A program made the position numbers and the translations under genes. DNA of 45,532 bases from an uncultured Pelagibacteraceae bacterium (GTDB taxonomy: Bacteria > Pseudomonadota > Alphaproteobacteria > Pelagibacterales > Pelagibacteraceae), in the NCBI GenBank assembly GCA_902518595.1, contig CABYGR010000005.1, forward strand, positions 1 through 45,532, given 5' to 3'. This document shows, in pieces, positions 1 through 45,532 of this stretch (positions within the stretch are counted from its first letter, which is position 1; every line of letters begins with the position of its first letter). The notes below the pieces were generated by a model. That model was not told the DNA's origin. It ran no database searches and saw nothing but the letters and a program-made list of their open reading frames with translations.

Positions 1-1
1 T

Positions 2-340
2 AAGCCAACTCTGAGCTTTAGTTCATCTGATAATTTCTTTAAAGTCTTATGGAATAACGCACTTAAGGATGAGATTGAAAATGATAAATTCAAAAGTGAT
101 TTTAACCACATGCGACAATTCAAATTTGACCATAAAGATATAAAAGCTTTTGAAATTTTGGGAATTTCTGTTGGTTTAAAATGGCAAAAAATACAGAAAA
201 AATTTAAAATCCTTGTCAAAAAATATCACCCCGATATAAATGCTGGAAATAAAAAATACGAGGAAAAACTAAAACAGATTACATTAGCTTACACACAGTT
301 AAAAAATACATATAGAGAAAAAATTGACACCAAATATTAA
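2..340 (+). CDS. DnaJ-like J-domain protein, 5' truncated by window edge
   Basis: Frame is open from base 2 ([28 protein letters not shown]...), longer than the tracked ORF at 110; J-domain core with HPD motif ([13 protein letters not shown]). Confidence 0.85.
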
Positions 341-1298
341 TTTACAACCAGATATAAAAATTTCTATCAAACAAACTTTTGGTTTGGATTCAGACATGGA
401 AGTTGATGCCTTCTCACAAAAAAGTGAGTACGTGCCTGAAATTGATAAAACATATAAATTTGATAGAGACACTACTCTTGCTCTTATCTCTGGATTTTCT
501 TTTAATAAAAGAGTTCTAGTTCAAGGATATCATGGCACAGGTAAATCTACTCATATTGAACAAATTGCTGCAAGATTAAACTGGCCGTGTATAAGAGTTA
601 ATCTAGATAGTCATATTAGTCGTATAGATCTAATTGGTAAAGATGCAATAGTTTTAGAAGATGGAAAACAAGTAACTCAATTTAATGAAGGAATATTACC
701 CTGGTCAATTCAAAATCCAGTGGCTCTTGTTTTTGATGAATATGATGCTGGTAGACCAGATGTAATGTTTGTTATTCAAAGAGTATTAGAAGCTGAAGGA
801 AATTTTACTCTTCTTGATAAAAACAAAGTTATAAAACAAAATAAATATTTTAGATTATTTGCAACTTCCAACACTGTTGGTTTAGGAGACACAACAGGTC
901 TTTATCATGGTACTCAGCAAATTAACCAAGGCCAAATGGATAGATGGAATATTGTAACAACTTTGAACTATCTAAGTCTTGAAAAAGAAATGGAAATAAT
1001 TTTAGCAAAAAATAAAAATTTAAATAATCAAAAAGGAAAAGAAAAAGTTGCAAATATGATTAAGGTTGCATCCTTAACTAGAAAAGGTTTTGTAGCTGGT
1101 GATATTTCAACTGTTATGAGTCCTCGTACTGTCATGCATTGGGCTGAAAATGCAGAAATTTTTAAAGATACAGGATATGCTTTTAGAGTAACTTTTTTAA
1201 ATAAATGTGATGAAATTGAAAAAAATACTATCGCTGAATATTACCAAAGATGTTTTGGTGAAGATCTTCCAGAGTCTCTTGTAAATATTCAAATATAA
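324..1298 (+). CDS. cobS: CobS-like AAA+ ATPase (cobaltochelatase small-subunit family)
   Basis: Walker [39 protein letters not shown], Walker [17 protein letters not shown]; followed directly by a CobT-like gene. Confidence 0.9.
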
Positions 1299-3093
1299 TG
1301 AGCGAAGAGACGAACCTAAAAGAAAAATTAAGACAAGCTCTTGCATCAACAGTCAGGGTAATTTCTGACGATTTAGAATTAAAAATAAAATCTGAAGACA
1401 ATAAAAGTTCAAAAAAATTTGATTTTTTTGAATTAGATAATCTAAATAACAAAAATGACTTTATTAAAGCTAGAGCTAAAGCTGACTCTACCGCATTAAA
1501 GAAAAAATTTTCTAACGACGCAATATATAAAAAAAATTCACCTAATAATTCTAATTGTAAATCTCTTTACTCTATAGCAGAAAAAGTTAGATATGAAAGT
1601 TTAGGTGGTAAAATGCTAAAAGGAATAGAAAAAAACTTTAAAGAAAACTATAACCAGTTAATAAATTTAAAAAGAAAAGATCAATTAAAAACAAAAGAAG
1701 ATGTTCCTCTATCTGAAGCCTTTGAGCTTTATATGCTTAAAAACTTTCATAATATTAAATTAAATTCGTTAACGTCTAAAATGCTTAATTTTTGGGAAAA
1801 AGATTTTGATGAGTCAATTAAAGAACATTTAAAGTTTTTAAAAGATAATTTAGAGGATCAAAATAGATATAGTTTAAAGTTTTCAGAAATACTTCAAAAT
1901 TTAGATATCTTTCAAAATGATGATGAAACTGACTCAAGCAATGAAAACCAAGATAGTGGCCAAGACAATCCATCTAGTGAAGATCAAGAAAGTGAAAATA
2001 AAGATCAAAAAGATCAAAGAAAAGAAGAAGAAACTGAAGCAAGTTTGGATTCTGAATATGATATTGACGAATATAAAATGGATGAGCAGCTAGTTGATAC
2101 AGACTCTGAAAAACAAAGTTCCAATCAAGTAATAGAAAAAAAGAGTCTTAATGATCTAAATTTAGATTATAAAATTTATACAAATCAATTCGATGAAATA
2201 TTAAAAGCAGAAAATTTAGAAAATCTGGATGAAACTAATAAACTTAGAAAAACTTTAGATCAACAATTAGTTGGTTTTCAAGATATCGTAACTAAGCTTG
2301 CAAATAAACTTCAAAGACAACTTCTTGCAAAACAAAATAGAGCATGGGAATTTGATTTAGAGGAAGGTCTTTTAGATAGTTCAAAACTACCTAGAATAAT
2401 TATGGATCCATATAATTCTTTATCTTTTAAAAAAGAAAAAGATTTAGATTTTAAAGATACTATTGTAACACTTTTAATTGATAACTCTGGTTCTATGAGA
2501 GGAAGACCAATAACTATTGCAGCAATTTGTGCTGATATTTTATCTAGAACTTTAGAACGTTGTTCAGTGAAAGTTGAAATTTTAGGTTTTACTACAAAAA
2601 ATTGGAAGGGTGGTCAAAGTAGAGAGTTTTGGAATAAAGAAGGAAAGCCTAAAAAACCTGGAAGATTGAATGATTTGAGACATATAATTTATAAAGGTGC
2701 AGATACTCATTGGAGACAAGCCAAAAGCAACCTTGGGTTAATGTTGAAAGAAGGTTTGCTTAAAGAAAATATAGACGGAGAAGCAATCAATTGGGCATTT
2801 ACTAGATTAAAAAAACGTAAAGAAGAAAGAAAAATTTTAATGGTAATTTCTGATGGTGCTCCAGTTGATGACTCAACTTTATCAGTAAACTCTGGTGACT
2901 TCTTAGAAAAACATTTAAAAAAAATTGTAAAGTTTATTGAGGAAAAAACTGAGATAGAAATATTAGCGATTGGAATTGGTCATGATGTTTCAAGATATTA
3001 TAATCGAGCAATTAAGATTACGGATGTAAATGAACTTGGAGATGTTATGATCTCTCAACTAAGCTCATTATTTGATACAAAAAATAAATTACA

Positions 3094-3097
<4 letters not shown>
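1298..3097 (+). CDS. cobT: CobT-like VWA-domain protein (cobaltochelatase subunit family)
   Basis: Acidic central region ([33 protein letters not shown]) and C-terminal [24 protein letters not shown]; partner of the CobS-like ATPase. Confidence 0.9.
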
Positions 3098-6440
<3,343 letters not shown>

Positions 6441-6579
6441 TTATTTAGGAAAAAATAATTATAACATTTTTTAATAAAATTGCTTATTTTTAAATCTAAA
6501 ATTGCTAAAAAAATTGTCTAATATAGCTAATAAATTTATCTTATTTAATTATTATATGAATTAATTAAAATTTCTTTGA

Positions 6580-6670
6580 TGGCGGAGAGAATGGGATTCG
6601 AACCCATGAAAGAGATTACCCTTTACACGCTTTCCAAGCGTGCGCCTTCAACCACTCGGCCATCTCTCCA
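6580..6670 (-). tRNA. tRNA-Ser(GGA)
   Basis: Reverse complement ggagagatggccgagtggttgaaggcgcacgcttggaaagcgtg...gggttcgaatcccattctctccgcca: serine-type long variable arm, anticodon GGA, encoded CCA. Confidence 0.95.
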
Positions 6671-6673
6671 AAA

Positions 6674-7480
6674 TTACAATATATAAAATTTGTATTTTTC
6701 ATAATTTTCAATCAAATATTTTGGAAATGTGTTGTCCAAAATTACTTTTTTGTAATTATGACCTCTTTCAAAAAGGTCAATTCTATTTTCAATTTTAGAT
6801 TTTATAATATTTACATCTGAAAATTTTTTTTCACTAAACTCTGAATGTGCAAATGTTTTTAATTTAAGTGAAATCAATTCAGGTGACATTGTGTTATTAA
6901 AATGCCAACCACCCTCTTTAAATAATTCTATATTTTTTTCTTTATCAAGCCTGTAAAATTTATAATTTAAATTTTTTGATTTAACCTTTTGTCTCATAAA
7001 ATCTATAGATTTTAAATTTTTCTTTCTACATACTCTAGTCCCTTCCCAAGGTGACTCGTAAGGATTGTAAAGATTAAATTTGTAATTAAAACATCTTTGT
7101 AAAAAAATTCCATATTTTTTTTTTAAATCAAAGTTTTTAAATATTTTAGGATCAGGAATTTCATCTGGATCTGAAAAAAAAATATAATCATTAGGTTCTA
7201 CATTTGATAAATTCTCTAATAAAAATTCTCTTTGTATTGCTTGATTTTCCCATAAGTTTGTATTTTTTGGAAAAGGTTTTTCTAAAACTAAATATTTAAT
7301 TTTATCTGAGTTATAAATTTTGGTATTAAAATTTAATTTTTTTATATTATTACGGTGATCATATTTTGATTCACATATTACAAAATAATCTACGTATTCT
7401 TTTAAAATATTATATCTTAATTCAAATATAAAATTATTATCAAAAAAGGTAATGCAATCTATAATTTTATTCTTATCCAT
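6674..7480 (-). CDS. Glycosyltransferase family 17-like protein (MGAT3-like)
   Basis: IIDCITFFDNNFIFELRYNILKEYVDYFVICES and FFSDPDEIPDP are GT17-like motifs. Confidence 0.75.
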   Translation of the reverse strand: MDKNKIIDCITFFDNNFIFELRYNILKEYVDYFVICESKYDHRNNIKKLNFNTKIYNSDKIKYLVLEKPFPKNTNLWENQAIQREFLLENLSNVEPNDYIFFSDPDEIPDPKIFKNFDLKKKYGIFLQRCFNYKFNLYNPYESPWEGTRVCRKKNLKSIDFMRQKVKSKNLNYKFYRLDKEKNIELFKEGGWHFNNTMSPELISLKLKTFAHSEFSEKKFSDVNIIKSKIENRIDLFERGHNYKKVILDNTFPKYLIENYEKYKFYIL

Positions 7481-8504
7481 TAAGCCATCTATCTAAAATT
7501 TGAGAACTAATTAAAATTTCATTTTTTTTTGTACCTGGATAACTGGCTTCAATTCTATTATTCAAAATATCATCACTTATTCTCTCAATTTCTAAGGAAT
7601 AAATATTTTTTTTATTTTCCATCTTTAATAATTTTTTTTCCTTACCTTTAAGATAAATCTCACCAGCATCTGAATTCCATGTATTTGAAATTATAATTTT
7701 ACCATTTTTACCATTTATGATTGTTCGATTTCCAATATCATTTAAAAATGATGCAGTTATTTTTGATTTAAACTTATTATCAAAAAATAATTCTATTGAG
7801 CTTTCCACATCGATATCTTCAATCATATGTTTTTTATTATTAATTGATAATTTGAAATTTTTAATATCTATCCCATCTATCAAAGAGGCTATAAGTAAGC
7901 TCATTGAAACAGTATATGAACCATGGTCCAATATAGCACCTCCTCCTAATGATTTATTGAAAATTCTTTTTTGGTTATCAAGCTTCTGTGATTTAAAAAA
8001 TCCAAAAAATTTTTTTTTTGTTATTAAATTTTTTCCAAAAGAAGTTTCCATCGAAATAATATCTCCAATTTCATTACTTTTAATTAATTCAATAGTTTTC
8101 GTTATTTGAGGGTGATACCTAAACATAAAACCTTCTCCCAAAAAAAAATTATTTAAATTAGGGTGGCTTAATATTTTTTGAGCATCTTTAAAATTTATAA
8201 AGGCAGGTTTCTCAACTAATATATGTTTATTTAATTCAATAGACTTATATATCCATTCACTGTGAAAATTATTTGGTAATGCTATATAAATTATATCTAC
8301 TTCATTATTTTTTAACAATTTTTCATATTCGTCATAACAATTATTAGGACTAATGCTAAATTCATCTTTAAATTTAAATAATTTATTTTGTGTTTTACTG
8401 GCAATAGCTATTAACTTTGCATTTTTTATATTATAAAAAGATTTTGCAAATTTATATGCTATATTTCCTAGTCCAATAATTCCCCATTTAATGATACCAT
8501 TCAT
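7473..8504 (-). CDS. Gfo/Idh/MocA-family oxidoreductase
   Basis: Rossmann start KWGIIGLGNIAYKFAKSF; IALPNNFHSEWIYKSIELNKHILVEKPAF (EKP motif). Confidence 0.88.
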   Translation of the reverse strand: MNGIIKWGIIGLGNIAYKFAKSFYNIKNAKLIAIASKTQNKLFKFKDEFSISPNNCYDEYEKLLKNNEVDIIYIALPNNFHSEWIYKSIELNKHILVEKPAFINFKDAQKILSHPNLNNFFLGEGFMFRYHPQITKTIELIKSNEIGDIISMETSFGKNLITKKKFFGFFKSQKLDNQKRIFNKSLGGGAILDHGSYTVSMSLLIASLIDGIDIKNFKLSINNKKHMIEDIDVESSIELFFDNKFKSKITASFLNDIGNRTIINGKNGKIIISNTWNSDAGEIYLKGKEKKLLKMENKKNIYSLEIERISDDILNNRIEASYPGTKKNEILISSQILDRWLNG

Positions 8505-8527
8505 ATTATAATGATACTTTACAATAA

Positions 8528-9625
8528 ATGATTAAGAAAAAAATAAAATTATATTACAAGAATGTTATTTCAAAAACTTTTGAAAATATTCATGGAAAAG
8601 TATTTTTAAAAAAAAACACATCCACCTTATTAGATATATCTCAAGTAAATGACCCATTTTTCAGATCATATGAAAACAAAAAATATAATATTTACATAGT
8701 AAAAAAGGCAAGAATATTTACTGATAATAATGAAAATGTTGCTGTTATAAAAAATAATATATTAATTCCTAAATCATCATTTCAACAAATAAAAGGAAGA
8801 TTACATGATGCAAAATATAACTCTGTTATTAAAAAAGGTACACCTTCCTTTGTCAAAAAAATCTCTGGTACAGTTCTAAATTTAGCGCAAGGAGGAAGTG
8901 GAAATAATTATTTTCATTTTTTTTTTGATATAATTCCAAAAATATATCTTGTTAAAAAAAAGATAAAAAAAAAAATAAATTTTTACTATGTATCTGCTCC
9001 AAAAAAATGGCAAATTAAAATATTCAAAATTTTAGGTATTGCAAAAAATACATTGATTAGTAGTTCTAAAAATAAACATATATTTGCTGATGAAATAATA
9101 TCTTTAGACCACCCTTGGTATAAAAAAGGTTATATTCAAAATCAAGTTAAAAAAATACCTAGATGGATAATTCTAGTTAATAGAAAAATATTTTTAAATA
9201 AAGCTAAAAAAGTTAAAATTATGAATAAAATTTTTTTAGATAGATCAAGTTCAAAATTTAATCATTGCCAGATTTACAATCAAAAAGAAGTTAATAAATG
9301 GATTAGAAAAAACAAAATAAAATCCTATAAACCAGAAAAACTCTCTCTTGAAAAACAGATATATCTTTTCAATAAGGCTTCAATTATTCTAGGTGCACAT
9401 GGTGCTGCTTTTACAAATATAATTTTTTGTAAGCCTGGAACAAAAGTCATTGAAATAATACCAGCAGATCATCCAAATAGAAAATGTGAGAGAATTAGTA
9501 AAATTCTTAAGTTAAAATATTTTAGAATTAATACCAAGCCTGATAATGTTAATAAAAATTTTCCATATAGAATTCATTTAGAAAAAAAACATTTAAAAAT
9601 GATTAATAAAGTAATTAATCTTTAG
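8528..9625 (+). CDS. Glycosyltransferase family 61 (DUF563-like)
   Basis: [21 protein letters not shown] and C-terminal [26 protein letters not shown], typical of GT61. Confidence 0.8.
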
Positions 9626-11420
9626 TAATTTTTAAAACACCTATAAAGGCCTCTTGAGGAATTTCTACCCTACCAAATTGTTTGGATCTAGCTTTACCTT
9701 TTTTCTGTTTTTCTAATAATTTTCTTTTTCTATCAGTAGCTCCTCCTCCATGAATTTTTGTTAAAACATCTTTTTTAAAGCCTTTGATCGTCTCTCGGGC
9801 AATAATTTTACCTCCAATAGCAGCCTGTAAAGGTATCATGAAATTATGTCTTGGAATTAAATCTTTCAATTTTTCACAAACTTCTCTTCCTGTCCTTTGA
9901 GCAAAATCTTTATGTATCATCATTGCAAGAGCATCTACTGGCTCTCCATTTACAAGAATACCCAATTTAACTAAATCACCTTCTCGATGACCTATAATTT
10001 CATAATCAAAACTTGCATAACCACTAGTCATAGATTTTATTCGATCATTAAAATCAAATACAACTTCATTTAAGGGAAGCTCATAACTTAAAACTGCTCT
10101 ATTTCCTGAGTAATTTAAGTTTGTTTGTTGACCTCTTTTATCCTGACATAATTTGATTATTGAACCCAAATATTGGTCTGGAGTAATAATTGTTGCTTTT
10201 ATCCAAGGTTCTTCTATGGACTTTATCAGTGTAGGATTAGGAAGACTTGATGGATTTTGTAAATCAGTAGAATTTCCATCATTAAAATTTATCCTATAAA
10301 CAACACCTGGTGTTGTCGTTAGTAAGTTAACATCAAATTCTCTCTCTAATCTTTCTGTTATAATTTCAAGATGAAGTAATCCTAAAAAACCACATCTAAA
10401 TCCCAATCCTAAAGCAGAGGAAGACTCCGCCTCAAAAGAAAAACTTGCATCATTAAGTTGTAATTTTGCTAATCCATCTTTTAATTTTTGATATTCGGAA
10501 CTATCAACTGGAAATAATCCACAAAAAACAACTGGCTTACTTGGTTTAAATCCAGGTAACGCTTCTATTTTAGGTTTTAACGCATCACAGATGGTATCAC
10601 CAACCTTTGTTTCAGATAAAACTTTAATACCAGTAGTAATAAATCCAATTTCTCCTGAATTCAATTCAGTTATATCTTTAGCTTTAGGTGTAAAAACTCC
10701 TACTTTTTCTACAATATAATCTTGATTTGTTGAAATCATTTTAATTTTCATATTTTTAGTAATTTTACCATTAATGACTCTTACTAAAATTACTACTCCC
10801 AAATAAGTATCATACCAACTATCAACCAATAAACATTTTAAATCTTCATTAGGATTTCCCTTTGGACCAGGTAGTTGACTGATAATCTGTTCTAGAATTT
10901 CTTCAATGCCTTCACCCGTTTTTCCTGAACATGGTACTGCATTTTCAGTGTCTATACCAATTACATCTTCTATTTGTTTATTTGTTCTCTCTAAATCTGA
11001 TGCTGGTAAATCTATTTTATTTAATACAGGAATAATTTCATGATTGATGTCTAATGCTTGATAAACATTTGCTAAGGTTTGAGCTTCAACTCCTTGGGTG
11101 CTATCCACAATTAATATTGATCCCTCACACGCATAAAGAGATCTGCTAACTTCATAACTAAAGTCTACATGTCCAGGTGTATCTATAATATTTAGAATAT
11201 ATTCTTTTCCATTTTTTGCTTTGTAATTTAATTTAACGGTTTGAGCTTTAATAGTTATTCCCCTTTCTCTTTCAATATCCATAGAGTCTAAAACTTGTGC
11301 TTTCATTTCACGTTCAGTCAGTCCACCACACTTATGTATAATTCTATCAGCTATAGTTGATTTGCCATGATCAATGTGAGCAATGATTGCAAAATTTCTT
11401 ATATTATCAATAGTGCTCAT
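9615..11420 (-). CDS. lepA: Elongation factor 4 (LepA GTPase)
   Basis: [36 protein letters not shown]-terminal [28 protein letters not shown]-type tail. Confidence 0.96.
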
Positions 11421-11427
11421 TTAATTT

Positions 11428-13836
11428 TTAGGATCGAATTTTGGCACCTGTTTTATTTTCTACAGTTTCAATGATTAGTTTATTTATTTTTTCTAAATCA
11501 CTGTCTTTCAATGTTTTTTCAGATGATTGAATTGTTACACTAATTGCTATTGATTTTTGATCTTCAGGAATATTCTCACCCTCGTAAACATCAAAAACCT
11601 TTACGTTACTAATTAAATTTAAATCAACACTTAAAATTGCATTTATTAAATCTTGTGAACTTACATCTTTATTTATTATAAATGCAAAATCTCTCTCAGA
11701 TTTTTGGAAATCTGAAACTGTAAATTTTGTTTTTTGATCATTTAATGTTTTTTTAGGTAATTTCAAATCATCCACAAAAATTTCAAAGCCTACAAGGGAC
11801 TCTGTTTTAATATCTATTTTTTTAATAATATTAGGATGAATTTCACCAAAATAGGCTGCTACTTTATCCTTTTCCTTGTTCAAAAATAGTCTACCTGATT
11901 TCCCAGGGTGATAATAGTTAGGTGTTTCACTATCTATAAAAAATTTATCAGAGTCATAACCAGCCTCAACTAAAGTTTGGACTACATCTCTTTTAACATC
12001 AAATACATCTACGTTTCTTTCCCTATCAATCCAGGATTGTCTATATTTTTTTCCTGCTGATAAACCACAAACTAGTGTATTTTGTTCTCCGGGATTAGAA
12101 CCAGTAAAAATAGGACCTATTTCAAATATTGATAAATCTTTAAAACCTCTATCCAGATTTTTAATCATATGCATAATTAAATTTGAGAATATTGAATTTC
12201 TTAAAACCCCCAACTCAGAACTTATGGGATTTACAATTTTAATTTCTTTATTCTTTCCTTTGAAATAATTGTTATAGTTTGAATCTGTAAATGACCAAGT
12301 GATTGCCTCTAAATACCCTTTTGAAGCTATTGCTCTTTGTAAATAATGAAATAACTTTTGTGGTTTAGTTAAAGTAGATTTCGTTCTTTCTTTTACTGGA
12401 TCTATAACTTTAATCTTATCATAGCCAATAATTCTTACTAACTCCTCAATAATATCTACTTCTTGTAAAATATCTGGCCTCCATGATGGGATACTTAATC
12501 TTAAAGTTTTTTTTTCTTTTTTAATTTCAAAACCAAGATCTTCTAATATTTTAAGCATTTCTTTAATTGAAATTTTAAAACCAGTTATTTTGTCAAATAG
12601 ATTAGGATCAAACTTTATAGATCTGGCTTTGTAAGATTCAATTTTCTGAACATCTATTTTACTTATTTCACCTCCACAAATTTCTTTAATCAATGATGCA
12701 GCTTTATTTAAACCTTCCTCAATAGATAATGGGTCAATACCTCTTTCAAATCTAAACTTTGCATCTGTATCAAGATTTAATTTTTTTGCCGTACTTCTAA
12801 TTGATCTAGGTTCAAAATAGGCAGATTCTAATAGTATATTTTTTGTATCAAATTCTGTACCTGATCTTATACCTCCAATAATTCCGCCTAATCCTAATAC
12901 ACCCTTATTATCGCTTATTACACACATGCCCTTTTCCAATTTATATTTTTTATTATCAAGAGCTGTAAACTCTTCTTCTGATTTAGAGTTTCGAACTATA
13001 ATGTCTTTTTCAATTTTGTCTGCATCATAAGCATGCAAAGGACGGTTAATATCAAGCATAATAAAATTCGTAATATCAACTATTGCTGAAATTGGTTTTT
13101 GACCAATTGAAACTAGTTTATCTTTTAACCATTGTGGACTTTCAGTATTTTTTACATTAGTAATCAAGCAGCTTCCGAAAGTAATACATCCTTGACCCTT
13201 TTCATCATTGATTTTTACCTTTATACTTTGTTTAGTATTTGATTTAATTTTTTTAACTTTTGAATCTTTCATCTTACCAAATCCTGAGGCAGCAAGATCT
13301 CTAGCTATTCCTCTGACCCCAAGACAATCTGGTCTATTAGGTGTAATTGATAAATCAATAAGGTTTGAATTTGATTTTGAAAAATAACTCTTTCCAATAC
13401 TTTTTTCATATTTTATTGATGATAATTCCGATATTCCGTCACTTTCATCTGACAAATTCAATTCAGCTTCTGAACAAAGCATTCCGTGAGAAGTAACTCC
13501 TCTAATTTTAGCCTCTACTAATTTTACTTTATTTTTTGGAATAACTGCACCTGGAGGGGCATATACAGTAATCAATCCTTCAATTGCATTTGAAGCTCCA
13601 CATACAACTTTTTTTAGTTCTTTTTCTCCAACATCAACGTCACAAATTTTAAGTCTATCAGCGTTTGGGTGTTTTACAGTTTTAATAATTTTTGCTACTT
13701 TAAATAATTCTTTTTCGGCAGATATGTTTTCCACACTTTCGACCTCTAAACCTATATTAGTAAGTTGCTCTAAAAGATTTTCTTCTTTTGAATTAGTCTT
13801 TAAATGATCTTTCAGCCAATCAAATGTGATCTTCAT
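11428..13836 (-). CDS. pheT: Phenylalanyl-tRNA synthetase beta subunit
   Basis: [12 protein letters not shown] start, EMAP/tRNA-binding domain ([15 protein letters not shown]), B3/B4 and C-terminal FDX-ACB domain; downstream of pheS. Confidence 0.95.
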
Positions 13837-14900
13837 CTACTTAAACCTCTATAATTTGTTGGTACATCTAAAGGATCAAATCCATAATGATTTAACCATC
13901 TGTAATCACAATCAAAGAAAGATCTTAAGTCATTAATGCCATATTTAAGCATTGCTAATCTATCTATTCCAATACCAAATGCATATCCCTGAAACTTTGT
14001 TGGATCAACTTTTACATTTTTTAAAACATTTGGATGAACCATTCCACATCCTAAAATTTCAAGCCATTGATCCCCTTCACCTATTATAATTTTTCCATTT
14101 TTCATTTCATATCCAATATCAACTTCAGCAGAAGGTTCTGTAAAAGGAAAATGACTTGGTCTAAACCTCATTTTAATTTTTTTAACTTCAAAAAACTCTT
14201 TTATAAAATAATTTAAACAACCTTTTAAGTGACCCATATTTATGCCATTATCTATATGGAGACCTTCAACTTGATGAAACATTGGAGAATGTGTTTGATC
14301 ACTATCGGATCTATAAGTTCTACCAGGCGCAATAATCTTAAATGGTGGTTTATCATTCAACATAGTTCTTATTTGAACAGGAGAAGTATGAGTGCGTAAT
14401 AGTCTTTCTTTTTTTTCATCAAGATAAAATGTATCATGCATGTCCCTTGCAGGATGATTATCTGGAGTATTTAATGCAGTAAAATTATTATACTCATTTT
14501 CAACATCTGGACCTTCTTCAATACTAAAACCTATTTCAGAAAAAATAGACGATATTTCATCAATTGTTTGGGAAACTGGGTGAATTTTTCCTCTAACAAA
14601 ATTTCTTTCAGGTAATGTTACATCAATTTTTTCTTTTTCTAATTTTTTATTAATTTCTACATTTTGAATTTCATCTAGTTTAAATTCTATTAAATTTTGT
14701 AATTCATCTTTAATAACATTTAGATCTGAAGCAAATTTTTTTCTTTCACTCTCAGCAATAGATCCTATTTTTTTAAATTGTGATGAGACCAGTCCATTTT
14801 TTCCAAATAGTTCGGACTTTATTTTGTTTAGTTCTAAAAGATTTAGTTTACCATTTAGTTTTGAAAGATATTCATCTTTTATTTTTTTAAGATCAGACAT
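13833..14900 (-). CDS. pheS: Phenylalanyl-tRNA synthetase alpha subunit
   Basis: [49 protein letters not shown]. Confidence 0.96.
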
Positions 14901-14943
14901 CTTTACAGATTATTTCTTCGGTGAAATAAAACAATAGTGAAGA

Positions 14944-15300
14944 TTAATTTAAAGCAGATTGTGCTTTTTGAACTATAGTTTTAAAAGCTTCTGGGCTATC
15001 ATAAGCGATTTCTGCTAAAATTTTTCTATCAATTGTTATTCCACATTTATTCAATCCATTAATAAACTTAGAATAAGTTAAACCTTCAGCCCTCACACCA
15101 GCATTAATTCTTTGTATCCAAAGGGACTTAAAATCTCTTTTTTTATTTCTTCGATCTCTGTAAGCATATTGCATAGCTTTTTCCATTGCTTGCTTTGCAA
15201 CTCTAATCGTATTTTTTCGTCTGCCCCATTGTCCTTTGACAGCTTTTAAAACTTTTTTATGTTTTGCTCGGCTAGTTACACCTCTTTTAACTCTTGCCAT
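14944..15300 (-). CDS. rplT: 50S ribosomal protein L20
   Basis: [38 protein letters not shown]...[10 protein letters not shown]. Confidence 0.97.
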
Positions 15301-15301
15301 T

Positions 15302-15529
15302 TTATCCTCTTAAACTGTAGGGCATATACGATTTAACGATTTTACCATCTTGTTTTTTCATCGTTGTTGTGCCTCTTAACTTACGTATTTGCGAATTTGT
15401 TCTTTTAATCATGCCATGTCTTTTACCAGCTTGAGCAGTCATAACCTTACCTCTGGCTGATATCTTAAATCTTTTTTTTGCTGAGCTTTTAGTTTTAAGT
15501 TTTGGCATAATTTCTGCGAGGTTATACAA
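15302..15529 (-). CDS. rpmI: 50S ribosomal protein L35; true start probably MPKLKTKSS, 8th codon of the tracked ORF
   Basis: [22 protein letters not shown]...RLRG-type ending; between infC and rplT. Confidence 0.95.
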
Positions 15530-15562
15530 AGAATGATTTAAATTTACAACCTTAATTAAAGC

Positions 15563-16108
15563 TTATAATGGTTGAATTACCATAATCATCTGCTTACCAT
15601 CAAACTTTGGTTGCAATTCTACCTTACTCACTTCTTTCATGTCTTCTTTAATTTTGGTCATTAATTGATTGCCTAAATGAGAATGTTGAAGCTCTCTTCC
15701 TTTAAATCTAATAGTAAATTTAACTTTATCACCTTTAGATATAAATTTTTTAGCATTTTTTACTTTAAATTCATAATCATGGGTCTCTGTAACTGGTCTC
15801 ATTTTAATTTCTTTAAGTAAAACTATTTTTTGTTTTTTTTTTGCAAGGTTAGCTTTTTTTTGAGAATCATATTTAAACTTACCCATATCCATAATTTTAC
15901 AAACTGGGGGTTTAGCATTTGGTGAAATCTCAATTAAGTCTAGGCCTTGGTTTTTAGCAATTGATATAGCCTCATTGGTACTCAGAATTCCTAAATTCTC
16001 TCCATCATTAGTTATTACCTGAACATCTGGAGATGAAATTCTATTATTAGACCTTGGTCCTCTATCCTTAGTTCTTTTTTGGAAATAATTTTGTTTGAAA
16101 TCTGCCAC
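15563..16108 (-). CDS. infC: Translation initiation factor IF-3 (GTG start)
   Basis: RISSPDVQVITNDGENLGILSTNEAISIAKNQGLDLIEISPNAKPPVCKIMDMGKFKY; start codon on minus strand reads GTG at 16108-16106. Confidence 0.96.
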   Translation of the reverse strand: MADFKQNYFQKRTKDRGPRSNNRISSPDVQVITNDGENLGILSTNEAISIAKNQGLDLIEISPNAKPPVCKIMDMGKFKYDSQKKANLAKKKQKIVLLKEIKMRPVTETHDYEFKVKNAKKFISKGDKVKFTIRFKGRELQHSHLGNQLMTKIKEDMKEVSKVELQPKFDGKQMIMVIQPL

Positions 16109-18025
16109 TTAATTTGAAGAAGCTTTGTTTAAAGCTGAGAAAGTTTTTAAAAATAAATTTAAATCCATATTTTCTTGTTTATTAGAGTCCAACCTTCTAA
16201 TAGTTACTGAGTTACTGTCAACTTCTTTTTTACCACAAATTAATAAAATAGGTATTTTTGCAAGAGAATGATCTCTAATTTTATAGTTTAAATTATGTTT
16301 CTTTAAGTCAACAAAAGAACTTATCCCTGATTGATTTATTTTTTTTGAAACTTTGATCGCATAATCATCAAAATCATCAGAAATTGGAATTACAACAGTT
16401 TGAAGAGGTGAAATCCAAAAAGGAAATTTGCCAGCATAATGTTCTATAAGAATTCCAATAAATCTCTCTAATGAACCAAATAATGCTCTGTGCAACATCA
16501 CAGGAACTTTTTTTGTGCCATCTTTATCTACATAAGAGGCATCTAGTCTGCCAGGTAAATTTAAATCCACTTGAAGAGTTCCACATTGCCAATCTCTTCC
16601 AATAGCATCTCTTAAAACAAATTCTATTTTTGGTCCATAAAAGGCTCCTTCACCTTTATTAATACTATATTCTAGTTTTGATGCTTTAACAGCAGCTAAT
16701 AAAGATGCCTCTGCTTTATCCCATACCTCATCATCACCAACCCTTATTTCAGGACGATCTGCATATTTTAGTATTACATTTTCAAAACCTAGATCTTTAT
16801 AGATATCTAGAATCAAATTTGTAACATTTAAACATTCACTTGTAATTTGTTCTTCCGAACAAAAAATATGTGCATCATCTTGGGTAAATGCTCTTACTCT
16901 TAGCAATCCATGTAGGGCACCTGAAGGTTCATATCTATGAACTTTACCAAACTCTGTAATTCTTAGAGGAAGATCTCTGTAACTTTTAAGGCCTTGATTA
17001 AAAACTTCTATATGTCCTGGACAATTCATTGGTTTAATTGCAAATACTTTTTCATCAGGAGTCTTGGATGTATACATATTTTCTCCATATTTTTCCCAAT
17101 GACCAGATTTTTCCCATAATAATCGATCTAAAACTTCAGGTGTATTTACCTCCTTATATCCAGCAGCATCTTGTCGTGCTCTCATATAATTTATTAGTTT
17201 TTGAAATAGTGACCAACCCCTTTCATGCCAAAAAACAGAGCCTGGACTCTCTTCCCTAAAATGAAATAGATCCATCTCTTTACCCAATTTTCTATGATCT
17301 CTTTTTTCAGCTTCTTCAATTCTTTTTAAATAAGTATCCAAGTCTTTCTGACTTGCCCAGCTTGTTCCATATATTCTTTGAAGCATTTCATTATTTGAAT
17401 CACCTCTCCAATAAGCACCTGATACTTTCATTAATTTAAAATATTTTCCAATTTTTCCAGTTGAAGATAGATGTGGTCCTCTACAAAGATCGTGCCATTC
17501 TCCATGAAAATATACTGTTACTTCTTCTTCTTTAGGAATACTTTCTATTAGCTCAGCTTTGTAATGTTCTCCTTTCTTCTTAAAATGTTCAATTGCTTTA
17601 TCTCTATCCCAAACTTCTCTTTTTGTAACTTCATCACGATCTACAATTTCCTTCATCTTATTTTCAATCTTTACCAAATCTTCTTCTGTGAAAGGTTCTT
17701 TCCTTGCAAAATCGTAATAAAAACCATTTTCAATCACTGGACCAATAGTAACTTGAGTTCCTGGAAATAACTCTTGAACAGCCATAGCTAAAATATGAGC
17801 TGTATCATGTCTTATAGTTTCAAGGCCTTCCTGATTTTTTGAAGTAAAAATTTTTACTTTGCAGTCTTTATCTATTACATAATCTAAATCTTTTAATTGA
17901 CCATCCACTCCAATTACTACAGCTTGTTTAGCAAGTGACTTGCTTATTTTTTCTGCAATTTGTAATCCTGTAACTTTATTAGGAAAATCTAAATTATTCC
18001 CATCTGGTAATGTAATATTAGGCAT
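16109..18025 (-). CDS. thrS: Threonyl-tRNA synthetase
   Basis: TGS domain, RHDTAHILAMAVQELFPGTQVTIGPVIENGFYYDF, MNCPGHIEVF, C-terminal anticodon-binding domain. Confidence 0.97.
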   Translation of the reverse strand: MPNITLPDGNNLDFPNKVTGLQIAEKISKSLAKQAVVIGVDGQLKDLDYVIDKDCKVKIFTSKNQEGLETIRHDTAHILAMAVQELFPGTQVTIGPVIENGFYYDFARKEPFTEEDLVKIENKMKEIVDRDEVTKREVWDRDKAIEHFKKKGEHYKAELIESIPKEEEVTVYFHGEWHDLCRGPHLSSTGKIGKYFKLMKVSGAYWRGDSNNEMLQRIYGTSWASQKDLDTYLKRIEEAEKRDHRKLGKEMDLFHFREESPGSVFWHERGWSLFQKLINYMRARQDAAGYKEVNTPEVLDRLLWEKSGHWEKYGENMYTSKTPDEKVFAIKPMNCPGHIEVFNQGLKSYRDLPLRITEFGKVHRYEPSGALHGLLRVRAFTQDDAHIFCSEEQITSECLNVTNLILDIYKDLGFENVILKYADRPEIRVGDDEVWDKAEASLLAAVKASKLEYSINKGEGAFYGPKIEFVLRDAIGRDWQCGTLQVDLNLPGRLDASYVDKDGTKKVPVMLHRALFGSLERFIGILIEHYAGKFPFWISPLQTVVIPISDDFDDYAIKVSKKINQSGISSFVDLKKHNLNYKIRDHSLAKIPILLICGKKEVDSNSVTIRRLDSNKQENMDLNLFLKTFSALNKASSN

Positions 18026-19180
18026 CTAATTTATTAACTTTTTATATTCTGAATATGTAGAAAAACACATTTTTTCAACATTAAATTTATTAACAACATT
18101 TTTTCTACCTTCAATACCTAAGGATTTTATCGTTATTTCATCCAAATTTAATACTTTAAGAATTTTTTCACTTAAAGATTTTGCATCACCAGATGTAAAT
18201 AAATAACCCGTTTTTTCATCAATAACTGTCTCATTTGATCCACCTAAATTACTAGCAATTATAATCTTTTGCATAGATTGTGCTTCAACAGATACTCTAC
18301 CAAAAGCTTCTGGCTCAGTAGAAGCAGATACAATAATATCAGATACTTTATAGGCTAATGCCATATCTTTACAAATATCAATGAATTTTACTTGTTTGGT
18401 CATTCTAAATTGTTCCGTTAAACGGACTAACTTTTTTTTATATAAATCTCGGCCTTGATCATTACCTAATATAACAGCATAAAAAGCTTCGTAACCTAGT
18501 TGGATGTTTACTAAATTTATAGCCTCTAAAAATAATTCTTGCCCCTTCCAAGAAGTTAAACGTCCAGGCATTAAAATTATTTTTTTATTTTCATTAATTT
18601 CCCATTTTTTTAATAATTTATTTTCTTCGGATTCTATTTTTGTACTAAGATCAAAATAATCAACATTGATACCTCTAAAAATAACTAATAATTTTTTCTT
18701 ATCATTTAAAAGCTTCGAATAATTTTCTTTTATGTGAGAAAATATAAAATTAGATCCAGCTATAATCAAATCTGATCTAACCATGACAGAATTATAAAAT
18801 TTTTTCATCTTATTATCAAAATTATAAGTACCATGAAAAGTTGTTACAAATTTTCTTTTAGTCATTTTAGTAGCAAATAAACACGACCAAGCAGGTGCTC
18901 TACTTCGAGCATGCACTATTTGTATATTATTCAATAAAATAATTACAATTAATGCAATTGCATTAAATAAAATTAATAAAGGATTTTTACTATGAACAGG
19001 AAGTTTAATTAATTTTACTTTTTTTTTATCTACATATTTAGTTAAATCACCGCCGCTAGTAATTATAAAAGACTTACAATTATTTTCTGGCAAATAATGT
19101 GCAATATCATAGCAGCCTGTTTCGGCACCTCCATACCCTAGTTTTGGAATTACTTGTAAAACTTTTAAATTAGATGACAT
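18026..19180 (-). CDS. Glycosyltransferase family 4 (GT-B)
   Basis: LQVIPKLGYGGAETGCYDIAHYL; ILMPGRLTSWKGQELFLEAI; STEPEAFGRVSVEAQSM. Confidence 0.88.
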   Translation of the reverse strand: MSSNLKVLQVIPKLGYGGAETGCYDIAHYLPENNCKSFIITSGGDLTKYVDKKKVKLIKLPVHSKNPLLILFNAIALIVIILLNNIQIVHARSRAPAWSCLFATKMTKRKFVTTFHGTYNFDNKMKKFYNSVMVRSDLIIAGSNFIFSHIKENYSKLLNDKKKLLVIFRGINVDYFDLSTKIESEENKLLKKWEINENKKIILMPGRLTSWKGQELFLEAINLVNIQLGYEAFYAVILGNDQGRDLYKKKLVRLTEQFRMTKQVKFIDICKDMALAYKVSDIIVSASTEPEAFGRVSVEAQSMQKIIIASNLGGSNETVIDEKTGYLFTSGDAKSLSEKILKVLNLDEITIKSLGIEGRKNVVNKFNVEKMCFSTYSEYKKLIN

Positions 19181-19225
19181 CTGTTATGATTATATATTAA
19201 TAGAATTTACTATGAAACTCTTATA

Positions 19226-19969
19226 ATGAAATTCAATTACTATAAATTATCAAATTCAAAAAAAATCAGATATTTAATGAACTATAAAAAAAATAGTTCC
19301 TACATTGTATTTCTTCATGGTTTTAAGTCTGATCTAGAGGGAAAAAAGCCAAAAGCTTTTTTAAATTTTGCAAAAAAAAACAAACTAGGGTTTTTAGCAA
19401 TTGAATACTCTGGTCATGGAAAATCATCTGGTAAATTTATTAATGGAAATATTTCTAAATGGAGCAAAGAGACTAGATTGTTAATCAAAAAAATAGTAAA
19501 GAAAAATCAAATAATTTTTGTTGGATCAAGTATGGGGTCCTGGATAGCTCTTAATCAATTTAAAAATTATAAAAAACAAATTATAGGTTTTTTAGGTATC
19601 GGGTCTGCTCCTGAATTTTTAGAAAACTTGATGTGGAAAAAATTTTCTGAAAAAATGAAAAATGAAATTATAAAAAATGGAATTATCAATTTGAAACATG
19701 GGGAATATGAATACCCAATTACCCATCAACTAATTAAAGATGGAAGAAAAAACAAGGTTTTAAACAGATCTATTTTGGAAAAAATAAAAGTTACTATGGT
19801 TCATGGAGAAAAAGATAAATCTGTTCCAAAAACTTATTCAAAAAAAGTTTTGAAAATTTTTAAAAAAGCTGAAAAAAGATTAGTCATTATAAAAAATGGA
19901 AACCATAGTTTATCCACAAAAAATTGGCTCAAAAGATTAATTAAAGAATTAAGTTTAATTATTAACTAA
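19226..19969 (+). CDS. Alpha/beta hydrolase
   Basis: YIVFLHGFKSDLEGKKP; nucleophile elbow GSSMGSW; VTMVHGEKDKSVP; GNHSL His. Confidence 0.82.
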   Translation: MKFNYYKLSNSKKIRYLMNYKKNSSYIVFLHGFKSDLEGKKPKAFLNFAKKNKLGFLAIEYSGHGKSSGKFINGNISKWSKETRLLIKKIVKKNQIIFVGSSMGSWIALNQFKNYKKQIIGFLGIGSAPEFLENLMWKKFSEKMKNEIIKNGIINLKHGEYEYPITHQLIKDGRKNKVLNRSILEKIKVTMVHGEKDKSVPKTYSKKVLKIFKKAEKRLVIIKNGNHSLSTKNWLKRLIKELSLIIN

Positions 19970-22900
19970 CTTTTTTAACCATTTTTTTTAAAGTTATTGG
20001 ATTCTCAAGTTTATCTAGCATCTCTTTAGGACATACTTGAACAAAATTTTTTATTTCATTATCAATATTATCTAAAATTTTTTTTGAAAGTTGAGAATTT
20101 GTCTCTTGATAATGTTCATTAATTAAATCTTTTAAATAATTAATCCAATATTTTGTCTCTACATATTGCCAAATAACTGACTCTTCATTTACTTTTTTTT
20201 CAAAGTCTTTTGATTTATCATAAATAAAAGCCATCCCACCAGTCATGCCAGCTGCAAAATTATCTCCAACATTTCCAAGTATTACTACTGTTCCACCAGT
20301 CATATATTCACATCCATTGGAGTCGCATCCTTCTATAACGGCAATTGCTCCAGAATTTCTAACTGAAAATCTCTCACCTGCTTGACCAGCTGCAAAAAGT
20401 TTTCCTGATGTTGCTCCATATAAAACTGTATTTCCAATAATTGTATTTTCATTAGACACTAAATTACTTTCGTCAGGTAGCTTTATTATTATTGAGCCAC
20501 CAGATAAACCTTTTCCCACATAGTCATTTGCATCACCTTTTAAAACTAATTTTAGACCTTTTATAGAAAATGCCCCAAACGATTGTCCAGCTGAACCCTT
20601 AAAATTTAATGTCAAAAAACTTTCATCAAGTTTTTCATATCCATATTTTTTATAAAGATGATGAGAAATTCTAGTTCCAACAGCTCTATTAGTATTTTTA
20701 ATTAAATATTCTTTTTCAATTTTTCCAGAATTATATAAAGTTTTTTCTATTTCTGGCCAAATTTCTTGGTCTAATGTATTTGGCACAGGATTTATTTCTG
20801 AAGCTTCACAATATCTTTTATTTTCTCCTGAGTCTGCTTGAACAAATAATGGACTCAAATCAAGATCATCTAGATTTGACGAGGCTTTACTTACCTGCAT
20901 TAATAGATCTGTTCTTCCAATAATTTCATTTAAAGATTTAAAACCCAATTCTGCTAAAATTTCTCTTACTTCACTAGCAATAAAGGTAAACAAATTTACA
21001 ATTTTATCTGGTGTTCCAGTAAATTTTTCTCTCAGTTTTTTATCTTGGGTACAAACTCCAACTGGACAGGTATTAGAGTGACACTGTCTAACCATAATGC
21101 ATCCCATTGCTACTAAAGCAGTAGTTGCAACTCCATATTCCTCTGCTCCCATCATGGCAGCAACTACAACATCTCTACCAGTTTTAATTCCACCATCAGT
21201 TCTTAATGTAACTTTATGTCTTAGATTATTTAGAGTTAGAACCTGATTAGCCTCAGTAAGTCCCATTTCCCATGGTATACCTACATATTTTACACTAGTT
21301 TGAGGGGTGGCCCCTGTTCCTCCATTATGTCCAGAAATCAAAATAATATCTGCTTTAGCTTTTGCAACACCCGCAGCGATTGTTCCAACGCCTGAAGATG
21401 CTACAAGCTTAACTCCAACTCTAGCATTAGGATTTACTTGTTTAAGGTCATAAATTAATTGAGCTAAATCCTCAATAGAATAAATATCATGGTGTGGTGG
21501 TGGTGAAATTAAAGTTACTCCCGGAGTTGAATGTCTTAGTCTTGCTATTTCTTTAGTAACTTTAAATCCTGGTAATTGTCCACCTTCACCTGGTTTTGCT
21601 CCTTGAGCAATTTTAATTTCAATTTCATTGCAATTATTTAAGTAATTTATTGTTACACCAAATCTTGCTGATGCAATTTGTTTTACTCTAGAGTTTGCAC
21701 TATCTCCATTATCTTGAGTGTGAAATCTACTCTGATCTTCACCACCTTCTCCACTGCAAGAAGCCCCTTTAATTCTATTCATTCCAATTGCTAAAGTTTC
21801 ATGAGCTTCTTTTGATAGAGCTCCATGAGACATACTTCCACTTCCAAATCGTCTTAATATTTTTTTTATTGGTTCTACTTCGTTAATGTTGATCGGAGGA
21901 CCTAATTTTTTTTTTCTAAAATTTATTAGATCTCTTAAATTTATTGGTGGTAAATCATAAATACCTTTTGCATATTTTTTATAAGCTTCATAAGAATTTG
22001 ATCCAACTGCATTTTGTAATAAATGAATTAATCTTCCTTGATATTGATGTGTTTCTCCATTTTTTCTATATCTATAAATTCCACCGATGGGTAAAACAGT
22101 ATCTGTTGTTTCAAAAGCTTCCTTGTGAATTACTCTTATTTTTTTTTCAATACCCAACAGGCCAATTCCAGAAATCTTAGAAATTATTCCTGGAAAAAAA
22201 TCATCTACGATAGTTCTGCTTAGCCCCACTGTTTCAAAATTACAACCACCCCTGTAAGAGCTTAAAACTGAAATTCCCATCTTAGACATTATCTTTAATA
22301 AGCCAGCATTTACTGATTTTATGTATCTTTCTATACATTCATCAAAACTGAATTGGCCAAATAATTTCTTTTCAAATCTTTGATATAAACTATCAAATGC
22401 AAGATAAGGATTAACTGTAGTTGCTCCTACCCCAATTAAAGTTGCAAAAGAATGCGTATCTAACGCTTCACCAGACTGAACATTTATTGAAACGTATCCT
22501 CTTAATTTTTTTTTAATTAAAAATGAGTTGACTGCTCCAACACATAATAACATTGGAATTGGAAGTTTTTCTTGCGATAAATTTTTATCACTTAATATTA
22601 ATTGTGTAATACCTTGTCTTACAGCAATCTCAGCCTCCTTTTGTAAATTGTCAATTGCAGATGCTAGTGTCTTTTTTTTTGAAAAAGTACAATCTATTTC
22701 TACTGAATTCTTTCCAAAAAAATTAATAAATTTTCCAAACTGTGTATTTGATAGAATTGGGCTATTTAATACATAAATATTTTCTTTTGTTAAGGTATCG
22801 AAATCTAAAATATTTCCAAGATTCCCAAACCTTGTCTTTAAACTCATAACTTTATTTTCTCTTAAAGAATCAATTGGAGGATTGGTTACTTGGCTAAAAT

Positions 22901-24467
22901 TTTGTCTAAAAAAATGGTATAAAGGCCTATATTTATCTGACAAAACAGCTAAGGGAGTATCGTCTCCCATTGACCCTGTTGCTTCTTTAGCATCCTCAGC
23001 CATAGGGTGCAAAATTAACTCTAGATCCTCAAGACTAATTCCAAAAGAATGTTGTCTTCTTCTCAAATCTTCACCCGAAAAATTATTTTTTTCGTTTGAA
23101 ATTATTAATTTGTCATCAAGATCAACTATCTGAGAGTTAAAGTGTTTATATTCTTTAGCTAAGTAATCTTTTATCTTTTCATTGTTAAAGACTTTTCCTT
23201 TTTCAATTCTTACTCCTATAATTTCACCTGGTCCTAATCTACCTTTTGTTATTATTTTTTTTTCATTTAATTCGAACATTCCTGTTTCTGAGCCAGCAAA
23301 TAAAAATTTGTCTTTAGTGATTGTATATCTCAATGGCCTTAAACCATTTCTATCATTAGCAGCAATAACCCATTCATTATCTGTTGCTGCTATAGCAGCT
23401 GGTCCATCCCAAGGTTCCATTGTACTATTTAAAAAATTGAATAACTGCTGATTAGATTTTGAAAGTGTTTTACTTTTTTTTGACCAAGCATCAGGAACTA
23501 ACATCAATTTTGCAAGGGGTGCTGGTTGACCAGATATATTTAATAATTCAAAAACATTATCTAAAGCAGCAGAGTCTGATGCGCCCTTTTGAATTACAGG
23601 TTTAAGATTATTTACATTTTCAAATAATGGACTATTCATTTCTTCTTCATGAACTTTCATCCAATTTTTATTTCCCCTATAAGTATTTATTTCTCCATTA
23701 TGTGCTATAGCTCTAAAAGGTTGAGCTAAATTCCAACTTGGTGCTGTGTTGGTGGAAAATCTTTGATGAAAAATTGCATATCTAGATATAAATCTTTCAT
23801 CTTTAAGATCTAAATAAAAATCGGCTATACTTTCAGCCAAAAACATACCTTTATAAATAATTGATTTAGAACTTAATGAGCATACATAAAAATTGTTTAG
23901 AGATAAATTAAGAGCTTTATTTTCTATTTTTCTTCTAGTTTCATATATTTTTCTCTCTAATTCTTTATTTAACAAATTTTGATCATTAGACTTAAAAAGT
24001 ACTTGAATAATTTCTGGCATTGTTTGAAAAGCTTTAACACCCAAAACTTTTGAATTAACCGGAACCTGTCTCCACCCAAAAATATTAAAATTATTTTTTG
24101 TTAGTTCACTTTCGACTATTGTTTTACAACTTTCTTGTGCGTCATAATCATTTCTCGGTAAGAAAATCATACCAACGCAAATTTCACAATCATCATATTT
24201 GTGGCCTGTTACTTCTACTTTTTCTATAAAAAAATCTTTTGGAATCTCTACATGTATTCCAGCCCCATCTCCTGTTTTACCATCTGCGTCTACTGCACCT
24301 CTGTGCCAAACAGCTTTTAATGCTTCAATTCCATATTTAACCACTTGCCTTGATTTTTTACCCTCTGTAGAGGCAACTAAGCCCACTCCACATGCGTCAT
24401 GCTCCATTTCTTTTGAATAGACATGATTTTTTTCAAGTAATTTTAAATTTTTATAATATTTTTTCAT
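19962..24467 (-). CDS. gltB: Glutamate synthase large subunit
   Basis: N-terminal DACGVGLVAS, RFSTNTAPSWNLAQPFRAIAHNGEINT, FMN-domain GEGGEDQSRF, Fe-S region CIMVRQCHSNTCPVGVCTQD. Confidence 0.97.
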   Translation of the reverse strand: MKKYYKNLKLLEKNHVYSKEMEHDACGVGLVASTEGKKSRQVVKYGIEALKAVWHRGAVDADGKTGDGAGIHVEIPKDFFIEKVEVTGHKYDDCEICVGMIFLPRNDYDAQESCKTIVESELTKNNFNIFGWRQVPVNSKVLGVKAFQTMPEIIQVLFKSNDQNLLNKELERKIYETRRKIENKALNLSLNNFYVCSLSSKSIIYKGMFLAESIADFYLDLKDERFISRYAIFHQRFSTNTAPSWNLAQPFRAIAHNGEINTYRGNKNWMKVHEEEMNSPLFENVNNLKPVIQKGASDSAALDNVFELLNISGQPAPLAKLMLVPDAWSKKSKTLSKSNQQLFNFLNSTMEPWDGPAAIAATDNEWVIAANDRNGLRPLRYTITKDKFLFAGSETGMFELNEKKIITKGRLGPGEIIGVRIEKGKVFNNEKIKDYLAKEYKHFNSQIVDLDDKLIISNEKNNFSGEDLRRRQHSFGISLEDLELILHPMAEDAKEATGSMGDDTPLAVLSDKYRPLYHFFRQNFSQVTNPPIDSLRENKVMSLKTRFGNLGNILDFDTLTKENIYVLNSPILSNTQFGKFINFFGKNSVEIDCTFSKKKTLASAIDNLQKEAEIAVRQGITQLILSDKNLSQEKLPIPMLLCVGAVNSFLIKKKLRGYVSINVQSGEALDTHSFATLIGVGATTVNPYLAFDSLYQRFEKKLFGQFSFDECIERYIKSVNAGLLKIMSKMGISVLSSYRGGCNFETVGLSRTIVDDFFPGIISKISGIGLLGIEKKIRVIHKEAFETTDTVLPIGGIYRYRKNGETHQYQGRLIHLLQNAVGSNSYEAYKKYAKGIYDLPPINLRDLINFRKKKLGPPININEVEPIKKILRRFGSGSMSHGALSKEAHETLAIGMNRIKGASCSGEGGEDQSRFHTQDNGDSANSRVKQIASARFGVTINYLNNCNEIEIKIAQGAKPGEGGQLPGFKVTKEIARLRHSTPGVTLISPPPHHDIYSIEDLAQLIYDLKQVNPNARVGVKLVASSGVGTIAAGVAKAKADIILISGHNGGTGATPQTSVKYVGIPWEMGLTEANQVLTLNNLRHKVTLRTDGGIKTGRDVVVAAMMGAEEYGVATTALVAMGCIMVRQCHSNTCPVGVCTQDKKLREKFTGTPDKIVNLFTFIASEVREILAELGFKSLNEIIGRTDLLMQVSKASSNLDDLDLSPLFVQADSGENKRYCEASEINPVPNTLDQEIWPEIEKTLYNSGKIEKEYLIKNTNRAVGTRISHHLYKKYGYEKLDESFLTLNFKGSAGQSFGAFSIKGLKLVLKGDANDYVGKGLSGGSIIIKLPDESNLVSNENTIIGNTVLYGATSGKLFAAGQAGERFSVRNSGAIAVIEGCDSNGCEYMTGGTVVILGNVGDNFAAGMTGGMAFIYDKSKDFEKKVNEESVIWQYVETKYWINYLKDLINEHYQETNSQLSKKILDNIDNEIKNFVQVCPKEMLDKLENPITLKKMVKKVS

Positions 24468-25906
24468 TAAGCTACTTTTGCTTTTTGGGCTACTTTAGTT
24501 TCTAAATATTTTTTAATAGAAGATGCAGCATCTCTTCCATCTTTAATTGCCCAAACAACTAAAGAAGCTCCTCTAACTATATCTCCAGCGGCAAAAACTC
24601 CTTCTAAATTGGTCTCCATAGTGTCAAAGTCAGTTTTGATTGTTCCCCATTTTGAGACTTGTAATTCTTGTGAATCAAATAAATTTGGTAAATTTTCTGG
24701 ATCAAAACCTAGGGCCTTAATAACCATATCAGCTTTAATTTCAAAATTTGATCCTTTTTTAATTTCAGGCCTTCTTCTTCCACTTTCATCAGGATCTCCT
24801 AATTGAATCTTGTCTACAATCAAACTTTCAATTTTACTAGTTCCCTTAAATTCTTTTGGACTTGATAGCCAAACAAATTCTACACCTTCTTCTTCTGCAT
24901 TTGAAACTTCTCTCGCTGAACCTGGCATATTTTCTTTATCTCTTCTGTATAAACATTTTACTGATTTTGCTTTTTGTCTTATAGAAGTTCTAACACAATC
25001 CATAGCTGTATCACCTCCACCTATAACCACTACATCCTTTCCTTCAGCGTTTAAAACTCCTTTATCAAATAACTCAACTTCATCACCTAATCCTTTTCTA
25101 TTAGAGGCAGTTAAAAATTCCATCGCTGGAAAAATGTTATTTAAATCATTTCCAGGTAAGTTAATCTCTCTAGCTTTATAAACTCCAGTTGCGATCAATA
25201 AGGCATCATGTTTTTTTCTTAATTGTTCTAAATTAGAATCTTTTCCTACTTCAAAATTTTGAATAAATTCTATCCCACTTTCATCTAGGAGTTTTGTTCT
25301 TCTCTGTACTACAAATTTTTCTAATTTAAAATTAGGTATTCCATAGATTAAGAGACCACCTGGTCGATCATAGCGATCATAAATGGTGATTTTATAACCA
25401 CATTTTCTTAGTTGTTCAGCAGCTGCTAGTCCAGCTGGTCCAGCTCCTATAATTCCTATGCTTTGATTTTTTTCATTTTTAATCTTTAATGGTTTAATCC
25501 ATCCTTTCTCCCAAGCAGTATCCGTAATATATTTTTCAACTGAACCAATAGTAACTGTTCCATGACCAGACTGTTCTATTACACAATTTCCTTCGCATAA
25601 TCTGTCCTGTGGACATATTCTTCCACAAACCTCAGGCATATTATTAGTACTTTGTGACAATTCATAAGCCTCTTGAACTCTCCCCTCTGCAGTTAATTTT
25701 AACCAATCTGGAATATTATTACTTAAAGGGCAATGAATCTGACAAAATGGAACTCCACACTGAGAGCATCTACTTGATTGTTCTTTTGCTTTGTCTTTAA
25801 TAAACTGGTTATATATTTCCTTAAAATCTGATTTTCTATTTTCAACATCTCTTTTAGGTGGATTTTGTTGACCTATTTTTACAAATTTTAACATTTTATC
25901 AGTCAT
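24467..25906 (-). CDS. gltD: Glutamate synthase small subunit
   Basis: CSQCGVPFCQIHCPLSNNIPDWLKL, VCGRICPQDRLCEGNCV, IIGAGPAGLAAAEQLRKCGY, VVIGGGDTAMDCVRT. Confidence 0.96.
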   Translation of the reverse strand: MTDKMLKFVKIGQQNPPKRDVENRKSDFKEIYNQFIKDKAKEQSSRCSQCGVPFCQIHCPLSNNIPDWLKLTAEGRVQEAYELSQSTNNMPEVCGRICPQDRLCEGNCVIEQSGHGTVTIGSVEKYITDTAWEKGWIKPLKIKNEKNQSIGIIGAGPAGLAAAEQLRKCGYKITIYDRYDRPGGLLIYGIPNFKLEKFVVQRRTKLLDESGIEFIQNFEVGKDSNLEQLRKKHDALLIATGVYKAREINLPGNDLNNIFPAMEFLTASNRKGLGDEVELFDKGVLNAEGKDVVVIGGGDTAMDCVRTSIRQKAKSVKCLYRRDKENMPGSAREVSNAEEEGVEFVWLSSPKEFKGTSKIESLIVDKIQLGDPDESGRRRPEIKKGSNFEIKADMVIKALGFDPENLPNLFDSQELQVSKWGTIKTDFDTMETNLEGVFAAGDIVRGASLVVWAIKDGRDAASSIKKYLETKVAQKAKVA

Positions 25907-25962
25907 AATTTTTTTTGAATATAAAGCAAAATATACATTGTTTTTACTAGTAAAAGAATTAT

Positions 25963-25985
25963 TTAGGTCAGTATTTATGACCTAA
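25963..25985. promoter_or_regulatory. Inverted repeat TTAGGTCA-N7-TGACCTAA upstream of gltDB; candidate operator
   Basis: Perfect 8-bp arms, centre about 68 bp before the gltD start, in the gltD/uppP divergent intergenic region. Confidence 0.5.
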
Positions 25986-26038
25986 TTTTAACTATAATCA
26001 CCTTTAAATAAAGAAATTTTAATAATTGCATATCTAAT

Positions 26039-26053
26039 ATTCGAAAATCGAAT
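26039..26053. promoter_or_regulatory. Inverted repeat ATTCGA-AAA-TCGAAT upstream of uppP; candidate operator
   Basis: Perfect 6-bp arms with 3-nt spacer, 38 bp before the uppP ATG. Confidence 0.3.
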
Positions 26054-26090
26054 TGTTTAAAATGAATATTTTTTAAGTTACCACAATTAT

Positions 26091-26858
26091 ATGTTCCAAG
26101 ATTTTATAGAAATACTAATACTTTCAGCTATCCAAGGAATATCTGAGTTTTTACCAATCAGTTCATCAGCACATTTAATATTAATATCAAACTTTTACGA
26201 TTTTAGATCTAGTTCATTATTGATTGATATTAGTTTACATCTAGGATCTTTATTTGCGATAATATTTTATTTTAAAAATGAATTATTTGACCTTAAAAAT
26301 AATCAAAAAATTTTAATTCTTTTAATCATTGGCTCAATACCCCTTATCATTTTTGGGTACTTGCTATACACAACTGATCTAATCTATTTATTTAGAAATC
26401 CAAAGATTATTGCTTTTACAACTTTATTTTTTGGAATAATACTTTATTTTGCGGACCAAAGAAAAATTGAAAAAAATATTTCAGCAAATTTAAATTTTAG
26501 ATCAATATTGTTTATTGGTTTATTTCAGATACTTGCTTTAATTCCAGGTGTAAGTAGGGCAGGTATTACAATTACTGCTGCGAGATTTCTCAAATTTAAT
26601 AGAGTTGATGCTAGCAAAATTTCTTTTTTATTATCCATCCCTGCACTTACTGGTGCAAGTTTTCTAGAATTAAAGGATATAATTAATCATTCAATTGAAA
26701 TAAATTTAATTATATTTGTTGCAATTATATTATCATTTTTATTTTCTTTTATTACTGTTAAATTCTTTTTAAAATATATAGAAAAATTTTCATTAAATAT
26801 TTTTGTAATATACAGAATTATCGTTAGTTTAATTTTATTTAAATTAATTTATTTTTAA
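26091..26858 (+). CDS. uppP: Undecaprenyl-diphosphatase (UppP/BacA)
   Basis: SAIQGISEFLPISSSAHLIL and ALIPGVSRAGITITAARFL motifs; multi-TM. Confidence 0.94.
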   Translation: MFQDFIEILILSAIQGISEFLPISSSAHLILISNFYDFRSSSLLIDISLHLGSLFAIIFYFKNELFDLKNNQKILILLIIGSIPLIIFGYLLYTTDLIYLFRNPKIIAFTTLFFGIILYFADQRKIEKNISANLNFRSILFIGLFQILALIPGVSRAGITITAARFLKFNRVDASKISFLLSIPALTGASFLELKDIINHSIEINLIIFVAIILSFLFSFITVKFFLKYIEKFSLNIFVIYRIIVSLILFKLIYF

Positions 26859-27745
26859 GCTACCTTTTTTACCAAAGGCAATAACTGAGATAATAAAACA
26901 CCACATAAAATAAAAAAACATCCTAATAAATTATTAATGTTAAGTAATTGATTTAATAAAAACCAAGCTGCTATAGTTGCAAAAACACCTTCTAAAGAAA
27001 AAATTATAGCTGCTGGAGCAGGTGTAATATTTCTTTGAGCATATATTTGAAGTACAAAAGCAAGTCCTCCGGATAAAATACCGGCATATAAAATTGAATT
27101 TATTTCATTTAAAATGTTTTCAAAAATAAATTCTTCGTATATTGATCCGATGATAAAAGAAAATAAAGAAACAATTAAAGTTTGTGTAGCTCCAACTGTT
27201 AGTGGTAGATTATATTTTTTAACCATAAGTCCTGTAAAGATTATATGAGTGCTCCAAAATAAAGCTCCAAGTACAACTAGAGTGTCCCCAAGTCTAATTG
27301 TAGCATCTTGAAAATTTGTAAGCAAGTAACCTCCTATCACACATAAAAAAACTGAGGGCCAAACACTCCAATGGATAGACTCTCTTTTAAATATAAAAAT
27401 TATTATCGGTACCATTGGTACATAAAAAATTGTAAAAAAAGCTGCATTAGCAACATCTGTATAAAGAAGAGCGACTTGTTGGAGTGCTGATCCTAAAAAA
27501 AGGGATATACCTATTAAAAATGAAAGAATAAAAAATGTTTTTTTATCTATTCTAATTTCAGATTTTATTTTTTTTGCTTCAAACCAAAAAGCTAGAGGTA
27601 TTATAGCTAAAAAACCAACAAAAAATCTCACAGCATTAAAAGTAAAAGGGCCTATGTCATCCATTCCTGTATCCTGTGCTATAAATGTAGTGCCCCAAAT
27701 AAAAGTGCAAAGAAGAGCACTAAATAATGAAACAGTTTTGGACAT
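26855..27745 (-). CDS. DMT-family (EamA) transporter
   Basis: About ten hydrophobic segments, FIWGTTFIAQDTGMDDIGPFTFNAVRFFVGFLAIIPLA, duplicated EamA pattern. Confidence 0.85.
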   Translation of the reverse strand: MSKTVSLFSALLCTFIWGTTFIAQDTGMDDIGPFTFNAVRFFVGFLAIIPLAFWFEAKKIKSEIRIDKKTFFILSFLIGISLFLGSALQQVALLYTDVANAAFFTIFYVPMVPIIIFIFKRESIHWSVWPSVFLCVIGGYLLTNFQDATIRLGDTLVVLGALFWSTHIIFTGLMVKKYNLPLTVGATQTLIVSLFSFIIGSIYEEFIFENILNEINSILYAGILSGGLAFVLQIYAQRNITPAPAAIIFSLEGVFATIAAWFLLNQLLNINNLLGCFFILCGVLLSQLLPLVKKVA

Positions 27746-27751
27746 GATTTT

Positions 27752-28681
27752 TTATACAGCTAACTTATAAGCAAAATTTTTTCCTAAATTTTCTTTTAAT
27801 TCATTATTAAATCTAGATGCTTCTGCTCCATCTATTATCCTGTGATCATAAGAGAGTGACAATGGTAACATTATTCTGTTAACAAATTTTCCTTCTATAA
27901 AAACTTGCTTCCTTTGTGACTTTCCTATTCCTAAAATAGCAACCTCTGGAAAGTTAATAATTGGAGTGAAAAATGAACCACCTATTCCACCAAGACTTGT
28001 TATGGTCATTGATCCTCCAAATAATTCTTTTTTATCAATTTTAAGCTTTCTACATTTTTCACTCAATTCTTTGAGCTCATCAGCTATTAATGAAATATTC
28101 TTATTATTTACATTCCTAACTTTAGGCACCATTAAACCATTTTGTGTGTCTACCGCTATACCAATATGATAATATTTCTTTAAAGTCATTTTTCCTTTTT
28201 CAACTTCATCAATTGATGAATTAAAATTAGGAAATTTTTTTAATGATGCAACTAAAGCTTTAATAATAAAAGCTAATGGAGTTATTTTTTTTTTTTCACC
28301 TGTATAAATATCTGTAAGTGAAGTTCTAAATTCTTCCATTTCTGTGATGTCTGCCTCATCATGATTGGTAACATGGGGTATATTAGTCCATGAGTTCATT
28401 AAGTATCTAGAAGAAAGTTTTTTAACTCTTGGGATATCTTTTACTTCTATTTCTCCAAATTCTGAATGCAAATATTCTAATTTAATTTTTTGTTCATTTT
28501 TAATCTTAACTTCCTTATTTTGACTAGATTTATTAGAAACAAATAACTTAATATCACTCTCTGTAACTCTTCCGTTTCTTTCGTTACCTCGAACTTTATT
28601 AATATCAACTCCAAGTTCTCTTGCAAATTTTCTTACTTTTGGGGAAGCAGATACTATTGAATAAGTTTCATTTTCAGTCAT
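27752..28681 (-). CDS. aceF: Pyruvate dehydrogenase E2 (dihydrolipoamide acetyltransferase), short form lacking a lipoyl domain
   Basis: Starts in a peripheral subunit-binding domain (SASPKVRKFARELGVDINKVRGNERNGRVTESDIKLFV), then catalytic domain with LSYDHRIIDGAEASRF; no ExDKA/S lipoyl motif in its 309 aa. Confidence 0.9.
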   Translation of the reverse strand: MTENETYSIVSASPKVRKFARELGVDINKVRGNERNGRVTESDIKLFVSNKSSQNKEVKIKNEQKIKLEYLHSEFGEIEVKDIPRVKKLSSRYLMNSWTNIPHVTNHDEADITEMEEFRTSLTDIYTGEKKKITPLAFIIKALVASLKKFPNFNSSIDEVEKGKMTLKKYYHIGIAVDTQNGLMVPKVRNVNNKNISLIADELKELSEKCRKLKIDKKELFGGSMTITSLGGIGGSFFTPIINFPEVAILGIGKSQRKQVFIEGKFVNRIMLPLSLSYDHRIIDGAEASRFNNELKENLGKNFAYKLAV

Positions 28682-28682
28682 C

Positions 28683-31600
28683 TTATAATTTTGTAGGCAT
28701 TGGTTTTTCAGTGTCTATTTTATATTTTTTTATTGCATCTTTTGCATATTTTGATGTCAAAAGTTGTTCCTTGGCTAATATACTCAATCCATATGTAACA
28801 ATATGTTCTTTATCAACTTCAAAAAATTTTCTTAATTTGGTTCTTGTATCACTTCTTCCAAATCCATCTGTTCCTAAAGAATAAAAACTTTTATTAATAT
28901 AAGGTCTTATCTGATCTGAATTCATTCTCATATAATCTGAAGCTGCTAATATAGGACCTTCAGTATCTCCTAAACATTTTTCAACAAATGATTTTTTTTG
29001 ATCCTTATCTGGATTTAGAAGGTTATACCTTTCAATTTCTAACCCATTTCTTCTTAATTCGTTAAAACTTGTAACACTCCAGATTTCACTATCTATTTTA
29101 TATTCCTTCTGTAATATTTCTGCACCAGCTATCATTTCTCTAAGGATCGATCCTGAGCCAAGAAACTGAATTTTTGTTTTTTTGTATTTGTTAAATTCTT
29201 TAATCTTGTACATTCCATTTAAAATTCCTTCTTCGCATTTTTTATCTTTTGGCATTTCAGGATGTGGGTAATTTTCGTTCATTGTTGTAATGTAATAAAA
29301 AATATTCTCATTTTTTTCATGCATTCTTCTTAATCCTTCTCTAAAAATAACAGCAAGTTCATAATGAAAAGTTGGATCATAAGAGACACAATTGGGAATA
29401 GTTGATGCCATCAAGTGACTGTGACCATCTTGATGTTGTAATCCCTCACCAGCTAATGTTGTTCTGCCAGCAGTTGCTCCAATTAAAAAACCCCGAGATT
29501 GACTATCTGCTCCTGCCCAAGCAAAATCACCGATCCTTTGAAAACCAAACATAGAATAAAATAAATAAATAGGTATCATTTCTATATCATGATTGGTGTA
29601 TGAGGTTCCTGCTGCAATCCAAGATGACATTGCTCCTGCCTCAGTTATTCCTTCTTCTAAAACTTGACCACTTTTTTCTTCTCTATAGGAACTCAGTTGA
29701 GCAGCATCTTCTGGTTCATACTTTTGGCCTTCATGAGCATATATTCCAATTTTTTGAAAAAATCCTTCCATACCAAATGTTCTTGCCTCATCAGGAATAA
29801 TAGGAACTAATCTTTGTGCTAAATTTTTATCTCTAAGTAAATTTGTTAACATTCTTACTAAAGCCATTGTAGTAGACATTTCCTTTTTTCCTGTGGACTC
29901 TTTCATATTATCAAAAATATTTTTTGGTGGTGCTTTGATAGGTTTAGCATATGTAGTTCTTTCTGGAATAAATCCGCCAAGTTGAAGTCTTCTCTCTTTA
30001 ATGTACTTTATCTCTGGTGAATTTTGATCAGGTTTATAATATTCAATATTTCTTACTTGATCATCGTTTAATGGAACATCAAATCTATCTCTGTAATACA
30101 TTAAATCATCTATATCTAATTTTTTAGTTTGATGAGTAGTATTTACACTTTCTCCACTTTTTCCCATGCCATAACCTTTAATAGTTTTAGCAATTACAAC
30201 TGTTGGGCTTCCAATATTTTTTGAAGCCTTGTCGTAAGCTGCAAATACTTTATGGGGATCATGTCCACCTCTATTTAATCTCCAAATATCTTTATCAGAT
30301 AGGCTCGAAATTAAATTTTTAGTTTCTTGGTATTTACCAAAAAACTTTTCTCTAACATAAGCACCATCTCTTGCTTTCATTGCCTGATATTCACCATCCA
30401 CTGTTTCATTCATGGTTTTAACTAAATGTCCTGTTTTATCGTTTGCTAATAAAGAGTCCCAGTAAGATCCCCATATTACTTTAATTACATTCCACCCAGC
30501 ACCTCTAAAAATTCCCTCTAATTCTTGAATAATTTTTCCATTTCCTCTAACAGGACCATCTAACCTTTGTAAATTACAATTAACAACAAAAATTAAATTA
30601 TCTAATTTTTCTCTAGCTGCTAAACCAATAGCTCCTAAAGACTCAGGTTCATCCATTTCACCATCACCTAAGAATGCCCAAACTTTTCTTCCTTCATCTT
30701 TTATTAAACCTCTATTAATTAAATATTTCATATATCTTGCTTGATAAATTGCTAACATTGGACCTAAGCCCATAGATACTGTTGGGAATTGCCAAAAATT
30801 TGGCATTAACCATGGATGGGGATAAGATGATAGTCCCCCAGGATTTACTTCTTGTCTAAAACTATCCAATTGTTTTTCGCTAAGTCTTCCCTCTAGAAAA
30901 GCTCTTGCATACATTCCAGGCGCACTATGACCTTGGAAGTAAATTAAATCTCCCCCAAATTTATTATTTTTTGCTCTCCAAAAATGATTCATTCCGACAT
31001 CATATAGGGTTGCTGCAGATGCAAATGTTCCTATATGCCCTCCGAGCTCAGGAAACTTTTTATTAGCTCTGACTACCATTGCAGCTGCATTCCATCTTAT
31101 TAAAGATCTAATTCTTCTTTCAGTATTTTGGTCTCCATTAGATTTTTTTTCCTCACTAACAGGTATTGTGTTTATATATGGAGTATTTTGCGTATATGGA
31201 ATATTTGCACCTTCTTTATAAGCTTTGTTAATTAATTCCTTAATAAGATAATGAGCTCTCTGGTTACCATCTTTTTCAATAACAGATGACAATGATTCTA
31301 ACCATTCACTAGTTTCTAGAGGATCAATATCACCCTTATTTACTACCTGAATTATTTCAGATTTTTTTTCTCTTGCTTTTTCTGTCTCTTGTATGTTTCC
31401 AGTGGGTTTTTTTACTGATACTTTAGAAGCTTGTTCTTGAGAATTTTTTAAAGAAATCTCAGCTTCTTGAATTAAGTTTTCAGTATTTTTTGGAACTTCT
31501 TCTGAAGATGAAATGGCATCCTTTTTGCTTGATACTATTAAAAGCAAATCATCTTTCGAAACTTTATCTCCAACTTTTACCTCTATTTTTTCTATCTTAC

Positions 31601-31757
31601 CCTCAATAGTAGATGGAATTTCAACACTTGATTTATCACTTTCAATAGTAACTATAGGATCATTCTTTTTGATTTCTTGTCCTTCTTTAACTAAGAGTTC
31701 AATTACCTCAACATTTTCAAATTCACCAATATCAGGAACTAATAATTTTTCAGACAT
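28683..31757 (-). CDS. aceE: Pyruvate dehydrogenase E1 (homodimeric AceE type) with N-terminal lipoyl domain
   Basis: AceE hallmarks (RSLIRWNAAAMVVRANKKFPELGGHIGTFASAATLYDVGMNHFWRA, FLGDGEMDEPESLGAI, GLQHQDGHS). N-terminus MSEKLLVPDIGEFENVEVIELLVKEGQEIKKNDPIVTIESDKSSVEIPS is a lipoyl domain. Tracked ORF extends to 31808; MSEK at 31757 is the likelier start. Confidence 0.93.
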   Translation of the reverse strand: MSEKLLVPDIGEFENVEVIELLVKEGQEIKKNDPIVTIESDKSSVEIPSTIEGKIEKIEVKVGDKVSKDDLLLIVSSKKDAISSSEEVPKNTENLIQEAEISLKNSQEQASKVSVKKPTGNIQETEKAREKKSEIIQVVNKGDIDPLETSEWLESLSSVIEKDGNQRAHYLIKELINKAYKEGANIPYTQNTPYINTIPVSEEKKSNGDQNTERRIRSLIRWNAAAMVVRANKKFPELGGHIGTFASAATLYDVGMNHFWRAKNNKFGGDLIYFQGHSAPGMYARAFLEGRLSEKQLDSFRQEVNPGGLSSYPHPWLMPNFWQFPTVSMGLGPMLAIYQARYMKYLINRGLIKDEGRKVWAFLGDGEMDEPESLGAIGLAAREKLDNLIFVVNCNLQRLDGPVRGNGKIIQELEGIFRGAGWNVIKVIWGSYWDSLLANDKTGHLVKTMNETVDGEYQAMKARDGAYVREKFFGKYQETKNLISSLSDKDIWRLNRGGHDPHKVFAAYDKASKNIGSPTVVIAKTIKGYGMGKSGESVNTTHQTKKLDIDDLMYYRDRFDVPLNDDQVRNIEYYKPDQNSPEIKYIKERRLQLGGFIPERTTYAKPIKAPPKNIFDNMKESTGKKEMSTTMALVRMLTNLLRDKNLAQRLVPIIPDEARTFGMEGFFQKIGIYAHEGQKYEPEDAAQLSSYREEKSGQVLEEGITEAGAMSSWIAAGTSYTNHDIEMIPIYLFYSMFGFQRIGDFAWAGADSQSRGFLIGATAGRTTLAGEGLQHQDGHSHLMASTIPNCVSYDPTFHYELAVIFREGLRRMHEKNENIFYYITTMNENYPHPEMPKDKKCEEGILNGMYKIKEFNKYKKTKIQFLGSGSILREMIAGAEILQKEYKIDSEIWSVTSFNELRRNGLEIERYNLLNPDKDQKKSFVEKCLGDTEGPILAASDYMRMNSDQIRPYINKSFYSLGTDGFGRSDTRTKLRKFFEVDKEHIVTYGLSILAKEQLLTSKYAKDAIKKYKIDTEKPMPTKL

Positions 31758-31852
31758 TTGTTTATATTTATACACCATAAAACTATAGTAAATTGCAAAT
31801 TTTAACACATTCTGATCAATTTTTGGACATTCTTAAATTGTAACTTATTCAA

Positions 31853-31969
31853 ATGTTTAAAAAGTTATTAAATGTGCTCATCCAACCAAAAGTGAGTACT
31901 TATCTAGATGCTAGAACTTGGATACAAATGATTTTGTTAGAAGAGAAATATAGGAAAATTAATTCTTAA
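31853..31969 (+). CDS. Possible small ORF, 38 aa (MFKKLLNVLIQPKVSTYLDARTWIQMILLEEKYRKINS)
   Basis: Read directly from sequence, not in the ORF track; mixed, protein-like composition; fills most of the aceE/thiolase gap. No clear SD. Confidence 0.3.
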   Translation: MFKKLLNVLIQPKVSTYLDARTWIQMILLEEKYRKINS

Positions 31970-33162
31970 TTTCTCTCAATACATAAGGCTATACCCATTC
32001 CTCCGCCTATACAAAGTGTGGCACAGCCTTTCTTTTTATTTTGCTTTTTCATTTCATGTAAAAGAGTAACTAATATTCTTGCTCCTGATGCCCCAATTGG
32101 ATGACCAAGAGCTATAGCTCCTCCATTTACATTTACTTTATCCTCATCAATATTTAAATCCCGAATTACAGCAATACTTTGAGCTGCAAAAGCTTCATTA
32201 ATTTCAAAAAGATCTATATCCTCTAATTTCCAATTTGCTTTTTTTAAGGCTTCTTTAACTGCCCCTATAGGTCCTAATCCCATTAGTGATGGCTCAACTC
32301 CAACTGAGGCCCATGATACTATTTTGGCCAATGGTTTAATCGATTTTTTTTTAGCTTCTTCCAATTCTGATAATAATAAAACTGCTGCTCCATCATTAAT
32401 TCCAGAAGAGTTTCCTGGAGTAACTGTTCCATTTTCTCTAAAAACAGTTTCTAATTTTTTAAGATCTTCAATCTTTAAATTTTTTCTAGGGTGCTCATCT
32501 TTATCTAATAAGTGGTTATCTATATTAATTTCAACTAATTCATCTTTAAATTTATTCTGTTCTAAAGCCAGTTGAGCTTTGGCTTGAGATTTTAATGCAA
32601 AATCATCTTGCTCATCTTTGGAAATTTCATATTTCTCAGCAATATTTTCTGCCGTAACTCCCATATGATAATTATTGAATGCATCAATTAAGCCATCATA
32701 AATCATTGTATCAATCAATTTTTCTTCTGATATTTTTTTGTCTTTTCTATAAAATAAAGAATGAGGTGCTATTGACATATTTTCCTGACCTCCTGAAATA
32801 ATATTTTTAGCATCTCCTAATTTAATTGATTGATAGCCAGAAATTACTGATCTTAAACCAGATCCACATACCTGATTAATTAAAAATGCTGGAATAGATT
32901 TTGACAAACCTGCATTAATAGAAGCTTGTCGAGCAGGATTTTGACCACAACCAGCTGTTAAAACTTGCCCTAAAATTACTTCATCAATTTCATCAATATT
33001 AATTTCTGATCTTTTTATAATTTCTTTAATTACTATTGCACCAAGCTTGTGAGCTTTAATATCTTTTAGTGACCCCTTGTAAGATCCTATAGGAGTCCTT
33101 ATGGCATCAACAATTACAACTTCTTTATGTGTATTTCTCATTTTAGAAAGTGTTTTAAACAA
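31966..33162 (-). CDS. Acetyl-CoA C-acetyltransferase (thiolase)
   Basis: VIVDAIRTPIGSYKGSLKDI, NQVCGSGLRSV, NVNGGAIALGHPIGASGARILVTLLHEM, CIGGGMGIAL. Confidence 0.94.
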   Translation of the reverse strand: MFKTLSKMRNTHKEVVIVDAIRTPIGSYKGSLKDIKAHKLGAIVIKEIIKRSEINIDEIDEVILGQVLTAGCGQNPARQASINAGLSKSIPAFLINQVCGSGLRSVISGYQSIKLGDAKNIISGGQENMSIAPHSLFYRKDKKISEEKLIDTMIYDGLIDAFNNYHMGVTAENIAEKYEISKDEQDDFALKSQAKAQLALEQNKFKDELVEINIDNHLLDKDEHPRKNLKIEDLKKLETVFRENGTVTPGNSSGINDGAAVLLLSELEEAKKKSIKPLAKIVSWASVGVEPSLMGLGPIGAVKEALKKANWKLEDIDLFEINEAFAAQSIAVIRDLNIDEDKVNVNGGAIALGHPIGASGARILVTLLHEMKKQNKKKGCATLCIGGGMGIALCIERN

Positions 33163-33211
33163 GATATCTTAAAAAATGATAATACTATATAATAAAAAAA
33201 AATAACAATAA

Positions 33212-33288
33212 GCGCCTGTAGCTCAATTGGATAGAGCGCTTGGCTACGGACCAGGAGGTTCTGGGTTCGACTCCTAGCAGGCGCACCA
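33212..33288 (+). tRNA. tRNA-Arg(ACG)
   Basis: gcgcctgtagctcaattggatagagcgcttggctacggaccaggaggttctgggttcgactcctagcaggcgcacca; anticodon loop CTACGGA, encoded CCA. Confidence 0.96.
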
Positions 33289-33303
33289 ATATATTTTGTA
33301 AAC

Positions 33304-34182
33304 TTAAAACTTCCCTGTTTTTTTAACAAATTTAAAATATGCTAATGTTTTTGAAAAATAATATACACTTTTTTCAAATCTCAAAATTAATAAATTTAAA
33401 AAAATTTTTACAATATATTTATAAAATTTTTTTTTAATCTCTTTTAGTTTGCTATTGTTAATATCATTTTTATAATAATAATATAGTTCATCAAAAGTAA
33501 AATGGTAGTTTCTAAAAAAAATTTTTTTTAATTTATTATCTATTTTTAAATTGCCATGAACATGCTTTGCTTTTGAATTATAAACTTGTATTACGGATTT
33601 TTTGTTTTGTCTTATTCTTCTACATAATTCATCATCCATAAAATATATAAAAAAATTTTTATCTATAGATCCAATTTTCTTAATTTCTTCAACATTAAAT
33701 AAGACAGCAGTTGTTATTACTGACTCTACGCATGCATCACCCTCTAACTTAAGTGGTGAAGATTTGTCACCGTTCTCTGGTAACAGGCCACCATTATAAG
33801 TTAAATTATCTTTTTCATCATAAAACGTAGGAGATGTTAAATAACAATCTTTATATTTGTTTTTGGCTTCTAAAAGTAAAAAAATGTTTTCTTCACTAAT
33901 AAGACAATCTGCAGTCAAAAAAAAAATATACTCAGTTTCACATTCATTTATTCCTTGATATGCAGCTGATGCGAAACCTATGTTTTTTTCATTTAATATA
34001 TATTTGTAAAAACTATGATTGGTATTTAATCTTTTTTTTAAATCTTTATCATTTGCATTGTCTATAATTATAGTTTTAAAATTTTTTATATTTCTTAAAC
34101 AACTAATAATGGTTTCAAATTTTTCTTTGTATAAAATTACAACAACTGTGATTTTTTCTTGATAATGATTTAATTTGTTCAT
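33304..34182 (-). CDS. Glycosyltransferase family 2 (rhamnosyltransferase-like)
   Basis: TVVVILYKEKFETIISCLRNIKNFKTIIIDNA; EKNIGFASAAYQGI; FFIYFMDDELCRRIRQ. Confidence 0.85.
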   Translation of the reverse strand: MNKLNHYQEKITVVVILYKEKFETIISCLRNIKNFKTIIIDNANDKDLKKRLNTNHSFYKYILNEKNIGFASAAYQGINECETEYIFFLTADCLISEENIFLLLEAKNKYKDCYLTSPTFYDEKDNLTYNGGLLPENGDKSSPLKLEGDACVESVITTAVLFNVEEIKKIGSIDKNFFIYFMDDELCRRIRQNKKSVIQVYNSKAKHVHGNLKIDNKLKKIFFRNYHFTFDELYYYYKNDINNSKLKEIKKKFYKYIVKIFLNLLILRFEKSVYYFSKTLAYFKFVKKTGKF

Positions 34183-34310
34183 CTATGATTATTATTTCAT
34201 TATTTTTTTAATATTCTGTTGGAGATTAATTTTATTTTATTTAGTTTAAAAAATTGAGTTATTAAATCATTTGATATCTGCATATTAATATTATAGTTAT
34301 CAAAATTATT

Positions 34311-35453
34311 ATGAAATTTAACGATAAAACATTCTTAAAGGAAAAAAACAAAATACTTATGTTTTATCCTTATATTTCATCAAAATCTGTAAAAAATGTT
34401 GGCAAAACAATTAAATCAAGATGGATAGGCCAAGGTCCAAAGGTTGAATTGCTTGAAAAAAAATTTTCAAATAAATTTTTAAACAATAAATATGCGTTAG
34501 CAACCGGATCTGGAACTGATGCACTGCATCTATCTTATATACTATCAAAAATTAAAAAAGATGATGAGGTAATTGTGCCAATATTTACATGTACTGCTAC
34601 AAATATTCCTTTGCTTTATATTGGTGCTAAAATTGTTTTTGCAGATATAGATCCCAACAGCATGAATATTTGTACTAAATCAGTTGAAAAACTTATAACT
34701 AAAAAAACTAAAGCAGTGGTTTGTGTACATTATGGTGGACTTCCATGTGATATGAGTGAGTTAAAAAGAATTTCAAAAAAACATAATTTGATATTAATAG
34801 AAGATGTTGCTCAAGCTATAGGAGCAAAATATAAAAATAAAAATGTTGGAACTTTTGGAAATTTTTCTACATTTAGTTTTCAAGCTATAAAACATATCAC
34901 TACTGGTGATGGTGGCTTGTTAACTGTTAAAAATAAAGATGATTATATCAAAGCTAAAAGAATAAGGTGGTTTGGAATAGACAGGGATAAAAAATATAAA
35001 GGTACTTGGTCAAATGATATTTTTGAAATAGGATACAAATATCAAATGACAGATATATCTGCAACACTTGGTCTAGACTCACTTTCTGAAATAAATGATA
35101 TAATTAAGTATAGAAGAAAATTATATTTTAGATATTTACAAAATTTTTCTAAAAACTCAAAGATTAAAGTAATTGATGACTTTAATAATAATAAATTCCA
35201 TGCAGCATGGTTGATTACTATAGCAATAGAAAATAAAGATTATTTACAAAAAAAATTAAATTCTAAAAATATAGAAGCTAATCAGGTTCATTTTAGAAAT
35301 GATAAGTATACAATTTTTAAAAAATTTGCAAAAAATAAAAAATTTAAAAATATGGATTATTTAGAGGATAAATATTTAGTTTTACCTTTACACCACAAAT
35401 TAAAAATTCGTGATATAGATCATATTTGTAATATAGTTAATAAAAATACTTAA
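34311..35453 (+). CDS. DegT/DnrJ/EryC1/StrS-family sugar aminotransferase
   Basis: ALATGSGTDALHLSYIL, VHYGGLPCDMSEL, LIEDVAQAIGAKYKNKNVGTFGNFSTFSFQAIKHITTGDGGLL. Confidence 0.92.
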   Translation: MKFNDKTFLKEKNKILMFYPYISSKSVKNVGKTIKSRWIGQGPKVELLEKKFSNKFLNNKYALATGSGTDALHLSYILSKIKKDDEVIVPIFTCTATNIPLLYIGAKIVFADIDPNSMNICTKSVEKLITKKTKAVVCVHYGGLPCDMSELKRISKKHNLILIEDVAQAIGAKYKNKNVGTFGNFSTFSFQAIKHITTGDGGLLTVKNKDDYIKAKRIRWFGIDRDKKYKGTWSNDIFEIGYKYQMTDISATLGLDSLSEINDIIKYRRKLYFRYLQNFSKNSKIKVIDDFNNNKFHAAWLITIAIENKDYLQKKLNSKNIEANQVHFRNDKYTIFKKFAKNKKFKNMDYLEDKYLVLPLHHKLKIRDIDHICNIVNKNT

Positions 35454-35480
35454 TAATTTTAATGTTAAGTTTAAAATAAA

Positions 35481-35564
35481 ATGAAATTTTCAATACAAAA
35501 TTCAGTAGTAATATTTTTTGCTTTTATATTTTTATTCTTATTAATTTTAACTTTAGTATTATAA
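35481..35564 (+). CDS. Possible 27-aa single-TM peptide (MKFSIQNSVVIFFAFIFLFLLILTLVL)
   Basis: ATG...TAA ORF read from sequence, ends 5 nt before the thioesterase ATG; short polar N-terminus then about 20 hydrophobic residues. No clear SD. Confidence 0.35.
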   Translation: MKFSIQNSVVIFFAFIFLFLLILTLVL

Positions 35565-35569
35565 AAAAT

Positions 35570-35995
35570 ATGTCAAAAGAATTTGAACAAATAAGTTTAA
35601 AACCAGGTTTTATGAAACACAATGGAGGTATTTTATTTAGAAACATCTCAGAAAATGAATATGAATTCAAATCTATAATAAACGAAAATCATCTAAATGC
35701 TGCAGGAATTACACATGGAGGATATTTATCAGCTTTAGTGGATGCAGGAGCAGGAACAGCCGCACATAGGTCGGCTGAAAATGCACCATGTGTAACAATA
35801 TCATTAGACTTAAAATTTATCGGTGTATCAAAAGTAGGGGATGAAATTATTGGAAAAGTAAAAATTCTTAAAAAAACTAAAACACTTGTATTTCTATTCT
35901 GTGAGTTGAGAAGCAATAATAAGATAATTACTTCAGCTTCTGGGGTTTGGAAAATTATAAATATAAAATCATCAAAATTAGGACAAGGCGGTTAG
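35570..35995 (+). CDS. PaaI-type hotdog-fold thioesterase
   Basis: NHLNAAGITHGGYLSALVDAGAGTAAHRSA...CVTISLDLKFIGVSKVGDEI. Confidence 0.85.
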   Translation: MSKEFEQISLKPGFMKHNGGILFRNISENEYEFKSIINENHLNAAGITHGGYLSALVDAGAGTAAHRSAENAPCVTISLDLKFIGVSKVGDEIIGKVKILKKTKTLVFLFCELRSNNKIITSASGVWKIINIKSSKLGQGG

Positions 35996-36147
35996 TTTTT
36001 TTAATTTAAGATTTGTGTTAAGATTGATAAAATTTTAATCAAAATGAGAACTTTTTCCTCTAAGATTCGGTCATGTTATAGTCTATTTTTGTTCTTCAGC
36101 ACCAACAACATCTGGTAGGTTTTTTTTAAGATATACTAAAGATAGAA

Positions 36148-38628
36148 ATGAATAAAAACAAAATCACAGCTATTCTTGGACCAACTAATACTGGAAAAAC
36201 CCATCTTGCTATAGAGACCATGTTATCTTTTGACAGTGGGATGATCGGTTTTCCACTTAGACTACTAGCAAGAGAAGTATATGACAAAGTAATTAAAGAA
36301 ATCAGAAATGATAAAGTTGCCTTAATAACTGGTGAAGAGAAAATTATTCCTACAAATGCAAAATATTATATTTGTACAGTTGAATCTATGCCAATAGATA
36401 AAAATCTAGATTTCGTTGGAGTTGATGAAATTCAAATGTGTTCTGATCATGAAAGGGGTCATATTTTTACAGATAGATTACTAAACATGAGAGGTAATAA
36501 GCTAACAATGTTAATGGGGTCGATTACAATCAAAAATATTATTTCAAAATTGGATGATGATATTGAATTTATTAATAGAAATAGATTGTCTAAGCTCACT
36601 TATACAGGACATAAAAAAATTTCTAGAATTAATAGAAAGGCAGCAATTATTGCATTTTCTGCTGAGGAGGTTTATGCGATTGCAGAATTACTTAGGAGAC
36701 AAAAAGGAGGTGCAGCTATTGTAATGGGTTCATTAAGTCCTAAAACAAGAAATGCACAAGTTGAATTATATCAATCAGGTGATGTAGATTTTTTAGTTGC
36801 AACTGATGCTATAGGAATGGGAATTAACATGGATTTAGATTATGTGTATTTTTCCAATTTTAAAAAATTTGATGGAAAAAAATTAAGAAAATTAAATCTA
36901 TCAGAGATTGGACAAATAGCAGGGAGAGCAGGTAGATATCTAAATGATGGCAATTTTGGTATCACAGGAGATTGTAAAGAATTAAAAGCTGAAGATGTAG
37001 ATTTATTAGAAAATCATAAATTTGAAGAAATTAGAACTTTATTTTGGAGGAATTCAAACTTAAATTTTAATAATTCATACAGCTTAATTAAATCATTAGA
37101 AGAAAAACCAAATAAAGATTGGTTGAGAAAGATACATGAATGTGAAGACGAAAAAGCTTTAAAATTTTTTTTAAGGGACAAAAATTTGAAAGATATAAAA
37201 TTTAATCCTAATACACTTAAATTATTATGGGAATGTTGTCAGATCCCTAATTTTATAAAAAAAACTTATGGAAACCACATCGAGGTAATTGAAAATGTAT
37301 TTAAGTTCTTAAGTAGTAAAAAAGGTAAGATTTCAGAAGAATATATGAGATTACAGCTTATTAAATTAGATAAATTAGAAGGAAATGTCGATTCTTTATC
37401 AAATAGAATTGCAAATGTGAGAACTTGGTCTTATGTTTCAAATAAAAAAAATTGGATTGAAAATCAAGATTATTGGATAGAGAAAACAAAATTATTAGAA
37501 GATAAACTTTCAGATCGACTTCATGAGGAACTTACAAAAACATTCATTGACAAAAGAGCTAGTGTGCTCGCAAGGGGTTTAAAACAAGATATGAAATTCA
37601 AAACAGAAATTTTTGAAAATAATGATATTAAAATTGATGATCAATTTATTGGCAAAATTAAAGGGTTAAGATTAGAACTTGATCTTAAAAAAGGGTCTTT
37701 AGAAACAGATATTAAATCACTTAAAAAAGCTGCCAGACAAACAATCGGTCCTGAATTAGAAAAAAGAATTCAAAACATAATTGATACTGGTTTGGTAGAA
37801 TTAAGTAATGATTTTAAAATATATTGGAACAAATTTGCAATTGCGAAATTAATGCCTGGTAATGACTATTTAAATCCAAATTTTGAACTAATAGTTGATG
37901 ATATGTTGGAGCAGAATCAAAGAAAAAAATTATATGAGTTTCTTGATAAATTTATAAAAAATAAAGTTAATACGATCTTAGAAAGCTTGATAGATCTTAA
38001 AAATCTTAAAGATAAAAATTCTTCAATTAAAGCTTTAGCGTTTCAACTTTATGAAAATAATGGAGTTTTAAAAAGGGAAAATGTTTCTGAATATTTAAAA
38101 ATCTTAGGTCAAAATGAAAGAAAGATACTTAGGGATTTAGGTGTAAAATTTGGTCGATATCATGTTTTTTTATATAAATTAATTAAACCCGAACCAGTAT
38201 TGTTAAGAACTTTACTTTGGAAGAATTTTCATCAAAAATATTTCAATCTAACACCACCTACTTTTGGATTAAATTTCATAGAAGATAAAGATAATAGAAA
38301 TAAAAATTTTATGTTATTATGTGGATTTGAAAAATTTGATAACTATTTTGTAAGGATTGATATTTTAGAGAGATTATTTAAACAAATAATTAACTCTAAT
38401 TCTGATGAAAACAAAGAAATAAAGTTAGTATCAGAAATGTTAAATTTACTAGGATGTAGTAAGGACAATTTTAAAAAATTAATTCAAAAAATGAATTACA
38501 AAATTTATGAAAAAAAAGAAGATTTATATTTTAGATATATGTCCAAAAAAAATTTTAAAAAAACTGACAAGAAAAAACCTGTTAAAGAAAATCCTTTTAG
38601 AATACTTAAAAATTTAGAACTAAGTTAA
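36148..38628 (+). CDS. SUV3-like (mitochondrial-type) ATP-dependent RNA helicase
   Basis: AILGPTNTGKTHLAIETML, VDEIQMCSDHERG, VATDAIGMGINMDLDYVYF, EIGQIAGRAGRY. Confidence 0.9.
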   Translation: MNKNKITAILGPTNTGKTHLAIETMLSFDSGMIGFPLRLLAREVYDKVIKEIRNDKVALITGEEKIIPTNAKYYICTVESMPIDKNLDFVGVDEIQMCSDHERGHIFTDRLLNMRGNKLTMLMGSITIKNIISKLDDDIEFINRNRLSKLTYTGHKKISRINRKAAIIAFSAEEVYAIAELLRRQKGGAAIVMGSLSPKTRNAQVELYQSGDVDFLVATDAIGMGINMDLDYVYFSNFKKFDGKKLRKLNLSEIGQIAGRAGRYLNDGNFGITGDCKELKAEDVDLLENHKFEEIRTLFWRNSNLNFNNSYSLIKSLEEKPNKDWLRKIHECEDEKALKFFLRDKNLKDIKFNPNTLKLLWECCQIPNFIKKTYGNHIEVIENVFKFLSSKKGKISEEYMRLQLIKLDKLEGNVDSLSNRIANVRTWSYVSNKKNWIENQDYWIEKTKLLEDKLSDRLHEELTKTFIDKRASVLARGLKQDMKFKTEIFENNDIKIDDQFIGKIKGLRLELDLKKGSLETDIKSLKKAARQTIGPELEKRIQNIIDTGLVELSNDFKIYWNKFAIAKLMPGNDYLNPNFELIVDDMLEQNQRKKLYEFLDKFIKNKVNTILESLIDLKNLKDKNSSIKALAFQLYENNGVLKRENVSEYLKILGQNERKILRDLGVKFGRYHVFLYKLIKPEPVLLRTLLWKNFHQKYFNLTPPTFGLNFIEDKDNRNKNFMLLCGFEKFDNYFVRIDILERLFKQIINSNSDENKEIKLVSEMLNLLGCSKDNFKKLIQKMNYKIYEKKEDLYFRYMSKKNFKKTDKKKPVKENPFRILKNLELS

Positions 38629-38632
38629 TTTT

Positions 38633-39052
38633 ATGTTTACTTCTAAAAAAAAAATAATAAAAAAAGAAAAATCTTACTTACTCAATATTGCTGCATTATT
38701 GATCCATATGGCAAAAATTGATGAAAATTTTACTAATATAGAGGAAAAAATTATAGAGAAATATTTATTAGAATTAGGGGCTAATGAGCAAGATTTATCA
38801 TCTTTAATAGAAGACTCAAAAAAAATTGAGAAAGAATCTAATCAAATATTAGATTTTACAAGGGAAATAAAAAAAATGAATGAAACTGAAAAAATTAACA
38901 TTATAGAAACACTCTGGAGAATTATTTTCTCAAATAAAGATGAGGATATGTATGAGTCTAATTTGATGAGAAGGCTGGGTGGTTTACTTTATATTGATAG
39001 CAAAACCATGGGAGACATTAAGGAAAAAATTAAAAAGGAATTTTTAAAATGA
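38633..39052 (+). CDS. TerB-like protein
   Basis: [34 protein letters not shown] ... [32 protein letters not shown], TerB-family pattern. Confidence 0.75.
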
Positions 39053-39375
39053 CCTACATTGTTAATGACAAATGTATTAAATGTAAATTAATGGATTGTG
39101 TAGAAGTGTGTCCTGTTGATTGTTTCTATGAAGGGAAAAATATGCTTGTAATTAAACCGGATGAGTGTATAGATTGTGGCGTTTGTGAACCTGAGTGTCC
39201 TATTGATGCAATTAAGGCAGATACAGAGCCAGGTGGCGAAAAATGGTTAGAAATCAATAAACAATACTCAGAGATCTGGCCTAATATTACTAAAAAAAAA
39301 GATCCACCTACGGATCATGAAAAATATAAAAATGAGCAAAATAAATTTGAAAAATATTTTAAAGAAAACCTTTAG
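39049..39375 (+). CDS. fdxA: 7Fe ferredoxin FdxA
   Basis: [47 protein letters not shown]. Confidence 0.95.
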
Positions 39376-40201
39376 TAATAAAACTAAAAAAAAAGTAAAA
39401 AAAGTTAAGAAAGTAAAAAAAACTAAATTAAAAAAAGTAAAAAAAATTATAAAATCAAAATTATTAAATACTAAAAAAACAAAATTAAAAAAATCAATAA
39501 AGAAAAAAGAAGGAGCAACAGAAGTAAAAACTGACAATTTAAGAATTCCAAAAAGTAATGAGTTAAAACCAGAGATCAAAAAAGTAAAAAAACAAGAAAC
39601 TGAAAAAAGAGAATATAAAGTTAAAGACCATATTGTTTATCCAAAGCATGGCGTAGGTCAAATCACTGAGTTTAAGAAAATTAATATTGGTGGAATTGAT
39701 GTAGAAACTTATATAATTAAATTTGAAAAAGATAAAGCTAACGGTATGGTACCTGTAAATAAACAGTCTCATTTACGTCCTTTAGCAACTATTAATCAAG
39801 TCAATAAATGTATTTCCATATTAAAGAGTAAACCAAAAATCAAAAGATCAATGTGGAGTAGAAGAGCGCAAGAATATGAAGCAAAAATATCCTCAGGTAA
39901 AATATATGAGTTGGCTGAAGTTGTAAGAGATTTAAATAAGGGAGACGATTTAATGGTAGATCAATCATATAGTGAAAGACAACTTTTTGAAAAAGCATAT
40001 GATCGTATTCTTTGTGAATTTGAGATTGTTTTAGACTCTTCAAAAGAGGATACTCAGAGAAAATTAGACAAAGCTCTTAAAAGAAATTTAGCTAATCCAG
40101 AGGCTCAACCCTCTACAATAAAGACAAAAACTTCTACAGCTGAACTTCCTACTGAGGAACCAATTACAGATGTAGATGATGCAGATCCTATAGACGAATA
40201 A
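39317..40201 (+). CDS. carD: CarD/CdnL-family transcription factor with Lys-rich N-terminal extension; start could be 39332
   Basis: CarD domain [48 protein letters not shown]; preceded by [41 protein letters not shown]; 5' end overlaps fdxA. Confidence 0.88.
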
Positions 40202-40206
40202 AAAAA

Positions 40207-40244
40207 AACGCCTCTCACACAAAAAGTTATGAGAAGCGTTTTTT
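40207..40244. terminator. Bidirectional Rho-independent terminator between carD and the small basic peptide gene
   Basis: AACGC-c-TCTCA ... TGAGA-a-GCGTT with T-run on the + strand and A-run before it (T-run on the - strand). Confidence 0.85.
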
Positions 40245-40263
40245 ATAAAAGAATACTAAGTTA

Positions 40264-40347
40264 CTATCTTCTTCTTCTTCTTTTTTTAGCTTTTTTCTTA
40301 GCTTTCTTCTTAGTTTTCTTTGCAGCTTTTTTTCTTCTTTTAGCCAT
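40264..40347 (-). CDS. Small hyperbasic protein, 27 aa (MAKRRKKAAKKTKKKAKKKAKKRRRRR)
   Basis: Read codon by codon on the minus strand, TAG stop at 40264-40266; SD AGGGAG 6 nt before ATG; terminator directly downstream. Not in the ORF track because of length. Confidence 0.75.
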   Translation of the reverse strand: MAKRRKKAAKKTKKKAKKKAKKRRRRR

Positions 40348-40368
40348 CTTTAGCTCCCTTTTTAGTTA

Positions 40369-40389
40369 AACGAATCAAATTGATTCGTT
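40369..40389. promoter_or_regulatory. 21-bp palindrome AACGAATCAA-A-TTGATTCGTT, candidate operator or 5'UTR hairpin
   Basis: Perfect 10-bp arms, 1-nt centre, about 22 bp upstream of the small basic peptide ATG. Confidence 0.55.
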
Positions 40390-40529
40390 ATTAACTTATT
40401 TTTATTTTTTTATATAACTTATGTCAATTCTTTAATTAAAGTTAAAATTTTAAAAATATTATTTTAAAAAAAATTTTTTATAATTTTAATGTGCAAAAAA
40501 GTTAATGTTTATGCGTATAATAAACTAAT

Positions 40530-42269
40530 TTAATAAAGTTTTTCTAAATCTTCTTTATATTTTTCTAAAATTTTTTTTCTTTTTAGTTTTAAAGTTGGTG
40601 TTAACATTCCATTTTCAATAGTAAATTCTTCTTTAATTAACTTAAACTTTTTAACTTTTTCTACTGAAGATAAACTTTTATTTAAATTTTCAATGTAAAC
40701 TTGAATTTCTTTTTCATTTTCATCTATTTTACTTATTACTAGAGCTACTAAATATGTTTTTTTATCCCCATAAACAAAACTTTGTTCAATTTTATCATTC
40801 AAACATAATAAATTTTCAATTTTAGATGGTGAAATATTATCACCACCAAGATTTACTATTATTTCTTTTTTTCTATCAGTTATTTTTAAATTACCTTCTT
40901 TGGTAATTTTACCTATATCCCCAGTGTGTAACCAACCATTTTTAATAACTTCATTAGTTTCTTTTTTCATATTCCAGTAACCTAGCATTACATTTTCCCC
41001 TCTAACCAAGATCTCTCCATCTTCAGCAATTTTAATCTCATTTGTTTTGAAAGGAGGACCTACAGTCTCAATTTTTACTTTTCCTGGAATATTGCAGCTT
41101 ACTACTGGAGAGGTTTCAGTTAACCCATATCCTTGTAGGGTTGGTAAACCTATAGAGTTCAAAAATTCACCAATTTTTTTATCTAAAGCCCCGCCACCAG
41201 AAACAAAAGCTTTTAACTTACCACCAAACTGTTTCTTTATTTTTTTTCTTACTAATAATTCACACAAAAAATTAATAATTTTTTCTTTAAAATTTAGTTT
41301 TTCTTTATTCAAAGTTTTTGTTCCCAATAAAATAGTGCTTTCTATCATTTTTTTTTTAAACCCTTTTTGTTTTGAAAAATTAAAGAAAATTTTACTATAT
41401 AAATTTTGATAAAATCTTGGTACCGCAGTCATGATAGTAGGTTTTGCAACAGACATATTAGTCAGTAGTTTTTCTAAACTCTCAGCATAAAAAACTTTTG
41501 CACCAAGTAGAATTTGAACATATTGGACAGTGTGTTCATATGAATGAGATAATGGAAGCCAAGTTAAAAAAACTGGTTGATCTTTTTTAACTAATGATTC
41601 TAAAATTTCTTGTGCCCCTTCACAATTTGATAAAATTCCACCATGACTAAGCATCACTCCTTTGGGATTTCCTGTAGTTCCCGATGTATAAATTATGCAA
41701 GCCAAATCGGTTCTTCTTAAATTTTTATTATAGTGATCTTTATCGTTAGCAGGCTTTTTAAGATCTTTAATAGCTTTAAAAAAAATATTTTCAAAAAATT
41801 CTATTTTATTATCAAATTCATCTATTGAAATAACTATAGTGTTTTCTTTAATATAATTTTTGATCTTTTTAAATTGTTCATTACTTGAAACAACGCATAC
41901 TTTTGGTTCACAATCATTAATTATATATTTATAGTCATTCTCTGAATAAGTTGTAAAAAGCGGCACCGTTACTCCACCTGCATTCATTATGGCTATGTCA
42001 GAAATTAACCATTCAGGTCGGTTCTCTGATAATAAAATACATCTGTCACCTTTAGAAATAATTTGTTTTAAATAATTTGATAAAACTTTTATTTTAGTAT
42101 TTATATTTCCCCACGAGTAAGTATATGGTCCAGATAATGTATTTGGAAAATTCTTATTTTTAAGTGATATTAAAAAAAGCTCCTTACTTTTTTCAAAATC
42201 ATTTAAAGTTTTTGTCTCAAATTTTTTAAAAAAAAGCTCTACTAAACTGTTTATATGTTTTAATTCCAT
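40530..42269 (-). CDS. AMP-dependent synthetase / long-chain acyl-CoA ligase
   Basis: CIIYTSGTTGNPKGVMLSHGG, TLQGYGLTETSPVVS, GWLHTGDIGKITKEGNLKITDRKKEIIVNLGG. Confidence 0.93.
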   Translation of the reverse strand: MELKHINSLVELFFKKFETKTLNDFEKSKELFLISLKNKNFPNTLSGPYTYSWGNINTKIKVLSNYLKQIISKGDRCILLSENRPEWLISDIAIMNAGGVTVPLFTTYSENDYKYIINDCEPKVCVVSSNEQFKKIKNYIKENTIVISIDEFDNKIEFFENIFFKAIKDLKKPANDKDHYNKNLRRTDLACIIYTSGTTGNPKGVMLSHGGILSNCEGAQEILESLVKKDQPVFLTWLPLSHSYEHTVQYVQILLGAKVFYAESLEKLLTNMSVAKPTIMTAVPRFYQNLYSKIFFNFSKQKGFKKKMIESTILLGTKTLNKEKLNFKEKIINFLCELLVRKKIKKQFGGKLKAFVSGGGALDKKIGEFLNSIGLPTLQGYGLTETSPVVSCNIPGKVKIETVGPPFKTNEIKIAEDGEILVRGENVMLGYWNMKKETNEVIKNGWLHTGDIGKITKEGNLKITDRKKEIIVNLGGDNISPSKIENLLCLNDKIEQSFVYGDKKTYLVALVISKIDENEKEIQVYIENLNKSLSSVEKVKKFKLIKEEFTIENGMLTPTLKLKRKKILEKYKEDLEKLY

Positions 42270-42273
42270 AATT

Positions 42274-42358
42274 TGGTGGGCGAAGAGAGAATCGAACTCT
42301 CACTTCTTGCGAAACACGATTTTGAGTCGTGCGCGTCTACCAGTTCCGCCATTCGCCC
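42274..42358 (-). tRNA. tRNA-Leu(CAA)
   Basis: Reverse complement gggcgaatggcggaactggtagacgcgcacgactcaaaatcgtg...gagttcgattctctcttcgcccacca; anticodon loop CTCAAAA, long variable arm, encoded CCA. Confidence 0.95.
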
Positions 42359-42417
42359 TCAATTGTTAAATTATTTATTAAATAGTATAAGAACTAAAAT
42401 TATATTAAAACCAAAAA

Positions 42418-43008
42418 ATGTTTAATACTCTTTACAAAAAATGTTTAAATTTAGCAGGTCATAAAAGTTCCAAATATTACTTGGCAGTTGTTTCATTTAT
42501 AGAAAGTTCGTTTTTTCCTATTCCACCAGATGTAATGATAATACCCATGGTTATTTCAAAAAAAGATGATTTCTTTAAAATTTTTCTTATTACGACAATA
42601 TCCTCTGTTTTAGGTGGTATATTGGGATATTTTATTGGAGCTTTCTTTTTTGACATAGGTATGCAAGTTATGACTTTTTATGGTTACGAGGAAAAACTCA
42701 TTAGCATAAAAAATAATTTAATCAGTAGTGAAAGTTTTTATGCTTGGATTAGTATACTCTTTTTAGCTGGTTTTACTCCATTACCTTATAAAGTTTTTAC
42801 TATTGCTAGTGGGTTAATTGGATTTAACATTCTAATTTTTATTCTAATAAGTTTAATATCTAGAGGATTTCGTTTTTTTATCGTTGCTTATTTATCTTAT
42901 AAATTTGGAGATCTATTTTCTCATTTTATGAAAAAAAATGGATCTAAATGGTTTACAGTTGTTGGAATATTAATCATTATAGTTGGGATAATAATTTATT
43001 TAATCTAA
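42418..43008 (+). CDS. DedA/SNARE-associated (VTT domain) membrane protein
   Basis: ESSFFPIPPDVMIIPMVIS; GGILGYFIGAFFFDIG; AGFTPLPYKVFTIASGLIGF; multi-TM. Confidence 0.88.
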   Translation: MFNTLYKKCLNLAGHKSSKYYLAVVSFIESSFFPIPPDVMIIPMVISKKDDFFKIFLITTISSVLGGILGYFIGAFFFDIGMQVMTFYGYEEKLISIKNNLISSESFYAWISILFLAGFTPLPYKVFTIASGLIGFNILIFILISLISRGFRFFIVAYLSYKFGDLFSHFMKKNGSKWFTVVGILIIIVGIIIYLI

Positions 43009-43015
43009 AAATTTT

Positions 43016-43501
43016 ATGTTTAATTTAAAAATTGAGTTTTATTTAAAATTAATTTTTACAATTAGTTTAATTTCAATAATTTCAGCATACTTCATAGAAT
43101 ATTTTATTGGGCATCAGCCTTGTAATTTGTGTCTAATACAAAGGATTCCCTACGGACTAAGTTTAATTTTAATAAGTTTAAATTATTTCTTCAAAAAGAA
43201 TGAAATATTTATAATTTTATTATTGATAATGATATTTACTTTCTCCTTAATAATTTCTCTTTATCACTTTGGTATTGAACAAGGTTTTTTTGAGGAGTCT
43301 GCAGTTTGTGGACTTAAAAATTCAGCAGAGATTATTTCTAAAGATGAATTATTGAAGCAATTGCAACAAAAAACTATTAGTTGCAAAGATGTGACATTTA
43401 GAATTTTTGGATTGTCTCTAACAAGTATTAATATATTTATAAGTTTTTTATTAACAATATTGCTAATGAAAATATTTGTTTCCTATGAAAAAAACAAGTA
43501 A
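43016..43501 (+). CDS. DsbB-family disulfide bond formation protein
   Basis: IGHQPCNLCLIQRIPYG (CxxC) and second Cys pair VCGLKN...ISCKDVTFRIFGLSLTSIN; four TM segments. Confidence 0.88.
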   Translation: MFNLKIEFYLKLIFTISLISIISAYFIEYFIGHQPCNLCLIQRIPYGLSLILISLNYFFKKNEIFIILLLIMIFTFSLIISLYHFGIEQGFFEESAVCGLKNSAEIISKDELLKQLQQKTISCKDVTFRIFGLSLTSINIFISFLLTILLMKIFVSYEKNK

Positions 43502-44015
43502 CAAAGTTGAAGAATTTATAAGAGTTGATCATGCTGGTGAACGTGGTGCGGTAAAAATTTATGAAGGTCAATTATTAGCTCTAAATACCCTTGTAAAAAA
43601 TGATGATCTAAAAAAAACAATTGAAGAAATGAAAGTTCATGAAACTGAACATTGTCAATTTTTTGAAAGTGAAATTAAAAAGAGAAATATCAAACCAACA
43701 AAATTTTTACCTTTATGGGATTTATTGGGAGTTGGACTAGGTTTTAGTTCAACACTTCTTGGAAAAAAAGCAGCAATGTTATGTACGGCTTCAGTCGAAG
43801 AAGTAATTGATAAGCATTATTTGAGCCAAATTAATCAATTAGGTTCTGAAGAAAAAGAATTAAAAAAAAAGATTACTAAATTCAGAGATGATGAATTACA
43901 TCACAAAGATATTGCCTATGAAGAAGGAGCAACAAAAAAAGGATTTTATTCAATTATGGATAAAATTATTAAAACTGGCTCAAAATTAGCAATTAGTATA
44001 TCTGAAAAAGTTTAA
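43485..44015 (+). CDS. coq7: Demethoxyubiquinone hydroxylase (Coq7)
   Basis: EEFIRVDHAGERGAVKIYEGQL; HETEHCQFFE; ASVEEVIDKHYLSQI; FRDDELHHKDIAYEEGA. MKKTSNK (43485) favoured over the tracked start at 43476. Confidence 0.93.
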   Translation: MKKTSNKVEEFIRVDHAGERGAVKIYEGQLLALNTLVKNDDLKKTIEEMKVHETEHCQFFESEIKKRNIKPTKFLPLWDLLGVGLGFSSTLLGKKAAMLCTASVEEVIDKHYLSQINQLGSEEKELKKKITKFRDDELHHKDIAYEEGATKKGFYSIMDKIIKTGSKLAISISEKV

Positions 44016-44018
44016 ACT

Positions 44019-44588
44019 CTAAGCTTCTAACTCTACATCCCAATATAGGTAATCCATCCAGCTTTTATGTAGATAATTTGGTGGAAAATTTTTACCATTA
44101 CGATGAAGATCTTCCGTAGATGGTTGATAAGGATATTGAAAAAGTTTCATTCCTGAAGATTTTAGTAATTTGCCTCCCTTTTTTACATTACAAGCAGAAC
44201 AAGCAGTTACAACATTGTCCCAGTGAGTTTCTCCTCCCTTTGATCTTGGTAGCAAATGATCAAAAGTTAACTCCTCTTCACTTCCACAATATTGGCAAGA
44301 AAATTTATCTCTAAGAAATACATTAAATCTAGTAAAACTAGGTTTAGATTGTGGAACTATATAATCTTTTAAAGCTATAACACTTGGCAATTGCATGTTG
44401 AAAGATGGGCTTCTAACTATTCTATCATAATTACTTACAATTATAACTCTATCAAGAAATACTGATTTAACTGTATCTTGCCAGGACCATAAGGATAAAG
44501 GATAGTAGCTTAGAGGCCTATAATCGGCATTCAAAACTAAAGCTGGACATTTTTCTAACGAAACTTCTTGTTCAAGAAAATTATTCAT
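44019..44588 (-). CDS. HNH endonuclease domain protein
   Basis: CQYCGSEEELTFDHLLPRSKGGETHWDNVVTACSACNVKKGGK. Confidence 0.9.
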   Translation of the reverse strand: MNNFLEQEVSLEKCPALVLNADYRPLSYYPLSLWSWQDTVKSVFLDRVIIVSNYDRIVRSPSFNMQLPSVIALKDYIVPQSKPSFTRFNVFLRDKFSCQYCGSEEELTFDHLLPRSKGGETHWDNVVTACSACNVKKGGKLLKSSGMKLFQYPYQPSTEDLHRNGKNFPPNYLHKSWMDYLYWDVELEA

Positions 44589-44635
44589 AGATAAACTTTA
44601 GCTTAAATAAAAAAAATTTTCAATATTAGCAATGA

Positions 44636-45286
44636 TTAAATTTTTTTTAAAATATAATTTAATGCTATGCTTGAGGCCTCAATAGGAATATTATGTCCAG
44701 AATTTTTAATTAAATGTGTTTCTATATTCACATTATTTCTTATAAAAAAGTCTTTTGCTTCTAGCAAATGAGTTGAAGGGACAATAGTATCAAGTTCTCC
44801 ATGAATTAATAATATATTTGATGAATTTTTTGTTCTACTTTTTAAATTTTCTTTATTAATTATTTTTCCAGAAAAACCTACTATACAATTGTAAGATTCG
44901 TTAGAAGTCAAACCAAGATTGATAGACATCATGCAGCCCTGACTGAATCCTAACAAGCATATCTTATCATTTTTAAGTTTATATTCTTTTTTAATTTCAT
45001 CTAAAAATTGATTCATTTTTTTTTCTGCTTTTAATGATTGATCTAATATATATTGAGGATCATCTTGGGTTAAATCAAACCATTGATATCCAGAAGGATT
45101 AATTGAACATGGCTCATGTCCATTTGGACAAATAAAAATAGTATTTGGTAAAAATCTTTTCCAATTTAATGATAACATACTTATATCTTTTCCATCACCT
45201 CCATACCCATGAAGTAAAATAATAGCATTATGAATATCTTGTCTTTTTTCAGGTTTAATAAAAGTAGCGTCGAGACAAAATTTCAT
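44636..45286 (-). CDS. Phospholipase/carboxylesterase-family alpha/beta hydrolase
   Basis: NAIILLHGYGGDGKD; LLGFSQGCMMSINLGL; LLIHGELDTIVP; SGHNIP. Confidence 0.88.
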   Translation of the reverse strand: MKFCLDATFIKPEKRQDIHNAIILLHGYGGDGKDISMLSLNWKRFLPNTIFICPNGHEPCSINPSGYQWFDLTQDDPQYILDQSLKAEKKMNQFLDEIKKEYKLKNDKICLLGFSQGCMMSINLGLTSNESYNCIVGFSGKIINKENLKSRTKNSSNILLIHGELDTIVPSTHLLEAKDFFIRNNVNIETHLIKNSGHNIPIEASSIALNYILKKI

Positions 45287-45327
45287 AGTAAAATTATTTC
45301 TTTTATATTTTTAAATTTTTTAATAAA

Positions 45328-45532
45328 TTAATTATAATTTGATAACCATTTAATAAAACTATTATCAGTAAAATCTATATAACCAATTATTCTTGCAAAT
45401 TCTTGACCTTTTTTATTAAAAATAATTGTAGTTGGCACTCCTCTTAAAGATAATTCTTTTGTTAAAGTAACAGGATTATCAAAATAAATTTCCAAGTTTT
45501 TTATATTTAATTCACTAAAAAATTTTTGAGAC
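45328..45532 (-). CDS. Thioredoxin/TlpA-like protein, 5' truncated by window edge
   Basis: Minus-strand frame open to window end: SQKFFSELNIKNLEIYFDNPVTLTKELSLRGVPTTIIFNKKGQEFARIIGYIDFTDNSFIKWLSNYN; thioredoxin-like GVPTTIIF cis-Pro motif. Confidence 0.7.
   Translation of the reverse strand, partial: SQKFFSELNIKNLEIYFDNPVTLTKELSLRGVPTTIIFNKKGQEFARIIGYIDFTDNSFIKWLSNYN

Follow-up and report, generated by a model that had tools for sequence, protein, structure and literature searches.

A conserved gene for a short lysine- and arginine-rich peptide beside carD in Pelagibacter and its possible likeness to histone H1-like tails

Can a reading frame of only 27 codons, composed almost entirely of lysine, arginine and alanine, be a gene, and what might so short a polycation do for the cell that makes it? 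The question is raised by a locus of an uncultured Pelagibacteraceae bacterium, of which we analysed a stretch of 45,532 nucleotides (the window). On the reverse strand, at positions 40264–40347, a frame with its ATG at 40347–40345 and a TAG stop encodes MAKRRKKAAKKTKKKAKKKAKKRRRRR, a peptide with 13 lysines and 7 arginines (74% K+R over the 27 codons), and no other open reading frame of 20 or more amino acids on either strand of the whole 45.5 kb reaches 60% K+R. Having homologues at the same place and bearing the marks of purifying selection, the gene has been conserved in a bacterial group that ranks among the most abundant in the sea, yet it is invisible to the family libraries searched, and even a profile made from its own peptides seldom finds it.

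A preliminary description of this DNA, made from the letters, had noted the nearly all-Lys/Arg/Ala composition of the frame and listed a Shine-Dalgarno sequence at good spacing, a palindromic upstream element and a terminator past the stop. We recover each of these, and add that the palindrome lies in the mRNA leader and that the terminator is shared with the convergent gene carD, two points which that description had missed. The Shine-Dalgarno sequence, AGGGAG (40354–40359, reverse strand), lies 6 nt 5' of the ATG, and the form AGGGAGCTAAA[AG]ATG is kept across the loci of the genus. The promoter of the peptide gene comprises a TTGACA -35 box (40422–40427, reverse strand) and, 17 nt 3' of it, a probable -10 region, TAAAAAT (40398–40404, reverse strand), with AATAAAAAT largely conserved in the genus; transcription is predicted to start at about 40392. 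The palindrome AACGAATCAATTTGATTCGTT (40369–40389, reverse strand) begins about 5 nt past the predicted start (40389 versus about 40392) and so sits in the leader, where it can be drawn as the hairpin AACGAATCA-ATT-TGATTCGTT. Past the stop, a terminator-like hairpin (40203–40244, reverse strand; 1 found versus 0.1 expected in shuffles) has T runs on both strands, and thus can terminate both the peptide gene and carD. The latter, on the forward strand (39317–40201), is a carD (CdnL) homologue that scores above cut-off for PF21095 and PF02559; its product has an N-terminal extension rich in lysine, and the gene ends 62 bases from the peptide frame. Upstream, on the same strand as the peptide gene and across a gap of 182 nt, lies an AMP-binding (long-chain acyl-CoA ligase-like) gene (40530–42269, reverse strand) that remains a neighbour of the peptide gene in most of the family's loci; since the TTGACA promoter falls inside this gap, the peptide gene is probably monocistronic. 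Between stop and terminator, the 3' UTR (40245–40263) holds TAACTTAGTATTCTTT, a non-coding sequence that is nevertheless conserved through much of the genus and that is able to pair with AAGAAAACTAAG of the coding sequence; in other genera T/C-rich stretches stand in its place.

With carD as the anchor for finding loci (it is present in 97 of 121 relatives), a K/R/A peptide gene convergent to carD was found in all 57 loci with enough DNA in Pelagibacter, the genus of the window, one copy being frameshifted; a 58th locus (L030), which ends at a contig edge, was left out. A pattern of hairpin arm, Shine-Dalgarno sequence and start codon, searched in one genome per species, recovered at least 120 stretches, and all among the matches listed belong to Pelagibacteraceae, Candidatus Pelagibacter or Pelagibacterales, a result that assigns the window to SAR11. 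From 176 loci, in sets that overlap, come 55 distinct peptides of 21–41 aa, save the frameshifted one, built besides the initial methionine from lysine, arginine, alanine, threonine and proline, plus two serines and one glycine. The coding pattern occurs at the carD locus only, and hence in single copy, in 8 genomes of the genus, 7 of them 99–100% complete. The preliminary description had staked its reading on conservation of the frame and ribosome-binding site in relatives, and where the locus is kept the frame, the ATG and the Shine-Dalgarno sequence are kept as well; start, Shine-Dalgarno sequence and stop survive in all but one of the 176 loci. Coding sequences change in length by whole codons, and leaders and 3' spacers have lengths in all three phases; this mod-3 count holds by construction for the coding sequences, so that the argument for the frame rests on the intact ATG-to-K/R-tail layout and on the frameshifted locus L046 as the sole truncated copy. 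In L046 (2839–2889) an extra A in a poly-A run leaves the truncated MPKKRKKAAKKTKKKS, which may reflect true slippage or else an error in sequencing.

Third positions do vary, as the same description had suggested checking. Along minimum spanning trees of equal-length coding sequences we count 78 synonymous and 35 nonsynonymous changes, versus about 26 and 87 expected under a simple AT-biased mutation model with assumed parameters, a ratio of about 0.13 of neutral. The nonsynonymous changes include 28 K/R, 2 A/P and 1 S/T exchanges, and none leads to an acidic or hydrophobic residue. That the gene is translated is near certain on this comparative evidence, and we take coding as established short of detection of the peptide.

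What selection preserves is a layout of three parts: an N-terminal cap, M[AP]K[RK]RKKA; a lysine middle, free of arginine, with alanine or threonine every 3–4 residues; and an arginine-rich C-terminal cap. Arginine makes up 0.27 of K+R in the peptides of the genus as a whole, 0.0 in the middle and 0.71 in the last five residues; AAA is a single-base step from an arginine codon, and the R-free middle is therefore notable, although the peptides are related. Gaps of 2 between small residues are never seen (21% would be expected on shuffling) and gaps of 1, 3 and 4 dominate, these gap and residue counts not being independent, as the peptides are related by descent. The helical moment is marginal (median shuffle p about 0.05). 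Selection keeps frame, charge, layout and rhythm, and leaves the length and the precise sequence to drift freely; this pattern fits a chain that would be disordered alone and able to lie as a helix on a polyanion.

Outside the genus the place beside carD is occupied by peptides of very different size. In the same family these measure 21–24 aa in genera g230 and g231, 31 aa in g228, 36–38 aa in g6 and 34–58 aa in g229, the last carrying AAKKKAPAKKRKPAKK. In a sister family, f2, they reach 60–99 aa and start with MEELKVIFAKA or MEDLKIIFAAA, followed by KKKAAPKKK repeats that resemble histone H1 tails. All of these genes are convergent to carD and have a T-run terminator, and in all of them TTGACA or TTGACT stands about 32–35 nt 5' of [AG]CGAATC, the same spacing as in the genus. 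The shared place and leader make these proteins of 21–99 aa positional homologues through two families of Pelagibacterales, a homology that rests on synteny and the common leader, the composition being too biased, with no alignable domain, for proof by sequence. The carD tree sets f2 beside the family and groups the short-peptide genera g1, g230 and g231 within it (90% SH-aLRT), which suits a shrinkage in the window's genus from a longer protein to the charged tail alone. The outgroups are without the gene, however, and the protein may instead have lengthened in f2 and g229. Indeed, 50 other alphaproteobacterial neighbourhoods of carD (the flanks being limited to 1.5 kb in 30 cases) held no such gene, one frame aside: in a distant alphaproteobacterium (L275, 753–1130) a K/A-rich reading of 125 aa lies upstream of carD and may either belong to carD itself as an N-terminal extension or be an H1-like gene in its own right.

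Conservation extends to the promoter, the 5' hairpin and the terminator shared with carD. Among 109 distinct leaders the -35 box is TTGACA in 105 and TTGACT in 4, again 32–35 nt before [AG]CGAATC, with T or C preceding CGAATC in a few leaders of the genus. Folding of these leaders gives a mean z of -3.5 in the genus and of -2.0 to -5.6 in other groups, the single g231 leader scoring -1.2. Hardly any change is seen in the left arm, [AG]CGAATCA; the right arm varies with pairing kept, being TGATTCG in the genus, GATTTGTTT with G-U pairing in g230, TTATGTGAT in g6, TTTAAGTGAT in g228, TTTAAGTGA in g229 and GTGATTC or TGATTC in f2, and the first pair within the genus is A-U, G-U or, once, G-C. This pattern argues for a hairpin formed in the mRNA leader, the left arm of which is under a further constraint at the sequence level. 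The exact palindrome has a single site per genome (20 of 26 genomes), always adjoining carD where carD coordinates were compared, and is therefore not a regulon site. A different reading takes the GAATC and GATTC that flank the hairpin loop as two GANTC sites, through which CcrM and GcrA would place the peptide gene under cell-cycle control. GANTC is methylated in Pelagibacter (PMC9516812), GcrA is found in 23 and a RAMA-domain (CcrM-type) protein in 24 of 25 near-complete genomes of the genus, and the first GANTC is present in all leaders read. The second, however, is lost in g6, g228, g229, g230 and g231, where the hairpin persists with another right arm, and the variable loop length suits RNA better than an operator of fixed spacing. 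A role for the GANTC pair is thus unlikely, and the double-site reading was rejected as the main one; cell-cycle control of the gene is rather improbable overall, some room for a CcrM role at the left arm being left by the match of GAATC to GANTC, the methylation and the presence of GcrA and a methylase of the RAMA-domain family.

Pfam gave no match above cut-off for the window's peptide or those of loci L059, L070 and L069, nor did NCBIfam for the window's peptide or those of L059, L197 and L069; PHROGs held no match to the peptide, and Rfam at gathering scores found only tRNAs across the whole window. No PDB chain, ribosomal chains included, matched up to E 10, a search in which short biased queries have little power. 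A degenerate coding pattern run across the class had hits in 2 of 289 genomes, both from the genus of the window, being too strict for relatives with other repeats, and among viral contigs 36 matches to Shine-Dalgarno sequence plus ATG included none encoding a similar peptide. This is a real small gene below the usual thresholds of gene callers, as the preliminary description had supposed, and of profiles: out of 10 genomes in which the locus or a homologue is present, a profile built from ten peptides finds 2, a compositional filter being the likely reason. In the part of the literature covered, we found no paper naming the peptide or any SAR11 H1-like protein.

How, then, should such a peptide be classed? 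Protamines are very short, almost wholly basic, arginine-rich sperm proteins; the peptide is like them in shortness and basicity, but its middle is lysine without arginine, and we claim no relationship. Chlamydial Hc1 and Hc2 and other bacterial histone H1-like proteins are lysine/alanine-rich nucleoid proteins named after the H1 tail, from which the peptide differs in being several-fold shorter, in matching no Pfam or NCBIfam model and in giving no sign of developmental expression. Small basic ribosomal peptides of the bTHX type, about 20–30 aa long and strongly basic, are similar in size and charge, whereas the length of the peptide is not fixed and it has no PDB match. H1-tail composition, that is, K/A/P repeats with few acidic or hydrophobic residues, is found fully in f2 and g229, and in the window's peptide for K and A, not P. 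Of the label "protamine/H1-like" in the preliminary description, the H1-like half is accordingly borne out through the longer positional homologues with K/A/P repeats; the protamine half is not, arginine occurring only among the opening residues and in the C-terminal cap. A further likeness is to AlgP (AlgR3) and PhaF of Pseudomonas, which have KPAA-repeat, histone H1-like C-terminal tails (PMC9239181). These share with the peptide a low-complexity K/A/P polycation of variable repeat number, and the f2 and g229 relatives (KKAAPKKK, KKAPAKKRKPAKK) come close to them in composition. In contrast, AlgP and PhaF have a structured N-terminal domain (helical in AlgP), while the peptide is the charged stretch only, with no tandem KPAA array; the AlgP tail measures about 195 aa versus 21–41 aa here, and peptides of the window's genus mostly lack proline and have an arginine cap. 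We would place the peptide as an extremely short H1-tail-like bacterial protein, a membership by analogy and synteny only.

KPAA-repeat peptides and a fragment of the AlgP tail bind DNA (PMC9239181), and this, together with the resemblance of the longer relatives to AlgP and PhaF tails, makes nucleoid binding the best reading. We infer DNA to be the target, as we infer every step beyond translation. The strong promoter and hairpin-capped mRNA would supply the peptide in high copy; disordered alone, it would bind nucleic acid phosphate by charge without choice of sequence, perhaps folding into a helix upon binding, and would condense or counter-ion the SAR11 nucleoid alongside HU and IHF (2–3 proteins of HU/IHF type per genome), much as K/A/P tails do within the larger proteins AlgP, PhaF and histone H1. 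In the window's genus only the charged tail of the protein would have been retained. We somewhat favour, by analogy, a constitutive-looking, single-copy, monocistronic gene for a minimal H1-tail-like polycation of this kind. A bolder version is put forward only tentatively: an H1-like nucleoid protein reduced to a bare tail of 21–30 residues that would act as a gene-encoded polyamine and general condenser of SAR11 DNA, its lysine-only middle with the Ala/Thr stripe helical on DNA and its leader hairpin linking synthesis to its own free level.

Against this reading it must be said that RNA, ribosomes and polyphosphate are equally good polyanions, and that charge alone would not call for a strictly lysine-only middle. 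A ribosome- or RNA-associated peptide, sitting as a polycation on rRNA or coating mRNA in the manner of bTHX and aiding assembly or stability, would be of suitable size and charge compared with small basic ribosomal proteins and would suit the probably strong expression (consensus -35 box, hairpin-capped leader). Yet the length drifts over a range of 21–99 aa and the repeat number is unconstrained, unlike what a subunit fitted to a ribosomal site would show, the repeats of the relatives resemble H1 tails instead, and the PDB search returned no ribosomal chain, short biased sequences being hard to match; we regard this reading as unlikely. Constraint on composition only would also be expected of a general counter-ion, a gene-encoded polyamine that balances the charge of polyphosphate or nucleic acids and, like AlgP, positions granules. 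AlgP, which bears a KPAA tail, associates with polyphosphate granules, and these require it to be evenly spaced (PMC9239181), but it acts with an N-terminal helical domain that the peptide lacks, and the neighbourhood has no link to polyphosphate genes, leaving this reading quite improbable. That the transcript is a structured small RNA, made of 5' hairpin, A-rich body and terminator around an incidental frame, would accommodate the leader hairpin and terminator kept through structure and the pairing of the 3' UTR with the coding stretch, but it is scarcely credible against the whole-codon length changes, the strong third-position excess and the near-universal start, Shine-Dalgarno sequence and stop.

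Should the peptide indeed pack DNA, few encoded nucleoid proteins would be smaller, and the finding would matter for the way in which SAR11 compacts its chromosome inside a very small cell. Since natural forms of 21–99 aa occupy a single synteny block, how short an H1-like tail can be is a question open to direct test. The window contains another H1-tail-like stretch adjoining the peptide gene, namely the lysine-rich N-terminal extension of its CarD (39317–39600, about 95 residues), and matches between this CarD and the loci often start past that extension. Further upstream, a tRNA-Leu (caa) gene (42274–42358, reverse strand) lies between the ligase gene and a DedA-like gene.
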